Assembly (NCBI GenBank): GCA_040754335.1
Contig: JBFMCV010000004.1
Span: forward strand, 310,001-374,000
Direction of reading: 5' to 3'
DNA length: 64,000 nt
Origin: Thermodesulfobacteriota bacterium
Lineage (GTDB): Bacteria; Desulfobacterota_D; UBA1144; Nemesobacterales; UBA2774
In this document: positions 1 through 64,000 of the stretch, piece by piece
How positions within the stretch are numbered: position 1 is the first letter of the stretch
Layout: the number at the start of each line of letters is the position of its first letter
The notes under the pieces: generated by a model
The model's database searches: none
What the model was told of the DNA's origin: nothing
What the model saw: the letters and a program-made list of their open reading frames with translations, nothing else
Position numbers and translations under genes: made by a program

Positions 1-1
1 G

Positions 2-697
2 ATCACTGTCACACAAGGCTCTTTTATAGAGCGACTCATGCTCGTCAACGTATTTCTACTTGTTTTCAACTTGATCCCCGCCTTCCCTATGGACGGCGGC
101 AGGGTGCTCAGGGCGCTCCTCGCGCTCCGCGGCGATTATGTGACCGCTACACAAACGGCGGCGAGCATCGGACAGGCGATCGCCCTTATCTTCGGCTTCA
201 TCGGACTCTTTACGAACCCGTTCCTCATCTTCATCGCGCTCTTCGTCTGGATAGGCGCCGCCCAGGAAGCGAGCATGGTGAAGATAAAATCGGCGCTCGG
301 TGGAATTCCCGTTTACAAGGCCATGCTCACCGATTACAAAATAGCCGCCCCCGGGGACAGGCTCAAGTACCTGGTCGATCTTACCATGTCCGGCTCCCAG
401 CAGGATTTTCCCGTCGTCGATAACGGCAGGCTCGTAGGCATAGTGCCTCACGCCGACCTGATCAAGGGACTTGCGGAAAAGGGCGATTCGATTTCGGTTG
501 GAGATATAATGAGGAGCGAATTCGAGGTCGTCGATCCCGGGGAAATGCTCGAGTACGCGTTCGCGCGTCTCCAGGCGGGCGATTTCTACACTATGCCCGT
601 CGTCAAGAACGGAGAGTTGGTCGGTCTCCTGACGATGGACAACGTGGGGGAATTCATGAGGATACAGTCCGCCATGTCGGGCTCGCGCGCGCGGTGA
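2..697 (+). CDS. Site-2 protease (M50) family protein with CBS pair, 5'-truncated
   Basis: The frame is open from the window edge, so the N-terminus with the HExxH zinc site lies outside; an internal Met at 38 is not taken as the start. The visible part opens with a membrane segment and the second M50 active-site motif, FPMDGGRVLRALL, whose Asp is the third zinc ligand. A hydrophobic stretch follows at about residues 50-80. The C-terminal ~120 residues form two CBS modules (repeated 'DFPVVDNGRLVGIV' and 'TMPVVKNGELVGLL' patterns), which in this family are thought to sense adenine nucleotides. Family membership is clear. The substrate is unknown; members cleave transmembrane proteins within the bilayer. 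Confidence 0.85.
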   Translation: MTVTQGSFIERLMLVNVFLLVFNLIPAFPMDGGRVLRALLALRGDYVTATQTAASIGQAIALIFGFIGLFTNPFLIFIALFVWIGAAQEASMVKIKSALGGIPVYKAMLTDYKIAAPGDRLKYLVDLTMSGSQQDFPVVDNGRLVGIVPHADLIKGLAEKGDSISVGDIMRSEFEVVDPGEMLEYAFARLQAGDFYTMPVVKNGELVGLLTMDNVGEFMRIQSAMSGSRAR

Positions 698-777
698 TGC
701 CGGACGTGAAACGTTATTGCGGCCTTGCTCTCTCGGCCGTATCATAAATTGGTTATCAAATTCATACCGGTGTCGCA

Positions 778-3030
778 ATGGAACATAAGACCGAAACATC
801 CGGAAGCGAAGCGAAGACGACCCGCCGTCTCCACGTGACGGACATAAGCTGCGCGGGCTGCGTCGAAACCGTCGAGAAGACGCTCAGGTCCGTCCCCGGC
901 GTGTCGGACGCGCAGGTAAACTTCGCGGAGAGGACTGCGACCGTAACGGGGAATGTGTCCCCGGACGTCCTGGTTACGGCCGTCGGAAAGGCGGGTTATA
1001 CGGCCTCGCTTCTCGAAGACGAGGACGCTGAAGCGGAAAAGGAGAACGCCGAGCTCAGGCACTACAGGAAGCTTCTCCGCCAGACGACCGTCTCGGGTGT
1101 GATAAGCGTATTAATATTAGCGGTAAGCATGTTTCACCTCCTTCCTTCGCTCGATTCCGCCTCCGGGCGGATCTCGTGGGGTACGGTCTCACTTCTCACG
1201 CTTTTCGTCCTCGCATACGGAGGAGGCCGTTTTTTTACCGGCGCTTTGAAATCCTTCAGGAACCATAACGCGAACATGGACACGTTGATCGCCGTCGGCA
1301 CCGGGGTCGCATGGGTCTATTCGACCTTCGTGGTGCTCTTTCCTGACTCCCTGGCCGAGGTCGCGAGACATCTCTACTTCGAGACTGCGGCGCTTATAAT
1401 CGCATTCATAGATCTCGGCTCAGCGCTCGAGATGAGAGCGCGCGGCATGACCTCTCAGGCGATAAAGCGTCTCATGGGTCTTCGGCCGAGGACGGCGCGT
1501 GTAGTGAGAGGAGGCGAGGAGGTCGATATCCCGATCGGGCTCGTGATACCGGGCGACGTCGTGCGCGTCAGACCCGGTGAGAAGATACCCGTCGACGGAG
1601 AGGTCGTGGAGGGCTCGTCCCACGTCGACGAATCGATGCTCACGGGCGAGCCTATCCCGGTAGAAAAGAAGAAGGGGGACACGGTCGTCGGTGGGACTAT
1701 AAATAAAACAGGGAGCTTCTTGTTCAGAGCCGATCGCGTCGGCAAAGACACCGCACTCGCCCGTATTATCGATATGGTGAGGAAGGCTCAGAATGCGAAG
1801 CCCGAGATAGGGAGGCTTGCCGACAAGGTCTCCGGCATCTTCGTCCCGACTGTGCTTATCATAGCCGTCGTTACGATGCTCGTGTGGTTTAACTTCGGCC
1901 CGTCCCCGCACATCACATATATTCTCGTAACGACTATGGCCGTGCTGATTATCGCGTGCCCCTGCGCATTGGGTCTCGCGACGCCGATATCGGTGATGGT
2001 CGGCGTTGGCAAGGCGGCCGAATACGGAGTTCTCATAAGGAAAGGGGACGCGCTCCAGCAGGCGGGGCAGCTCACAACGATCGTGCTCGACAAGACGGGG
2101 ACTATAACCGAAGGCAAGCCCGTTGTGACGTCGGTCGAGCCCGTCCCCGGCGCTTTGAGCGGTGACGAGTTATTGGCGCTCGCGGCGGGGGTGGAGAGCG
2201 GCTCGGAGCATCCTCTCGCTCAAGCGGTCGTCGAAGCGGCCAGAGCGAAAAACATGGAGCTGAAAACGGTCGAATCGTTCGAGGCGGTGTCGGGACACGG
2301 CGTGAGGGCCGTTTATGACGGAAACACCGTTCTCGTGGGCAATAGGAAGCTCATGGACGAAAACGGGATCGATACAGGCCCGATGATCGAAGCCTGGGAA
2401 CGTTTATCGAAGAAAGGGCAGACAGTCGTGTTTACGGCTCTCAACGGGACTCCGGCAGGGTTGTTAGGAATCTCCGACCCTGTTAAACCCGATTCGAAGG
2501 AGGCCGTTGCAAGGCTCCGCGGGCAGGGGATCAAGGTGATTATGCTTACGGGAGACAACAGTCTCACCGCAAGGTCCGTGGCCGAGCAGGTAGGGGTGGA
2601 CGATTTCATCGCCGAGGTGCTTCCGGAGGATAAGGCCAGGGAAATTTCGCGGCTTCGGGAAAAGGGCGAGAAGGTTGGCATGGTGGGGGACGGCATCAAC
2701 GATGCGCCCGCTCTGGCAGGTGCGGATGTCGGCTTCGCTATTGGGACCGGGACCGACGTCGCGATTGAGAGCGCCGATATAACTCTCATGAGGGGGTCGC
2801 TCCACGGAGTGGCGGACGCGGTGTCCATATCGAAGGCGACTGTAAGGAACATCAAGGAGAACCTGTTCGGGGCTTTTGCATACAATACACTGGCTATCCC
2901 GGTTGCGGCCGGGATACTGTTCCCGTTTACGGGTCTCCTCCTCAACCCGGTGATAGCGGGCGCCGCAATGGCGCTCTCTTCGGTTACTGTCGTGACGAAC
3001 GCGAACAGGCTAAGGTGGTATAGACCGTGA
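778..3030 (+). CDS. copA: Copper-translocating P1B-type ATPase
   Basis: Inner-membrane ATP-driven exporter of Cu(I). An N-terminal heavy-metal-associated domain has the metal site CAGC (Cys25, Cys28). The actuator motif TGE follows, then the transmembrane CPC metal site (Cys394/Cys396, in [12 protein letters not shown]), the phosphorylated Asp438 in DKTGT, an SEHPL motif in the nucleotide domain, and the [10 protein letters not shown] hinge. At 750 residues it is typical of one-HMA CopA proteins. No strong ribosome binding site precedes the ATG; the start is fixed by the HMA domain. A cupredoxin gene follows after 13 bp, so the pair probably handles copper together, supplying or protecting the copper oxidases encoded later. 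CPC indicates Cu(I)/Ag(I) rather than zinc. Confidence 0.95.
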
Positions 3031-3043
3031 GGACTGCGAAGAA

Positions 3044-3418
3044 ATGAATATAATCGTCAACGTACTCGGACTCATTCTGGCCGCGTTCATCGTGTGGTGG
3101 TTCTGGATTTCAAAAAGGGGGACCGAGACGCGCGCCGGAGGGGATACGATCGGTATTGTCGTCGACGGCGGAGTATACACCCCAGCGGTTATCCGCGTGG
3201 CTGCGTGGAGACCCGTTACGCTCCGTTTTCTTCGGAAGGACTCGAGCCCGTGCGCGGAAAAGGTGATTTTCAGCGGCCTCGATCTAAGCGCCGACCTGCC
3301 GGTCGGGAAACCCTACGACCTGAGCTTTGTCCCAGAGAAGGCCGGTGAATACGATTTCACTTGCCAGATGGCGATGTACCGCGGCAGGCTTATTGTCGAA
3401 GAGAACACGAAACCCTGA
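3044..3418 (+). CDS. Membrane-anchored cupredoxin-like copper protein
   Basis: A 124-residue protein with one N-terminal membrane anchor (about residues 4-22) and a beta-rich periplasmic domain of cupredoxin type. The C-terminal motif has Cys107, Met109 and Met111 in 'FTCQMAMYRG', resembling the Cys/Met copper loop of small cupredoxins that travel with CopA-type ATPases. Cys70 is a further candidate ligand. It lies 13 bp behind copA and is almost certainly co-transcribed. The likely role is binding periplasmic copper or passing it on, inferred from fold and neighbour. The His ligands of blue-copper proteins are not obvious, so the metal site may be Cys/Met based. Confidence 0.75.
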   Translation: MNIIVNVLGLILAAFIVWWFWISKRGTETRAGGDTIGIVVDGGVYTPAVIRVAAWRPVTLRFLRKDSSPCAEKVIFSGLDLSADLPVGKPYDLSFVPEKAGEYDFTCQMAMYRGRLIVEENTKP

Positions 3419-3541
3419 AAGATACGGGCTTTTTCCAAGAACCGCTCCGTCCTGAAAAATACCTGACGCTCTTCTCATGCCCGGCCTTAACGCCAATCCG
3501 CAACGCGTATGTCAGGAAGCGCTGATTCTTGTATCATTGCC

Positions 3542-3573
3542 AAAAAAGAGAGCTCCCCGTGATACGGCACGGG
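3542..3573 (-). terminator. Probable intrinsic terminator of the cold-shock gene
   Basis: Just past the csp stop on the minus strand, a 6-bp stem (CCCGTG/CACGGG, 3556-3561 with 3568-3573) with a 6-nt loop is followed, after about 8 nt, by six T on the minus strand (A run at 3542-3547). The gap before the U tract is longer than ideal. Confidence 0.45.
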
Positions 3574-3575
3574 AC

Positions 3576-3794
3576 CTACTGGGAAATCTTGTTGACCTTG
3601 CTGGCTTGAAGTCCCTTGGGGCTTTCGACTACTTCGAACTCCACTTCATCACCTTCTGCCAGGGTTCTGAAGCCAGATCCTTCGATGGCACTGTAATGAA
3701 CGAATACGTCTTTACCGTTGTCCTGCTCGATGAATCCGAAACCTTTGGACTCGTTGAACCATTTGACCTTACCTTTCAAAATAAATTCCTCCAA
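3576..3794 (-). CDS. csp: Cold-shock protein, CspA family
   Basis: A 72-residue single-domain OB fold that binds single-stranded RNA/DNA. Both nucleic-acid motifs are present: RNP1 (KGFGFIE) and RNP2 (VFVHYSAI), after the typical GKVKWFN strand. A strong GGAGGAA ribosome binding site (plus-strand 3785-3791) lies next to the predicted start. A TTGACT (3833-3838) with a weak -10 (3811-3816) may be its promoter, leaving an AU-rich leader of the kind csp genes often have. It stands alone, divergent from tpx. Such proteins act as RNA chaperones; whether this one is cold-induced cannot be read from sequence. Confidence 0.95.
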
Positions 3795-3961
3795 AAATAA
3801 GATTCATGCAAGAGTACATACTTTTATTTTTTAGTCAACAGGATTCGAATTATTTTTATTCCCGGCGAGGCCCATTTGACTTTAAAAAGTAATCTATGAT
3901 AGCCTAAATCCGGCCGGCTGAACAAGACGGCGAATTGAAGAAACCGAGGAGGTAAAAGTAA

Positions 3962-4480
3962 ATGGCTAAGGAAAGACCGAACGTGGTCAAGATGAAAGGC
4001 AACCCTGTGACTCTTCTGGGCAACGAGGTAAAGGTCGGGGACAAAGCGCCCGATTTCACGGCCCTTGCGGGTCTCGGGGCGCCTGTCGGGCTCGGCGACC
4101 TCAGGGACAAGGTAAAAGTGTTCAACGTCGTCGTTTCCGTTGATACACCTGTCTGCGACGTTCAGACGAAGAGGTTCAACAAAGAAGCGGCCGGCCTCGG
4201 GGACGATGTAGAGATCGTGACGTTGAGCATGGACCTCCCTTTCGCGCTAAAGCGTTACTGCGCGGCCGAGGGTATAGACAAGGTTAAGACATTGTCCGAT
4301 TATCAGAATGCGTCTTTCGGGGAAGCCTACGGTGTGCTCATAAAGGAAAACAGGCTGCTCGCGAGGTCGATCTTCGTAGTGGACAAGGACGACAAGGTAA
4401 GGCATGCTGAGATCGTCGGAGAAATAACACAGGAGCCCGACTACGAAGCTGCGCTCAAAGCCGTAAGAGAATCTATTTGA
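3962..4480 (+). CDS. tpx: Thiol peroxidase, atypical 2-Cys peroxiredoxin
   Basis: Reduces hydrogen peroxide and lipid hydroperoxides using thioredoxin. The peroxidatic Cys65 sits in the Tpx signature DTPVCDVQT and the resolving Cys100 in KRYCAAEGID, the spacing of E. coli Tpx (Cys61/Cys95). Length (172 residues) is normal, and the family's N-terminal GNPVTLLGNEVKVGD is present. A good GAGG ribosome binding site precedes the ATG. It is a single-gene unit; the thioredoxin reductase encoded near 42 kb could supply the electrons indirectly. Cytoplasmic or periplasmic in other bacteria; no signal peptide is seen here. Confidence 0.95.
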   Translation: MAKERPNVVKMKGNPVTLLGNEVKVGDKAPDFTALAGLGAPVGLGDLRDKVKVFNVVVSVDTPVCDVQTKRFNKEAAGLGDDVEIVTLSMDLPFALKRYCAAEGIDKVKTLSDYQNASFGEAYGVLIKENRLLARSIFVVDKDDKVRHAEIVGEITQEPDYEAALKAVRESI

Positions 4481-4650
4481 ATATCTACGTCGTAACATCG
4501 TAAACGCGAGGCCCTGGCCCCGCGCGGACACGGGAAGCCCGCGTATGGTCTGGGCGGGCAGGCTTGTCTTCCCGCTCTCGCGCCTTTAAAATCCCTGCCC
4601 CAATATGTATCCTTATAGGTGTAAGGCAATATCGTTATGGAGGCTCACCG

Positions 4651-5181
4651 ATGGGGCTCGGTAAAATGATCTCGGGTCTTTTTAAAAAAGACAACGGGGA
4701 AGAATCTCAGGCGGGTATAAACCGCCACGATGAAAGTAGATCCGAAGGCATAGCCGACACAGTCGAGAATCCTGCGCACGCTGAAACCACCGGCCTTCAC
4801 GTAGAGGCCGCGCATGACCACGCACCCCGCCCTCAGGCGGATGGAGGTGCGGAAAGAACTCCTTCACCGGATACCACTGTGGAGGTCACGGAGAATAAGA
4901 TCCTCGAAGTCCTGAGCAACGTCTACGACCCCGAGATACCGATCGATATAGTGAATCTCGGGCTGATATACGGCATAGATATAGAAGGCGGGAACGTGCG
5001 CATAAGCATGACTATGACGGCCCCCGGATGTCCCGCTTCGACACAGATAGCAGGCGAGTCGAAGATTCTGGTCGAGGAGATACCCGGAGTGGAAAGCGTG
5101 GAGATAGAGCTCGTCTGGGACCCGCCCTGGGACCCGAGCAAGATGAGCGAGGAAGCTCAGCAGAGCCTGGGTATTTTCTAA
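4651..5181 (+). CDS. SufT/PaaD-type iron-sulfur maturation protein (DUF59/MIP18) with long N-tail
   Basis: The C-terminal ~95 residues are a MIP18 (DUF59) domain with the conserved DPEIPIDIVNLGLIY and TAPGCPAS motifs; the Cys of APGCP is the conserved cluster or ligand residue. Proteins of this kind (SufT, PaaD) help mature Fe-S enzymes. The first ~80 residues are hydrophilic, rich in Glu, His and Ala, and of low complexity. The start at 4651 is preferred over an in-frame ATG at 4564 because a GGAG sits just upstream (4639-4642) and the upstream extension is not protein-like. A Fe-S role fits a genome with many Fe-S clusters in ActB. Exact client unknown. Confidence 0.8.
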   Translation: MGLGKMISGLFKKDNGEESQAGINRHDESRSEGIADTVENPAHAETTGLHVEAAHDHAPRPQADGGAERTPSPDTTVEVTENKILEVLSNVYDPEIPIDIVNLGLIYGIDIEGGNVRISMTMTAPGCPASTQIAGESKILVEEIPGVESVEIELVWDPPWDPSKMSEEAQQSLGIF

Positions 5182-5229
5182 TCGTGATATCCGCCATCTT
5201 AATACATCCTGCAAGCGTGAATTGAACAT

Positions 5230-5970
5230 ATGCCCTCCCTTCCGAATGGAGTTTTCATAACTGGCACCGATACGGGCGTAGGCAAAACCGTAATCACTGC
5301 TGCTTTGGCATGGATATTGGTCCAAGCGGGCAAGCGTGTTGCTGTAATGAAACCCGTGCAGACGGGCACCGGGCTTCCGGGGATGACCGACATCGAGTTC
5401 GTGGAGAGCGTGCTTGACGCAAAGTTCGATCCGGATGATACTTGCATATACCGGTTTCGGGAGCCGCTCTCGCCGCTTGCCGCATCGAGGATCTCCGGGA
5501 TAAAAATAGATACGGGAAAGATTAAACAGGTTTTTGAAAAGCTCCGCTCGGCGCACGACATCGTTATCGTCGAAGGGGCGGGGGGCCTCCTCGTACCCAT
5601 AACGGAGGATTATCTGATGGCCGACCTCGCCCGAGACTTCGGAATCCCTCTCCTCATCGTCACGCGTCCCGATCTCGGCACGCTTAACCATACTGCACTC
5701 ACGGTAGAGGCGGCGAGGCGCAGAGGAATCGATATTCTGGGGGTCGTCATTAACCGTTTCCCTCCTTCTCCCGGACCGGCCGAACGCACGAACCCCGGCT
5801 TCATTACCCTCATGACCGGAGTGCCGGTGATCGGGGTGTTTCCGTCCGACCCTTCCCTCTCCGTAGAGGAAGGCAGAGCGGGCGGGATTCTCGAGCTCGC
5901 AGTGTCCGCTTTTGCACCTTCCTTGGGCGGGACATTTGACCTCGAAGATTTTATCACGCGGCTCGTTTAG
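5230..5970 (+). CDS. bioD: ATP-dependent dethiobiotin synthetase
   Basis: Closes the ureido ring of biotin: 7,8-diaminononanoate + CO2 + ATP gives dethiobiotin. The P-loop GTDTGVGKT begins at residue 11. KPVQTG (the diaminononanoate-binding segment) and EGAGGLLVPI follow in the expected order. Length of 246 residues is slightly above the usual 220-230, the extra being at the C-terminus. No other bio genes lie within the window, so the pathway is scattered or located elsewhere. It is 48 bp behind the SufT-like gene and may share its transcript, which would make sense because biotin synthase is a Fe-S enzyme; this link is inference. Confidence 0.93.
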   Translation: MPSLPNGVFITGTDTGVGKTVITAALAWILVQAGKRVAVMKPVQTGTGLPGMTDIEFVESVLDAKFDPDDTCIYRFREPLSPLAASRISGIKIDTGKIKQVFEKLRSAHDIVIVEGAGGLLVPITEDYLMADLARDFGIPLLIVTRPDLGTLNHTALTVEAARRRGIDILGVVINRFPPSPGPAERTNPGFITLMTGVPVIGVFPSDPSLSVEEGRAGGILELAVSAFAPSLGGTFDLEDFITRLV

Positions 5971-6068
5971 ACCGTACTTTTTCTCCCCGAAAAATAGGAA
6001 TATTGCGGGATCGCCTGTCTGCATATCTGTCCGCAGGGATTCGCATTTTAATGCTGCATTAAGGGAAC

Positions 6069-6096
6069 TTGACAGATTTCCTCGGTATGATATACA
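6069..6096 (+). promoter_or_regulatory. Promoter of the alternative complex III operon
   Basis: TTGACA (6069-6074), a 16-bp spacer and TATACA (6091-6096). The predicted start of transcription leaves a leader of about 65 nt before actA. No other good hexamer pair is seen between bioD and actA. Confidence 0.6.
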
Positions 6097-6166
6097 TACT
6101 AGGCGTTTTTTGAGTACTTTGTTTTAACTTTCCAAATGGACACACTCCAGAGCTAAGGTAAATAGG

Positions 6167-6742
6167 ATGAGAAAACGGATTACATTGCTTTCAGTGCCTG
6201 TTCTGACACTGGTTATATTCCTGGGCTTGTATTTTTTCGATAACGCTGAAAGCAGCAGTAAAGGGCCCGTTCAGCCGGTCAGGTTCAGCCATAAAATCCA
6301 CGCCGGCGCCGAAAACGATCAGATACCTTGTCAGTACTGCCACAGCTTTGTTGACGTATCCCCTAATCCCGGAATACCATCGGTTCAAAAATGCATGGGC
6401 TGCCATACCCATATAGCCGGCCGCGACGTCGAGTACGACTTCGACGGCACCACGATCAATATCCAGCAGGAGATAGCAAAGGTCAGGGAGTACTGGGCGA
6501 AGAAGGAACCCATACCCTGGAACAAGGTCAACACGATGCCCAATTACGTCCACTTCAACCATAAAAGGCATATAAAGCGCGGCTTCGAATGCGCCGCCTG
6601 CCACGGGGACGTTGCGAACATGAACCAGATTTATCAGGTAACCAGGCTCAACATGGGTTTCTGTATACAGTGTCATACGCAGAACGCCAGGGACCACGAG
6701 GAGCTCACTCACCTGAAAGACTGTCTCACGTGTCATTATTAA
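6167..6742 (+). CDS. actA: Alternative complex III pentaheme cytochrome c subunit ActA
   Basis: A 191-residue membrane-anchored multiheme cytochrome. One N-terminal membrane segment (about residues 5-24) is followed by exactly five CxxCH heme motifs (CQYCH, CMGCH, CAACH, CIQCH, CLTCH), the diagnostic count for ActA. Several extra His residues can serve as distal ligands. It is the first gene of a seven-ORF operon in the canonical act order. In alternative complex III it sits on the periplasmic side and carries electrons from the Fe-S clusters of ActB towards ActE or the oxidase. AAGG at 6155 serves as ribosome binding site. Confidence 0.93.
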   Translation: MRKRITLLSVPVLTLVIFLGLYFFDNAESSSKGPVQPVRFSHKIHAGAENDQIPCQYCHSFVDVSPNPGIPSVQKCMGCHTHIAGRDVEYDFDGTTINIQQEIAKVREYWAKKEPIPWNKVNTMPNYVHFNHKRHIKRGFECAACHGDVANMNQIYQVTRLNMGFCIQCHTQNARDHEELTHLKDCLTCHY

Positions 6743-6754
6743 TTGGAGGAGGAA

Positions 6755-9691
6755 ATGTCTCAAGATAAAAAGGGCGGAATCAAGAGAAGGGATTTTCTGA
6801 AGATCATCGGAGTTGCCGGGGGAACGGCTGCCGTAACTGGCGCATGTTCCAACCCGGCCGAGCAGATCATCCCTTACGTCATACCGCCCGAAGGGATAAT
6901 CCCCGGAGTCCCCAACTGGTATGCAAGCACATGCCGCGAGTGTCCGGCGGGGTGCGGCATAATCGTGAAGAACCGTGAGGGGAGGGCGATAAAGGTCGAG
7001 GGGAATCCGAAGAATCCGATAAACATGGGCGGGAGCTGCGCCGAGGGACAGGCCATGCTCCAGGGTCTTTACAACCCCGACCGCACGAGGTCTCCTCTCG
7101 TCAGGAACGACCTCGGGAGACTCGAGCCTCTTGGGTGGGACGAAGCCCAGAAGACTCTTGCCGAAAAGATAGAGGAAGTCAGAAAGAAGGGCGGCAGCGG
7201 AAGGATAGTATTCCTCTCCGATCATAACGAAGGTACGCTGGGGAACCTGATCGACGACTGGATGTCGGCGGTGGGAGGAAAACACCTCACGTACGAAGTT
7301 TACTCATACGAGCCGCTCAAAGAAGCGAACCGTATCGTGTTCGGAATTGATAAAATACCAACATATAATATCGATAAAACTAAGTACCTCCTCTCGTTCG
7401 GGGCTGATTTCCTGGAGACATGGCTGTCGCCGACCCTCTACTCGAGGCAGTTCAGCGAGATGCACGCTTATAAGGATAAATCCATGGGGAAGTTCGTCCA
7501 CGTGGACCCGAGAGCGGGGCTTACAGGAGTGAACGCCGACGAATGGGTCTCGATAAAACCGGGCACTGAAGCGGTACTTGCGCTCGGCATAGCGAACGTC
7601 ATAGTGAGCGAAGGCATGTCCGCAAACGGCGGAGGCGGTTTCGCCGGACTGCTCGGCGCATATTCGCCCGAGAAAGTTTCTTCGGTCACGGATGTCCCGG
7701 TCGATACTATCAAGGAGTTAGCGAAGGAATTCTCGTCCATGCAGCCGAGCCTCGCTATCGGCGGGGGAATCGCCAATACATCGACAAATGCAACCGAAAC
7801 TCTGGTTGCGATAAATATCCTGAATTATGTCGCCGGCAACGTCGGCCAGACGATCGATTTCGGCAATACTCTCACTCTCTCAAAAGCGAGCTCTTTCAAG
7901 GAGATATCGTCCCTCGTCGAATCGATGTCAAACGGGGAGGTCGACGTCTTATTTATATATAATGTAAACCCCGTCTTCACGCTTCCGAAGGCTCTCGGTT
8001 TCGAGGACGCCCTCGGCAAGGTGCCTTACACGGTGAGCTTCTCGAGCTTCATGGACGAGACGACCGAGAAGGCTGATCTCATACTCCCCGATAACACGAC
8101 GATCGAATCCTGGGGGGACTTCATCCCCGACGGCAGGGTCCACGGGCTAATTCAGCCGGTGATGAACCCTGTCTTCAACACGAAGAGCACCGGGGACGTG
8201 ATACTCGCCGTAACCGCGCAGCTCGAAGGGTTGAAAGGCAGGTATACGCAGGTTTCATATTACGATTATCTCAGGGATTCATGGAAGCAGGTCTGGACGG
8301 GCGTCACGGGAGGCGGGGATTTCGAAGCCTTCTGGAACACTGCGCTCGAGAACGGCGGCATATACAGGGAAACGACGCCCGTGCAGGTATCCGCGCCGGG
8401 GAATGTTTCCGGCATAACTTTCTCAGAGCCCGAGTTCAAGGGCGACGGCGATTTTTACTTCATTGCTTACCCCTCCTACAAGTACTACGACGGCAGGGGT
8501 GCCAACAAGCCCTGGCTCCAGGAGCTGCCTGACGCCGTCACCACCGGGGTCTGGGATTCGTGGGTCGAGATGCACCCGGATACGGCCAAAAAACTCGGGG
8601 TCAAGCTCGGAGACTTCGTCAGGATAGAATCGCCTGACGGGACGATAGAGACACAGGCTTATGTTTATGAAGGTATAAGACCGGATACGCTCGCCGTTAT
8701 GATCGGGCAGGGACATACGAGCTACGGCAGATACGCGAAAGACAGGGGCGTGAATCCGATTTCTATCCTGCCTGTTTCCACGGACAAAATTACAGGAGGC
8801 TTCGCGTGGCTTACTACGAAGGTAAAGGCCTCGGGTACGGGCAGGAGCGCACAGTTCGTACAGACTCAGTACACGACAACCCAGCATGACAGGGACGTTG
8901 CGCAGATGGTAACGCTCACCGAGCTCGAGCACGGCCTCCATCACGAGGCGCACGAGGAGCCCGATTTCTATCCGCCCGTGGAATATGCGAGATACCAGTG
9001 GGGCATGTCCATAGACCTCCAGAAGTGCACTGGGTGCGGCGCCTGTATCACCGCCTGCTACGCGGAGAACAATATACCGTTCGTCGGCAAGGAGCTCGTG
9101 GCGAAAAGACGCGATATGGCATGGCTAAGGATCGACAGGTTCTTCGAAAAATCGGACAACAAATCCGGGTTCGAGATAAGGTTCCTCCCGATGCTCTGCC
9201 AGCAGTGCAATAACGCTCCGTGCGAGCCCGTATGCCCGGTATTCGCGACTTACCATAACCCCGAAGGGTTAAACGGAATGATATATAACAGGTGCGTGGG
9301 GACGAGGTACTGCTCCAACAACTGCACCTACAGTGTGAGGAAATTCAACTGGTTCACCTACAAGCTCCCCGAGCCTCTCAACTGGCAATTCAACCCTGAC
9401 GTCACAGTCAGGGACAAGGGCGTCATGGAGAAATGTACTTTCTGCATCCAGAGGATCAATTACGCAAAGGACCAGGCAAAGGACAAGGGAAGGGACGTGC
9501 TCGACGGAGAGTTCCAGGTCGCTTGCCAGCAGTCATGCGCATCGGGCGCGATTGAATTCGGGAACCTGAAAGACCCGGAGTCCAGGGTGTCGAAGCTTTC
9601 ACACGATGAAAGGGGGTACAGGGTGCTCGATCAGCTCAACACGAAGCCGAATATTACGTATCTAAAAAAAGTGAAATGGGATAAGGCGTAA
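6755..9691 (+). CDS. actB: Alternative complex III subunit ActB: molybdopterin-oxidoreductase-like and Fe-S fusion
   Basis: A 978-residue fusion. Residues 11-31 form a twin-arginine-like signal (KRRDFLK and a hydrophobic core) ending at Cys31, a possible lipidation site as reported for ActB elsewhere. The body to ~700 resembles molybdopterin oxidoreductases, and a Cys motif (CRECPAGC plus a later Cys) remains near its N-terminus; in characterised complexes this part lacks molybdenum. The C-terminal ~250 residues carry four ferredoxin-like Cys clusters (CTGCGACITAC, CQQCNNAPCEPVC, CVGTRYCSNNC, CTFC...CQQSC). An in-frame TTG at 6743 is rejected because the GGAGGAGG ribosome binding site (6745-6752) serves ATG 6755. 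The stop overlaps actC by one base. Confidence 0.92.
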   Translation: MSQDKKGGIKRRDFLKIIGVAGGTAAVTGACSNPAEQIIPYVIPPEGIIPGVPNWYASTCRECPAGCGIIVKNREGRAIKVEGNPKNPINMGGSCAEGQAMLQGLYNPDRTRSPLVRNDLGRLEPLGWDEAQKTLAEKIEEVRKKGGSGRIVFLSDHNEGTLGNLIDDWMSAVGGKHLTYEVYSYEPLKEANRIVFGIDKIPTYNIDKTKYLLSFGADFLETWLSPTLYSRQFSEMHAYKDKSMGKFVHVDPRAGLTGVNADEWVSIKPGTEAVLALGIANVIVSEGMSANGGGGFAGLLGAYSPEKVSSVTDVPVDTIKELAKEFSSMQPSLAIGGGIANTSTNATETLVAINILNYVAGNVGQTIDFGNTLTLSKASSFKEISSLVESMSNGEVDVLFIYNVNPVFTLPKALGFEDALGKVPYTVSFSSFMDETTEKADLILPDNTTIESWGDFIPDGRVHGLIQPVMNPVFNTKSTGDVILAVTAQLEGLKGRYTQVSYYDYLRDSWKQVWTGVTGGGDFEAFWNTALENGGIYRETTPVQVSAPGNVSGITFSEPEFKGDGDFYFIAYPSYKYYDGRGANKPWLQELPDAVTTGVWDSWVEMHPDTAKKLGVKLGDFVRIESPDGTIETQAYVYEGIRPDTLAVMIGQGHTSYGRYAKDRGVNPISILPVSTDKITGGFAWLTTKVKASGTGRSAQFVQTQYTTTQHDRDVAQMVTLTELEHGLHHEAHEEPDFYPPVEYARYQWGMSIDLQKCTGCGACITACYAENNIPFVGKELVAKRRDMAWLRIDRFFEKSDNKSGFEIRFLPMLCQQCNNAPCEPVCPVFATYHNPEGLNGMIYNRCVGTRYCSNNCTYSVRKFNWFTYKLPEPLNWQFNPDVTVRDKGVMEKCTFCIQRINYAKDQAKDKGRDVLDGEFQVACQQSCASGAIEFGNLKDPESRVSKLSHDERGYRVLDQLNTKPNITYLKKVKWDKA

Positions 9692-11028
9692 TGAGTGAAC
9701 ATAATTCATTAACTTATGCGAAAGTCAACGAAGATGTAATACGGATGCTCGATAAGCCGACCGTCAAATGGCTTGCGCTTTTCCTGCCGGTTCTAGGGGT
9801 TGTAGGCTTCGGGCTTTTCTGCTTCATCTATCAGGTGTATACGGGTCTTGGGGTCGCGGGATACAGACACCCCGTGTTCTGGGGCGTTTACATTACGGAC
9901 TTCGTTTTCTGGGTCGGTATCGCCCACTCCGGGACATTGATCTCGGCGATACTATATCTCTTCAGGGCGAGCTTCAGGGTGTCCATATACAGGATAGCGG
10001 AGGCGATGACGGTTTTCGCAGTTCTGACCGCCGGGCTCTTTCCCATCATACATCTGGGGCGTCCGTGGTTCTTCTACTGGCTCTTCCCTTACCCGAACCA
10101 GCGGGAATTATGGGTGAATTTCAAATCCCCGCTCCTGTGGGACGTGTTCGCCGTCAGCACATACCTTACGGTAAGCTCCGTATTCTTCTTTGTCGGAATG
10201 ATCCCCGACATAGCCGCGATAAGGGACAAGGTAAAAGAGGTTCCCCGCAAGATCGCATACACGATCCTCTCGCTCGGGTGGAAGGGGTCCAACTGGGAAT
10301 GGCTCCATTATTCGAGAGCCTATCTCTATTTCGCCGCGTTCGCCACGCCACTGGTCCTCTCGGTGCACAGCGTCGTATCCTGGGACTTCGCCATGGCCGA
10401 CCTGCCCGGGTGGCACACTACGATCTTCGCCCCCTATTTCGTGGCCGGAGCTATATTCTCGGGGCTCGGCATGGTCATAACGCTCACGATTCCGATAAGA
10501 AAGATCTTCGCGCTCGAGGATTACATAACGCTCGACAATTACGACGGCATGGCGAAGATGATAATACTGACCTCGCTGATCGTGGGGTATGCGTACGGCA
10601 CGGAGTTCTTCATGGCCTGGTACAGCGGAAGCCCTGCAGAGTGGGGACAGTTCTATTACAGGGCCACGGGCGATTATGCGCTCTTTTACTGGATAATGGT
10701 CGTTTGCAACGTGCTGATACCGATCCCGCTATGGTTCAAGAGCGTGAGGAGAAATATAAAGGCTCTGTTCATTATATCGATCTTCATAAACATAGGCATG
10801 TGGTTTGAAAGGTTCAATATCATAGTGATCTCGCTCTCCCAGGGTTTCGAGCCGGGCGCGTGGGGAATATATAAAGTCTCCTGGGTCGAAATGGGTATTA
10901 CGGCGGGCAGCTTCGCCTGGTTCTTCATGTTCTTCCTCCTTTTTATAAAGACGCTGCCGGCTATTTCTATCGCGGAGTTAAAGGAAATTTTGCCTGTACC
11001 GAAAAAGGAGGCAAAACACCATGGATAA
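9691..11028 (+). CDS. actC: Alternative complex III membrane subunit ActC (NrfD/PsrC family)
   Basis: A 445-residue polytopic protein with about ten membrane segments, of the NrfD/PsrC quinone-interacting family. The conserved 'FWVGIAHSGTLISAILYLFR' region is typical of ActC. In alternative complex III, ActC binds menaquinol/ubiquinol near the periplasmic face and passes electrons to the Fe-S part of ActB. Start and stop overlap its neighbours (ATG shares a base with the actB stop; the 3' end overlaps actD by 8 bp), so translation is coupled. ActF is its diverged paralogue in the same operon. Confidence 0.9.
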   Translation: MSEHNSLTYAKVNEDVIRMLDKPTVKWLALFLPVLGVVGFGLFCFIYQVYTGLGVAGYRHPVFWGVYITDFVFWVGIAHSGTLISAILYLFRASFRVSIYRIAEAMTVFAVLTAGLFPIIHLGRPWFFYWLFPYPNQRELWVNFKSPLLWDVFAVSTYLTVSSVFFFVGMIPDIAAIRDKVKEVPRKIAYTILSLGWKGSNWEWLHYSRAYLYFAAFATPLVLSVHSVVSWDFAMADLPGWHTTIFAPYFVAGAIFSGLGMVITLTIPIRKIFALEDYITLDNYDGMAKMIILTSLIVGYAYGTEFFMAWYSGSPAEWGQFYYRATGDYALFYWIMVVCNVLIPIPLWFKSVRRNIKALFIISIFINIGMWFERFNIIVISLSQGFEPGAWGIYKVSWVEMGITAGSFAWFFMFFLLFIKTLPAISIAELKEILPVPKKEAKHHG

Positions 11029-11530
11029 GCAGGGTGTACTGGGGATATTCTCTTACGTCGATCTCACGGTCAAGGCAGTAAAAAAACTAAAAGACGAGGG
11101 GTTCAGGAACCTCCGCGTTTTTTCTCCGGTGCCAAATCATGAGATAGAAGACGCAGTCGGGGAGCCCGAAAGCATAGTGCGCTTTTTCACCCTCTTCGGC
11201 GCAATGCTGGGCACTGCTTGCGGCGTCGGTTTCACGGTCCTTACATCGTCCGACTGGCCGATCCCCGTAAGCGCGAAGCCGGTCGTATCGATACCTCCAT
11301 ATATAGTGATAATGTTCGAGCTCACGATTCTGATCGGCTCGCTATCGACGCTCCTCGGGCTTCTCATCAATTCCCGTCTCAGACGGAACGCCCCGAGGAC
11401 CATGTACGATCCGAGATTCACGGACGATAAGTTCGGCGTGATGGTGACGTGCGGCAAGGACAAGATTAAGAAGGTCGAAGAAATACTAAATTCCCAGGGG
11501 GCCGAAGAAGTAAAGTTCGACGGCGTTTAA
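11021..11530 (+). CDS. actD: Alternative complex III subunit ActD (DUF3341)
   Basis: A 169-residue DUF3341 protein: a soluble N-terminal ferredoxin-like alpha/beta part (residues 1-50, GIFSYVDLTVKAVKKLKDEG), then two membrane helices (about 52-74 and 88-113), then a soluble tail. This is the standard ActD architecture, a structural subunit on the cytoplasmic side. The ATG lies inside the actC end with a strong AAAGGAGG ribosome binding site upstream. The position between actC and actE is canonical. Confidence 0.9.
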   Translation: MDKQGVLGIFSYVDLTVKAVKKLKDEGFRNLRVFSPVPNHEIEDAVGEPESIVRFFTLFGAMLGTACGVGFTVLTSSDWPIPVSAKPVVSIPPYIVIMFELTILIGSLSTLLGLLINSRLRRNAPRTMYDPRFTDDKFGVMVTCGKDKIKKVEEILNSQGAEEVKFDGV

Positions 11531-11562
11531 TCAGCCGCGGCTTCTCAGGAGGTACTACGGGA

Positions 11563-12126
11563 TTGTCAGTGAAGAATATGAAATATTATGCGGCGTTAAT
11601 GATCTTATTGAGCTTCGTAGGAGCTACGGGAGCCGGCGCATTTCCGTGGAATTTCGATATGTGGCTTCAGCCCTCGATACAGCCCTATGAAGAGCCGATC
11701 GCTTACCCCGAGCTCTCGGTCTCGACTACGGGTCTCAGGCTCGAACCGCTTCCGAGAGAGCGGTACGAGAGCATGACGGTGAATCCCGTGCCCGCAACGG
11801 CGGAGTCGCTCAAGCACGGTGAGCAGCTCTTCAATACTTACTGTTTCGTCTGCCACGGCAAAGAGGGCAAGGGGGACGGGCCCGTAATAAAGCGGGGGTT
11901 CTATCCGATGAACCTCACGAACCCTGCCGTTATCGCCAGGACCAACGGTTACATATACGCCTACATCAGATACGGCGGGAAGGTCATGATGCCAAGCTAC
12001 CGCGAGAGCATAACCTCGGAAGGCGCATGGGACGTCGTGAATTATGTAAGGAAGCTGCAGGGAAATCCGAATACAGAACCGGCTAAACCCCAGAACGGGA
12101 ATACAGCAGAGGAGACCGCTCAGTAA
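11563..12126 (+). CDS. actE: Alternative complex III monoheme cytochrome c subunit ActE
   Basis: A cytochrome c with one CxxCH (CFVCH followed by GKEGKGDGP) and a likely axial Met in MMPSYRE. The N-terminus is a signal peptide or anchor (about residues 6-27, AAGGAG-type Ala/Gly end). It lacks the lipobox Cys reported for some ActE proteins. A TTG start at 11563 is used because AGGAGG (11547-11552) is 10 nt upstream; ATG 11578 is the alternative. The protein is thought to deliver electrons to the terminal oxidase or to soluble cytochrome c. The C-terminus (after residue ~165) is a Pro/Asn/Glu-rich tail. Confidence 0.88.
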   Translation: MSVKNMKYYAALMILLSFVGATGAGAFPWNFDMWLQPSIQPYEEPIAYPELSVSTTGLRLEPLPRERYESMTVNPVPATAESLKHGEQLFNTYCFVCHGKEGKGDGPVIKRGFYPMNLTNPAVIARTNGYIYAYIRYGGKVMMPSYRESITSEGAWDVVNYVRKLQGNPNTEPAKPQNGNTAEETAQ

Positions 12127-12127
12127 T

Positions 12128-13372
12128 ATGGATCAGCATATAAGAGATGAAATACTCGCTAAAAGATCGGGCATACCGACTCTGGGCATATACATATTTC
12201 TAGTCATAGCCGTGGTCGGTTTCGGTACGTTCGTATCCCAGATTTTAGGCTCTGATCCCGGGAGCGCGTGGGAGATATTCCTGATCAATTTCCTCTTCTG
12301 GACCGGCATAGCTCAGGCGGGCGTTGTGTTTTCGTGCATACTGCGAATCACGAACGCCAGGTGGGCGAGGCCGCTTCTGCGCGTTAGCGAGGGCCTGGGT
12401 TCGTTCCTTCCCATATCGCTCATACTCCTCCTCGTCGTTTTCGCCGGCAGGGATTACATCCTCCCGTACGCCACGGAGCATTACCACCACCCGAAGGACG
12501 TATGGCTCAATATGACTTTCGTCTTCAGCCGTGACGTCATAGGTTTCATAGTGCTGCTCGTTCTAACCTTGTGCTACCTGTATTATTCCCTGAGACAGGA
12601 CCTGGGCGGCGTGAGCCAGAAGCTCGACGGGCTTGCCGGCTGGATATCGTCCGGATGGAAGGGCGAGGAAGAGAGGAAAGGCGTCTGGATAAAGATAGGC
12701 AAATTCGCCCCGGCTGTGATTATCCTGTACGCGCTTGTGTTCAGCCTGTTCGCCTGGGACTTTATGATGTCGCTCGACCCTCACTGGTTCAGCACCCTTT
12801 TCGGCCCGTTCTATTTTATGGGGAGCTTCGTCGCCGCAATCGGGACTACTATAATCTTTTCGATATTACTAAGGAGAAGGCTCGGGCTCGAGGACTATCT
12901 GAACGACAAGCAATATCACGACATCGGCAAGCTGCTCCAGGGTTTTTCGCTCTTCTGGGTCTACCTGTTTTTCTCTCAGTTCCTTCCGATATGGTACGCG
13001 AACATGCCCGAGGAGACTGCTTTCGTTATCAAGAGGGTGAAGGAAGAGCCTTTCAGGTCGCTATCGTGGGCGGTGCTGACATGCTGCTTCATATTCCCTT
13101 TTGTTTCCCTCCTCCCGAGAACGAACAAGGTAGTGAAGCCTATAGTCGTGTTCATCGCGTCTGTTTCGTTGACCGGGTTCTGGCTCGAAAAGTATGTGCT
13201 CGTGATACCTTCGCTTTCCAATACAATAAATATAAGCTTAATGCAGATACTCATAACGCTCGGGTTCCTCGGGGCATTCGTTATGACGTTCCTGATCTTT
13301 ATGAGGGCGTTTCCGTCAATACCGGTGGGTGACCCGTTCTTCGGCGGGAAATCCGGTTCGGGAGGACATTAA
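12128..13372 (+). CDS. actF: Alternative complex III membrane subunit ActF (NrfD family)
   Basis: A 414-residue NrfD-like polytopic protein with about ten helices, paralogous to ActC but shorter at the N-terminus and with the ActF-type 'FWTGIAQAGVVFSCILRI' segment. In known complexes ActF is a second quinone-pool-facing or proton-path subunit without redox cofactors. It follows actE by one base. Its stop codon TAA shares a base with the ATG of the small downstream ORF, a sign of coupled translation. Confidence 0.9.
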   Translation: MDQHIRDEILAKRSGIPTLGIYIFLVIAVVGFGTFVSQILGSDPGSAWEIFLINFLFWTGIAQAGVVFSCILRITNARWARPLLRVSEGLGSFLPISLILLLVVFAGRDYILPYATEHYHHPKDVWLNMTFVFSRDVIGFIVLLVLTLCYLYYSLRQDLGGVSQKLDGLAGWISSGWKGEEERKGVWIKIGKFAPAVIILYALVFSLFAWDFMMSLDPHWFSTLFGPFYFMGSFVAAIGTTIIFSILLRRRLGLEDYLNDKQYHDIGKLLQGFSLFWVYLFFSQFLPIWYANMPEETAFVIKRVKEEPFRSLSWAVLTCCFIFPFVSLLPRTNKVVKPIVVFIASVSLTGFWLEKYVLVIPSLSNTINISLMQILITLGFLGAFVMTFLIFMRAFPSIPVGDPFFGGKSGSGGH

Positions 13373-13515
13373 TGGACGAAAGAAGACTGGATATGATTTG
13401 TCAGGTGGCCGTAGCGGCCCTTTGTCTCGGTGTTGCGGGGTTCATATCGCTCATCGCGACCGTGGCCCTCTTCGGTCCCCATATTGCACCCCTGATGAAC
13501 AAGCTCCCCTGGTGA
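13372..13515 (+). CDS. 47-residue single-span membrane protein at the end of the act operon
   Basis: A small ORF whose ATG overlaps the actF stop by one base. The product begins MDERRLDMICQ, has one hydrophobic helix (about residues 12-36, Ala/Leu/Gly/Ile rich) and ends in HIAPLMNKLPW. A GGAGG within the 3' end of actF (13361-13365) serves as ribosome binding site at suitable distance. Positive/negative charges sit before the helix and only one Lys after it. Small extra subunits (ActG/ActH) have been reported in some alternative complexes III, so this could be one; I cannot establish homology by eye. Codon use matches the operon. Confidence 0.65.
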   Translation: MDERRLDMICQVAVAALCLGVAGFISLIATVALFGPHIAPLMNKLPW

Positions 13516-13608
13516 GCGGGAACGGAGCGGAATCTCCGGAGCGCAAGGGCTTTACGGACACCGGCGCACGTAATCTCATTACACCCACCCGTTTCACGAA
13601 CAAATCAT

Positions 13609-13638
13609 TTGACAGACCGCATCATCCGGTGCAAAAAT
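13609..13638 (+). promoter_or_regulatory. Possible promoter for the crotonase gene
   Basis: TTGACA (13609-13614) with AAAAAT (13633-13638) after 18 bp, about 40 nt before the ATG at 13676. The -35 is perfect, the -10 is weak. Confidence 0.35.
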
Positions 13639-13675
13639 CATAAGGAGCAAATCCGAATACAGTCAGGAGGGCATT

Positions 13676-14527
13676 ATGGCTAAAAAACCGCCAGCTTCGG
13701 CAAAAAAAGAAAACGGTGCGAAACCCGCGAAAAAGAAAACCGGACTTAAATTCGAATACGTCCTCTATGAAAAGAAAGACAGGATAGCCCGCGTGACCAT
13801 CAACCGCCCCGAGGTGCGTAACGCCCTTAACTCGGAAGTGCGGGAGGAGCTCGCGATCGCTATAGAGGACGCCTGGCTCGATGACGATATAGGCGTGATC
13901 GTTCTCACAGGCGCCGGAGGCAAGGCGTTTTCAGCGGGAGGGGATCTCTCATGGATTGTCGACCCCGAGAAGAAGGTCGACGCTAAATACATGCTCGTCC
14001 ATTACAGGCTGGCAACCGCAATGCGCAACTGCGGGAAGCCTATCATAGCTCGGGTCGACGGTTACTGCGTCGGGGGCGGGAACGAGCTCAACATGCTCTG
14101 CGACCTGACCATAGCCTCCGACACGTCGGTATTCGCTCAGGCAGGCCCCCTCGTGGGCAGCGCGCCTATATGGTACGGGCTCCAGCAGCTCCAGCACTCG
14201 GTCGGAGACAAGAAGGCGAGGGAGATCGTATACCTCTGCAACAGGTACACGGCTCAGGAAGCGATGAACATGGGCTGGGTCAATAAAGTCGTGCCCAAGG
14301 AAAAGCTCGACGAAGAAGTGGACGCCTGGTGTCAGAGCCTCCTTGAGAAGAGCAGGCAGTCCCTCAGGATCGCGAAGCTGCAGATAAATTTCATATCCGA
14401 TATGGCGCACCCCCAGATCACCCACGGGCTCGAGCTCGCGAGGTTCTTCCTCAAGGCGCCCGAGATGGTCGAAGGCGCGACCGCGTTCCTGGAGAAGAGG
14501 AAGCCCGATTTCTGGGGCGTGGATTGA
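13676..14527 (+). CDS. Enoyl-CoA hydratase/isomerase (crotonase) family protein, MenB-like
   Basis: A 283-residue crotonase-fold enzyme acting on acyl-CoA thioesters. Residues 1-25 are a Lys/Ala/Pro-rich extension of unknown role. The oxyanion-hole and CoA-binding segments are visible (NRPEVRNALN; GKAFSAGGDLSW; GGGNELNMLCDLTIAS). The central GPLVGS...GLQQLQHSVGDKKAREI and the C-terminal KRKPDFWGVD resemble MenB (1,4-dihydroxy-2-naphthoyl-CoA synthase) and ring-hydrolysing relatives more than the fatty-acid hydratase. Since no other men genes are near, the substrate stays open. GGAGGG lies just before the ATG. A GldC-like gene follows after 23 bp. Confidence 0.8.
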   Translation: MAKKPPASAKKENGAKPAKKKTGLKFEYVLYEKKDRIARVTINRPEVRNALNSEVREELAIAIEDAWLDDDIGVIVLTGAGGKAFSAGGDLSWIVDPEKKVDAKYMLVHYRLATAMRNCGKPIIARVDGYCVGGGNELNMLCDLTIASDTSVFAQAGPLVGSAPIWYGLQQLQHSVGDKKAREIVYLCNRYTAQEAMNMGWVNKVVPKEKLDEEVDAWCQSLLEKSRQSLRIAKLQINFISDMAHPQITHGLELARFFLKAPEMVEGATAFLEKRKPDFWGVD

Positions 14528-14550
14528 ATATGGATAGAGACGGGTGACGG

Positions 14551-14895
14551 ATGTCCAGAGAGGCTGAAATAAAATTGCTGATAAAGCTCGACGACAAGGG
14601 CGTGCCGGAAGAGATGTGCTGGAGCGCGAGCGATTCCGGCATCGACGGCTTCGTGCCGTGTGATTCGCTCATGCTGTCGGTGTGGGACCGGTCCGAGAAG
14701 AATACGATGAGCGTAGATCTCTGGACTAACGCTATGCAGGTGGGTGAGATGAACGCCCACTTCTATTACACGCTCATGAAGATGGCCGATACGTACGGGA
14801 GAGCGACCGGGAGTCAGGAGCTGTCTGACATGATAAGGAATTTCGCCGGAGAATTCGCCAGGAAAGTCGGAGAATTCGCGGTGAAGTCCGGCTGA
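14551..14895 (+). CDS. gldC: GldC-family protein
   Basis: A 114-residue cytoplasmic protein matching the gliding-motility protein GldC by pattern: 'IKLLIKLDDKGVPEEMCWSA' at the start, then a 'LMLSVWDRSEKNTMSVDLWT' segment, an 'MQVGEMNAHFYYTLMKMADT' segment, and a helical tail. GldC is best known from gliding Bacteroidetes, where it is needed for full motility. No gldB/gldD or type IX secretion genes are seen here, so the role may differ from gliding. It lies 23 bp behind the crotonase gene and convergent with the LLM oxidoreductase. Family assignment is from memory of the family pattern. Confidence 0.75.
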   Translation: MSREAEIKLLIKLDDKGVPEEMCWSASDSGIDGFVPCDSLMLSVWDRSEKNTMSVDLWTNAMQVGEMNAHFYYTLMKMADTYGRATGSQELSDMIRNFAGEFARKVGEFAVKSG

Positions 14896-14910
14896 TATCC
14901 GGCTAATTTC

Positions 14911-15840
14911 TCAGAAAGCCGAAAGGACCTCGCGCGCGAAGAATTTAAGAGTAGCGTGGTTCATGATGTCCGAGAAGAAGATCGTATATTTCGTAATTCC
15001 CTTCTTCTCGTTCTCTTCTATCTTCCTTATGCACTGCTCGGGCGTTCCGACTATGCCTAATCTTTCAACGTCCCCGAAAAACCCGTACCTCATCTGGGCC
15101 TTTGGGAGCTTTTCCGAGAGCTCGGCCTTGTCCTTCGCGAGGACGCAAACCGTCTGCTGGGATATCCTGATGTCGTCTGGGTTTCTGCCGACCGCTTTGC
15201 AGTGGCCTCTGAGCGCTTCCATTTTTCTATCATATGACAGTGAGTGGTTAGCCGGGCAGTTCCACTCGTCCGCGAGCTCGGCCACCACCCTCAGAAGGTG
15301 TTTTTCGCCGCCCCCGCCGATCATCACCGGAGGGTGCGGCTTCTGGACGGGCTTCGGGTTACAGTAAGCGTCGCTGATTCTGTAATACTCACCATCGAAG
15401 CTGGGTTTCTCTTCCGTCCACATAGCTTTTATGATTCTCACGGCTTCGGACAGCTGCTTTATTCTGGTCACGGTGTCAGGGAAATCGTATCCGTAAGCCC
15501 TGTATTCGGGCTCGAACCAGCCGGCGCCTATCGCGAACTCGAGCCTCCCGCCGCTTATCACGTCGAGTGTGGACGCCATCTTGGCGAGGAGAGACGGAGG
15601 CCTGAAGGAGTTGCAGAGCACCATCGTGCCGAACCTCACTCTCGAAGTAACGGTCGAGAGCGCCGACATGAGAGTCCACGATTCGAAGATGTCGAGGTCG
15701 AGGCCCCCCATGCCGAGTATGTGGTCGTAGAACCAGACGGAGTGGTAGCCGAGCCCGTCGCATAGCTCGGCGGTTTTGCGTATATCGTCGAATCCGATCT
15801 TCTGCTGTCGCAGCATCACTCCGAAATCTATTCTGGGCAT
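14911..15840 (-). CDS. Luciferase-like (LLM) class flavin/F420-dependent oxidoreductase
   Basis: A 309-residue TIM-barrel enzyme of the bacterial luciferase-like superfamily. Typical features are the N-terminal FGVMLRQQ strand, 'LGYHSVWFYDHIL' after helix 1, 'VRFGTMVLCNSFRPPSLLAKM' near the cofactor, and GRLEFAIGAGW(F) followed by HPPVMIGGGG. The overall shape resembles the F420-dependent subgroup (TIGR-type probable F420 oxidoreductases) but FMN use is possible; the cofactor cannot be decided by eye. It stands alone on the minus strand, ending 16 bp from the GldC gene. Confidence 0.8.
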   Translation of the reverse strand: MPRIDFGVMLRQQKIGFDDIRKTAELCDGLGYHSVWFYDHILGMGGLDLDIFESWTLMSALSTVTSRVRFGTMVLCNSFRPPSLLAKMASTLDVISGGRLEFAIGAGWFEPEYRAYGYDFPDTVTRIKQLSEAVRIIKAMWTEEKPSFDGEYYRISDAYCNPKPVQKPHPPVMIGGGGEKHLLRVVAELADEWNCPANHSLSYDRKMEALRGHCKAVGRNPDDIRISQQTVCVLAKDKAELSEKLPKAQMRYGFFGDVERLGIVGTPEQCIRKIEENEKKGITKYTIFFSDIMNHATLKFFAREVLSAF

Positions 15841-15935
15841 CCTTGTCTCCTCAAGCGTTTTCTCTCGATGGAAGAATCACTTTAACAGAGCGCCGCCGGG
15901 GATTCAAATATTTCGTTTCGCCAATACCCCACGGT

Positions 15936-15962
15936 TTGACACGGGGTAATAAATGCTATAGT
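15936..15962 (+). promoter_or_regulatory. Promoter of the cyclophilin gene
   Basis: TTGACA (15936-15941), 15-bp spacer, TATAGT (15957-15962). A GAGGAGG ribosome binding site follows before the ATG at 15997, giving a leader of about 28 nt. Confidence 0.6.
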
Positions 15963-15996
15963 TTTAGTGGCTGAAAATAGAGGAGGATAAAGGGAT

Positions 15997-16668
15997 ATGA
16001 AAAAAAGTTTCATTAATTTATTCTCGTGCGCTGCATCCGCCCGGTTGCGTCCGGCAGCGGTCGTTTTATTCGCCGTACTACTGGTACCCGCAATGTTTCT
16101 GAGCGCGGCATGCAAGCAGGAGGGCTCGAAGCAGGCGGAAGTCGAGAATCAAAAAAGCGAAGCAAAAGGAGGCAATCCAGTGGTTATAATGTCGACATCC
16201 AAAGGGGACATCAAAATTGAGCTGTTTAAAGACAAGGCTCCCATAACGGTCGAGAATTTTCTCTCGTACGTGAACGACGGGTTTTATAACGGGACGATAT
16301 TTCATCGCGTGATACCGAATTTCATGATCCAGGGCGGGGGATTCACTCCCGACTTCAGTCAGAAGCCGACCAAGCCTCCGATAAAGAACGAAGCCAAGAA
16401 CGGGCTCAAGAACGAAAGGGGCACGCTCGCTATGGCGAGGACTCAGGTCATCGACAGCGCTACGTCGCAGTTCTTTATCAATCTCGTCGACAACAGCTTC
16501 CTCGACAACGGGGCCAGGGATTACGGCTACGCGGTGTTCGGCAAGGTGATAGACGGCATGGACGTCGTGGACGAGATTGCTGCGGTAAATACGGGTACTA
16601 GGGGCATGTACGGGGACGTCCCTCAGGAAGACGTCGTGATAACATCCGTCAAGGTCGTCGAGCAATAG
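15997..16668 (+). CDS. Exported cyclophilin-type peptidyl-prolyl isomerase
   Basis: A 223-residue exported isomerase that speeds cis/trans change at X-Pro bonds. The first ~39 residues form a signal sequence ending LSAAC (Cys39), a near-lipobox, so the protein may be a lipoprotein. A charged linker follows, then a short bacterial cyclophilin domain from residue ~62 ([12 protein letters not shown]) with the active-site run [13 protein letters not shown] and ATSQFFINL. The usual Trp of the cyclosporin pocket is not in place, as in many bacterial forms. Strong promoter and GAGGAGG site upstream. Probably folds periplasmic or outer-membrane proteins. Confidence 0.9.
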
Positions 16669-16680
16669 TCGAGGCGTAAT

Positions 16681-17301
16681 TTACAGGATTTCCCGCTTTT
16701 CGGGATCAAGCACTCCCCTGAATGTCCTTCTGTGTATAGGGCATGGGCCGTATTTCCTTATCGCTTCGAGGTGCTCCCTCGTGGGGTAGCCCTTGTGCGA
16801 CCTGAAATTGTATTCGGGGAATTGCTCGTGGTATCTGTCCATAATCTCGTCCCTTCTGACCTTGGCCACTATCGAAGCAGCGGCGATCGAACAGCACCTG
16901 GAGTCTCCCTTGATAACCGTCTCCTGAGGGATGGGGAGTGATGTCTTCTGATTGCCGTCTATCAGCAGGAAGTCGGGCATCCTCTCGAGTTTATTGACCG
17001 CTATCTCCATCGCGAGGAGAGAAGCCCTGAGAATATTGATATTGTCGATTTCCTCATGGCTGACTATGCCGACGGCGAAAGCAACGGCGGAAGATACTAC
17101 TTGCTCGAGTATCGTCACTCTCTGAAAGTGTGTCAGCTTTTTCGAATCGTCGAGGCCGGGGATGCTGAACGCTTCGGGTAGTATTACGGCTGCCGCGACC
17201 ACAGGGCCCGCGAGAGGCCCTCTCCCCGCTTCGTCGACGCCGGCGGGTGTTTTGCCCTTTGCCCAGATCCTTTTTTCGATTACGAGGTCGGGTGGACTCA
17301 T
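16681..17301 (-). CDS. rnhB: Ribonuclease HII
   Basis: Cuts the RNA strand of RNA/DNA hybrids and single ribonucleotides in DNA. The catalytic acidic pair Asp23-Glu24 lies in GVDEAGRGPLAGPVVAA; a third Asp lies in LIDGNQKT and the fourth in VRRDEIMD. Length of 206 residues is typical. GGAGGAG precedes the ATG. It is convergent with the cyclophilin gene (12 bp apart) and lies downstream of dapA on the same strand with an 81-bp gap, so it could share the dapA transcript. Confidence 0.95.
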   Translation of the reverse strand: MSPPDLVIEKRIWAKGKTPAGVDEAGRGPLAGPVVAAAVILPEAFSIPGLDDSKKLTHFQRVTILEQVVSSAVAFAVGIVSHEEIDNINILRASLLAMEIAVNKLERMPDFLLIDGNQKTSLPIPQETVIKGDSRCCSIAAASIVAKVRRDEIMDRYHEQFPEYNFRSHKGYPTREHLEAIRKYGPCPIHRRTFRGVLDPEKREIL

Positions 17302-17382
17302 CTCCTCCGTCTCCTGACCGCAAGTCCCTTGTGTCTCAATTCGACCGGGATAGCGGACTTTCCGGCTGCTTCCGGACTTTCT

Positions 17383-18261
17383 CTAGCTCAATATGCCGTA
17401 ATCCGTGAGCGCGGTCCTCAACTCCTGGTAATTCTTTTCCGACATCTGGCAGAGCGGGAACCTGTATTCATAAGCGATCCGGTCCATCATGCTGAGTGCG
17501 GCCTTAACCGGTATCGGGTTCGTTTCGAGAAATAGCGCTTCGTTGAGGGGAAGGAGCCTGTAGTGCATGTCCCTCGCTTTTTCGTATTCCCCTTTTGCGA
17601 AGAAGTCGTAGAGGTCGGCCACGTCTCTCGGCGCGACGTTGGCTGTTACGGTGATGAACCCTCTAGCGCCTATCGCCATGAGCGGGAAATTCAGCGCGTC
17701 CTCTCCGGAATAGAGCAGGAAGTCCTTTCCGCAGAGATAAAGTATCTTGCTCGCCTGAGCGAGCGAGCCCGAAGCCTCCTTCACGCCGACGATATTCTTA
17801 CAGTCCCTCGCGAGCCTCTGTATTGTTTCGGGGTTCATATTGACGCCCGAGCGTCCTGGGATGTTGTATAGGATGATCGGGATGCTGACCTGTGACGCTA
17901 TCTGCTTGAAGTGGAGATAAAGCCCCTCCTGTGTAGGCTTGTTGTAATAAGGCACTACGAGGAGGGCCGCGTCGGCCCCTATCTGCTCGGCGAACCTCGT
18001 TAGCCTGATCGCTTCCTTCGTGCTGTTAGAGCCCGTACCGGCGACTACAGGGACGCGTTTCCTGACCGCCTTGACCGTGAGCTCGATCACGTATTCGTGC
18101 TCTTCGTGCGAAAGCGTCGGGGATTCGCCCGTCGTGCCGCATGGTACTATACCGTGGGTGCCGCTTTCGATCTGGAATTCGATGAGCTTTTTGAGCGCGT
18201 CTTCGTCGATCCTGCCGTTCTTAAAGGGGGTGACGATTGCGACTAGTGAGCCGTGAATCAT
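17383..18261 (-). CDS. dapA: 4-hydroxy-tetrahydrodipicolinate synthase
   Basis: First committed step of lysine/diaminopimelate synthesis: condenses aspartate semialdehyde with pyruvate. The Schiff-base Lys161 is in VGVKEAS, Tyr132 in LYNIPGR, and the GTTGE loop (residues 42-46) binds the substrate carboxylate. Length of 292 residues is standard. A clear AAGGAGG site and a TTGATT/TATAAT promoter lie upstream. The enzyme making its substrate (asd) is encoded about 700 bp upstream on the same strand, so the two steps are physically clustered. Confidence 0.96.
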   Translation of the reverse strand: MIHGSLVAIVTPFKNGRIDEDALKKLIEFQIESGTHGIVPCGTTGESPTLSHEEHEYVIELTVKAVRKRVPVVAGTGSNSTKEAIRLTRFAEQIGADAALLVVPYYNKPTQEGLYLHFKQIASQVSIPIILYNIPGRSGVNMNPETIQRLARDCKNIVGVKEASGSLAQASKILYLCGKDFLLYSGEDALNFPLMAIGARGFITVTANVAPRDVADLYDFFAKGEYEKARDMHYRLLPLNEALFLETNPIPVKAALSMMDRIAYEYRFPLCQMSEKNYQELRTALTDYGILS

Positions 18262-18290
18262 TAAAAGCCTCCTTCTTGTGGCTGCCTTTC

Positions 18291-18318
18291 ATTATATTGT
18301 AGCCGCAGTGTAAATCAA
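18291..18318 (-). promoter_or_regulatory. Promoter of dapA
   Basis: On the minus strand: TTGATT (plus 18313-18318), 16-bp spacer, perfect TATAAT (plus 18291-18296), then about 23 nt and AAGGAGG before the dapA ATG. Confidence 0.7.
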
Positions 18319-18380
18319 GGAACCTTGTTGACGTTGTGAAAAAGCGTGAACCGTACAGCTAGGCGAGGCATCGGTTCCGC

Positions 18381-18929
18381 TTAAGGTTTGTGAAGCTTCG
18401 CTCCGCATTCGGAGCAAAAATGGCTGCTGCCCGGAATCCTGCCCCCGCACCGGCTGCAATATATATAATCACCGTCGGGCAAATTTTTGAATATATCCAT
18501 TGCGTTCGCAACCGCCACTTTAACGGTTTCTTCGAGCTTCGCACAGTGGTGGGAGGCCTGCCTCGGGAATTCAATAATGTCTTCGTGCCCCGGAGAGGTG
18601 ATCGAGATCCTGGGCTCGGTGTTATCGAGCTCATAAAATATCTGCGAGATGCCGGAGAGGGGGATGTCCCTGAACCTCTTGAACACCGACGAATTCCTGG
18701 CGATTATTATCCTGTGGCTAGTCAGGATGAACCATGAGTTGAAGAACGTGTTGCTGTCGATGAACCTGGGAGCTTTATATATGGCCCGCCAGTTTAGTAG
18801 AGTAACGAGTATGCTCTCTTCTTCCCTGATGTATTTTTCGACGCCTTGTCTTATCCCGTGCGGGAGCTCGGTGTAGTTCCTCGTCTCGAACATGCCTATT
18901 ATATTTCTCACTGCGTCCATTATCGCCAT
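18381..18929 (-). CDS. PH-like domain protein with C-terminal zinc ribbon
   Basis: A 182-residue cytoplasmic protein of unknown role. Its middle (about residues 40-120) has the strand pattern of bacterial PH-like domains: 'WFILTSHRIIIARNS', then 'DIPLSGISQIFYEL'. The C-terminus is a zinc ribbon with two CxxC pairs (YCSRCGG and FCSECGA). The start is set at 18929, where ATG overlaps the asd stop (TGATG); a longer open frame into asd is not protein-like. The coupling to asd suggests steady co-expression, though no metabolic link is evident. I do not recognise a named family beyond the two modules. Confidence 0.65.
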   Translation of the reverse strand: MAIMDAVRNIIGMFETRNYTELPHGIRQGVEKYIREEESILVTLLNWRAIYKAPRFIDSNTFFNSWFILTSHRIIIARNSSVFKRFRDIPLSGISQIFYELDNTEPRISITSPGHEDIIEFPRQASHHCAKLEETVKVAVANAMDIFKNLPDGDYIYCSRCGGRIPGSSHFCSECGAKLHKP

Positions 18930-19951
18930 CAGATATGGTCCCTGATAAGGAGCTCCGCGATCTGAATCGCGTTCAGCGCTGCTCCCTTCCTGAGCTGGTC
19001 TCCCACGACCCAGAAGCTGAGCCCCGCGGGAACGGTATAATCTTCTCTTATCCTCCCCACAAGGCATTCGTCCTTGCCTGCCGCATCTATCGGCATCGGG
19101 TATTTGAGGTTCTGGGGCTCGTCCACCACCTTGACACCGGGGAATTTACTCAGGGCCTCCCTTGCCTCCCTGGGGGTTATCCTCTTTTCCGTCTCGATGT
19201 TGACTGAGACCGAGTGCGCCCTGAACACGGGCACCCTTACCGTCGTCGCGGTTACGGCTATTGTGTCGTCTTCGAGTATCTTGCGGGTCTCGTTATGGAG
19301 CTTCATCTCCTCTTTCGTATAGCCGTTCTCGAGGAAGCTGTCGATGTGGGGGAGGAGGTTGAACGCGATCTGGTGGGGGAATGTTCTCGCTTTTATTTCT
19401 TTGGAATGCGCCCAGGCGAGCGTCTGACTGCGGAGCTCCTCGATTGCCTGTGCTCCTGCGCCCGAGACAGCCTGGTAGCTCGATGCGACTACTCTCCTGA
19501 TCCTGCCCAGGTCGTGAAGCGGCTTGAGAGCCATGATAGTGACCGCGGTCGTGCAGTTAGGGTTGGCTATAATGCCCCTTTTCTTATACATGCCGACCGC
19601 GTGAGGGTTTATTTCCGGCACTACAAGCGGTATGTCTTCTTCCATCCGGAATGCGGAGCTGTTATCGACGACGACCGCCCCCGCCTCCACAGCGGCAGGC
19701 GCGAATTCTCTGCTCCTCGACGCCCCTGCGGAAAAGAGCGCTATGTCTATTCCTCCGAATGAGTTCCCGTCCAGTTTTTTTATTGTTAAGGTGCCGCCGT
19801 TATATTCGACCTCTTTCCCCTCGGACCTCTCGGACGCTAGGAGCCTGAGCTCTTTCACGGGAAAGCTCCTTTCCCTGAGTATGCTCATCATCTCTTCTCC
19901 GACCGCTCCCGTCGCTCCAACTATCGCGACGTTATAACCGTTACTCTTCAT
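18929..19951 (-). CDS. asd: Aspartate-semialdehyde dehydrogenase
   Basis: NADPH-dependent reduction of aspartyl phosphate to the semialdehyde, branch point for lysine, methionine and threonine. The nucleotide loop GATGAVGEEM starts at residue 12, the catalytic Cys133 is in NPNCTTA, and the catalytic His is in FRAHSVSV. Length of 340 residues matches the group typical of Gram-positives and many deep-branching bacteria. It lies between the RpiB-like gene and the zinc-ribbon gene on the minus strand, with dapA downstream. Confidence 0.95.
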   Translation of the reverse strand: MKSNGYNVAIVGATGAVGEEMMSILRERSFPVKELRLLASERSEGKEVEYNGGTLTIKKLDGNSFGGIDIALFSAGASRSREFAPAAVEAGAVVVDNSSAFRMEEDIPLVVPEINPHAVGMYKKRGIIANPNCTTAVTIMALKPLHDLGRIRRVVASSYQAVSGAGAQAIEELRSQTLAWAHSKEIKARTFPHQIAFNLLPHIDSFLENGYTKEEMKLHNETRKILEDDTIAVTATTVRVPVFRAHSVSVNIETEKRITPREAREALSKFPGVKVVDEPQNLKYPMPIDAAGKDECLVGRIREDYTVPAGLSFWVVGDQLRKGAALNAIQIAELLIRDHI

Positions 19952-19989
19952 TTCTTCCTCCGGATTTTATCGCGTGCTTCCGGTACTGC

Positions 19990-20433
19990 TTACCGGCAAT
20001 ATTTTTTTTCGATCTCGCTTACCTTATCGATGTTGTTCTTCTCGTTCTCATCTGGTCCCGTGCTCAGCCAGGCGTCGAGTATTTCACCGGCCACGACCGG
20101 GGAAGTCGCCCTAAGACCCATGGCAAGCACGTTGGCGTCGTTCCATTTCCTCGCTCCCTCTGCGGTCCTTGAGTCCTGGCAGAGGGCGGCTCTTATTCCG
20201 GGCACCTTGTTTGCCGCTATACTGACCCCTGTTCCCGTCCAGCAGAAGAGTATACCCTGATCGCAGGCCCCTTCACTCACCCTTTCAGATACCTCGCGGG
20301 CGACGTCCGTCCACCCAAGATTTTCCCCCTTGAGTGGCCCGTGAAGCTCGACCTCGATTCCCCTTTTCCGAAGCTCCTCTATTACGAAGTCAGTCAGGTA
20401 TGTGCGCTCGTCGCTTCCGACCGCTATCTTCAT
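19990..20433 (-). CDS. RpiB/LacAB family sugar-phosphate isomerase
   Basis: A 147-residue member of the RpiB/LacA/LacB family, which interconverts aldose and ketose phosphates such as ribose 5-phosphate and ribulose 5-phosphate. The catalytic Cys64 and phosphate loop are present in FCWTGTGVSIAANKVPGIRAAL. The usual SDHAG near the N-terminus reads SDERT here, and the second catalytic His is replaced by Trp (KWNDAN). Start 20433 is chosen over an in-frame start at 20493 because GAGG lies 8 nt upstream and the family begins MKIAxGSD. Whether it is a true ribose-5-phosphate isomerase is uncertain. Confidence 0.75.
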   Translation of the reverse strand: MKIAVGSDERTYLTDFVIEELRKRGIEVELHGPLKGENLGWTDVAREVSERVSEGACDQGILFCWTGTGVSIAANKVPGIRAALCQDSRTAEGARKWNDANVLAMGLRATSPVVAGEILDAWLSTGPDENEKNNIDKVSEIEKKYCR

Positions 20434-20547
20434 ACGGTAAACCTCATGCCCCCCTTTCTCTAGTATTCTAAATGTGTTGCACCCGGTCTTCAAGCTCGGC
20501 AGGGAGATTAGCGGAATCTCATCCGTCTAAGGCTGGCCTCGTGAGAG

Positions 20548-20877
20548 TCAGCTCCGGAATTTGATTATCTTGACCTTTTCCATGGTAACGATGCCGTTCT
20601 CAATACTCTCCTCGAGATAAGGAAGCAGCAACTTTATTTTCTCTTCGTCGTCCACTATTTCTATTATGATCGGCAGGTCCTCGGACAGCCGGAGTATTTT
20701 CGCCGTGTGTATCTTGCTGTTGGCGCCGTATCCCATTATGCCCCTGATCACCGTCGCCCCCGCTATATGGAGCTCCCTTGCCTTGTACACAATATATTCG
20801 TAAAGAGCTTTGCCGTCATAGCTGTCGCTCTCGCCTATGAATATCCTTAACAGCAGCTCCTCTTTGAAAATGTTCAT
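20548..20877 (-). CDS. DUF190 protein, partner of the fluoride channel
   Basis: A 109-residue DUF190 protein (PII-like ferredoxin fold: 'LLRIFIGESDSYDGKALYEYI' and 'GATVIRGIMGYGANSKIH', then 'LSEDLPIIIEIVDDEEKI'). This family is often found beside crcB/fluC and may regulate it in the way PII proteins act on transporters; that function is not proven. It starts 9 bp after the fluC stop, so the two form an operon. Confidence 0.88.
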   Translation of the reverse strand: MNIFKEELLLRIFIGESDSYDGKALYEYIVYKARELHIAGATVIRGIMGYGANSKIHTAKILRLSEDLPIIIEIVDDEEKIKLLLPYLEESIENGIVTMEKVKIIKFRS

Positions 20878-20886
20878 CCCGGCCTC

Positions 20887-21273
20887 CTACCTCACGATAT
20901 TGAACAGAAATCTCGCCGCGATAAAGCCTAGAAATACCATTCCGAGACCGAGGATGTTGCTCCCGAGAAAGTTCAGCAGCGCGTATCCCAATTCCTTCTC
21001 TCTCAGCAGGTTGAAGGTCTCGAGCCCGTACGTCGAGAAGGTCGTATAAGCCCCCAAAATTCCGATGAATAAGAACGACCTCATGTGAGGAGAGAAATAA
21101 AGGTTCTCGAACATCTGCCAGAGGAACCCTATGATCAGGCAGCCTGAGAGGTTGACGACGAGGGTCCCCCAGGGGAATACGCCATTCGTGCAGCTATGAA
21201 CGAAGCCGGATACCGAATACCTGAGAAGGGCTCCGGCTGCGCCTCCTATAGCGATGTATATCAGATTCGTCAT
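20887..21273 (-). CDS. crcB: Fluoride channel/exporter CrcB (FluC)
   Basis: A 128-residue four-helix protein that forms dual-topology dimers letting fluoride leave the cell. Conserved marks are GGAAGALLRYSVS at the start, the pore Asn in VNLSGCLIIG, and the phenylalanine box GAYTTFSTYGLE. Length is typical of homodimeric Fluc proteins, and only one copy is seen here. It leads an operon with DUF190. I searched the 110 bp upstream for the crcB riboswitch consensus and did not see it. Confidence 0.95.
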   Translation of the reverse strand: MTNLIYIAIGGAAGALLRYSVSGFVHSCTNGVFPWGTLVVNLSGCLIIGFLWQMFENLYFSPHMRSFLFIGILGAYTTFSTYGLETFNLLREKELGYALLNFLGSNILGLGMVFLGFIAARFLFNIVR

Positions 21274-21409
21274 TGTCGCCCCCGGATCGGATTATTTCAG
21301 GATCGGATGCAGGAAAATCATAACATATAAGGGATTATTTGTACCCTTGTGGAATTTACCCGTCAATTAAAGTAATTTTAATTCGGTGGAGGGCCTCGAA
21401 GGTCTGAAG

Positions 21410-22180
21410 ATGTCCTGGAATCCGGAGCTTTATCACAAATTCCAATCCGAGAGATTCGCGCCGTTCGAAGACCTGATGAACCTTATCGTTGTCAGTCACG
21501 GTCTCAGGGTTATAGACCTCGGTTGCGGCACAGGCGAGCTCACGCGCATGCTGGCGGACCGGCTTCCCGGAAGCGACGTGCTCGGTATCGATTCCTCTCC
21601 CGAGATGCTCGAGCAGGCGAAGTCGAAAGAGAGAGAGGGGTTGAGGTTTGAGCTAAGGTCGATTGAAGAGGTCGGCGGGGAGTGGGAGCTCGTTTTTTCA
21701 AACGCGGCGATACAGTGGGTGGAGGACCATGCGGAGCTCGTTCCGTCGCTGTTTAACCTGGTCAGTCCGGGAGGCCAGATCGCGGTGCAGTTACCCTCTA
21801 ATCACAACCACGAAACCCAGCTGCTCATTCACGAAATAGCGAAGGAGCCCCCCTTCACGGATGCGCTCAAGGGCTGGTCTAGGAAGTCCCCGGTGCTGTC
21901 AATTAATTCATACGCGGAGCTTCTTTATAAGTGCGGAGGTATGAACATAGTTGTTTTTGAGAAGGTATTCCCTCACGTAATGAGGGATACGGATGCCGTT
22001 GCGGACTGGCTTTCGGGTACAATGCTGAGGCCTTATTTCGAGCGTCTGCCCGGGGAGCTTCGCGGCAAATTCGTGGATAGTTACAGGAAGAGGTTGAGGA
22101 GGCTATATCCGTCTGACCCTGTGTTCTATCCGTTCAGACGCATATTCTTTTCGGCGATGAAAACAAATCTGCAGGGATAG
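21410..22180 (+). CDS. Class I SAM methyltransferase, trans-aconitate methyltransferase-like
   Basis: A 256-residue Rossmann-fold methyltransferase. Motif I is VIDLGCGTGELTRML, then GIDSSPEMLEQAK (motif II) and 'LVFSNAAIQWVEDH' (motif IV). The 'SNAAIQWV' run and the substrate region 'YAELLYKCGG...WLSGTMLRPYFERL' resemble Tam, which methylates trans-aconitate. ATG 21410 is chosen because AAGG lies just upstream; an in-frame GTG at 21386 would add eight residues. Single gene, divergent from the fluoride channel. Confidence 0.8.
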   Translation: MSWNPELYHKFQSERFAPFEDLMNLIVVSHGLRVIDLGCGTGELTRMLADRLPGSDVLGIDSSPEMLEQAKSKEREGLRFELRSIEEVGGEWELVFSNAAIQWVEDHAELVPSLFNLVSPGGQIAVQLPSNHNHETQLLIHEIAKEPPFTDALKGWSRKSPVLSINSYAELLYKCGGMNIVVFEKVFPHVMRDTDAVADWLSGTMLRPYFERLPGELRGKFVDSYRKRLRRLYPSDPVFYPFRRIFFSAMKTNLQG

Positions 22181-22218
22181 TCAAATAAAGAACGGGCCGG
22201 CGGATCGAGGAGACACGG

Positions 22219-22887
22219 ATGTCTGAAAAGAGATTCTCAAAAAGAGAGGCGATAGAGTTCGGATGGCGGACGATGAGGGAGAACCTGGGGCTATTCATCG
22301 GGTTCCTGGTCGTTTCGGCGCTGGCAAGCCTGTTCCTGAGCGGGTTCGCTGACCTCTTTCAGAAACGCCTGCCGTTCTTATCCCTGGTATTCAACCTCGG
22401 GTACATTCTTCTGACGATTGCGATAAATATCGTCGGCATCAAGATCGCGCTCAAGTTCTGCGACAACGACCAAAGGACGCTCGCGGAGGTGATATCGTTT
22501 ACACCATCCCTATTCTTGAAGTTCACTGCGGGCTATATACTCTACAGTCTCCTGGTCGCAGCGGGCCTGATCTTGCTGATAGTCCCGGGCCTCATTTTTA
22601 TGGTGAAGTATCAATACGTAATCTATTACATAGCGGACAGGGATGCGGATATAGGAGAGGCCTTTAAAAAAAGCTCGGATATAACCTGGGGGATCAAGTG
22701 GGAGCTTTTCGTGTTCCTGATATTATTATCGTTGATCAACATGGCCGGCGTCATATGCTTCTTCGTGGGCTTGCTGGTCACGATACCGGTCACTATGGTC
22801 GCTATGGCATACGTTTATAGAAAGTTGTCGGGCTCTTCTGCCGGCGGAACACTGAATCCGTTTCAGGCGCCGCGCCAGGCAGTCTGA
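22219..22887 (+). CDS. Polytopic membrane protein (YciC/DUF975-like)
   Basis: A 222-residue integral membrane protein with about five to six helices. It shows the pattern seen in DUF975/YciC-like proteins: an amphipathic start (FGWRTMRENLGLFIGF), 'IVPGLIFMVKYQYVIYYIAD', and 'EAFKKSSDITWGIKWELFVF'. No catalytic residues stand out. The Arg/Lys-rich N-terminus places it in the cytoplasm. It is followed after ~30 bp by a second small membrane protein and a GNAT gene, all on the plus strand; a short operon is likely. Function unknown. Confidence 0.7.
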   Translation: MSEKRFSKREAIEFGWRTMRENLGLFIGFLVVSALASLFLSGFADLFQKRLPFLSLVFNLGYILLTIAINIVGIKIALKFCDNDQRTLAEVISFTPSLFLKFTAGYILYSLLVAAGLILLIVPGLIFMVKYQYVIYYIADRDADIGEAFKKSSDITWGIKWELFVFLILLSLINMAGVICFFVGLLVTIPVTMVAMAYVYRKLSGSSAGGTLNPFQAPRQAV

Positions 22888-22916
22888 GGTAAATTTACAA
22901 AGGGTCGGCTCCGAAA

Positions 22917-23363
22917 TTGAGCGTGGTCTACAGGCATACACAGATCGGGTATCTGATGTTTTTAGTTATAGGGACCGGGCTCTACTTGCTGCTGAACTTC
23001 TTCTATCTTCACGGGTTCAGTATATTCTTTGTAGTTGTTTTTGTAGCGCTTGCCGTCTGCCTTGTTTTATTTGCCGCATTGACGGTGAAAGTCGACAGCC
23101 GGGATGTACATCTCCGTTTCGGTATCGGATTTATACGAAAAAAGTTCCCGGTAAGCGGGATCGAATCAGCCGGTATAGTCAGGAACCCCTGGTATTACGG
23201 ATGGGGCATAAGGAAGACGCCCGACGGCTGGCTCTATAACGTATCCGGCATGATAGCTGTAGAGCTCCGGATGAAAAGCGGGGAGAGATACAGGATTGGG
23301 ACAAACGACCCTTCGGGGTTACTTAACGCGATTGAGGCGGTCATTCCGGCTAAAGGAGACTGA
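22917..23363 (+). CDS. Small two-span membrane protein with PH-like tail
   Basis: About 148 residues: two hydrophobic helices (about 10-30 and 33-57), then a beta-rich domain with 'DVHLRFGIGFIRKKFPVSGI' and 'GWGIRKTPDGWLYNVSG...VELRMKSGERYRIGTNDP', a pattern of conserved hypothetical PH-like membrane proteins. The start is uncertain: TTG 22917 with AAGGG 12 nt upstream is used; GTG 22923 or ATG 22956 are alternatives. The 'RIGTNDP' run suggests a compact beta-hairpin rather than an active site. No function is claimed. Confidence 0.6.
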   Translation: MSVVYRHTQIGYLMFLVIGTGLYLLLNFFYLHGFSIFFVVVFVALAVCLVLFAALTVKVDSRDVHLRFGIGFIRKKFPVSGIESAGIVRNPWYYGWGIRKTPDGWLYNVSGMIAVELRMKSGERYRIGTNDPSGLLNAIEAVIPAKGD

Positions 23364-23376
23364 CTACGGTCTGATT

Positions 23377-23934
23377 ATGAATGACCAGTTCAAACTTAGG
23401 ATAGAAACTGATATCGAGCTCGAGCTCCTCGCGGACGGCCACGCCGAGGAGCTATTCGCCTTGACGGACAGGAACAGGGAGTATCTCCGCAGATGGCTCC
23501 CCTGGCTCGACAGCAACAAATACCTTCAGAACACCGTTGATTTCATAAAGTTCAGCAAAAAGCAGTATGAGGAAAACAGCAGTCTGCAGCTATGTATCAT
23601 GTACAAGGGCGAACTTGCCGGTGTGATAGGCTTTAACAAGGTCGACTGGCTCAATCACTCTACCGGTATCGGGTACTGGTTATCCGAGGACTGTCAGGGG
23701 AAGGGGATAATGACCGCATCGTGCGGGTGTCTTCTCGAATACGCGTTCGGCAACCTGGGGATGAACCGCGCAGAGATAAGGTGCGCGGTCGAGAACAGGC
23801 GGAGCAGGGCTATTCCCGAGAGGCTCGGGTTCACTGAGGAGGGGACCATACGGCAAGCGGAGTGGCTCTATGACCATTACGTGGACCACGTCGTTTACGG
23901 CCTCCTGAGGGAGGAATGGAAGGGCGGGGTTTGA
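23377..23934 (+). CDS. GNAT N-acetyltransferase, RimJ/RimL-like
   Basis: A 185-residue acetyl-CoA dependent transferase. 'IETDIELELLADGHAEELFALTDRN' is the usual start of RimL-type proteins that acetylate ribosomal proteins or small amines. The acetyl-CoA loop reads SEDCQGKGIMTASCGCLLEYAF (Q/R-x-x-G-x-G/A type), followed by NRAEIRCAVENRRSRAIPERLGF and the terminal YGLLREEW. The start at 23377 replaces an in-frame start at 23296 that would run back into the previous gene. The substrate is unknown; RimL/YdaF-like is only a resemblance. Confidence 0.8.
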   Translation: MNDQFKLRIETDIELELLADGHAEELFALTDRNREYLRRWLPWLDSNKYLQNTVDFIKFSKKQYEENSSLQLCIMYKGELAGVIGFNKVDWLNHSTGIGYWLSEDCQGKGIMTASCGCLLEYAFGNLGMNRAEIRCAVENRRSRAIPERLGFTEEGTIRQAEWLYDHYVDHVVYGLLREEWKGGV

Positions 23935-23972
23935 TATATTATTATGCAGCAAGCTGCCTTTGATCACGGGAT

Positions 23973-24013
23973 AAAAAAACCCTCCTAAATCCAGTGAGGA
24001 AGTAGGAGGGTTT
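23973..24013 (-). terminator. Strong intrinsic terminator, small-peptide unit
   Basis: A perfect 11-bp stem (23977-23987 with 24003-24013) and a 15-nt loop. Read on the minus strand it ends in a run of seven T. It lies 30 bp after the stop of the 26-residue ORF. On the plus strand the stem is followed by only three T, so it may also stop the GNAT transcript, less well. Confidence 0.75.
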
Positions 24014-24043
24014 AAGAGAAGCAAAAGGCAAGATGTAGTTAAG

Positions 24044-24124
24044 CTATGAAAAAAGCACTATAATCAAACCCGCGAAAATTGTTGAATATAATGCTAAATC
24101 TGCGAACCCGTAAGTTTTGTTCAT
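24044..24124 (-). CDS. 26-residue hydrophobic peptide gene
   Basis: A short ORF with its own promoter (24144-24173), a GAGG ribosome binding site (plus 24133-24136) 8 nt before the ATG, and a strong terminator after it. The peptide starts MNKTYGFADLALYS and ends in a hydrophobic run (about residues 12-26, Ile/Phe/Leu/Val), so it can form one short membrane helix. Such peptides often regulate or stabilise membrane complexes, or act as type I toxin-like peptides; which, if either, cannot be told. I recognise no family. It fills part of the otherwise gene-free stretch 23935-24339, whose remaining 24174-24339 is AT-rich with no further gene seen. Confidence 0.5.
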   Translation of the reverse strand: MNKTYGFADLALYSTIFAGLIIVLFS

Positions 24125-24143
24125 CGCCGCATCCTCTTTAAAA

Positions 24144-24173
24144 ATCATAGTCTATTAACATATAGTCCATCAA
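24144..24173 (-). promoter_or_regulatory. Promoter of the 26-residue peptide gene
   Basis: Minus strand TTGATG (plus 24168-24173), 18-bp AT-rich spacer and TATGAT (plus 24144-24149). The predicted transcript starts near 24137, directly before the ribosome binding site. Confidence 0.6.
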
Positions 24174-24339
24174 GGTTTAATTTGTTATAAATTAAAAGTT
24201 TTATTGCTCAGGTTGCCTTAAAACTATTGTATTAATACTTAAGTTAGAACTCGGTCTGAATCTTGCCGGAGTACTGATTTCTATATATTCAGCGTAATGT
24301 ATGGTTAGGCATCTGTTTTAGGTCCGGGTGTCGGGCCGG

Positions 24340-25152
24340 TCAGGGCTTTTTCGAAATGATGAGGTGGTTGGCCGCCCTTCCCTCGTCGATCAGCCTGAGG
24401 TATGTATCGAAATACTCGATGTGGTAGTCGGTATTCTCCCTGCCCTGTTCCTTTACGATCTCGTCGTAGTGTTTCTTGTACGCGTCGCCCCATTTCTTGT
24501 TCTGAACCCTGAAGTCGGATACGTACTCCGTGATCTCCTCGATCTGAAATCCGGCTTCCCGGAGTTTGGCCCGGTAATTAGAGAGGGAGTCGTAGTACTG
24601 GGGGATGAGGTAACCGCGCGCCATTTTTCTCGCTACTTCGGGGTCGTCGGGCATGTCGAACGTCCCGCTTAGAAACGCCCATATTCCTCCTTTCTTCAAA
24701 ACTCTGAGCACTTCCCTGAATAGCCCTGCTTTGTCCTCGAATACGTTCATGACGTTCAAGCTTATTGCTGTGTCGAAGGTGCTGTCGGCAAAGGGGGTTT
24801 TCATCGCATCCCCGAGATGGAATTCGGTTTTTCCCTCCAGGCCTGACTGTTTTGCGATCTTCCCGGCCATATTCACCCCGACGTCGGAGATATCCACCCC
24901 CGCTATCCTGCACCCCGTTCTGCTCGCTATGTATATGGCGGGGCCGCCGACGCCGCTCCCTACGTCGAGCACGTAGGTATCACTGCCGATGCGGAGTCTC
25001 CGTATGAGGTCGTCGAGGTATGAGGGAGTTATGAAGGACTGCTGTCCTATGTCGTTTTCCTTGCCCCATATGGAATCCCTAATGAGCCTGTTGGCCGGGC
25101 TGTCTATCTGGTGGAGTATCGAATAGTCGACCCCGATATTTTTCTCGCTCAT
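24340..25152 (-). CDS. Class I SAM-dependent methyltransferase
   Basis: A 270-residue methyltransferase with motif I VLDVGSGVGGPAIYIA, motif II CRIAGVDISDVGVN, and 'FDTAISLNVMNVFEDK' as motif IV. The layout is close to sarcosine/dimethylglycine-type and UbiE/COQ5-like small-molecule methyltransferases, including the 'DYSILHQIDSPANRLIRDSI' start. The C-terminal region ('YVSDFRVQNKKWGDAYKKHY') is variable and probably sets substrate choice. It is a lone gene on the minus strand; no partner enzyme is evident, so the substrate is not called. Confidence 0.8.
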   Translation of the reverse strand: MSEKNIGVDYSILHQIDSPANRLIRDSIWGKENDIGQQSFITPSYLDDLIRRLRIGSDTYVLDVGSGVGGPAIYIASRTGCRIAGVDISDVGVNMAGKIAKQSGLEGKTEFHLGDAMKTPFADSTFDTAISLNVMNVFEDKAGLFREVLRVLKKGGIWAFLSGTFDMPDDPEVARKMARGYLIPQYYDSLSNYRAKLREAGFQIEEITEYVSDFRVQNKKWGDAYKKHYDEIVKEQGRENTDYHIEYFDTYLRLIDEGRAANHLIISKKP

Positions 25153-25262
25153 ACACTTATCTCCGTGGATTGCTTCGGCGTTCGCCGTTATGGTGGAAAG
25201 CTCTCTTTGTAAATAATATCCGCATCCGGATACGTCTCTAAAGTTATTATTTTAGTAACAGA

Positions 25263-26030
25263 TCATTTCGCGCTCATGCCCCCGTCGACAGAGAGCATCG
25301 CGCCCGTAATGAACCTGATCCTGTCGTCGCAGAGATAGAGCACCGCGTGTGCGATCTCCTCCGGCTGTGCGAGGCGGCCTATCGGGTGAACCGAGATATA
25401 CCGCTTTTCGCCGAGCACCCTGTCCCCCCATTCTTCGAACAGCTTGTCCATCATTGGGGTGTATATCGTCCCGGGGCAGACTGCGTTGACCCTGATGCCC
25501 TTATCCGCGTATTCGAGAGCCATGCTTCTCGTGAGCTGGTTCACGGCGCCTTTTGAAGCGCTGTACGCAGCGAACCCCGCAGCCGATGCCTTGAGTCCGA
25601 GTATAGACGAGTTATTCACGATCGAACCTCCCCCTTGTCTTATCATGTGGGGGAGCGTGTGCTTGGACATGAGATAAACGCCTTTGACGTTCACGTCGAA
25701 CGTCTCGTCCCATACGCAGGTATCCGTCTCGTGTGTGTTCGATCTGTAGCAGACCCCTGCGTTATTGAAAAGAATGTCTATGCGGCCGTATTCGCCGATT
25801 GTACTTTCTACTGTTTGAATGCACTCGGATTCGTTCGAGACGTCGCTCACCCGGTAGCTTATGCCGGCTCCTGATTTACCTATCTCTTCGGCCGTTTCTA
25901 TCAGCCTCTCTTCCGTTCTTCCGGTAATGACGACGTTAGCCCCTTCTTTCGCGAACAGGCTGGCCGTCGCCTTCCCGATCCCCGTGCCTCCCCCCGTGAT
26001 TATGGCCGTCTTGCCTCTCAATTTCTCCAT
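25263..26030 (-). CDS. Short-chain dehydrogenase/reductase (SDR)
   Basis: A 255-residue classical SDR. The cofactor motif is TGGGTGIGK (residues ~12-20) followed by 'NVVITGRTEERL', where the Arg after TG suggests NADP(H). NNAG is present and the catalytic YSASK with an upstream Ser (NSSILGLKAS) is intact. 'AVCPGTIYTPMMD' and the final GAMLSVDGGMSAK are typical. The substrate is unknown; the family spans sugar, steroid and fatty-acyl reductases. Divergent from the alpha-2-macroglobulin gene. Confidence 0.88.
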   Translation of the reverse strand: MEKLRGKTAIITGGGTGIGKATASLFAKEGANVVITGRTEERLIETAEEIGKSGAGISYRVSDVSNESECIQTVESTIGEYGRIDILFNNAGVCYRSNTHETDTCVWDETFDVNVKGVYLMSKHTLPHMIRQGGGSIVNNSSILGLKASAAGFAAYSASKGAVNQLTRSMALEYADKGIRVNAVCPGTIYTPMMDKLFEEWGDRVLGEKRYISVHPIGRLAQPEEIAHAVLYLCDDRIRFITGAMLSVDGGMSAK

Positions 26031-26191
26031 AGAATGTTCTTCTGAATAATGTGGAATGTGATAAGTATGTACGAGTCGGGTGTTTTATCAATATATCGAC
26101 CATTCCCGCGGATCTCTGTGAATATACAGGGCTCCTCTTTTCCGCTCTCCCGCTATTTAGTTTTTTTTCCGTTGTTTTATAATCTCTTATC

Positions 26192-26218
26192 TTGATTTAA
26201 CCGGAAGGGATTTATAAT
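26192..26218 (+). promoter_or_regulatory. Promoter of the alpha-2-macroglobulin/PBP1C operon
   Basis: TTGATT (26192-26197), 15-bp spacer and a perfect TATAAT (26213-26218), 42 nt before the ATG at 26260. A second TATAAT lies at 26178-26183. AGAGAGGA precedes the start codon. Confidence 0.5.
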
Positions 26219-26259
26219 TGGTAGTGTCCCGAATTTAACTAAAAAGAGAGGATGATAAA

Positions 26260-29200
26260 ATGGACAATTCTGGCAATAAGAAGCCCGGTTTCAGAGACCC
26301 GAAAAATATAGCGATTGCCCTCCTGGTCTTGATAGTCCTCATAATGGGGCTCATCCTTGCCAAAAACTATTTCCCCGAAACGGGCGCGAAAAAGGTTTTG
26401 ACCGGAATAGGCGGCGTATCGGTCGTCGAGGTCAAGTTCGATACCCAGGACAACACTTTCGTCGACATCGTATTCAACAAACCCATCGGCAAGAGCGAGG
26501 AGGGCGAGATACTGGGACGCGACCCCGCCGTCATAAACCCTCCCGTTAACGGCTCGTGGACATGGAAGACGCCCAACGTGCTGAGCTTTCAGGCGTCCTA
26601 CAGATTCAACATGGCCACCGATTATACGATCACGCTCAAGCCCGATAATTTTCTAAAGCCCGGGGAGTCGCTCGGCGGGAAGACCGTGTTCGAGATACGT
26701 ACGGACAAATTCAAGGTCGAGCAGGCTACGGTCGAAGAGGAGCCTGTAGAGGACGAAAAGAACACGGTGACTCTCGTCGGGACGATCGATTTCAATTACA
26801 CGGTCGATCCGACTGTGGTCGCCCGGAAGATCAGCTTGATGGAACTCCCGGCAGAGAAGGGCGGTGAGGAAAAACCGATACCCGTAAAGCTCATCACCGA
26901 TTACTGGAATACTACTATCAAGTGGCGTAGCGACCCAGTCGAGAAGATGGCCCGGGAAAGGGAGCTCAGGCTCGTCATCGTGGGTGACCTCACGCCCGCA
27001 GAAGGCAACGTCGCGCTAGGCGAGGATTACGTCGAGAAGATAATGCTTGGGTCGAAGGACAAGCTCGCCGTGAGGAGCGTCGAGCCCAAGTCCGAATACC
27101 CCAGGTCTTCTTTGGAACTTGGGTTTTCTTCTTCAGTCAGCCCGGAGATAGCGTCCGATTACATATCGGTCGAGCCCAGGGTGAGTTACAGCGTCAAGAG
27201 GATTGGGAACGATATAATACTGACAGGCGATTTCGTGCCCGGGAGCAAATACCAGCTCGCGATCGCAAAGGGCCTCCCCGCACTAGACGACGCGGTGCTG
27301 AGGGAGGATTACAAAAAAGAGATACAGTTCTCGGACCTCGCCCCCAAGCTCGAGTTCGAGAGCCCGGGGATGTTCCTCGACTCGAAGGGTACGCAGGCAG
27401 TGGTCCTGAAATCGATAAACATAGACAGCGTCGAGCTGACCGTCGACCGCGTGTACCTCAACAACATCTTCTTCCTCTTCCAGTCCTACGGATATTCGGT
27501 CTGGAGGGACGAATTTTACCAGGGCACCGTAGGGGATTTCATGGGCGGCCGCGTGGCCGAAGAGCTCGAATATAAAATAGCGAACAAGAAGAACCAGGAG
27601 GTCTCTACAGTCCTCGATCTCCAAAAATACATACCTCAAGATGAGCCGGGTCTCTATCAGGTGGGCGTGCTGCCGTCTGGGGAATACCAGGGAGTGCAGA
27701 AATGGGTGCTGATTACGGACATAGGAATCGTCGCAAAGAAGGGTAAAGACGATTTTCTCGTCTGGACCTCGTCGTTCTCGAACCTCGCGCCTGTAGCGGG
27801 CGCCGACGTCAGGGTCATAAGCAGCCAGAACCAGCTCATAGCGCGCGGCGCGACCGACGCGAAGGGCATTTTCAGGGCGTCGGGGCTGACCCGGAAATTC
27901 GCCGATAACAAGCCCTATATGGTTACCGTGCAGAAAGGCGGGGACTTCAGCTTCCTCATTCTCGACAACATGCAGATAGACGCCTCGGGGCTCGACGTAG
28001 GGGGGGCAGTGCCGTCCGCATTGGGCTATACGGCCTACGTATACGGCGAGAGGGACATATACCGCCCAGGCGAGACCGTAGAGGGTGTCGCGATAGTGAG
28101 GGACTCGAACCTCAATACGCCTTCCCCGATGCCTATAGTGCTCAAGCAGAAAGACGCGAGGGGACGCGACGTCAAAACGATAAAGGAAACTTTAAGCGCG
28201 GAGGGCCAGGTATCTTTTTCGATACCGATACCTGAGTTCGCCCCGACAGGGAACAATACGATAGAGGTGCTTGCAGGTGACGAGCTCATAGGGCAGTACC
28301 TCTTTCAGGTCGAAGAATTCATCCCTGACCGCATAAAGGTCAAGATTGAGACCGGCGAGGACAACGTCCCTCTCGGAAAGGAGCTTGCGTACGACGTAAG
28401 GAGCTCATATCTCTTCGGCCCCCCTGCTTCGGGGCTCTCGGTGCAGACGCTCGTAGACCTGGTGGAGAACCCGTTCCTCCCAGAGGGCTACGAAGGATAT
28501 GTCTTCACCAACCCGGACAGGAAATACGATTCGAAGGAGATTTTCCGGGCGGAAGGATATCTCGACTCAGAGGGCGTCAAGAAATTCACGGTCAAGATTC
28601 CCGAAGGGCTCAGGCCCGCATCATCCCTCCAGGCGCAGATATCTGCACGCGTCCAGGAAACCGGCGGCCGCGGGGTGAACTCGCTCAGGCGTGTAAACGT
28701 CGACCCCTATCCCTATTATCTCGGGCTTAAGCGGAAGACGCCCGATGAATACGCCGAGCCCGGCAAAGAGGTGGAATTCGAATACTTAGCGCTCGCTCCG
28801 AAGGGAGAGGGGACCGAAGAGGTAAAAACAGGAGAGCTCAAGGCCGAGTTTTATAAGGACGTCTGGAATACGGTGTTGAGGAGAACGTCAACCGGCAATT
28901 ACAACTATGAATCCAAGCGCGATTCCGTGCTGCTTAATTCGATGACCATCGACAGCGGGGCACCCAGAGGGAGCTTCGTTTTCACAGCGCCTGAATTCGG
29001 GAGCTACAGGGTCGTTCTGACTGATCCTAAAGGGGGCGCCTCCACCCAAGTGCAGTTCTACGCGAGCGGTTGGGGGTTCTCGCCCTGGGCTGTCGAGAAT
29101 CCCGCGCGTATAGAGCTCGGTCTCGAGAAGGCCGAATACATGCCCGGCGAGAAGGCCAGGCTTCAGGTGCGCGCGCCGTTCTCGGGAAAACTGCTCGTTA

Positions 29201-31776
29201 CTGTGGAGCGGGAGGGTGTGTACTACGCGGAAACACACACGCTCGACGGCAACACTGCCACGATCGAGGTCCCCGTCAGCGAGAAGTACAGGCCCAACGC
29301 ATACGTCACAGCCACGCTGGTCAGAGGTGTGAAGGAGCTCGAGCCGGGCTCTGCGGGGAGGGCGTTCGGGGCGATTCCTATAAATGTCGACCGCACCGCG
29401 AACAAGATAGACGTCGAAATAACGGCCCCTGAAGAAATCAGGCCGCTCACTCCCCTCGAGATAGGGGTTAAGACACAGCCGGGCGCGGCGGTCACGATCG
29501 CCGCGGTGGACGAAGGAATATTACAGCTCATAGACCAGAAGACCGCCGACCCCTTCACGTTCTTTTACAGGAAGCTCGCGCTCGAAGTGAGTTCCTACGA
29601 CACGTTCTCGCTCCTACTGCCTGACGTGTCTCTGGGGTTGTCGCCCCCGGGCGGCGGTTTCGGCGCGAGGAAGGAGATGCAGTTCCTGAGCACGCAGGGC
29701 ATAAGGAGGGTCGAGCCCGTCGCCTACTGGTCGGGCGTGCTGACTGCGGACGCGGAAGGTAAGGCGACTTTCAAGTTCGACATGCCCCAGTTCCAGGGAG
29801 CTGTCCGTATCATGGCCGTAGCGGTCAGGGGCGGGGAATTCGGATCGTCCGAAAAATTCACTCGCGTGAAATCCCCGATAGTACTCCTCCCGACTCCACC
29901 CAGGTTCTTTTCTCTAAACGAAAGCGTCGTCATACCCGTGTCTGTGAGGAACGATACGAAGAAGGACGGCGTATTCAGCATAACTACGACTATGAGCGGA
30001 CCGGGCTCCGTTGCCCTGATGAAGAGCGGCTCAGATGCCGAGAAACCGGCGAAAAATGCGAAGGAAGCGAAAATAGAGGCCGATATTCCGAACGGAGGAG
30101 AGAAGACGGTTTACTTCGTCGTGGATACGGCTGACGAGACGGGCGCGATCGCTCTCAATATAGCCGCGGCCGGCAACGGTGAATCCACGAGCTCGTACAT
30201 GGATGTCCCTGTGCTCCCCGACCTTCCTCTGAGCAGGGTCGAGAAAATCGGCAGCATAATGAACGCGGACACGGAGCTCGCAATCGACAACGTGGAATCT
30301 TACCGTACCGGGACTATCGGAAGGGAGCTGTACATAAGCAAGCTCCCGCTCATACAGTTTTCAGGGAAGCTCGAATACCTGCTCCAGTACCCGTACGGAT
30401 GCCTCGAGCAGGTCACTTCCCGCGTATTCCCCCTCATATACCTTTCCGACATAGCGAAGGAAATAGACCCCGATCTGTTCAAGAATGCCGACCCGGCGGC
30501 GATGGTGCAGGAGGGGATAAGACAGATAGGCACGATGCAGGTGGCGGGAGGGGGCTTCTCATTATGGCCTGGCGGTGTGCAGGCTGAGCCCTGGGTCAGC
30601 ATATACGCCGCCCATTTCCTTGTCGAGGCGCGTAAGGCGGGATATTTCATCGACGACTCCCTTTATTCAGGCGCGATCGAATATTTGAAGAACGTGGCGA
30701 AGGCCAAGCCTGATTACAGCACCGGAGAGCTCGAGAGAGCCGTTTACGCGCTCTATGTGCTGAGCCGCGACGGAAAGCCCGATCTCAGCACGATGGATTT
30801 CATAAGGGACCGCCACGTTGGCGAGCTTACGGTAGAATCGAAGGCGCTTTTAGGCGGGGCGTACGCCGCCGCGGGGAATGCAGCCGCGCTCGAGGAGCTC
30901 CTCAAGGGCCTTAACGACGTGGAAGAGATCACGAGAGAGACGGGCGGAAATTTCAATTCCACGATCAGGAACAGGGCGATACTGCTTCTCGCGATACTCG
31001 ACGTAAACCCGGACGACCCGAGGGTACCCGCTCTCGTCGAACGTCTGTCGAGAGACGCTGAGTTAAACGCCTGGTGGACAACCCAGGAGAGCTCTTTCGC
31101 CCTCCTCGCTATCGGCCAGTTCGTCAAGAGGCAGATCGAGACCCCGCCTTACACGGGAAAGGTGTACGCCGGCGACGAAGAGATAGCGACTTTCAGCAGC
31201 GAAGCGACGTTGAGCCTCACCGCCATTACGGGCGACAAGCCCGTCAGTATAAAGATGGACGACGGGTTCAAGGAAGGGAGCGCGTTCTTTACATTGATTA
31301 CGAGCGGTATCCCGACGAGAAAAGGGTTTAAGCCTGTCGAGGACGGTCTCCTCGTAGCGAGAGAATTTCTTACAAGAGACGGCGCTCCGCTCGACCCGAA
31401 TAATATCGTCCAGGGCGACCTGGTTGTAGTCAGGACGAAGATTCAGAGCGCTTCGGGAAAGATAGAGAACCTCGTAATAGAAAACCTCCTGCCCTCCGGG
31501 TTCGAGGTGGAAAACCCGAGGCTCAAGACGACAGAGACCCTGTCATGGGCGACCGGGGACAGCGTTGAGCCAGCATACCTCGACATCAGGGACGACCGCA
31601 TACTGATATTCACCGATCTCCCGGACGCGAAATGGTACAACTACTACGCGCTTCTCCGCGTCGTGAACCCGGGCACTTTCACCGTGCCGCCGGTTCAGGC
31701 TGAGGCGATGTATTCGCCCAATATCAGGTACACGGGAAAGCTCGAGAACCCGTTCGTCGTTAAGCTGAGACAGTAA
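26260..31776 (+). CDS. yfhM: Bacterial alpha-2-macroglobulin (YfhM-type)
   Basis: An 1838-residue periplasmic protease trap. Residues ~15-35 form a signal anchor after a short basic cytoplasmic end; no lipobox Cys is seen, unlike the E. coli lipoprotein. A long series of beta-sandwich MG-like domains follows. The thioester site CLEQ is intact (Cys1381 to Gln1384, in YPYGCLEQ), so the protein can covalently trap attacking proteases. The alpha/alpha barrel thioester domain spans about residues 1380-1680, and a receptor-like beta domain closes the protein. The gene sits 3 bp before pbpC, the pairing known from many Gram-negatives, where the pair is proposed to protect or repair the wall under attack. 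Confidence 0.93.
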   Translation: MDNSGNKKPGFRDPKNIAIALLVLIVLIMGLILAKNYFPETGAKKVLTGIGGVSVVEVKFDTQDNTFVDIVFNKPIGKSEEGEILGRDPAVINPPVNGSWTWKTPNVLSFQASYRFNMATDYTITLKPDNFLKPGESLGGKTVFEIRTDKFKVEQATVEEEPVEDEKNTVTLVGTIDFNYTVDPTVVARKISLMELPAEKGGEEKPIPVKLITDYWNTTIKWRSDPVEKMARERELRLVIVGDLTPAEGNVALGEDYVEKIMLGSKDKLAVRSVEPKSEYPRSSLELGFSSSVSPEIASDYISVEPRVSYSVKRIGNDIILTGDFVPGSKYQLAIAKGLPALDDAVLREDYKKEIQFSDLAPKLEFESPGMFLDSKGTQAVVLKSINIDSVELTVDRVYLNNIFFLFQSYGYSVWRDEFYQGTVGDFMGGRVAEELEYKIANKKNQEVSTVLDLQKYIPQDEPGLYQVGVLPSGEYQGVQKWVLITDIGIVAKKGKDDFLVWTSSFSNLAPVAGADVRVISSQNQLIARGATDAKGIFRASGLTRKFADNKPYMVTVQKGGDFSFLILDNMQIDASGLDVGGAVPSALGYTAYVYGERDIYRPGETVEGVAIVRDSNLNTPSPMPIVLKQKDARGRDVKTIKETLSAEGQVSFSIPIPEFAPTGNNTIEVLAGDELIGQYLFQVEEFIPDRIKVKIETGEDNVPLGKELAYDVRSSYLFGPPASGLSVQTLVDLVENPFLPEGYEGYVFTNPDRKYDSKEIFRAEGYLDSEGVKKFTVKIPEGLRPASSLQAQISARVQETGGRGVNSLRRVNVDPYPYYLGLKRKTPDEYAEPGKEVEFEYLALAPKGEGTEEVKTGELKAEFYKDVWNTVLRRTSTGNYNYESKRDSVLLNSMTIDSGAPRGSFVFTAPEFGSYRVVLTDPKGGASTQVQFYASGWGFSPWAVENPARIELGLEKAEYMPGEKARLQVRAPFSGKLLVTVEREGVYYAETHTLDGNTATIEVPVSEKYRPNAYVTATLVRGVKELEPGSAGRAFGAIPINVDRTANKIDVEITAPEEIRPLTPLEIGVKTQPGAAVTIAAVDEGILQLIDQKTADPFTFFYRKLALEVSSYDTFSLLLPDVSLGLSPPGGGFGARKEMQFLSTQGIRRVEPVAYWSGVLTADAEGKATFKFDMPQFQGAVRIMAVAVRGGEFGSSEKFTRVKSPIVLLPTPPRFFSLNESVVIPVSVRNDTKKDGVFSITTTMSGPGSVALMKSGSDAEKPAKNAKEAKIEADIPNGGEKTVYFVVDTADETGAIALNIAAAGNGESTSSYMDVPVLPDLPLSRVEKIGSIMNADTELAIDNVESYRTGTIGRELYISKLPLIQFSGKLEYLLQYPYGCLEQVTSRVFPLIYLSDIAKEIDPDLFKNADPAAMVQEGIRQIGTMQVAGGGFSLWPGGVQAEPWVSIYAAHFLVEARKAGYFIDDSLYSGAIEYLKNVAKAKPDYSTGELERAVYALYVLSRDGKPDLSTMDFIRDRHVGELTVESKALLGGAYAAAGNAAALEELLKGLNDVEEITRETGGNFNSTIRNRAILLLAILDVNPDDPRVPALVERLSRDAELNAWWTTQESSFALLAIGQFVKRQIETPPYTGKVYAGDEEIATFSSEATLSLTAITGDKPVSIKMDDGFKEGSAFFTLITSGIPTRKGFKPVEDGLLVAREFLTRDGAPLDPNNIVQGDLVVVRTKIQSASGKIENLVIENLLPSGFEVENPRLKTTETLSWATGDSVEPAYLDIRDDRILIFTDLPDAKWYNYYALLRVVNPGTFTVPPVQAEAMYSPNIRYTGKLENPFVVKLRQ

Positions 31777-31818
31777 TCGTTGCCGGGTTATTTTATGCGG
31801 ATACCGAGAGGAATGACG

Positions 31819-34188
31819 ATGCTCGCCGGACGATTTAAAAAACTCGCTGTAATATTTTTTTTCGCGTCGTCCGCATTCGTTTTCTCCGCGCTCCTGCTTT
31901 TTTTTGCGCTCGATCTCTTGTTCCCGTTCCCTGCGGAATCGCTGAGGCGAGAGCCGACGGCCGTTATCACGGACAAAGACGGAAGACCACTCAGATTCTT
32001 TCTTTCACGGGACAAGCGCTGGCGCTTCCCCGTAAAGCTCGCGGACGTTTCCCCCAAGCTCGCCGAGGCCGTGATAGCGTCCGAGGACAGGTGGTTCCGC
32101 AGCCATCCCGGCGTGAACCCGTTTGCTCTCTTGAGGGCCTTTTATACGAATCTAAAAGAGGGGAGGGTCGTCTCGGGCGCGTCTACCATTCCTATGCAGA
32201 TAGCCCGCATGGCCGACCCGAAATCGAGGACTATTTTTTCCAAACTGGAAGAGGCGTTCCGCGCTCTCCAGTTAAAGCGGATGTACAGCGATGACGAGCT
32301 GCTCGAGATTTATCTCAACCTGGCTCCCTACGGCGGCAATATAGAGGGAATAGGAGCGGCGTCCTATTTTTACTTCGGGAAAACCCCGCGCGCGCTCACG
32401 CCGGGCGAGATAGCACTGCTCACTGCGCTCCCGCGCTCCCCAGCCGCCTACGACCCGGTCAGGAACCCGAAAGATTCGGAGAAGGAAAGGAACAAGGTAC
32501 TGGGACAGCTTGCGGCGAGAGGGGTCCTCACGTCCGGGGAAGCTTCCGAGGGAGCGAAAGAAGCAGTCCCCAGGGCGAAGAAGCCCCAGCCCTTCGCCGC
32601 GCCCCACTTCTCGGAATTCGCCTACAGGGACATTGCGAAAGGCGGGAGCCTCGAGACCACTCTCGACCCGTCGATCCAGAAGGTCGCGGAAGAGGTCGCT
32701 AAGCGTCATATAGGGATCCTCAGGAACGGCGGCATAGACAACCTTGCGATAGTCGTGATAGAGAACGATACGAGGAAGCTCAGGGCAATGGTCGGCTCGG
32801 CCGATTACTTCGACAAGGACCATTCGGGTCAGGTCAACTTCACGCTGGCGAGACGCTCACCGGGCTCCGCTCTGAAACCGTTTCTTTATGCCATGGCTCT
32901 CGATGAGGGAATAGCGGTACCCGATACCTATGTTCTCGACATACCTACCGACTTCTCGGGTTACGTCGCGGAGAATTACGACAGCAAGTACAGGGGGAGG
33001 ATAACCCTCGAGAACGCTCTGATACTTTCGCTAAACGCCCCTGCGGTCAGGATGCTGTCGCAGATCGGCCTCAAGGATTTTCACGAGCTCCTTTTAAAGG
33101 CCGGCCTTTCCACGCTCGACAGGCCGTCCAATAAATACGGGCTCCCGCTAATTCTCGGAGCGGGAGAAGTGAGGCTCATCGACCTCACTAATCTGTACGC
33201 GACGCTCGCGGCGGGAGGCGGTCACGAGCCTGTGATCATCACCGAAGACGCAAACCACGAATCTGCTCCGGCAGGACTCTTTTCGCCTGAAGCGTCTTAT
33301 CTTATTACGGAGATACTGACGGGCCTCAAGCGCCCCGATATGCCTTCCAACTCATGGGCGCTCACCGAGGACGTCCCCGAGGTCGCGTGGAAGACGGGCA
33401 CCTCCTACGGGCACAGGGACGCGTGGTCGCTCGGGTACTCGGACAAGTACACGATCGGGGTCTGGGTGGGCAATCCGGACGGAAGGGGGCAAAAAGGCAT
33501 CTCCGGATCGGAGCATGCGGCGCCGATACTGTTCGATGTATTCAGGGGCGTGGAAGGTGACGGCTCGAGGATAAGCAGGCCCGAAGGGCTCAGGCTCGGC
33601 ACTGTCGAGGTGTGCAGGGAGAGCCACCTTCTCCCGACCCCCTACTGCGGGGAGAGGGACAAGGTCACGTACATAAAAGGCGTGTCACGAATACCCAGGG
33701 ACAATTACTCAAAAAAGATATTCGTCGATAAGGAGTCCGGGGACCTGCTCCTTGGAGACTGCATAGGTGAGCGACCGCACGAATCGCGTGTTATCACGAC
33801 CTATCCCCCCGAGCTCGTCGCATGGTGGATGGCAGAAGGCGTGAAGAGGGACGCTTTCCCTCCCCTCAGCCCTTACTGTAACGACGTCTCATCCGAGCGG
33901 CCGCCTCAGATTCTGTCGCCCGATAAATCGACCCCTTACCGCGTGCTCGACGGCATGCCCTCCGAGTATCAGAGGGTCGAGCTCATCGCCGGTGTGAGCG
34001 AAGAGGTGAGCGCCCTCTACTGGTATCAGGACGGGAAGCTCGTGGCCTCGACTCGCCCTTACAAGAAAACGTTCATACCGCTGACTGCGGGCAGGCACCG
34101 CCTCGTCGTGGTGGATTCATCCGGGCGCTCGGACAACATCACGTATAAGGTCGAGAGCCGTGACAGCGTCGAAGTCGTCGAGAGATGA
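31819..34188 (+). CDS. pbpC: Penicillin-binding protein 1C
   Basis: A bifunctional peptidoglycan synthase anchored in the inner membrane. One membrane helix at the start is followed by the GT51 glycosyltransferase (EDRWFRSHPGVNP, GASTIPMQIARM), then the transpeptidase with SALK (in SPGSALKPF), SLNAP as the SxN box, and KTGTSYG. The C-terminal ~100 residues are the BiPBP_C module typical of PBP1C. Start 31819 is chosen because GAGAGG (31806-31811) lies 7 nt upstream; in-frame starts at 31780 and 31795 lack a ribosome site. Translation probably follows yfhM from the same mRNA. PBP1C's glycosyltransferase is active elsewhere while its transpeptidase role is less clear. Confidence 0.93.
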   Translation: MLAGRFKKLAVIFFFASSAFVFSALLLFFALDLLFPFPAESLRREPTAVITDKDGRPLRFFLSRDKRWRFPVKLADVSPKLAEAVIASEDRWFRSHPGVNPFALLRAFYTNLKEGRVVSGASTIPMQIARMADPKSRTIFSKLEEAFRALQLKRMYSDDELLEIYLNLAPYGGNIEGIGAASYFYFGKTPRALTPGEIALLTALPRSPAAYDPVRNPKDSEKERNKVLGQLAARGVLTSGEASEGAKEAVPRAKKPQPFAAPHFSEFAYRDIAKGGSLETTLDPSIQKVAEEVAKRHIGILRNGGIDNLAIVVIENDTRKLRAMVGSADYFDKDHSGQVNFTLARRSPGSALKPFLYAMALDEGIAVPDTYVLDIPTDFSGYVAENYDSKYRGRITLENALILSLNAPAVRMLSQIGLKDFHELLLKAGLSTLDRPSNKYGLPLILGAGEVRLIDLTNLYATLAAGGGHEPVIITEDANHESAPAGLFSPEASYLITEILTGLKRPDMPSNSWALTEDVPEVAWKTGTSYGHRDAWSLGYSDKYTIGVWVGNPDGRGQKGISGSEHAAPILFDVFRGVEGDGSRISRPEGLRLGTVEVCRESHLLPTPYCGERDKVTYIKGVSRIPRDNYSKKIFVDKESGDLLLGDCIGERPHESRVITTYPPELVAWWMAEGVKRDAFPPLSPYCNDVSSERPPQILSPDKSTPYRVLDGMPSEYQRVELIAGVSEEVSALYWYQDGKLVASTRPYKKTFIPLTAGRHRLVVVDSSGRSDNITYKVESRDSVEVVER

Positions 34189-34250
34189 GAATTTCTAATG
34201 GCGCAGGAATCGCCGGATTAGAATGTTGAAACGGATTAATGAGATAAGAT

Positions 34251-35618
34251 CTACCGCCTCTCAACAACCATTCTCATCCCGTACTTGGGGCGGATCGTGA
34301 TAAGCGGGTCCGGCACTACCCTGTGCCCCGGAGCAAGACCCATCTTCCACTTTGACGCTATCGCGGCGATGAGCAGCACTCCTTCCATCCACGCGAAGGG
34401 CTCCCCTATGCAGCGCCTCGGCCCGCCTCCGAACGGGAAATAGGCGAATTTGGGAAGGCTTGAATCCTCCTCGGAGCGCCATCTTTCGGGCTCGTACTTA
34501 AGCGGATCGGGATAAAATCGCGGGTCGCGGTGGACTACGAACTGGCTCATGTATATGTCCGCCCCTGCGGGCACTGTATATCCTCCCACTTCATAATCGT
34601 TTATCGCGCGCCTCGCGACGACCCATGCGGCCGGGTAGAGCCTGAGTGCTTCCTTGAAGACCCCGTGAGTGTAGGGGAGCCTCCCGAGGTCGTCAAAGGA
34701 CGGCGGCCGTCCGCCGAGAACGGTATCGATCTCTTCGTGGAGCTTCTTCTCGGCTCCGGGGTTTTGAGAGAGGAGATACCAAGTCCAGGTCAGGGAATTG
34801 GCCATCGTTTCCTGCCCGGCGAGGAAGAGGGTTATAGCCTCGTCCCTCACCTGCGTGTCGCTCATCCCCTTTTTGTCCCCTTCCTCGTCCCTTGCTTCGA
34901 GGAGCATCGAGAGGAGGTCGTCTTTCTGTCCGGCATCTCTCCGCCTTTCTTCTATGAGCCTGTATATCACGCTGTCGAGCCGGCTGACTGCCTGAAGCCC
35001 GCGTTTATTCCCCGGGAGCGGCAGGCAGTCGAGGATCTCGGAGAACGGGAAAACGAACCTGGGGAAGAGAGTCACTATGTCTGTGAGCGATCCGACGATC
35101 TCGTCCGATTCCGATTCGACGTCAGCGTCGAAGAGCGTCTTGCTCACGACTGCGAGCGTGAGCTTCGTCATCTCCACGTGTATATCGACTATGTCCCCGC
35201 TCTTCCAGGAAGCGCCCGCGCGCGAGCCGTAGTCCGCCATGACGTCGCCGTAGGACCTTATCCTCTTGTAGTGGAATACGGGCTGAATGATCCTCCTCTG
35301 TCTCAGGTGGACATCACCCTCGCTCGTGAGAAGACCTTCGCCTAAGACGAGCTTCGCGCGGTCGAGCGCCCGGCTTTTCGTGAAATTGCGGTTGTGCGTG
35401 ACGAGCACGTCCTTTATGTGCTCGGGATTGTTGAGGAGATATAATCTACGCGACCCGAGAGTGAAATAAACGATGTCCCCGTACCGCCTCGATATCTTCG
35501 TCAGGAACCCGAGCGGGTCGCTGAAATAACCGGCGAGCGAGCCTATGAAAGGGAGACCTCTCGGCCCCGGAGGGAGCATTGGTCTATTGAGCCGATATTC
35601 TTTATTGGCAGTTTCCAT
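34251..35618 (-). CDS. Cytochrome P450
   Basis: A 455-residue heme monooxygenase. The heme Cys403 is in FPFGGGPRRCIGEPFA; the I-helix oxygen motif is AGQETMAN (A-G-x-E-T); the K-helix ExxR is in EALRLYP; and the PERW box is in KYEPERW. No membrane anchor precedes the Pro-rich start (RPMLPPGPRGLPFIGSL), so it is likely soluble, of the bacterial class using separate ferredoxin and reductase. No redox partner gene is next to it. The overall sequence resembles the CYP102/CYP4-like clan more than camphor-type CYP101; substrate unknown (fatty acids or hydrocarbons are possible). Confidence 0.93.
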   Translation of the reverse strand: METANKEYRLNRPMLPPGPRGLPFIGSLAGYFSDPLGFLTKISRRYGDIVYFTLGSRRLYLLNNPEHIKDVLVTHNRNFTKSRALDRAKLVLGEGLLTSEGDVHLRQRRIIQPVFHYKRIRSYGDVMADYGSRAGASWKSGDIVDIHVEMTKLTLAVVSKTLFDADVESESDEIVGSLTDIVTLFPRFVFPFSEILDCLPLPGNKRGLQAVSRLDSVIYRLIEERRRDAGQKDDLLSMLLEARDEEGDKKGMSDTQVRDEAITLFLAGQETMANSLTWTWYLLSQNPGAEKKLHEEIDTVLGGRPPSFDDLGRLPYTHGVFKEALRLYPAAWVVARRAINDYEVGGYTVPAGADIYMSQFVVHRDPRFYPDPLKYEPERWRSEEDSSLPKFAYFPFGGGPRRCIGEPFAWMEGVLLIAAIASKWKMGLAPGHRVVPDPLITIRPKYGMRMVVERR

Positions 35619-35630
35619 TCTTCACTCAAG

Positions 35631-35657
35631 AATATGGAATCGCGTCCGGGGTGTCAA
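35631..35657 (-). promoter_or_regulatory. Possible promoter of the P450 gene
   Basis: Minus strand TTGACA (plus 35652-35657), 15-bp spacer, CATATT (plus 35631-35636). The -10 is weak and the implied leader is only a few nucleotides. Confidence 0.35.
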
Positions 35658-35692
35658 TGAAGCTGCATTTCATCGTCCGGCATGAAAGGAAA

Positions 35693-37360
35693 TCATTCGG
35701 AGCCGATTTTCTCAAGTAATCGATTTGCCCTTTCCCTCAGACCGGGATCATCTGTCAATTCCAGGACTTTCTTCATGTCGGCGGCCGCCTCGGCGCGAGC
35801 GCCCGACAAATCGTACGCGACCCCGCGATTGTAATAAGCGTCCGTATGTGCCGGGTTCAGGTCGATGGCCTTTGTGAAATCCCTGATTGCGGAATTGAGG
35901 CCGCCTTCTCTTGCGTAGCCTATTCCGCGGTTGACATAAGCATCGACGAACTTCGGGTCGATCTCGATAGTTTTAGTATAATCCCTGATTGCGGATCGTA
36001 TGTCGTTTTTCATCATATAGGTGTTTCCGCGTTGAAAATACAGAGCGGCTGCCCGAGGATTAAATTCAATAGCCTTCGTATAATCGCTTATCGCGAGGTC
36101 GTAGAGATTTTTTTTCGAGTAGACCTTCCCGCGGCTGATATACGCATCGGAATCTTTGGGATTCAGCTCGATCGTGCTCGTAAAATCCCGGACAGCGGAA
36201 TCCAGGTCGCCCTGTAAAGCATACGAGGTGCCCCGGTTGTGATACGCCAGGTAATTCCGGGGGTTGAGTCCGATAGCCGTTGTAAAATCGTTTATCGCCG
36301 ATACCAAGTCGCCTTTGATAAGGTAGGCGTTCCCGCGATTATAGTAGAAGTGCGATTCTTTGCTATTCAGCTCTATGGCCTTTGTATAATCGTGGATAGC
36401 AGCGTCGAGCTTGCCTTTATCGGCATAGCAAATACCCCTGTTTGCATAAGCGGTCGGATTGGACGGGTTTAAGACAATGGATCTCGAATAGTCCTCGATT
36501 GCCCGGTCGGGGTCGTTATTCAGGTAGTATGCACTGGCACGATAAAAGTAAAGCGCCGCGGGCTCGACAATGTTTACAGGAACGCTCAGCCCGCTTACAG
36601 CATCCGTGAACAGGCTGATAGCGCCTGCATAATCCCCGGCTTCATACCTCGCAAGACCGATGGTAAACAGCACGAGATAAGTCATTTCATTCGAGAGCTG
36701 CTCCTGTATCGTGAAATTTCTGAGCTCTGTAACCCCCACCTTGAGGTTCTCCACTTCCTGTTTTAGCTCCAGCATCACCGGTCTTTCCAAAACTTCAAAG
36801 TGAGCTATGATCTGTACGTTCTCTTCGTTTACTGTGTACTCGCCCCAGAGCACTATGCTGGCTTTCCTCTTTTTACCGATTTTACGGGCGTAGTCGCTTT
36901 CATTCTGATACGTGATTGTTTCGTTTAAGAGTTGAACCTCTACGTCGGAGTATTTTTTCGTGGCCTTTTCCAGCTGGTCTTTGATGTTCCCTGTCACCCG
37001 GTATTTTTTCTTGTCGGGTCCGTCGAAGTCGGCGAGCAGGATAATGATTTTGTCAGGCGGCATACTCTGATAGTACCGCCATCCGAAATAACCGGTAAAT
37101 GCAAGGACCGGCATTGCTATAATGAGGGCGAGGGCCAGATTGCCCACCCACTTGTGATACTTGGCTCTCCTGATGTAGAAAAAGAATGAGCTGAGCCATA
37201 TTCCGGAGGCGCAAACGATTAACACTATCAGTGTTATAAGCCCTATGTCGCCCCGGATTATTCGGATTGCGCCGTAAAGGAGTCCTCCTATGGCGATGAT
37301 GTCTGCTATATAGCTTAAAATCTCTCGCTTTGATAGTTTCCCGAGGTTTCCGGGCTCCAT
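35693..37360 (-). CDS. Membrane-anchored TPR protein
   Basis: A 555-residue protein with about three N-terminal membrane helices (between residues 11 and 100), a middle domain of ~120 residues with alternating strands and helices ('KIIILLADFDGPDKKKYRVTG' onwards), and then about nine tetratricopeptide repeats from ~residue 225 to the end, each with the Tyr/Asn-Arg-Gly and DYTKAIELNP pattern. TPRs bind partner proteins. The middle domain looks like the nucleotide-free caspase/FlgO-like modules that read 'ADF...TGNIKDQL...ATKKYSDVEV', but I cannot name it. It lies upstream of P450 on the same strand without clear coupling. Confidence 0.8.
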   Translation of the reverse strand: MEPGNLGKLSKREILSYIADIIAIGGLLYGAIRIIRGDIGLITLIVLIVCASGIWLSSFFFYIRRAKYHKWVGNLALALIIAMPVLAFTGYFGWRYYQSMPPDKIIILLADFDGPDKKKYRVTGNIKDQLEKATKKYSDVEVQLLNETITYQNESDYARKIGKKRKASIVLWGEYTVNEENVQIIAHFEVLERPVMLELKQEVENLKVGVTELRNFTIQEQLSNEMTYLVLFTIGLARYEAGDYAGAISLFTDAVSGLSVPVNIVEPAALYFYRASAYYLNNDPDRAIEDYSRSIVLNPSNPTAYANRGICYADKGKLDAAIHDYTKAIELNSKESHFYYNRGNAYLIKGDLVSAINDFTTAIGLNPRNYLAYHNRGTSYALQGDLDSAVRDFTSTIELNPKDSDAYISRGKVYSKKNLYDLAISDYTKAIEFNPRAAALYFQRGNTYMMKNDIRSAIRDYTKTIEIDPKFVDAYVNRGIGYAREGGLNSAIRDFTKAIDLNPAHTDAYYNRGVAYDLSGARAEAAADMKKVLELTDDPGLRERANRLLEKIGSE

Positions 37361-37546
37361 AGATCCCTTACTTACTCCGCAGCCGAGGTGCTTAAACCTG
37401 TTCTATTTTAATAGTAAGATTATTCATCGGCATACAAACATATATACGAGCGAATATGTGAGAAATTGCCGATCTAGGGTAGATTATATAATAATTTCTT
37501 CATATTCTTAAGAGTTCTTAGGCGGTTGCAGAAAGGGAAAATAATT

Positions 37547-38014
37547 ATGGAAGACATAAAGACACTCCGCAGGATTCTTCAGGAAAACAAGACGATCGCA
37601 GTCGTGGGGCTCTCCGACAAGTGGCACCGTCCGAGCTACTTCGCCGCGAAGTACCTCCAGGAGCACGGCTACAGGATAATCCCCGTGAACCCCGGTCACA
37701 AGGAGATACTCGGAGAGAAATGCTACGCGAGACTCCTCGACATTCCGGAAAAGGTGGACGTCGTCGATATATTCAGGAAATCGGAGGACGTCCCTCCTAT
37801 CGTCGAGGACGCAATAAAGATAGGGGCGAAGGTCGTATGGATGCAGCTCGGGATAATAAACGAAGGTGCGGCAGCGCACGCACGGGAAGCGGGGCTCGAC
37901 GTCGTCATGAACAGGTGCATGAAGATAGAGCACGGCAGGCTGTTCGGCGGGATTAATTTTATCGGGGTAAACCGCGGAATAATCTCGTCCAGAAGATCGA
38001 AGTCGCTTCCTTAG
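37547..38014 (+). CDS. CoA-binding protein (YccU family)
   Basis: A 155-residue Rossmann-type CoA-binding domain protein: 'KTIAVVGLSDKWHRPSYFAAKYL' binds the nucleotide, then 'GYRIIPVNPGHKEILGEKCY' and 'VVWMQLGIINEGAAAHAREAGLDVVMNRCMKIEHGRL', the family's signature end. ATG 37547 is used, with AAAGGGA upstream; an in-frame TTG at 37526 has no ribosome site. It sits 96 bp before metY. CoA-binding proteins of this type are often neighbours of homocysteine synthases and may influence acyl-homoserine use; that is inference from context. Confidence 0.82.
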   Translation: MEDIKTLRRILQENKTIAVVGLSDKWHRPSYFAAKYLQEHGYRIIPVNPGHKEILGEKCYARLLDIPEKVDVVDIFRKSEDVPPIVEDAIKIGAKVVWMQLGIINEGAAAHAREAGLDVVMNRCMKIEHGRLFGGINFIGVNRGIISSRRSKSLP

Positions 38015-38092
38015 GCAGGTTTACATTTTAGGACGGGACACGGAAAGTAATCCGGTCTATTTCTTTCCGTCAGGATGATTTTTCGGCGGTGA

Positions 38093-39406
<1,314 letters not shown>

Positions 39407-39478
39407 TGCGTGGGTCTGTCACAGGGCGGGAGTGTTTCCGAGGCGTTCGCATATGATGAAATTCTCACGGAAAAAGCC

Positions 39479-40369
39479 ATGAAAATCGGGATCGCGCTCG
39501 GAGGAGGAGGGGCGAAGGGTTTCGCCCACATAGGGGTCCTGAAGGCGCTCGGCGAGGCAGGGATCGAGTTCGATATAGTTGCTGGTACGAGCATAGGGGC
39601 GCTCGTTGGCGCGGTATACGCTTCAGGGAAGCTCCCCGAGCTCGAGCGTGTCTCGAAGCGGTATGGAGTAAAAGACCTGCCCTTTCTCCTCGGCCCCACC
39701 TGGCCCCGCAAGGGTATTTTCAGCGGGAATTACATAGAGCGCCTGCTCGGCGACATTGTCCGTGTGGAAAGTATAGAGGATTTAGGGAAGCCCTTCGCCG
39801 CCATTGCCGTCGATCTCAATAAAGCCGAGGTCGTTACATTCACGAGCGGGAATCTCTACAGGGCCGTGCACGCCAGTATGTGCATTCCTGGCCTGTTCAA
39901 ACCCGTGATAGACGGGGAGAGGATACTCGTAGACGGCGGGGTGCTCGAGCCCGTGCCCGTGAGCGCTGTCAGGCGTCTCGGCGCAGGCGTCGTCGTTGCG
40001 GTCGATCTGCTTAGCAACCTGTCACCGATAAGCAGGGGTGCCGGGAAAAGGCTTGTATTCTCTGACTATGTCCGCTATCTTGCAGAAAAGTTTTATATGG
40101 AGGACCTGATTGAAGTTAAGGGCAGGGAAAGGGAGGCAGCCGTTTCCCTTGTCGATATCATACAGAGGAGTTCCATTGTCGCCCAGAGGAAGCTCACTGA
40201 ATATAATTTCAGGGACAACCCGCCCGGCATCGTCATAGACCCTCCGCTCTCGGATATCAAGGTCCTCGATTTCCATCGGGGCGAAACAATAATGGAGAGG
40301 GGGAGACTGGCGGCGGAAAAGGTCATTCCCGAGCTGAGGAGCCTCCTCACAAAAACCGCTTCCCGATAA
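39479..40369 (+). CDS. Patatin-like phospholipase (RssA family)
   Basis: A 296-residue serine hydrolase of patatin fold. The oxyanion loop GGGGAKG is at residues ~9-15, the nucleophile Ser is in GTSIG, and the catalytic Asp is in VDGGV. The length and lack of signal peptide place it in the bacterial RssA/YchK cytoplasmic group, whose lipid substrates are mostly undefined. ATG 39479 is preferred; a GTG at 39410 would add a poorly conserved 23 residues. The 3' end overlaps the convergent glycosyltransferase gene by 23 bp. Confidence 0.88.
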   Translation: MKIGIALGGGGAKGFAHIGVLKALGEAGIEFDIVAGTSIGALVGAVYASGKLPELERVSKRYGVKDLPFLLGPTWPRKGIFSGNYIERLLGDIVRVESIEDLGKPFAAIAVDLNKAEVVTFTSGNLYRAVHASMCIPGLFKPVIDGERILVDGGVLEPVPVSAVRRLGAGVVVAVDLLSNLSPISRGAGKRLVFSDYVRYLAEKFYMEDLIEVKGREREAAVSLVDIIQRSSIVAQRKLTEYNFRDNPPGIVIDPPLSDIKVLDFHRGETIMERGRLAAEKVIPELRSLLTKTASR

Positions 40370-41795
40370 GCTCCCTTTCTCCCCTCCTCCATTCCCTGAA
40401 CAGCAGTATCCAGACGGGTATGAACTCGAGCCAGACGATTACGTCCGTGAATACGTCCAGCTCTCCCCTCGGCTCGAGGTAGTACCTCAGATAATAGAGC
40501 GGTAGCAAAAACGTGAGCGCGAGTAGCGAGAGTCTCGGCTGAACGGCTAAAAACGGCAGGAGCCACGTGTAGTACCACGGGAACTCGGTCGGGCTCACCA
40601 GGAAAATGAACGCGATTATAAAGAGGCTTTTCTTGAAAAAGCCGCTTCCCGAGGGCTTCCTGTACGACATATAAGCTATCCAAAGGATCGTGATTGAGGC
40701 CGCGATCCACCTGGCGAGTGCGTACTTTTGATAGGTCTCGAATCCGAGAGCTCCGAGGGAGACGTCCGAGACGAAAATCAGGATGCGGAATATCGAATCG
40801 TTATTCTCCCAGCTCCCCCCGTAGGCGATCAGGCCTGATGACCCGTCGGGCGCGGAAAGGTATAGAGGCAGGAAGAGCACGCACATGATAAGTATCAGCA
40901 GGATCAAAGCGCGCAATAATCTTCCGGGGCCCGAGAGAACGGGGCGGAGGACGAGAGGTATCAGGAAGACGGGCCATATCTTTACGCCTATGCCGGCAGC
41001 GAGGCTCGCGATAGAACCGAAGTATCTGGTTTTCAGCGCGAGCAGCACTCCTCCGAAGGCAAAAGGTAAAACTAGCGCGTCCAGGTGGCCCGAGTTGTAT
41101 ATCTCCTTCACGAGGAGAGGGTTCCACCAGTAGATCATGGAATAGACAATGGGCAGCCGCAGGACGTTCAATGAATAAAGGACGAGAGCGAGCGTCACGA
41201 TGTCGAAAACCAGGAGTATCGCTCTCCACGGAAGGAGGCTCCAGGGCTTTATCAAGTACGATAGCGCGAAGAGCGCCTGTGTGACCGGGGGGTAAATGCT
41301 TCGTATGTGGGGGTGATTTATGCGCTTGATTATATCGCCCGAGTCTCCGGAAAGTCTCAGCAGTTCTTCGGGGACGTCTTTATTCCGAATAACGTCCTCC
41401 GGCGAATATTTATACGGGTTTATCCCGTTCGCCGTCACGGCCCCGTCCCAAAGGTATCTGAAATAATCGTCTTCGAGCATCGGGGTGGAGAAAAACATGA
41501 CCAGCCTGAAGACGAGGCCCATAAATAACACGAAGCCCAGCATCGCTCCGGCGTTAACCGAATTTATCGTTTTCCCGACGGTGAAGACATATAGACAGCC
41601 CGAGAGGATGAGTATCAGGACAAGCAGGAAGACGGGCCTCTCCGGAAGGGGAGTCTCCGGGGAGAAATAATCCGAAATGAACGACAAAATTAGGAAGAGA
41701 CCGGCAAGTATGAATCCGCACGACGCGATGAGCCTCTCCGTAGTGAAAATACGCTCGCGCTTACTCTCCTGATCCCATCCTAAGAGCGGGTTCAT
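40347..41795 (-). CDS. GT-C fold glycosyltransferase (polyprenol-phosphate dependent type)
   Basis: A 482-residue integral membrane protein with about ten or more helices. The loop after the second or third helix reads 'EDDYFRYLWDGAVTANGINPY', the acidic motif of GT-C enzymes (GT83/GT87/PimE-like) that move mannose or similar sugars from a polyprenyl phosphate donor to lipids or glycans on the outer face of the membrane. The conserved 'INHPHIRSIYPPVTQ' run and 'LVKEIYNSGHLDALVLPF' fit the family. Acceptor unknown. It is convergent with, and overlaps, the patatin gene. Confidence 0.8.
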   Translation of the reverse strand: MNPLLGWDQESKRERIFTTERLIASCGFILAGLFLILSFISDYFSPETPLPERPVFLLVLILILSGCLYVFTVGKTINSVNAGAMLGFVLFMGLVFRLVMFFSTPMLEDDYFRYLWDGAVTANGINPYKYSPEDVIRNKDVPEELLRLSGDSGDIIKRINHPHIRSIYPPVTQALFALSYLIKPWSLLPWRAILLVFDIVTLALVLYSLNVLRLPIVYSMIYWWNPLLVKEIYNSGHLDALVLPFAFGGVLLALKTRYFGSIASLAAGIGVKIWPVFLIPLVLRPVLSGPGRLLRALILLILIMCVLFLPLYLSAPDGSSGLIAYGGSWENNDSIFRILIFVSDVSLGALGFETYQKYALARWIAASITILWIAYMSYRKPSGSGFFKKSLFIIAFIFLVSPTEFPWYYTWLLPFLAVQPRLSLLALTFLLPLYYLRYYLEPRGELDVFTDVIVWLEFIPVWILLFREWRRGERELIGKRFL

Positions 41796-41911
41796 GGTGA
41801 CGCTCCTGTGTATTAGGCTCCTGCTATCAATATACGCTCTTGCCGCAGTACCCGGTAGGAGTAGTCTGATATTGGAATGCAGGGATCAGCCGGAAGTCAT
41901 CGAATACGGGC

Positions 41912-42871
41912 TCAAGCGTGCTCGGCGTGCTCTTCGAGGAACCTCTCCGCGTCGATCGCCGCCATGCACCCGGACCCAGCCGCCGTTATAGCCTGCCTGT
42001 ATTTGCTGTCCTTTACGTCGCCGGCTGCGAATACCCCCGGGATGCTCGTCTCCGTGCTTCCGTTTTTAGTTATAAGGTACCCGAGCGCGTCCATTTCGAG
42101 CACGCCTTTGAATAGCTTCGTGTTCGGGTTGTGACCGATTGCTATGAATACGCCCTGGACGGACCTCTCCGTGACCTCGCCCGTCTTCGTGTCCCTGAGC
42201 CTGACCCCTCTTACCCCGCCGTCCTTGTCTCCCAGTATCTCCTCGACTTCAGCGTTCCAGATGAAATCCACCTTTGGGTTCTTTTGCGCCCTGTCCTGAA
42301 GTATCTTTGACGCGCGGAGCTGGTCCCTCCTGTGGACTACGCTCACCCTGGAAGCGAATTTCGTAAGGAATGTTGCTTCTTCGAGCGCGCTGTCGCCGCC
42401 CCCGACAACGATCAGCTCCTTGTCCTTGAAGAAAAACCCGTCGCAAGTGGCGCAGGTCGAAACGCCGTGTCCCAGGAGCAGTTTTTCCGATTCTATGCCG
42501 AGCATCTTGGCCGACGCTCCCGAAGCGATGATGAATGCGTCAGCTTCTATGACGGTATTTCCTGCCGTGATCTTGAATGGCCTCTTCGATAAGTCAACCG
42601 AAGTTATGCTGCTCAGCACGCACTTCGCCCCGAACCTCTCGGCCTGTTTCCTCATCGAGTCCATGAGCTCGGGCCCGAGTATACCCTGGGGGAATCCGGG
42701 GAAATTTTCCACTTCCGTAGTCAGAGTCAGCTGGCCGCCTGCCTCCATGCCCTCGAACACCACGGGCTCAAGATTTGCCCTGGCCGTGTATAGAGCCGCG
42801 GTCAGTCCCGCCGGCCCCGAACCCATGATCACGACCTTGTGTCTCCGTTTCAAATCCTTAATATCGGTCAT
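41912..42871 (-). CDS. trxB: Thioredoxin reductase
   Basis: A 319-residue FAD/NADPH enzyme. The FAD motif is [18 protein letters not shown] (residues ~15-32), the redox-active pair is Cys140-Cys143 in CATCDGFFF, the NADPH motif is [15 protein letters not shown] and the C-terminal FAD motif is [15 protein letters not shown]. The usual CATCDG has FF in place of FY. It reduces thioredoxin and would feed Tpx. A TTGAAA/TAGTAT promoter lies upstream on the minus strand, divergent from the ygfZ-like gene. Confidence 0.95.
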
Positions 42872-42913
42872 CTCCGCTCCTGAATTTTATGCTTCTTCCC
42901 CGAACCCCGCTTT

Positions 42914-42941
42914 ATACTACATACGGGGAGCGGTTTTTCAA
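42914..42941 (-). promoter_or_regulatory. Promoter of trxB
   Basis: Minus strand TTGAAA (plus 42936-42941), 16-bp spacer, TAGTAT (plus 42914-42919), about 43 nt before the ATG. Confidence 0.6.
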
Positions 42942-43034
42942 GTTGCTCACGCCCCGCGGAATACCGGTCTATTTTAGATAACCGGGGAGATACAAAAGAT
43001 TCATCCAGCGTTTGCGCGGGGCCTCCTGCGCTTC

Positions 43035-43043
43035 TGGTAGAAT
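43035..43043 (+). promoter_or_regulatory. Extended -10 element of the ygfZ-like gene
   Basis: TGGTAGAAT (43035-43043), an extended -10 (TG-N-TATAAT-like) about 40 nt before the ATG at 43085. No convincing -35 is seen. Confidence 0.4.
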
Positions 43044-43084
43044 AATGATGTCGTGCGTTCACTCCGGACTATATAAGGGACCGT

Positions 43085-44194
43085 ATGAGTATCAAGAGAC
43101 TGCCTTTGCATGATGTGCACGAGTCGCTGGGCGCTTCATTCCGGGAGTCGGGGGAATGGCTCGTCCCCGAGAGCTACGGCGACATGCAGGGCGAGTACGA
43201 AGCGGCGGGGAGCCGTGTCGCCATAGCGGATCTGTCCGACCGCGGTAAGCTCCGTCTTTCCGGGAAGGAGCATCTTAAGTTTCTCCAGGGCATGCTCACT
43301 AACGACGTGATGGAGCTCGAAGAAAGCAAGGGGATGTACGCTGCGGTTCTGACGGTAAAGGGCAGGATGATTTCCGATATGCGAGTCTATCGTGATAAGG
43401 ATTCGGTATTGTTGGACCTTGAGCCGGGCCTGAATACAAAAGTCGGAGACCTCCTCAAGAAATACAGGCTCTCCTACAAGGCTGCGATAGACGATCTGAC
43501 TGAAAGCATGGGGCTTATTTCAGTTTGCGGTCCAAAAGCGCCAGGTCTTCTCGGGCAAATTATCGGAAAGGATAATCTGCCGACGAGCGAATACGATCAC
43601 GTGAGAGCGTTTGTGGACGGTCACGAGGTGCATGTTGTTAAAACCCGTAGAACCGGCGATGAGGGCTACGATATCTATGCACTCACCGAAGGGCTCGCAG
43701 ATGTTTGGGGACTCTTGACAGAGGAGGGAAGAGAGCACGGGATAAAGCCCGCAGGGAGGGCCGCGCTCGATGTGCTCAGGATAGAAGCCGGCATCCCTGT
43801 TTACGGTATCGACATGGACGAAGAGACGATTCCGATCGAGGCAGGCATCTGGAGCGCGCTCAATTTCGAGAAGGGTTGTTACGTCGGCCAGGAGGTTATT
43901 GCGAGGATCAGGTGGAGGGGTCATGTCAACAGGCACCTCGCTGGCTTCATCTCTGCCGGCGCGGCCCTGGAGAGAGGAGCCGATGTGTATTCGGGAGAGA
44001 AAAAGATAGGGCTCGTCACGAGCAGCGCCTTCTCGCCTTCTCTCCGGAAGCCCGTGGCTCTAGGGTATATAAGAAGGGAATTTAAAGAGCCCGGCACGAA
44101 AGTCGGAATTAAGCTCTCTGACGGGTCTGTCGGGCAGGCCGAGGTTGCCGCCCTTCCGTTCACCGGCGCCGGGGACCCTCAAAAGCCTGAATAA
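43085..44194 (+). CDS. ygfZ: YgfZ/GcvT-family folate-binding Fe-S protein
   Basis: A 369-residue member of the glycine-cleavage T-protein superfamily. The diagnostic motif of YgfZ, KGCYVGQEV, with its conserved Cys is present, so it is more likely a folate-dependent Fe-S repair protein (YgfZ/IBA57) than true GcvT, although the length exceeds E. coli YgfZ. The N-terminal 'GEYEAAGSRVAIADLSDRGK' and 'GKEHLKFLQGMLTNDV' match. It would help maintain Fe-S enzymes such as MiaB or the ActB clusters. No gcvH or gcvP is adjacent. Assignment rests on the motif; GcvT-like activity cannot be excluded. Confidence 0.8.
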   Translation: MSIKRLPLHDVHESLGASFRESGEWLVPESYGDMQGEYEAAGSRVAIADLSDRGKLRLSGKEHLKFLQGMLTNDVMELEESKGMYAAVLTVKGRMISDMRVYRDKDSVLLDLEPGLNTKVGDLLKKYRLSYKAAIDDLTESMGLISVCGPKAPGLLGQIIGKDNLPTSEYDHVRAFVDGHEVHVVKTRRTGDEGYDIYALTEGLADVWGLLTEEGREHGIKPAGRAALDVLRIEAGIPVYGIDMDEETIPIEAGIWSALNFEKGCYVGQEVIARIRWRGHVNRHLAGFISAGAALERGADVYSGEKKIGLVTSSAFSPSLRKPVALGYIRREFKEPGTKVGIKLSDGSVGQAEVAALPFTGAGDPQKPE

Positions 44195-44226
44195 TCGCCT
44201 TCGCTGAAAATTAACGCCTGTAATCC

Positions 44227-44254
44227 TTGATTTTATTTCCCTCTCTATTATAGT
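44227..44254 (+). promoter_or_regulatory. Upstream promoter of the mre operon
   Basis: TTGATT (44227-44232), 16-bp spacer, TATAGT (44249-44254), giving a leader of about 120 nt before mreB. Confidence 0.5.
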
Positions 44255-44325
44255 ATCAGTCGGGTGTCTTTTTTCGGGTAAAAGGTAGTTAATAAACAGG
44301 GTTGGGTATCTTTTATAAATCACCA

Positions 44326-45420
<1,095 letters not shown>

Positions 45421-45473
45421 AAATCAGACGCGGTTTCTGTGTACTATAGTTCTTTTGCTGATATGATATAGAC

Positions 45474-46301
45474 ATGGGCTTCTTCAAGCGCCGCACCATA
45501 CTCATCATTGTGGTACTGTTCTTCGTGGCAATACAGCTCTTTTCGCTCGATCTCAGGGAAAGGAACAGCAAGAACCCTGTATCCAAATTTGTCCTTACGC
45601 TCACGTATTATCCCCAAAAGCTGGTTTCCGCAGTTACCGATGGAGTCGTAGGCACTTGGCGGGATTATATCCACCTCGTGAACGTTAACGAGGAGAACAA
45701 GAGGCTCCGGGAGGAGCTCAACGCCCTCAGGCAGGAAAAGTTCGAGCTGGCCGAGATCAAGGCGCAGAACACGAGGCTCAAAAAACTCCTCGAATTCAAG
45801 GACGTGTCGCTCTACCCGGTCGTATCGGCGAACGTGATAGGCGCAAGTCCTTCCATGCTCCGCTCCCAGGTGGTCATAGTCGACAAGGGCGGTGCTGACG
45901 GTATAACCGAGGGCATGCCTGTCGCCTCCTACGACGGGATAGTGGGGAGGATACTGCTCGCGGGCGACAAGAGCTCGGAAGTGCTCCTGATCACCGATCC
46001 CGTGAGCGCCGTAGACGCTTATATCCACAGGACGAGGGCGAGGGGCATCGTAAAGGGGACGGGGAGCGGATGCGTCATGGAATATATCGAAAACAAGTCC
46101 GATGTGAGCGTAGGGGACAAGGTCATTTCATCGGGGAAGGACGGGTTTTTCCCAAAAGGCGTCATAATAGGGACCGTCACCGATATCAGTCCTAACGGGA
46201 GCTTCATAAGCGCGGGAATTTCTCCGCACGTCGATCTCAACTCGCTCGAGGAGGTCGTCATAATCCAAAAATCCGTGAACAACGTGGTTTTGAATGAATA
46301 A
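45474..46301 (+). CDS. mreC: Rod-shape protein MreC
   Basis: A 275-residue bitopic protein: one N-terminal membrane helix (about residues 8-25), a coiled coil (about residues 60-100, ENKRLREELNALRQEK onwards), then two beta-barrel subdomains with the family motifs VIVDKGGADGITEGMPV and GDKVISSGKDGFFPKGVIIG. It organises PBP2 in the periplasm. It overlaps mreD by 8 bp, so translation is coupled. No strong ribosome site is seen for its own start. Confidence 0.95.
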   Translation: MGFFKRRTILIIVVLFFVAIQLFSLDLRERNSKNPVSKFVLTLTYYPQKLVSAVTDGVVGTWRDYIHLVNVNEENKRLREELNALRQEKFELAEIKAQNTRLKKLLEFKDVSLYPVVSANVIGASPSMLRSQVVIVDKGGADGITEGMPVASYDGIVGRILLAGDKSSEVLLITDPVSAVDAYIHRTRARGIVKGTGSGCVMEYIENKSDVSVGDKVISSGKDGFFPKGVIIGTVTDISPNGSFISAGISPHVDLNSLEEVVIIQKSVNNVVLNE

Positions 46302-46785
46302 GACCATTACGTTCGTTTCACTTATACTCGTCTCCATCCTCCTCATAACGGTGCAGTCCACCCTCCTGTCGCCGAGGAAGGCCGGTTACTTATTTCCTGA
46401 CCTCAATCTTATCTTCATAGTCTTTTTGGCCGTTTATTCCGAAATGAGGGGGAGCTTCCTCCTGGCCGCGGGGAACGGGTACATGATGGACGTCCTCTCG
46501 GGGAACCTGCCCGGGACATTCACCATCTCCCGCCTGAGCGCCTACATGCTCGTGCGCACGAGCTCAAACCACGTATATCTCAAGAAAGTGATAGTCCAGG
46601 GGCTGGTTATATTTTTAACGACCATTTTTACGTGGACTTTTATTCTGACTATAATTAGAATAAAGAGTGACGCGGGCTTTCAGCTTTCTTTCAGCGAGAT
46701 AATTCTTCAAGGGCTGGTAAATTCGGCAGTTGGCGTGCCGCTTTTCTGGGCGGCTGGCAGGATGCATGCAAGATTTCAGAAATAG
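46294..46785 (+). CDS. mreD: Rod-shape protein MreD
   Basis: A 163-residue membrane protein with five to six helices. Features of MreD are 'PDLNLIFIVFLAVYSEMRGS' and 'GYMMDVLSGNLPGTFTISRL', the latter the G-x-x-x-D-x-x-x-G segment. It joins MreC to the elongasome. Its start overlaps mreC and its end overlaps mrdA by 20 bp, so all three are translated together. Confidence 0.92.
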   Translation: MNKTITFVSLILVSILLITVQSTLLSPRKAGYLFPDLNLIFIVFLAVYSEMRGSFLLAAGNGYMMDVLSGNLPGTFTISRLSAYMLVRTSSNHVYLKKVIVQGLVIFLTTIFTWTFILTIIRIKSDAGFQLSFSEIILQGLVNSAVGVPLFWAAGRMHARFQK

Positions 46786-48574
46786 ACTCGTAATTGCGAC
46801 CGTCATACTCGGCATCGCGTTTCTGGGTCTCGTCTCGAGGCTCTGGTTCCTACAGGTACTGAAGGCGGATGAGTTCGAGGCTTTTTCCCGGGACAACAGG
46901 ATAAGAATAGAAAGGGTGCCGGCTTCGAGGGGGAGGATTCTCGACAGGTACGGCCGCGAGCTCGTCGTAAACAGGCCGTCATTCGATGTGTACGTCCTTC
47001 CCGAGGACGTCGACGATATGCCTGCGCTAAGTGTCAATTTATCGAGAGTGCTCAACGAAGACCCCGCAAAGATCGTGCAGAAAATAAAACAGGCGTCACG
47101 GAGGAATCGTTTCAAACCCGCCCTCGTGGCCCAGGATATCAACCGCGATCAGCTCGCTTACATAGAAGCGCGCAGGAGCTCCCTTCCCGGCCTCACTATA
47201 GAGGTGAACAATTTAAGACAGTACCCGCACGGCGTAATGGGCGCATCGTTTCTGGGCTATATAGGGAAGGTGAGCGAGGCCGAGCTGCTGGCGAACCCGG
47301 AGCTCAGCAGCAACGGCCTGGTCGGGAAGACTGGAGTCGAGAAGACATGGGAGCAATCGCTCCGCGGCAAGGACGGATTTACACAGAAGGTTACCGACGC
47401 GCTCGGAAGAGAGGTCAAATCGAACCTCTTCCAGAAGGACCTTGTGAACAGGCAGAGCGTCCCGGGCAACGACGTCGTTATGTCGGTGGACATAGACCTC
47501 CAGAAGGCGGCCGAAGACGCTCTGGGCGAGGAGTTCGGCGCGATCATCGCGGTCAACGTCAGGAACGGAGAGGTGCTCGCCCTTGCGAGCAAGCCATCGT
47601 TCGATCCGGCGGATTTCGTGAAGGGTATCGACTCGAAGACGTGGTCGAAGCTGATGAACGATAAGGATTTCCCTCTCGTGAGCCGCGCGACGCAGGGACT
47701 ATACGCCCCGGGGTCCGTCTTCAAGATGGTTCCGGCCGCGGCTGCGATGAAAGAAGGAGCCATACATCCCGACACGCTCGTGCACTGCCCGGGATACTAC
47801 AGGCTGGGCTCGCACGTCTACAGGTGCTGGAAGAGGGGAGGGCACGGCTGGATGAACATGCGGGAGGCCATAGTCCAGTCCTGTGACGTTTACTTTTACA
47901 AGCTCGCGGACAAGCTCGGGATAGACAGGATTTCAAGATATATGAATTTCTTCGGTTTCGGGTCGCCCACGGGCATCGGGATCGAAGAGCGGGCGGGGGT
48001 CGCCCCGAGCAGGGAATGGAAGCTCGAGAAATTCAAGAAGCCCTGGTATAAGGGCGAAACGATAGTATCAGCGATCGGACAGGGCTACGTAAGCGTTACC
48101 CCCCTCCAGATTGTTATGATGACTGCAGCCATAGCGAACGGCGGGACTCTGCTGACCCCGAATCTGGTCATAAAAGAAGTGGCTTTCAGCGGAGAAACCA
48201 GGCTGAATAACGTACCCCCGAAGGGTGAGCTGCCCGTCGATAAGGTTACGCTCGCTCTTATCCGGGACGCGATGACAGGTGTCGTTAACGGTCCCGGCGG
48301 CACAGGCCACGGGGCCAGGCTCGAAAACGTAACCGTCGCCGGGAAAACGGGTACGGCACAGGTAGTATCGCTCGATTCCCAGAGCAGCGACAAAGCGCAT
48401 AAAGACCATGCCTGGTTCACCTCCTTCGCCCCCGCCGAGACACCCGAGATAGCGGTCACAGTGCTGATCGAGCACGGAGGAAAGGGCGGGGCTGTGGCCG
48501 CCCCTATAGCGAAAAAAATAATAGAAACTTATTTCCAACTGAAGAAAGAGAGAAAAGCAAATGATAATGTTTGA
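46766..48574 (+). CDS. mrdA: Penicillin-binding protein 2 (MrdA)
   Basis: The 602-residue elongasome transpeptidase. One membrane helix (LVIATVILGIAFLGLVSRL) is followed by the pedestal domain and the transpeptidase with SVFK (the nucleophile Ser, in APGSVFKM), SCD in place of SxN (IVQSCDVYF) and KTGTAQ. Ser-Cys-Asp at the SxN position is seen in many PBP2 enzymes. Start 46766 is preferred over the in-frame 46730 because the former matches the family N-terminus (MQDFRNRL). The gene lies between mreD (20-bp overlap) and rodA (14-bp overlap). Together with RodA it makes the lateral wall. Confidence 0.95.
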   Translation: MQDFRNRLVIATVILGIAFLGLVSRLWFLQVLKADEFEAFSRDNRIRIERVPASRGRILDRYGRELVVNRPSFDVYVLPEDVDDMPALSVNLSRVLNEDPAKIVQKIKQASRRNRFKPALVAQDINRDQLAYIEARRSSLPGLTIEVNNLRQYPHGVMGASFLGYIGKVSEAELLANPELSSNGLVGKTGVEKTWEQSLRGKDGFTQKVTDALGREVKSNLFQKDLVNRQSVPGNDVVMSVDIDLQKAAEDALGEEFGAIIAVNVRNGEVLALASKPSFDPADFVKGIDSKTWSKLMNDKDFPLVSRATQGLYAPGSVFKMVPAAAAMKEGAIHPDTLVHCPGYYRLGSHVYRCWKRGGHGWMNMREAIVQSCDVYFYKLADKLGIDRISRYMNFFGFGSPTGIGIEERAGVAPSREWKLEKFKKPWYKGETIVSAIGQGYVSVTPLQIVMMTAAIANGGTLLTPNLVIKEVAFSGETRLNNVPPKGELPVDKVTLALIRDAMTGVVNGPGGTGHGARLENVTVAGKTGTAQVVSLDSQSSDKAHKDHAWFTSFAPAETPEIAVTVLIEHGGKGGAVAAPIAKKIIETYFQLKKERKANDNV

Positions 48575-49685
48575 CAGGAGGCTCCTTCAGAGCTTCGGAT
48601 GGTCTCTATTCCTGATGACCCTGGCATTCGCGGCGCTTTCCCTGATGAACCTCTACAGCGCGTCCTATCAGACGGGTCTCGGCTATTTCAAAAAGCAGGC
48701 GATGTGGGTATGCATCGGTATCTTCGCCATGATAGTCGTCTCATTCCTCAACAATAAGCTGATAAAGCAGTACGCACTTTACATTTACGGCTTTTCACTC
48801 CTCCTCCTCCTTTTCGTCCTGGTATTCGGCAAGGAGGTTTCGGGGTCGAGGAGCTGGATTACGATCGGCTCATTCGCCACTATCCAGCCTTCGGAGCTCG
48901 CGAAGATACCTATAATCCTCGCCATAGCCAGATTCTATGACAACGATTACGAAGGGGTCCCTTACGGCCTGCTCGACCTCATTAAGCCCGTGCTGCTGAC
49001 CGCGCTGCCGCTTACTCTCGTAATGCTCCAGCCCGACCTGGGTACCGCGCTTACGATGGTCCTCATTTCGGGAAGCATGATCCTGTTCATGGGTGTCGAA
49101 AAAAAACTGATTTTTCTGGTCCTGGCCGTGGTCATCGGATTTTCTTATCCCGCATGGCGTTTTTTTCTGAAACCCTATCAGAAGGACAGGATTAAAACGT
49201 TCCTCGAGCCCTCGAAGGACCCCCTCGATTCCGGCTACAACGCTATTCAGTCCCAGATCGCGGTCGGATCGGGCGGGTTCATGGGAAAGGGGTTCATGTC
49301 GGGCTCTCAGACGCAGCTCAGGTTCATACCGGCCCAGCAGACGGACTTCGCCTTCTCGGTGCTCGCCGAGGAATGGGGTTTCCTGGGCGGGTTCATGGCG
49401 CTCCTTTTATATTTTATGATTATCCTCTGGATTCTCGATACCGCGAGCCGTGCGAAGGACAAGTTTTCGGTGCTCACCTGCTTCGGCATCGCCGCCATGT
49501 ATTTCTGGCACGTGGTCGTCAATGTAGGCATGGTAATCGGCCTGCTTCCGATAGCGGGCGTTCCGCTCATGCTTTTGAGCTACGGGGGGTCGTCTTCCCT
49601 CACCGCGCTCATAGGTATCGGCGTCGTGCTCGGCATAAGGATGAGGAAGTTCCCGATCCAGGGCCCTGCCGTCGAGCTCAGGTAA
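48561..49685 (+). CDS. rodA: Elongasome glycosyltransferase RodA
   Basis: A 374-residue SEDS-family polymerase with ten helices that extends glycan strands with PBP2. Family marks are 'GSRSWITIGSFATIQPSELAKI', 'MLQPDLGTALTM' (the catalytic-region Asp), 'QTDFAFSVLAEEWGFLGG' and the last 'GVPLMLLSYGGSSSLTALIG'. The start overlaps mrdA by 14 bp. The stop overlaps the convergent peptidase gene by 8 bp. It ends the mre operon; no terminator is seen within the overlap. Confidence 0.96.
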   Translation: MIMFDRRLLQSFGWSLFLMTLAFAALSLMNLYSASYQTGLGYFKKQAMWVCIGIFAMIVVSFLNNKLIKQYALYIYGFSLLLLLFVLVFGKEVSGSRSWITIGSFATIQPSELAKIPIILAIARFYDNDYEGVPYGLLDLIKPVLLTALPLTLVMLQPDLGTALTMVLISGSMILFMGVEKKLIFLVLAVVIGFSYPAWRFFLKPYQKDRIKTFLEPSKDPLDSGYNAIQSQIAVGSGGFMGKGFMSGSQTQLRFIPAQQTDFAFSVLAEEWGFLGGFMALLLYFMIILWILDTASRAKDKFSVLTCFGIAAMYFWHVVVNVGMVIGLLPIAGVPLMLLSYGGSSSLTALIGIGVVLGIRMRKFPIQGPAVELR

Positions 49686-50655
49686 TCTCCTCTCCCTTCA
49701 GGTCGCTCATGCTGGGTATACCTCCCAGGCCCTTCGAATGGTGGATAGCGCGGAGTATGGCGCTGCCCGTAAGCTCCGCGGCTATGACTCCGGTCAGGTT
49801 CGCGTCCCCTTCCATACTGCCGCACGAGACCGCGATAACGACGTCCCCGTCGGCGATCGTATGCACAGGCGATATGACCCTCGCAAGCCCTGTCTGGGCT
49901 ATGTTGGCTATCCTTCCGAGCTCGGATTTCGTGAAACGTGCGTTTGTCGCCACGACCGCGAGCGTGGTGTTCTGAGACTTGTCTTCCCTGAACGTGACCC
50001 CCTTCTTGAAGAGGTTCACCGTGCCTGCGAATTTGCTTCCGCGCGGTGTCGTCCTCACGCCAGCGATGATTTCCCCGTTCTCGGGCGACACTATGTCTCC
50101 GAAAGCGTTGACCACGACTAGGACGGCGACTGTTATCCCGTTTTTGATTTTGTAGCCGGAGGTCCCAATCCCGCCCTTTGTCGCGTGATCGAGCCCGAGC
50201 AGCTTCCCGACCGTCGCCCCCGTCCCCGCCCCGATGCTCCCCTCCTCGACCCTTGAGGAATCTGCGTTGAGGCAGGCTTCGTATCCCATGCGGGCGTCTG
50301 GCCTTACTTTTCCGTTTCCAATCCCGAGGTCGAATATCACCGCCGTCGGCACGGACGGCACGACCATGCCGTACCCGACACTGAGCCCTTTATTCTTTTC
50401 CTCGAGGTATCTCATGACGCCGCTCGATGCGTCGAGCCCGTAAGCGCTACCGCCTGTAAGCAGTATTGCGTGTATCTTGCCGAAGGTATTGTGGGAGAGC
50501 AGCGAGTCTATCTGCCTCGTGCTCGTGCCGCCCCCTCTTAAATCTATCGCCCCTGTGGCGGGGTTGTCGAAGAGGATTACCGTGCAGCCGGTCACGGCGC
50601 CGTAATCGGAGGCGTGGCCTACCCTTATGCCTTCAATATCAGTAATCGAGATCAT
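49678..50655 (-). CDS. P1 family (DmpA-like) peptidase
   Basis: A 325-residue self-cleaving Ntn-type hydrolase of the DmpA/BapA group (L-aminopeptidase/D-esterase). The family start 'ITDIEGIRVGHASDYGAVTGCTVILF' and 'GGGTSTRQIDSLL' are present, as are 'GSAYGLDASSGVMRYLEE' and the autoproteolysis region GGIGTSG, where the new N-terminal Ser/Thr would act as nucleophile. Other members release N-terminal amino acids from small peptides or amides. The gene has no ribosome site, and its promoter -10 ends 7 bp before the ATG, so it may be leaderless. Divergent from SCO1. Confidence 0.88.
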   Translation of the reverse strand: MISITDIEGIRVGHASDYGAVTGCTVILFDNPATGAIDLRGGGTSTRQIDSLLSHNTFGKIHAILLTGGSAYGLDASSGVMRYLEEKNKGLSVGYGMVVPSVPTAVIFDLGIGNGKVRPDARMGYEACLNADSSRVEEGSIGAGTGATVGKLLGLDHATKGGIGTSGYKIKNGITVAVLVVVNAFGDIVSPENGEIIAGVRTTPRGSKFAGTVNLFKKGVTFREDKSQNTTLAVVATNARFTKSELGRIANIAQTGLARVISPVHTIADGDVVIAVSCGSMEGDANLTGVIAAELTGSAILRAIHHSKGLGGIPSMSDLKGEEIT

Positions 50656-50662
50656 GACGATT

Positions 50663-50690
50663 ATTCTAAAATCATTATTTTTTATTTCAA
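50663..50690 (-). promoter_or_regulatory. Promoter of the P1 peptidase, leaderless type
   Basis: Minus strand TTGAAA (plus 50685-50690), 16-bp spacer, TAGAAT (plus 50663-50668). The expected transcription start falls on or next to the ATG at 50655. Confidence 0.6.
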
Positions 50691-50723
50691 AGTTTGCCTA
50701 TTTACAGGCCCGCTGCCATTTAC

Positions 50724-50751
50724 TTGACAGGAAATCATAATAGGATAGAAT
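50724..50751 (+). promoter_or_regulatory. Promoter upstream of SCO1/cox operon
   Basis: Perfect TTGACA (50724-50729), 16-bp spacer, TAGAAT (50746-50751). The leader to the SCO1 ATG would be about 170 nt and contains a terminator-like hairpin at 50765-50808. Confidence 0.7.
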
Positions 50752-50764
50752 CTTCCACGTTTTA

Positions 50765-50808
50765 AGGTTATTAGGGTCCGGGAGTATGAAGACCCTTAAC
50801 CTGTTTTT
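50765..50808 (+). terminator. Terminator-like hairpin in the SCO1 leader
   Basis: AGGTTA-TT-AGGGTC (50765-50778) pairs with GACCCTTAACCT (50791-50802): 12 bp with a 2-nt bulge and a 12-nt loop. A run of T follows (50804-50808, then ATT). It begins only a few bases after the predicted transcription start, so full-length cox mRNA needs readthrough or a second promoter. Further on, CACGGT (50854-50859) pairs with ACCGTG (50871-50876) around a TAGAAT (50863-50868). Confidence 0.65.
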
Positions 50809-50926
50809 ATTTCGATAAAATATCCTGTGTCCACCCCAAATTATGATAAAATGCACGGTCGATAGAATAAACCGTGTTGTGTGACGGGATATTTATTCGG
50901 GCGCGACAGGGAGCAGGGTTGAAAAT

Positions 50927-51739
50927 ATGTATAACTCGAAAGCGCTGGTAAAACTATCGGTTCTTTTGTTACTGTTTTCAACAAATCACGTTTTTGCCAT
51001 AACCGATTCGAGGGATGTAAAGGATATCGGCATCGACGAAAAGACGGGAGCATTGGTTCCCGGTGATATACGGTTCGCCGACGAGAACAACGAGACGGTT
51101 GAGTTAAGGGACTTCTTCAATCAGGCGAAGCCGGTTGTGCTTAACCTGGTTTATTTCGGCTGTCCTAGGTTGTGTAATTTTGCGACGGAAGGGCTTCTTC
51201 AGGTAATGAACGAGCAGGGTTCGCTCGAGATCGGAAAGGATTATAAAGTCCTGACAGTCAGCTTCGACCCCGAGGACACGTCTGATCTGTCGGGTACTAA
51301 GGCCTCGAAATATCGCGGGATGGTGAAGCACGGGGATCCGGGAAAGGAGAATTGGGTGTTTTTGACTTCCGATACGGACAACATACGCAGGCTGACTGAA
51401 GCCGTAGGCTTCAGGTATAAGGTAGACGGCGATGAATTCGCCCACGCTTCCGCATTAATAATTCTCACCCCTGAGGGAAAGATTTCAAGGTACCTCCCCG
51501 GCATTCAATACGAGTCCAACGATTTCAGGCTGTCCCTCCTCGAAGCTTCAAAGGGAAGGATAGGCTCTTCCGAAATGTTAAACAAGCTTCTTCTCTTCTG
51601 CTATGAATTCGATCCGGTGGGCAAGAAATATGCGCTTAAGGCTTTAAATGTCGTCAAAGCCGCCGGGGTCGTAACACTGTTGTCGATTTGCGGGGTGCTC
51701 ACGTACTTCTGGAGAAAAGAGAGGAAGGAACCCGAATAG
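50927..51739 (+). CDS. sco1: SCO1/SenC-type copper chaperone
   Basis: A 270-residue thioredoxin-fold protein that loads copper into the CuA site of cytochrome oxidase. A signal peptide (residues ~7-24, ending VFA) leads to the copper site CPRLC (Cys79, Cys83) and the third ligand His173 (FAHASAL). Unusually for this family it has a C-terminal membrane helix (about residues 238-258), so it is anchored at its end. It directly precedes coxB, as expected for its role in CuA assembly. Confidence 0.92.
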   Translation: MYNSKALVKLSVLLLLFSTNHVFAITDSRDVKDIGIDEKTGALVPGDIRFADENNETVELRDFFNQAKPVVLNLVYFGCPRLCNFATEGLLQVMNEQGSLEIGKDYKVLTVSFDPEDTSDLSGTKASKYRGMVKHGDPGKENWVFLTSDTDNIRRLTEAVGFRYKVDGDEFAHASALIILTPEGKISRYLPGIQYESNDFRLSLLEASKGRIGSSEMLNKLLLFCYEFDPVGKKYALKALNVVKAAGVVTLLSICGVLTYFWRKERKEPE

Positions 51740-51764
51740 GAGAATGGAGGTTTAAAAGAGACAC

Positions 51765-52703
51765 ATGACTTGGATTCCCGAGGTAGCATCGAATCTGGCA
51801 AGCAAAGTTGACGGGGTGTTGCTCCTGATTACTCTCCTGTCGCTTGTATTCTTCATACTCATCACCATAGTGCTCGTCTATTTCGCTATAAAGTACAGAA
51901 GGAAGAGGGAAGACGAGGAAACCCCCTATATCACGGGAAGCGAGCCGCTCGAGATAATCTGGACCGTGATACCCTCCATACTCCTCATCGTGCTGTTCAT
52001 CTACGGTTTTGTGGTTTTTAAGGACATGAGGACGCCGCCCGAGGACTCGGTCGAAGTGACCGTTCAGGGAAAACAGTGGCTCTGGACGTTTGACTACTAC
52101 AACGGAAAAAAGACCATCAACGAGCTCTACGTGCAGCAGAACAGGCCCGTCAGGCTCGTTATGGAGGCCCAGGACGTGCTCCACAGCTTCTTCGTCCCGG
52201 GGTTCCGCGTAAAGCAGGACCTGGTGCCGGGCAGGTATACCCAGCTCTGGTTTACTCCGACCAAAATAGGGACCTTCGACATTTTCTGCGCCGAGTACTG
52301 CGGCACGGGGCATTCGGCTATGCTTGGAAAGGTCGTTGTGCTCAGTCCCGAGGCGTATGAGATATGGGAAAAGGGCGTGAAAGCCGAAGAAGGCGCAGGC
52401 GTGGCGTCTCTACCGCCGGCCGAGCTGGGTGAAAAAATTTACAAGGAAAAAGGTTGTAACGCCTGTCACAGCGTTGACGGCTCCACGCTCGTCGGTCCTT
52501 CATTCAAGGGCATTTTCGGCCACTCGGTAGAGCTTCAGGACGGCTCGACGGTCGATGTGGACGAGAACTATGTGAAGCAGTCTATATTTGAGCCGCAGGC
52601 GCAGGTGGTTAAGGGATTCGCGCCGGTCATGCCTTCGTTTAAAGGCATACTCAGTGACGAGGACGTAACGGCGCTCGTAGCGTATATAAAGACGTTAAAA
52701 TAG
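51765..52703 (+). CDS. coxB: Cytochrome c oxidase subunit II with fused cytochrome c (caa3 type)
   Basis: A 312-residue subunit. Two membrane helices (about 18-42 and 62-86) precede the CuA domain with His140, Cys175, Cys179, His183 and Met186 (in [12 protein letters not shown]) and the electron-entry Trp run QWLWTF. A C-terminal cytochrome c domain has heme motif CNACH (Cys231-His235) and an axial Met near PVMPSF. The fusion defines a caa3-type oxidase, which takes electrons directly from alternative complex III. GGAGG lies upstream; SCO1 precedes and coxA follows. Confidence 0.95.
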
Positions 52704-52731
52704 ATGTCCGTATTTTAAGGAGGCTAGTTTT

Positions 52732-54333
52732 ATGGCAAACCATACAATTGCCCACGACGTATATGTTCCATTTCTCGAGAAGAAGGGAATATTGTCATGG
52801 ATTCTTTCCACCGACCATAAACGCATAGGAATAATGTATCTGATATCGATCTCGTTCTTCTTCCTCGTTGCGGGCGTTTTCGCGCTCCTCCTGAGGTACG
52901 AGCTCCTGACCCCGACCTCTGATTTCGTACAGCCGCATACCTACAACGTGTTCTTCACGCTCCACGGCTCGATAATGGTTTTCTTCTTCATAGTACCCGG
53001 CCTCGCGGCGAGCTTCGGCAATTTCCTGATACCCCTTATGATAGGGGCGCCCGACGTCGCATTCCCCAAGCTGAATCTGGGAAGCTACTGGATCTACCTG
53101 CTGGGCACCGTGATCGTGCTCATAGCCCTCGCGAAACCCGCCGACACCGGATGGACGTTCTACACCCCCTACAGTGCGACTACCAACACAGACGTCGTGA
53201 TGATCACGTTAGGCGTCTTCGTTTTGGGTTTCTCGTCGATCCTGACGGGGCTCAACTTCATAGTCACGATACACAAGATGAGGGCGCCGGGCATGACCTG
53301 GCACAGGCTCCCTCTTTTCATATGGGCTTCATACGCCACCGCGGTTCTCCAGCTTCTGGCGACGCCCGTCGTGGGGATCACGCTTCTCCTCCTGATAATG
53401 GAGAGGACTCTCGGCGTCGGCTTCTTCGACCCGGCGAAAGGCGGAGACCCTATACTGTTCCAGAACTTTTTCTGGTTCTATTCCCACCCCGCGGTCTATA
53501 TCATGATCATCCCGGCCATGGGGGTCATATCCGAGATCATTCCGGTCTTCGCGAGGAAACCTATATTCGGCTACAAGGCGATAGCGTATTCGAGCCTCGG
53601 CATCGCGTTCATCAGCTTCCTCGTCTGGGCCCACCACATGTTCACGAGCGGGATATCGGACACAGCAGCGACGATTTTCTCGTTCCTTACGTTTTTGGTC
53701 GCCATACCGACTGCCATCAAGGTGTTCAACTGGACGGCCACGCTCTATAAGGGGTCGATACATCTCCACTCCGCGATGCTGTACGCCCTCGCGTTCGTAT
53801 TCCTGTTCACGATCGGGGGTCTCACTGGCCTCTTCCTGGGTGCCCTCGCGTCGGATATACACCTACACGATACATACTTCGTCGTAGCTCATATGCACTA
53901 TGTAATGATAGGCGGAACGGTGATGGGGTTCTTCGGGGCTCTCCACTTCTGGTTCCCGAAGTGGTTCGGCAAGATGTTTAACGAAACCGTTGCGAAGATC
54001 GCGTGGCTCTTCATTTTCATAGGCTTCAACGTCACGTTCTTCCCGCAGTTCTTTTTGGGGGTTCAGGGAATGCCCAGGAGATATGCCACGTATCCGGCGG
54101 AGTTTGAGTCGCTTATGTCGCTATCGACTTACGGCTCCTGGATACTGGGGTTCGGCATATTCATCATGACAATCAACCTCATAGCAGGTCTGATTAACGG
54201 AGAAAAAGCCCCTCAAAACCCCTACGGTTCGCTTTCGCTCGAATGGCAGGTGCCTTCGCCCCCGCCGCTCGAGAATTTTGAGGAAATACCGCATGTCACC
54301 GACTGGACGTACGGTTACGGAAAAAAGAAATAA
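52732..54333 (+). CDS. coxA: Cytochrome c oxidase subunit I
   Basis: A 533-residue, twelve-helix heme-copper subunit. The CuB-ligand His and its Tyr cross-link partner lie in [12 protein letters not shown]; the CuB His pair is in WAHHMFTSG and the heme ligands in [10 protein letters not shown]. The YSHPAVY run in place of the GHPEVY Glu of A1 oxidases points to the A2 subfamily of type A oxidases, like those of Rhodothermus and Thermus caa3. It contains the active site where O2 becomes water and protons are pumped. Strong AAGGAGG site upstream. Confidence 0.96.
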
Positions 54334-54345
54334 TCGGAGGCCCAA

Positions 54346-54951
54346 ATGGGAGAAGCTAGCGTAGAACACACACACGGCCATCACATGGATCCTGTTGTCG
54401 AGTACAAGTCCTCGAAGCTCGGCATGTGGCTGTTCCTCGGGACGGAGATCCTGCTTTTCGGAGGGCTTTTCGCGGCTTACGCGATTTTCCGCGCAAAGTA
54501 CCCCGAGATGTTTTTCGAGCAGCACGTGGAGCTCAATAAGAAGCTTGGTGCCGTAAACACGTGCATACTGATATTCAGCAGCTTGACCATGGCCATGGGG
54601 GTCTCTGCTATTCAGCGCGGGAAGCAGAAGGCAACCGCCATACTGATCCTGATTACAATACTCTGCGGTCTCGCATTCGGCGTCGTGAAGTATTTCGAGT
54701 ACAGCGCCAAGTTCCATCATCACATCTACCCTGACACGAGCATATTCTTCTCACTGTATTTTATGATGACCGGGCTCCACATGCTTCACGTCTTTATCGG
54801 ACTCGCTATTCTTGCAGTTATAATGGTCCTGACGCTCAAGGGAAAGTTCACGGCCAAGTACAACACCCCTGTCGAAGTTGGAGGGCTTTACTGGCACCTG
54901 GTGGACCTGATCTGGATATATCTTTTCCCGTTACTTTATCTCATAGGCTGA
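54346..54951 (+). CDS. coxC: Cytochrome c oxidase subunit III
   Basis: A 201-residue, five-helix subunit of the short form that lacks the first two helices of mitochondrial COX3, typical of caa3 oxidases. 'KLGMWLFLGTEILLFGGLFAAY' and 'MMTGLHMLHVFIGLAIL' are family runs, with the conserved TGLHxxHV. It binds lipids near the proton entry and stabilises turnover. It lies 12 bp behind coxA with GGAGG upstream. Confidence 0.94.
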   Translation: MGEASVEHTHGHHMDPVVEYKSSKLGMWLFLGTEILLFGGLFAAYAIFRAKYPEMFFEQHVELNKKLGAVNTCILIFSSLTMAMGVSAIQRGKQKATAILILITILCGLAFGVVKYFEYSAKFHHHIYPDTSIFFSLYFMMTGLHMLHVFIGLAILAVIMVLTLKGKFTAKYNTPVEVGGLYWHLVDLIWIYLFPLLYLIG

Positions 54952-54966
54952 ACGGAGGAAATAAGT

Positions 54967-55275
54967 ATGGCTACTCATTCACATACTGAAGAACACCACA
55001 TAACGAGCAACAAGACATACATAATAGTATGGGTCGCGCTCATGGTTATGACGGCTATCACGGTATATGTGTCGTATATCAATTTCGGTATGCTCAACAT
55101 TGTCATTGCGCTCGTGGTCGCCTCGATAAAAGCGTCCATAGTGGCACTTTATTTCATGCACCTGAAGTTCGAGGATTCGATCACGTGGGTATTTGCGCTC
55201 TTCCCGCTCAGCCTCCTGGCGTTACTCATCGGGATGACGATTACTGACACGTTTACGAGGACTATAGTCCCTTAG
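54967..55275 (+). CDS. coxD: Cytochrome c oxidase subunit IV (prokaryotic)
   Basis: A 102-residue three-helix protein with a His-rich start (MATHSHTEEHH) and the family run 'IVWVALMVMTAITVYVSYINFG' and 'ALVVASIKASIVALYFMHLKFED'. It is a small accessory subunit of caa3/cytochrome oxidases. The gene is preceded by CGGAGG and followed by ctaA after 12 bp. Confidence 0.9.
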   Translation: MATHSHTEEHHITSNKTYIIVWVALMVMTAITVYVSYINFGMLNIVIALVVASIKASIVALYFMHLKFEDSITWVFALFPLSLLALLIGMTITDTFTRTIVP

Positions 55276-55287
55276 ATTCAATTATTC

Positions 55288-56142
55288 ATGATTGCTAAAA
55301 TTACCCTTTTTCTTCTCTTTCTTCTCTTAATCTGGGGTAATCTGGTTGCCGGTCTTAAAGCGGGACTCGCGTGTCCGGATTGGCCGTTATGTCACGGGAC
55401 GGTGCTCCCCCCTTTCAGGTGGGATATATATATGGAGTTCATGCACCGTATAATAGGTGGCGTGACCTCTCTTTTTCTCGTCATCCTTTCCTATCAGAGG
55501 TTCCGCGCTTACCGGGGCTCCGTAAAGCTGGTCCCCGTGACGATCGTGCTCCTTCTCCTGGCGCAGATCGTCCTCGGCGGCATTGTAGTGCTGCTCGAGC
55601 TGCCCGTAGACCTCACGACCTACCATTTTGCGAATGCGATCGTGATATTCTCACTGACTCTTTATATCGCGTTTTACGACGGCAAGAAGAAGATGCCGCA
55701 TTTCAATATCGGGGGCTATAAGGGGATATTCTTTTTTCTGGGGCTTCTTGTATTCGTTCAGGCGGTGCTTGGCGCGTATGTAAGACATTCAAACTCGGGT
55801 CTTGCCTGTCCGGATTTCCCTACATGTCTCGGCTACTGGATACCGCCCAACTTATCGGGGATCATACTTAACCACTTCGTACACAGAGTGGCGGCATACG
55901 TTATCACACTTACTGTACTTATACTCCTCGTCTCCTCGTACATGACCAAGGGGCTTCTGATGTACCGCAAGGCATTAGTGGCTCTCGTATGCCTCATCGC
56001 GCTACAGATCGCTCTCGGAGCGGGAGTAGTTCAAACGAAACTCAACTTCGCAATCACGGCGCTCCATCTCTCTTTCGCCCTGTTAATACTTTCTCTCGTA
56101 CTTTATACTTGGTTCAGGGGGATGGAGGAAACTTGCCAATAA
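55288..56142 (+). CDS. ctaA: Heme A synthase CtaA
   Basis: A 284-residue, eight-helix enzyme that oxidises the C8 methyl of heme O to a formyl, giving heme A. Two matching halves each carry a Cys pair in loop 1-type motifs (GLACPDWPLCHGTVLPP and GLACPDFPTCLGYWIPP). Cys pairs in both halves are seen in Bacillus-type CtaA variants. The His residues for heme binding are in EFMHRIIG and NHFVHRVAAY. It directly follows the oxidase genes, whose heme A it makes. Confidence 0.93.
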   Translation: MIAKITLFLLFLLLIWGNLVAGLKAGLACPDWPLCHGTVLPPFRWDIYMEFMHRIIGGVTSLFLVILSYQRFRAYRGSVKLVPVTIVLLLLAQIVLGGIVVLLELPVDLTTYHFANAIVIFSLTLYIAFYDGKKKMPHFNIGGYKGIFFFLGLLVFVQAVLGAYVRHSNSGLACPDFPTCLGYWIPPNLSGIILNHFVHRVAAYVITLTVLILLVSSYMTKGLLMYRKALVALVCLIALQIALGAGVVQTKLNFAITALHLSFALLILSLVLYTWFRGMEETCQ

Positions 56143-56169
56143 ACGGACTGTGGGGAATGACAGGGATAC

Positions 56170-57084
56170 ATGAATACGATCGGACACATTGACAGGGCGC
56201 CTGCGAAGATAGTCGTCTCGACCATACTGCTTTCGAAGCCGGGGATAATTCTGAGCGTCGCGTTCACCGGTTTCGCCGGCATGGTCCTGGCAAACCGCGG
56301 GATACCACCCCTCGTATTGACGCTGTTGGCCGTGCTTTCCCTGCTCCTGAGCGCCGCAGGCTCCGCGATACTCAACAACGTACTCGACAAGCAGATAGAT
56401 ACGCTCATGAGCAGGCTCAGCAAGCGTGTGGACGCGCTCGAAGTCGTAGGCGAAAAGACGGCCACGCTCATATCCCTCGTATTCATAGCCGTTTCGCTGT
56501 TTGTTTCTTTTTATTATCTGAACGCGGTGAACGGTGCGCTCATAATTGCGGCCATCCTGAGCTACACGCTCCTCTATACCCTTTATCTCAAGCGGAGCTC
56601 CCCTTACGGCACCATACTCGGCGGGCTCCCGGGAGCGCTGCCCGTGCTGGTCGGATACACGGCGGTGAACCCCCACATCGGCGTTGACGGAATAATACTG
56701 TTCACGTTCATGATGCTCTGGCAGCCCCCTCACTTCTGGGCGCTCGCCCAGAAATACAAGCTCGATTACAAGAAAGCGGGCGTGCCCGTCATGCCCGTGG
56801 CGCTCGGCTCGAAGTTTACGAACGTAATGATACTCCTCTACTCAATAGCGCTCCTGCCGCTCTCGCTTTCGCTCTGGATACTGCATTACTGCTCCGACTA
56901 TTACGCCGTCTTCGCGATCGTTTCGGGGCTCTATTTCGAATACGTGATTATACGGAGCGCGGTGAAGAATACCGATTACGGCAAAGCGTTCGGCGCTTCC
57001 ATTATATACATGCTGATTATAATGCTTTCCCTTATACTCGATCTTTCGTTCGGCTCCGCGAACGCCGCCGTCTGGAGTTTTTAG
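56170..57084 (+). CDS. ctaB: Protoheme IX farnesyltransferase CtaB (heme O synthase)
   Basis: A 304-residue polytopic prenyltransferase that adds the farnesyl group to heme B, giving heme O for CtaA. The start 'LLSKPGIILSVAFTGFAGMVLA', the prenyl-binding NNVLDKQIDTLMSR (usually NxxxDxxxDxxMxRT), and the C-terminal YSIALLPLSL region match. The second motif has KRVDALE where TxxRP is normal, so the substrate-binding segment is slightly altered. Last gene of the sco1-cox-cta run. Confidence 0.9.
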   Translation: MNTIGHIDRAPAKIVVSTILLSKPGIILSVAFTGFAGMVLANRGIPPLVLTLLAVLSLLLSAAGSAILNNVLDKQIDTLMSRLSKRVDALEVVGEKTATLISLVFIAVSLFVSFYYLNAVNGALIIAAILSYTLLYTLYLKRSSPYGTILGGLPGALPVLVGYTAVNPHIGVDGIILFTFMMLWQPPHFWALAQKYKLDYKKAGVPVMPVALGSKFTNVMILLYSIALLPLSLSLWILHYCSDYYAVFAIVSGLYFEYVIIRSAVKNTDYGKAFGASIIYMLIIMLSLILDLSFGSANAAVWSF

Positions 57085-57108
57085 GGAGCTTGTCCGGAAG
57101 GTTATAAA

Positions 57109-57124
57109 CACGGGATCCCCCGTG
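57109..57124. terminator. Weak hairpin between ctaB and the convergent peptidase gene
   Basis: CACGGG/CCCGTG, 6 bp with a 4-nt loop, in the 57-bp gap between convergent genes. No U tract follows on either strand, so it is at best a partial or factor-dependent terminator. Confidence 0.3.
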
Positions 57125-57141
57125 AGGGAGTGTCCGTACCT

Positions 57142-58962
57142 TTAAACCTTCATATTCTTTAGGAGCTTCTTGAGCTGCATGAGCGGTTCACTCAGCGAGT
57201 TTATGGACTCCACCCAGAAATCCGGTGATTCGAGGTCCCTGCCGATGCTCCTCTTCGCCACGTTCACGGCCGTGTCCGAGCCCGAAAGCCTCAGGAACTC
57301 CTCGTACTTCGGAAGGAACCCCTTCCCCTCTCTCCTGAACATCGAGAAGAGGCCCCGGCTCAACAGGTATCCGAACGTATACGGGAAGTTGTAGAACGTG
57401 ATGCCCGTTATATAGAAATGGAGCTTCGACGCCCAGAAATAAGGGTCTTCGCCGCCCTCTTCGAGCACGTCGCCGAATATCCTCCGCTGTGTGACGGCCA
57501 TAAGCTCCTTGAGCCTGCTGACGCTCACCTCGCCCTCCTGCCGTTCTTCATAGAAAGCCTTCTCGAATTCGTACCGGACCGGGATGTCCATGAGGTAAAT
57601 GGCCCCGTGGTTTACCTCCATGTCGAGCGTAAGCGCTTTCTCCACGTCGTCGATCGAAGGGTCTTCGAGCACTCCTTCCGTGAGTATCATCTCGCCGAAA
57701 GTGGACGCCGATTCGGCGAGCGTCATGGGATAGAAATGAGAATAGGGGCGAATGTCGCTCATTACGTAGCTGTGAAACGCGTGTCCCGCCTCGTGGGCGA
57801 GCGTCAGCACGTCCCCGAGTGTCTCGTTGTATGTCATGAAGATCCTCGACTCTTTCGTGAGTAGCGACCCGGTACAGAACCCGCCGGGACGTTTGCCCTC
57901 GCGCGGCTCCCAGTCGATCCACTCGTTCTTATACACGCCGTCTATGAACTTGCCGAGCCTGGGATAGGACGCGGCGAACGAGTTCTTGACCATCTTCTTC
58001 GCCATGCTCCATGTGAGCTTCTGCCCGGACTCGAGATCTAACGGCGCCCCGAGGTCATACCAGGCTATGTTGTCCCGCTTCATAGTTTCGGCTTTAAACC
58101 TGAGTATGCTCCTCGGGAGCTCGAGCTCCGAGTATATTGCTTCGAACATAGCGTCGAGCGTTTTTCTGCTGATCGAGGACTGGAAAAGGGCGACATCAAG
58201 GAAATGGTCTATGCCCCTGTATTTATTGAGCGTGAGCCGTGTGCCCGCGATAGCGTTTAACGCCGCGGCCGCAGTATCCTCTATGTTCTGCCACGCCCTG
58301 TTCCCTCCCTCGAATGCGGCTTTTCTGATCTCCCTCTCGGGTTTTTCCATGAGGGACCTTCTCTGCGAGATAGGCAGCGTCCTGACGGTGCCGTCGGGAT
58401 ACGTCATCTCGAATTCGAGCTTGCCCGATACGGTGTCGTATAGCCTTCCCCAGGCGCTGATTCCGTCGACTCCGAGGTCGGCCGCCAGCACTTCCCGCTC
58501 CGTGTTCATTTTCTTCTGTGAGTCTTCCCACAGCCTTGAGAGATAGTATTTGCAGCTCGCGAGCGGCGCGCTCTCTTTTAACGATGCGAAGTCTTCTTCG
58601 GATGCGTCCTTTATTCCCCTCATGAGCTCTACCTTGAGCTTCGAGAATTCCGCTCCGAGCGCCGACATCTCTGCCTCTTCCCTGAGATAGTCTTCGTTAA
58701 GCCCGTCGGCCGCTGATAAACATCCGATATAGGAATCGATGTGCGTGTAGCGCGCGACGAGGTCTTCGTTCCTGAGAAAGACGTCCTCCCATTCGTTTCG
58801 GTTAGTGTCGTCGAGGGGTGCTAAAGCCGAGGCCTTTTCCTTCACCAGCTGTATATCCCTCTTGAGGTTCTCCTTGAATTCTTTCATCTCAGGTCCGTTG
58901 AACCCGGGGAAGTAGCTCGAGAGGTCCCAGTTCATTTTTGCGGTCGAATCGTTTATGGTCAT
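57142..58962 (-). CDS. pepF: M3 family oligoendopeptidase (PepF type)
   Basis: A 606-residue cytoplasmic zinc metallopeptidase cutting short peptides. The zinc site HEAGH lies in LAHEAGHAFHSY and the third ligand Glu in ASTFGEM. 'WDLSSYFPGFNG', the start, and 'FCTGSLLTKESRIFMTYNETLGDVLTLAHEAGHA' are characteristic of oligoendopeptidase F rather than the longer dipeptidyl-carboxypeptidase Dcp. Length matches PepF (~600). It stands alone, convergent with ctaB. No signal peptide. Confidence 0.93.
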   Translation of the reverse strand: MTINDSTAKMNWDLSSYFPGFNGPEMKEFKENLKRDIQLVKEKASALAPLDDTNRNEWEDVFLRNEDLVARYTHIDSYIGCLSAADGLNEDYLREEAEMSALGAEFSKLKVELMRGIKDASEEDFASLKESAPLASCKYYLSRLWEDSQKKMNTEREVLAADLGVDGISAWGRLYDTVSGKLEFEMTYPDGTVRTLPISQRRSLMEKPEREIRKAAFEGGNRAWQNIEDTAAAALNAIAGTRLTLNKYRGIDHFLDVALFQSSISRKTLDAMFEAIYSELELPRSILRFKAETMKRDNIAWYDLGAPLDLESGQKLTWSMAKKMVKNSFAASYPRLGKFIDGVYKNEWIDWEPREGKRPGGFCTGSLLTKESRIFMTYNETLGDVLTLAHEAGHAFHSYVMSDIRPYSHFYPMTLAESASTFGEMILTEGVLEDPSIDDVEKALTLDMEVNHGAIYLMDIPVRYEFEKAFYEERQEGEVSVSRLKELMAVTQRRIFGDVLEEGGEDPYFWASKLHFYITGITFYNFPYTFGYLLSRGLFSMFRREGKGFLPKYEEFLRLSGSDTAVNVAKRSIGRDLESPDFWVESINSLSEPLMQLKKLLKNMKV

Positions 58963-59094
58963 TTTTCCTCCGATCGGGTCGGGTCTTTATGCAATGAGAT
59001 GTAAAAATCCCCAAGAAATATATCATACGAATGGACGGGTGTGTTTAATATCGACATTCGGGCCGGTCGCGCCTGTTTAAGAAATATTGAGCAT

Positions 59095-59898
59095 CTAGGA
59101 GAAAGCCTCGTCGAGGAGTTTTAAATGCGCCTCGGATAGCCGCCAGCCCGAGGCTCCGCAGTTTTCTATCGTCCTCTGGACACTGTCCGATTTCGGGATC
59201 GCGACTACGTTCTCACGGGACGTGCACCAGTTGAGCGCGACCTGCGCCGTCGTTTTTCCAGTCCCGCGGGCTATCTCTTCTAACACCCTGATTCTCTTTG
59301 ACGGCATGAATCGAGGCCTCGACGCGAGGTTGCCGTCGTCAAGCGGCGTGTATGCGAGTATTGTAATCCGGTTCTCAAAACAGTAGGGGAGCAAGTCTTC
59401 TTCGATCCCCCTCTCGTTCAGGTTGTAGAGGACCTGGTTCGATACTATCGGCGTGTGCCTCAAGGCCGCCTCGGCCTCTCTCAGGTCGTCGAGGTCGAAA
59501 TTGCTCACGCCTATAAATCTCACGTAGCCTCTCTCGACGAGTGTCTCCATAGCATGCATGGTTTCCTTCATTGGATAAGATGAGTTAGGCCAGTGGACCT
59601 GGTAGAGGTCGATATAGTCTGTTCCGAGCTCGGTGAGGCTCTCTTCCGCAGCGCGGAGCACGTCGTCGTAGCCGAGATGCCTGCCCGATACCTTGGTCGC
59701 AATAAATACACGGTCCCTCATCCCCTCGACCGCTTTGCCGACTATGCGCTCAGTCCCGTATCCCTCGGCCGTGTCGATGAGCGTAGCCCCGAGCTCTATG
59801 CCTTTCCGCAGGGGCTCCACGCCGCCCCTATACCGCCACGTCCCGAGCCCAATCTCCGGGATCATTACCCCCGTATTCCCAAGCTCTTTCAGTTCCAT
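59095..59898 (-). CDS. Aldo/keto reductase
   Basis: A 267-residue TIM-barrel NADPH reductase. The catalytic tetrad is visible: Asp and Tyr in LIDTAEGYGTE, Lys in VFIATKVSG, His in QVHWPNSS. The NADPH region 'IPKSDSVQRTIENCGA' lies near the C-terminus. Length and layout match the small soluble AKR group (2,5-diketo-gluconate reductase-like) rather than potassium-channel beta subunits. Substrate unknown. Single gene on the minus strand. Confidence 0.9.
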   Translation of the reverse strand: MELKELGNTGVMIPEIGLGTWRYRGGVEPLRKGIELGATLIDTAEGYGTERIVGKAVEGMRDRVFIATKVSGRHLGYDDVLRAAEESLTELGTDYIDLYQVHWPNSSYPMKETMHAMETLVERGYVRFIGVSNFDLDDLREAEAALRHTPIVSNQVLYNLNERGIEEDLLPYCFENRITILAYTPLDDGNLASRPRFMPSKRIRVLEEIARGTGKTTAQVALNWCTSRENVVAIPKSDSVQRTIENCGASGWRLSEAHLKLLDEAFS

Positions 59899-60176
59899 GG
59901 AACGTAACTCCCGGATATCCCCGGTATTCTATCTTCTTAGGTAAAATGATAACAGATTTTCCGGGCTCGAATCGTATCTCACCCGATTACACAGTTGCTG
60001 GAACGCGGCTTCTGCGTACGAAGCCCCCGACACCGATTATTTTGCCGGGAGGATCTACTTATCGCTCGTTTACGTTACAGGGGAGTTTCAAAATCTGTCT
60101 ATCGGTTATGTGGAAGCGCTGTATAATTGATACTAGGACGGCAAACGAAGTCGACGAGCCGGAAAGGAGATATGCT

Positions 60177-60518
60177 ATGGCATACTACGAAGAGATAAAG
60201 CAGTATGACGTTGCTTATTACGCGGGGGGCAAGAACACGACCGGATATCCGTATCGAGCGATAATCGGGCTCAGGCGTGACGACTCCAGCCTGATCGGAG
60301 GCGCTTACTTTCACCGGGACCCGGCAACCATGCCCAACACGGACGATCAGACACCGTCGGGTTACGTGTGGTGTCATTATTCGTGGGAAGACTTTCCCGC
60401 GGTTCTGGATCTTCTGCGGAACGAAAAACCCGTTTTTGTCCGTTACGTGGCCGGGACATGGAGCGTCGCTTCAATAACAACATCGATTGAACCGATTGGT
60501 GAGGGTGAACAACCCTGA
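60177..60518 (+). CDS. Conserved-type small hypothetical protein
   Basis: A 113-residue soluble protein with a good AGGAGA site 6 nt before the ATG (start 60177 is preferred to an in-frame ATG at 59946, which would add an unlikely 77-residue leader). It has a polar, aromatic-rich sequence with 'VAYYAGGKNTTGYPYRAIIGL' near the start and 'SGYVWCHYSWEDFPAVLDLL' later, ending in a beta-rich tail. No membrane helix, signal or known domain is recognised. A TATAAT at 60122-60127 could be its -10. Convergent with the MazG-like gene. Confidence 0.55.
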   Translation: MAYYEEIKQYDVAYYAGGKNTTGYPYRAIIGLRRDDSSLIGGAYFHRDPATMPNTDDQTPSGYVWCHYSWEDFPAVLDLLRNEKPVFVRYVAGTWSVASITTSIEPIGEGEQP

Positions 60519-60609
60519 CGTGTTCCATGTTTTCACGTTTTCCCCGATGCTTTATACCGCAACAAGCGATAGTCCGTTTATCATGCTAAGGATTCTGTCC
60601 GCTCTGTTT

Positions 60610-60960
60610 CTAAGCGGTCTCAGGAGTCCCGATTCGTGCTTTGGATTTTTCAATTGGATAATTTCTCTCGTTATTTTCGATTTTTTTATCCAGAGTTTCA
60701 ATTACGTTGATTTTTAGATCGTGACTCATTAGTAAAACCCAATATAAAACATCGGCCAGCACTTCGCCGATTTCTTCTTTATGTTCATTAACGTACTGCT
60801 CAATTTCTTCCGTTGATTTCCATTGAAAATGCTCCATCAATTCGCTGGCTTCAAGCACCATTGACAGGGCAATATCCTTAGGATTGTGAAATTGCTTCCG
60901 ATAGCGGGCATCCCGAAATTCTATGATTTTCCTTATGATGTCTTTTAGTTCAGTGTTCAT
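60610..60960 (-). CDS. MazG-like nucleotide pyrophosphohydrolase
   Basis: A 116-residue all-alpha NTP pyrophosphatase. The metal-binding motif is present as EASELMEHF followed ~20 residues later by EEIGEVLADVLYW (the ExxE...ExxD signature). Small single-domain members of this kind (MazG-like/dCTPase type) clear dCTP or damaged nucleotides. The ATG at 60960 is used because GGAAGG lies 11 nt upstream; a GTG at 60972 sits on top of that site. It may be co-transcribed with the secreted-protein gene upstream. Confidence 0.85.
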   Translation of the reverse strand: MNTELKDIIRKIIEFRDARYRKQFHNPKDIALSMVLEASELMEHFQWKSTEEIEQYVNEHKEEIGEVLADVLYWVLLMSHDLKINVIETLDKKIENNERNYPIEKSKARIGTPETA

Positions 60961-61059
60961 GGTATGGTTCACCTTCCGTCAAGCTGAGTTTAATATGAAG
61001 AATGAAATAGTATACACACTGTTTTTATATTATCCGATTCTGCCGGGCACTGCGTCTTT

Positions 61060-61374
61060 TCAATGCACGGTCATGCGGAAGAGTCTGCGCGGCCCCACAG
61101 CCGTACCCACCGAGCATAGAGTAGTTCCGGGTGCGACGCCCTTGAACCCGAGCCCGTCCGGTGAATTGACCGACGTGACAATATTCGCGTCGTCGCAAAG
61201 GGACAGAATTACCGGGCATACGACAACGCCGGATTTACAGACTTTAAAGATTTCCCCGACCCGCAGCTCGACCTCATAAGGTTGGCCGGGCTCTTCTGTG
61301 TCCCCTGACTTCACATCACTGACGAACAAAATGAGGGCCAGAAATCCCGTAACCATTATTATTGCTGACTTCAT
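61060..61374 (-). CDS. Secreted small protein with Ig-like (BIG2-like) pattern and several Cys
   Basis: A 104-residue protein with a signal peptide (residues ~1-24, MKSAIIMVTGFLALILFVSD). The mature part has four Cys (in KVCKSGVVVC, LSLCDD and TTLCSV), probably making disulfides. The run 'LRVGEIFKVCKSG...NSPDGLGFKGVAPGTTLCSV' follows the strand order of bacterial Ig-like (BIG2) domains. ATG 61374 is chosen because GGAG lies 6 nt upstream; frames that start earlier run into the tRNA gene. A periplasmic or surface role is likely, function unknown. Confidence 0.6.
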   Translation of the reverse strand: MKSAIIMVTGFLALILFVSDVKSGDTEEPGQPYEVELRVGEIFKVCKSGVVVCPVILSLCDDANIVTSVNSPDGLGFKGVAPGTTLCSVGTAVGPRRLFRMTVH

Positions 61375-61511
61375 GCTGAGCTCCATTTTAAAAACCCGCT
61401 CCTGCGCACCTGGTTTCAATAATATATCATCTGTAGGAAATTGGGGAAAATGCCTTGTTTCGAAGTACTTGCAGGGGTCTCGATCTGAGCAATTTTTCTT
61501 CTCAATCAGCC

Positions 61512-61539
61512 TTGCAACAATTTCAAAATATTGTAAATT
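61512..61539 (+). promoter_or_regulatory. Promoter of tRNA-Pro
   Basis: TTGCAA (61512-61517), 16-bp spacer, TAAATT (61534-61539). Transcription would begin about 6 nt before the tRNA. Confidence 0.5.
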
Positions 61540-61551
61540 TATACCTCCGGC

Positions 61552-61629
61552 CGGGGTGTAGCTCAGATTGGCTAGAGCGTTGCGTTCGGGACGCAGAGGC
61601 CGCCGGTTCAAGTCCGGCCACCCCGACCA
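61552..61629 (+). tRNA. tRNA-Pro (anticodon CGG)
   Basis: A full cloverleaf: 7-bp acceptor stem CGGGGTG/CACCCCG, D-arm GCTC...GAGC, anticodon arm with loop TTCGGGA (anticodon CGG, reading CCG), T-arm GCCGG-TTCAAGT-CCGGC, discriminator A and an encoded CCA. Its 3' 48 nt are repeated near 63590. The anticodon stem has one wobble pair at its outer end. Confidence 0.95.
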
Positions 61630-61995
61630 TTAATTTCCGGGACTTTCAGCGATTTCTCAAATTACTCCCAAGCCCTAGCCAGTTGATTTGTCACTAAGTA
61701 TTGATGAAATGCTAAGTTCTTGAAGAGCGACAATATCTACGGTTCTCCCGGGATATGGCCCGAGTCGGCTTCTGTTCAAGCCTCACAAGTTCTGCGAGAA
61801 CATGCAAGGCTTCCCTGCTATTCAAATTATCTCCTGTGCATGAGCTGTATACAGGGTTTCATGTTAAAAAACTAGATTATATTATTGACTGGAGCATGGT
61901 CATTCCAGGAAGTTCACTATCTCCTTTTAGGAATGATTATTGTGGGTAACATTATCACAGCGTAAGTGGCGAGGTATTTTTAGGGAGGTGAAGTT
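61630..61995. other. Gene-free stretch between tRNA-Pro and the RNB gene
   Basis: 366 bp with lower GC than the core genes. Short open frames are present but none has a ribosome site or protein-like composition. A TTGACT (61885-61890) has no good -10. A strong AGGGAGG ribosome site ends the stretch. If the tRNA 3'-end duplication marks an insertion, this is the inserted element's left flank. Confidence 0.6.
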
Positions 61996-63471
61996 GTGAC
62001 AGACAAAGAGGGCGGAAATCACCGCCTCATCTTGCAAAGGATTGCGCGCCGGGCGATGATTGAAAGAGGACTTCATCCGGATTTCCCGCCTCAGGCGCTT
62101 TCCGAGCTCGACGGAATCCATGGGCCTGCAGCACGTGTTGAGGAATCAACGCGTGATCTCAGAAACCTCATCTGGTGCTCTATAGACAACGATGATTCAC
62201 GCGATTTGGACCAGCTTACCTTTGCCGAATCCATGCCGGACGGGGCCGTAAAGATACTCGTCGCAATTGCCGACGTAGACGCTGTCGTAAAGAACAAGTC
62301 GGCGATTGATGATCACGCCTGGCAGAACACCACCTCGGTTTACACCCCTGCCGAGATATTTACGATGCTTCCCGAAAAACTCTCGACCGATCTTACCTCT
62401 CTCAACTATGAATCAGACCGCCTTGCCATCGTCATTGAAATGGTCATCGCCCGGGACGGTTTACTTCTGGATTCGAACCTCTATGGAGCGATGGTCCGCA
62501 ATCATGCGAAGCTTGCCTACGACAGTGTCGGCGACTGGCTCGAGGGCGACGGACCAATGCCGCAAGGGATCGAAACAGTCAAGCGCCTCGACGAGAACCT
62601 CAGGCTCCAGGATAGCGTGGCCCAAAAGCTAAGGGCTCTCCGGTACATGCAGGGTGCGCTTAATCTCGAAACAATAAAAACACGTGCGGTGTTTGAAGGA
62701 GATATGCTCAAGGGCTTTGAAGCCGAAAGAAGGAACAGGGCTAAAGACCTTATCGAAGATTTCATGATCGCTGCGAACGGTGTTACCGCACGTTATCTCG
62801 AGTCCAAGATGTTTCCGTCGCTGCGGCGCGTATTACGCACGCCCGAACGCTGGGACCGGATCGTCGAGATCGCCTCGGAGCGAGGCTTCGAGCTGCCCCG
62901 GAAACCCGACTCCAAGTCCCTCGAGCAATTCCTGGTATTTGCGAAAGCCGCTGATCCTCTCAGCTTTCCGGATCTTTCCCTTAGCGTAATCAAGATGATG
63001 GGCTCCGGTGAATACGTCGCCCAGCTTCCGGGAAACACGGCGCCCGGTCACTTCGGTCTTGCCGTCAGTGATTATAGTCATTCAACGGCCCCGAATCGCC
63101 GATATCCCGATCTGATCACGCAGCGGCTGCTGAAAGCCGCGATGGAGGGCGGTTCACTGCCCTATGAGAACGATGAATTGGAGGAACTCGCAAAGCATTG
63201 CACCGAAATGGAAGACATAGCAAAGAAACTCGAACGGCAGGTCGGAAAATCCGCAGCAGCGATACTGCTTGAATCAAGGATCGGAGACAGGTTCGATGCC
63301 ATAGTTACCGGCGTATCCGAAAAGGGCACCTGGGTCCGTCTTCTTCAACCGCCCGTGGAAGGCAAGCTGGTGAGCGGTTTTAAAGGGCTTGACGTCGGCA
63401 ACAGGTTACGTGTGAAGCTGGTCGGTACGGACATTGAGCGCGGATTTATCGACTTTAGGAGGGCCAGGTAA
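61996..63471 (+). CDS. RNB-domain exoribonuclease (RNase II/R family), stand-alone
   Basis: A 491-residue protein that is nearly all RNB domain, the 3'-5' exoribonuclease core. The metal-binding Asp cluster is IDNDDSRDLDQL, followed by AIADVDAVV and 'SVYTPAEIFTMLPEKLSTDLTSLN'; the substrate Arg region 'LAVSDYSHSTAPNRRYPDLITQRLL' is intact. The N-terminal cold-shock domains of RNase R/II are missing and the S1 tail is reduced to ~55 residues. GTG start, AGGGAGG 7 nt upstream. Arginine codons are CGN more often than in the AGG-rich neighbours, a hint of different origin. It lies between tRNA-Pro and a tRNA 3'-end copy. Confidence 0.85.
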   Translation: MTDKEGGNHRLILQRIARRAMIERGLHPDFPPQALSELDGIHGPAARVEESTRDLRNLIWCSIDNDDSRDLDQLTFAESMPDGAVKILVAIADVDAVVKNKSAIDDHAWQNTTSVYTPAEIFTMLPEKLSTDLTSLNYESDRLAIVIEMVIARDGLLLDSNLYGAMVRNHAKLAYDSVGDWLEGDGPMPQGIETVKRLDENLRLQDSVAQKLRALRYMQGALNLETIKTRAVFEGDMLKGFEAERRNRAKDLIEDFMIAANGVTARYLESKMFPSLRRVLRTPERWDRIVEIASERGFELPRKPDSKSLEQFLVFAKAADPLSFPDLSLSVIKMMGSGEYVAQLPGNTAPGHFGLAVSDYSHSTAPNRRYPDLITQRLLKAAMEGGSLPYENDELEELAKHCTEMEDIAKKLERQVGKSAAAILLESRIGDRFDAIVTGVSEKGTWVRLLQPPVEGKLVSGFKGLDVGNRLRVKLVGTDIERGFIDFRRAR

Positions 63472-63589
63472 TGAGAGCGGCGTTCAGTGTCCGAACCTGA
63501 ATACTTGATCGATGCCCGCAGCCTTGCGTCCAAACGCCATAGCGTGGATGCAGCGTTGCCGTGCCTTCGATCGTCAATGACATCGAATC

Positions 63590-63637
63590 GCGTTCGGGAC
63601 AGAGAGGCCGCCGGTTCAAGTCCGGCCGTCCCGACCA
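63590..63637 (+). repeat. 48-bp near-copy of the tRNA-Pro 3' half (putative att site)
   Basis: Matches tRNA-Pro positions 61582-61629 at 44 of 48 bases, including the T-arm and CCA, but there is no 5' half, so it is not a gene. The four changes are two in the anticodon-stem region and two in the acceptor stem. Such a copy about 2 kb from an intact tRNA is the usual footprint of a tRNA-targeted integrase. No integrase gene lies between the copies. Confidence 0.8.
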
Positions 63638-63641
63638 CTAT

Positions 63642-63671
63642 TGTTAAATAATTATAGTGGATTATTTAACA
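63642..63671. repeat. Perfect 11-bp inverted repeat beside the tRNA copy
   Basis: TGTTAAATAAT (63642-63652) and ATTATTTAACA (63661-63671) around an 8-bp loop, starting 5 bp after the tRNA copy. It could be a recombinase or regulator site, or a weak terminator. Confidence 0.6.
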
Positions 63672-63832
63672 TTATTCGTGGTCCTATTTCCCTTGATAAG
63701 CTTCTGTTTCAACTTTGTTACAACAATAATGCAAAGCCCCACTTTGCGGTTATCTCTCCAATCTTGCGCCGGGGTTCGCGTTCCACGACGTGAAGGAAGC
63801 GGAGGGGAGGGTGAACAAAACGTCACCCACCT

Positions 63833-63891
63833 GTTCAGAATATGAACACCCCTGTTCAGATAATGAACAACCGGATGTTTAAAATATGAAC
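63833..63891. repeat. Three phased 15-bp palindromes GTTCA-N5-TGAAC
   Basis: Copies at 63833-63847, 63854-63868 and 63877-63891 (the third degenerate, GTTTA on the left). Start-to-start spacing is 21 and 23 bp, two helical turns, so one protein could bind all on one face. They resemble the repeated end sequences of IS21-type elements or operators; no transposase gene is seen in the window. The first TG at 63832 would suit an IS21 terminus. Confidence 0.7.
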
Positions 63892-63894
63892 ACT

Positions 63895-63937
63895 AAGGAA
63901 TACACAGTTGAAGGAAACACAGGGAAGGAACACACAG
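63895..63937 (+). repeat. Three direct repeats AAGGAA(n)ACACAG
   Basis: Copies at 63895-63907, 63911-63922 and 63925-63937, each 12-13 bp, spaced 16 and 14 bp apart. They follow directly after the palindromes. Whether they are binding sites or simple local duplication is open. Confidence 0.6.
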
Positions 63938-63973
63938 TAAAAACAGAAGCGCGCATAAAACAAAAACGCGCGC

Positions 63974-64000
63974 ATGAAGAAGCTCGCGCTTCTTCGTCTT
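63974..64000 (+). CDS. Possible start of a gene leaving the window
   Basis: ATG at 63974 opens nine codons reading MKKLALLRL, the look of a signal peptide start, to the window end. No ribosome site precedes it, and the sequence also forms an 8-bp hairpin (GAAGAAGC/GCTTCTTC), so it may be chance. The rest of 63638-64000 holds only the repeats listed and a 6-bp stem (GGGTGA/TCACCC, 63809-63828). Confidence 0.2.

Follow-up and report, generated by a model that had tools for sequence, protein, structure and literature searches.

A candidate dual-function RNA of Candidatus Dadabacteria combining a small hydrophobic peptide frame with an invariant 3' RNA stretch

We wanted to know what a small intergenic unit of a Thermodesulfobacteriota bacterium makes: a membrane regulator, a toxin-like peptide, or a transcript that also works as an RNA. 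The window, meaning the whole stretch of 64,000 nucleotides that was analysed, carries the unit on the minus strand (24173-23973). The original prediction had not given the strand, and the four elements that it named are all present in the order it gave: a sigma-70-like promoter, GAGG, an ATG opening a 26-codon frame, and a U-tailed terminator. Read along the minus strand, the order is -35 TTGATG, an 18-nt spacer, -10 TATGAT, GAGG, ATG, 26 codons, the stop codon, a 31-nt spacer and the hairpin. Together with a palindrome further upstream, these elements span minus-strand positions 24235-23973, between a GNAT acetyltransferase gene and a methyltransferase gene. The features are as follows.

24219..24235, minus strand: palindromic operator-like site TTAATACAATAGTTTTA, aligned gap-free and equally far from the -35 in 13/13 loci
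24144..24183, minus strand: predicted promoter, AAATTAAACC-TTGATG (-35), 18-nt spacer, TATGAT (-10), with identical hexamer positions and spacing in 13/13 loci
24173-24168, minus strand: -35 TTGATG, from the sequence
24149-24144, minus strand: -10 TATGAT, from the sequence
24133..24136, minus strand: Shine-Dalgarno GAGG, 8 nt 5' of the ATG, from the sequence
24044..24124, minus strand: 26-codon ORF MNKTYGFADLALYSTIFAGLIIVLFS, one predicted membrane span (homologues, dN/dS, hydropathy)
24013..24043, minus strand: invariant RNA stretch CTTAACTACATCTTGCCTTTTGCTTCTCTTA, proposed base-pairing (seed) region (2/174 differences; also in ORF-less genomes)
23973..24013, minus strand: intrinsic terminator, interrupted hairpin ACCCUCC.../...GGAGGGU and U-run (pairing and covariation)
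23380-23934, plus strand: GNAT acetyltransferase gene, convergent, next downstream of the unit
24340-25152, minus strand: methyltransferase gene
25263-26030, minus strand: SDR gene, after the methyltransferase gene

The unit is present in a single copy in its own genome. At 26260-34188 of the window, a large gene for a bacterial alpha-2-macroglobulin and, after it, a gene of the penicillin-binding protein 1C type are divergent from the SDR and peptide side. The longest listed frame, of 34 amino acids, was rejected in favour of 26 codons because its ATG at 24148 falls within the -10 box and lacks conservation. The terminator had been described as an 11-bp stem with seven U. The hairpin (24013-23977) and the T-run (23979-23973) are there, but a 2x2 internal loop interrupts the stem, dividing it into 11+3 pairs, and the stem takes up three of the seven U; a simple terminator scan missed this hairpin. 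Each of the elements is common when taken singly: promoter-like sites, for instance, number 8 in 4 kb against 3.6 +/- 1.9 in shuffles, the extended promoter pattern being found once in the window and 0 times in shuffles. Single elements are weak evidence; chance is exceeded by the folding of the unit as a whole (z = -5.5) and, above all, by its conservation.

When 61 genomes were searched at the DNA level, only the unit's own family yielded strong matches. Once oriented and aligned, the RNA part was common to 13 genomes of this family, eight of which also have the peptide; the named loci belong to Candidatus Dadabacteria, or to MAGs labelled Deltaproteobacteria, Thermodesulfobacteriales or Thermodesulfobacteriota. 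Promoter, peptide, stretch and hairpin recur in the same order in relatives, which strongly supports the view of a self-contained unit for a hydrophobic peptide. The unit lies at the same place, from the GNAT side to the SDR gene, in the five relatives inspected; in the two of them that belong to genus g2, the syntenic place is kept with one extra convergent gene between the unit and GNAT. Three genomes of the family gave no unit: in G015, the contig breaks off inside the adjacent methyltransferase gene, and G001 and G008 yielded neither peptide nor stretch, nor was the orthologous locus located in them. A mobile origin was rejected, the unit being single-copy and the other genome-collection matches of the 19-mer, which have no hairpin, being taken as chance. 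One viral-contig match, inside an open coding frame, was likewise taken as chance.

The peptide frame is kept in eight species, covering the family's four sampled genera other than g2, with a consensus of roughly M(N/K)K(T/S)YG(F/Y)xD(L/I)ALYS..(F/I)A....(L/F)(F/L)(S/A). Between the window and its nearest relative (L001-L002), the ORF shows 11 differences, 10 of which are synonymous and at third positions. In six close pairs, dN/dS was 0.02, 0.01, 0.16, 0.06, 0.10 and 0.09, and synonymous sites of the ORF differ at about 0.56-0.73 (56-73%). This pattern indicates a conserved small ORF under purifying selection on the peptide. A profile built from these eight peptides retrieved two more from another family of the order (MKKGYNLLDLATWSIIIAGIIIMTLG and MKKNYNFLDLASLSIIITGFLVIMWC; E 2.4e-5 and 1.3e-4 in the first search), so that the ORF conservation proposed as a check was found in four genera and in two genomes of a second family. 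One of the second-family loci has a like -35 region (AAATAAATCTTGATG) and adjoins the same alpha-2-macroglobulin gene as the window. From its hydropathy (GRAVY 1.2; best 17-residue window 2.2), the peptide is predicted to have one membrane span. Searches of Pfam and NCBIfam with three peptides returned 0 families at E up to 10, and PHROGs gave two unnamed families, each matched by 1/10 members with a best E of 8e-4. In genus g3 (L007, L008), the peptide start is shifted to an ATG about where transcription should begin, giving an N-terminal extension of 3-4 residues, and the mRNA would therefore be leaderless.

The main feature of the unit lies outside the original prediction. It is a stretch of 29-31 nt (TAACTACATCTTGCCTTTTGCTTCTCTTA), directly 3' of the stop codon and followed by the covarying terminator hairpin, found in 13 genomes of one family. 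Across six disjoint species pairs, its 29-nt part differs at 2 of 174 positions, against 56-73% of synonymous sites in the adjoining ORF of close pairs. This points to selection on the sequence as RNA, as an element conserved separately from the ORF and outside it. The stretch is unpaired when folded with the terminator alone and partly paired in whole-transcript folds. The covariation that had been suggested as a check was seen in the terminator, where 97.9% of cells are paired and 17 two-sided compensatory cells were counted against 6.5 in shuffles (0/500). With a covariance model covering stretch and terminator, the 13 loci were recovered at full length (E about 1e-18 to 1e-20), and the other families of the class gave no comparable match; across 58 genomes of the class, full-length strong matches are these 13 loci and nowhere else. 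One g2 genome has a second, degenerate copy of the stretch around position 1500 of L046 (G004:C43:7637-7679; CTAAATCTTGCCTTTTGATTCTCTTA, one mismatch), with no clear terminator. In Rfam, the unit gave only sub-threshold matches to leader-type families (E 0.5-3), on which ground a known RNA family was rejected.

Peptide and stretch come apart in both directions. The five g2 genomes (L009-L013) keep promoter, palindrome, stretch and terminator and have lost the peptide frame; their predicted transcript is reduced in length by some 20-45 nt, and a search of the rest of these genomes did not find the peptide. The two genomes of the second family have the peptide without the RNA stretch. Being kept apart in relatives, the two seem to do separate jobs. 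A hairpin kept without its frame had been named as an outcome speaking against the unit. This is what g2 presents, whereas the frame is strictly kept in the four other genera and in the second family, so that the frame is real and the RNA module can exist without it. The peptide is the more widespread (two families), the stretch being confined to one family. By parsimony, without a rooted tree, the peptide would be the older part, the stretch gained in one family and the peptide lost in g2. It is quite possible, although we hold this tentatively, that this two-way natural dissociation records an mRNA ancestral to at least two Dadabacteria families that gained a trans-acting 3' UTR RNA module in one family, and in which, in the one genus g2, the RNA replaced the protein to leave a noncoding regulator at the same locus and promoter, with no Hfq found.

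Judged by conservation, two independently selected modules share one promoter-to-terminator unit, and its own predicted promoter and intrinsic terminator are what is looked for in a dual-function RNA. With two selected modules in one unit, this option fits best among the three originally offered. We regard the unit as a probable dual-function regulatory RNA of Candidatus Dadabacteria, with a 5' small-protein ORF, a 3' pairing region and a terminator. The sigma-70-type promoter would be controlled by a factor that binds the palindrome at its fixed place some 90 bp before the start, and would give a transcript of about 165-180 nt. Its 5' half, under selection as protein, would be translated into the 26-residue single-span peptide and inserted into the membrane. 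The pyrimidine-rich 3' stretch by the terminator, under selection as sequence, would act as RNA, most likely by pairing with purine-rich Shine-Dalgarno regions of at least one trans mRNA and lowering its translation. By analogy with SgrT, the presumed partner of the peptide is a membrane protein involved in the same response.

The palindrome has the family consensus TTAATACTTTAGTATTA and is set off from the -35 by exactly 45 bp, without indel, in 13/13 loci; its first base is 62 bp upstream of the -35, and its centre lies some 90 bp before the likely transcription start. This spacing would fit an activator or repressor acting with polymerase. Exact copies occur elsewhere in three own-genus genomes, and TTAATACTTTAGTATTA is found exact or near-exact in other intergenic regions, for example at G000:C7:144032-144048 of the own genome (L092 1501-1517). 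Its contexts include a site between Hsp20-like and BtrH-like genes in the own genome (names read from sequence, without a profile test) and one before a FecR-like gene; further loci are L106, L107 and L109 (sister species), L090/L091, and L108. The recurrence of the palindrome near other genes suggests a regulon of one transcription factor.

With up to 3 mismatches allowed, searches for sequences complementary to the stretch gave no convincing target, the best sites (1-3 mismatches) being in coding sequence and in close orthologues only. A nuoA-like coding sequence (KREAKGK region) shows 1-3-mismatch complementarity in several g2 genomes (L039, L069, L077, L079); it was rejected as a target, since it lies deep in the coding sequence and is shared by descent, and is probably a coincidence. 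SD/ATG-anchored 10-mer searches found no gene recurring across genera, and neighbour genes scored by duplex energy were no better than with shuffled stretches. A search for Hfq (PF17209) found none in 16 genomes of the family, of which 10 have a completeness of 90% or more; its control was positive in 5 named genomes including E. coli. Pairing, if any, would thus run without Hfq or with another chaperone.

The invariance of the stretch with no mRNA target found, and a family in which no Hfq was found, also speak for the main rival, a protein-binding role. The unit would then be a small-protein mRNA whose conserved 3' end binds a protein (an RNA-binding regulator, a stability factor or a ribonuclease guard) instead of pairing with an mRNA, and the g2 RNA would be a protein decoy or sponge. 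However, no known protein-binding motif was recognised in the stretch, Rfam gave no match, and a continuous constraint over 29-31 nt without structure is more typical of base pairing. We regard this rival as unlikely.

Less likely again is an action in cis, in which the stretch would fold back, pair with the Shine-Dalgarno of its own peptide frame (AGAGG with CUUCUCU) and restrain translation. Fold-back inhibition occurs in some toxin mRNAs, AGAGGAUGC is paired with GCUUCUCU in the minimum-energy structure of the transcript from the window, and g2 leaders still begin AGAGAG or AGAGGAG. But the first 18 nt paired with the stretch no better than in shuffles at 12/13 loci, g3 leaders have no AGAG while the stretch is unchanged, and g2 has no ORF to regulate. 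A type I toxin, held in check by an antisense RNA, is improbable: a short hydrophobic peptide whose gene has a promoter and a terminator to itself would suit it, but the gene is single-copy in its own genome, vertical, syntenic and under strong purifying selection (dN/dS down to 0.01-0.02), and a consensus scan found no plus-strand promoter-like site between the GNAT stop (23934) and the ORF start (24124). The toxin-like option of the original prediction is accordingly not supported. A leader peptide or attenuator controlling a downstream gene is suggested by a small ORF followed by a terminator and by the weak sub-threshold Rfam matches to leader-type families. It is refuted by gene order, since the next gene downstream (GNAT) is convergent, as are those in the five syntenic relatives inspected; moreover, the peptide is conserved and not a run of regulatory codons, and we give this explanation very little credence. 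A chance ORF, for which it can be said that each element alone is common, is practically dismissed by the codon-position pattern, the purifying selection on the peptide and the independent homologues.

To our knowledge, proven dual-function RNAs are few. SgrS/SgrT, the enterobacterial glucose-phosphate-stress RNA, has sgrT at its 5' end and a pairing region downstream of sgrT and upstream of the terminator, and in Yersinia sgrT was lost and the SgrS RNA module kept (PMC4021124). The Dadabacteria unit has a like layout and likewise keeps its RNA module where the ORF is lost. It has no sequence similarity to SgrS/SgrT and is not homologous: the SgrS covariance model matched neither the window at the gathering score nor the unit at any E up to 10. 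Its peptide has 26 amino acids, conserved and hydrophobic, against 43 in SgrT, and also occurs without the stretch in another family; no sugar-transport target was seen, and SgrS depends on Hfq, which was not found in the Dadabacteria family genomes. VcdRP of Vibrio cholerae combines a 29-aa small protein, a conserved pairing stretch, a terminator and, 5' of the -35, a site for a regulator (PMC8672173), all of which have their like in the Dadabacteria unit, pairing and regulator binding being proposed there. In contrast, its transcript is 306 nt, its pairing element is four C, and its ORF and RNA are always conserved together, whereas those of the Dadabacteria unit are dissociated. YohP, a small single-span membrane protein, has 27 aa and is essentially one membrane span (PMC7549839); such proteins resemble the Dadabacteria peptide in size and composition, but the Dadabacteria mRNA carries a second, invariant RNA module and its peptide has no Pfam or NCBIfam match. 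Altogether, the Dadabacteria unit would work like SgrS/SgrT and VcdRP and is a member of neither family, with no Rfam match, no protein match and no Hfq found.

The compared examples, SgrS/SgrT, VcdRP and Spot 42, come from well-studied Proteobacteria; the Dadabacteria unit adds a candidate RNA found from sequence in an uncultured lineage without detectable Hfq. It brings an RNA family absent from Rfam and an undescribed family of 26-30-residue peptides with a predicted membrane location. If the proposed history is true, an mRNA has turned into a noncoding regulator at the same locus, under the same promoter. The modules are naturally separate in different genera, an example of coding and regulatory functions joining and parting in one transcript, so that the contributions of peptide and RNA may be tested without an engineered separation.
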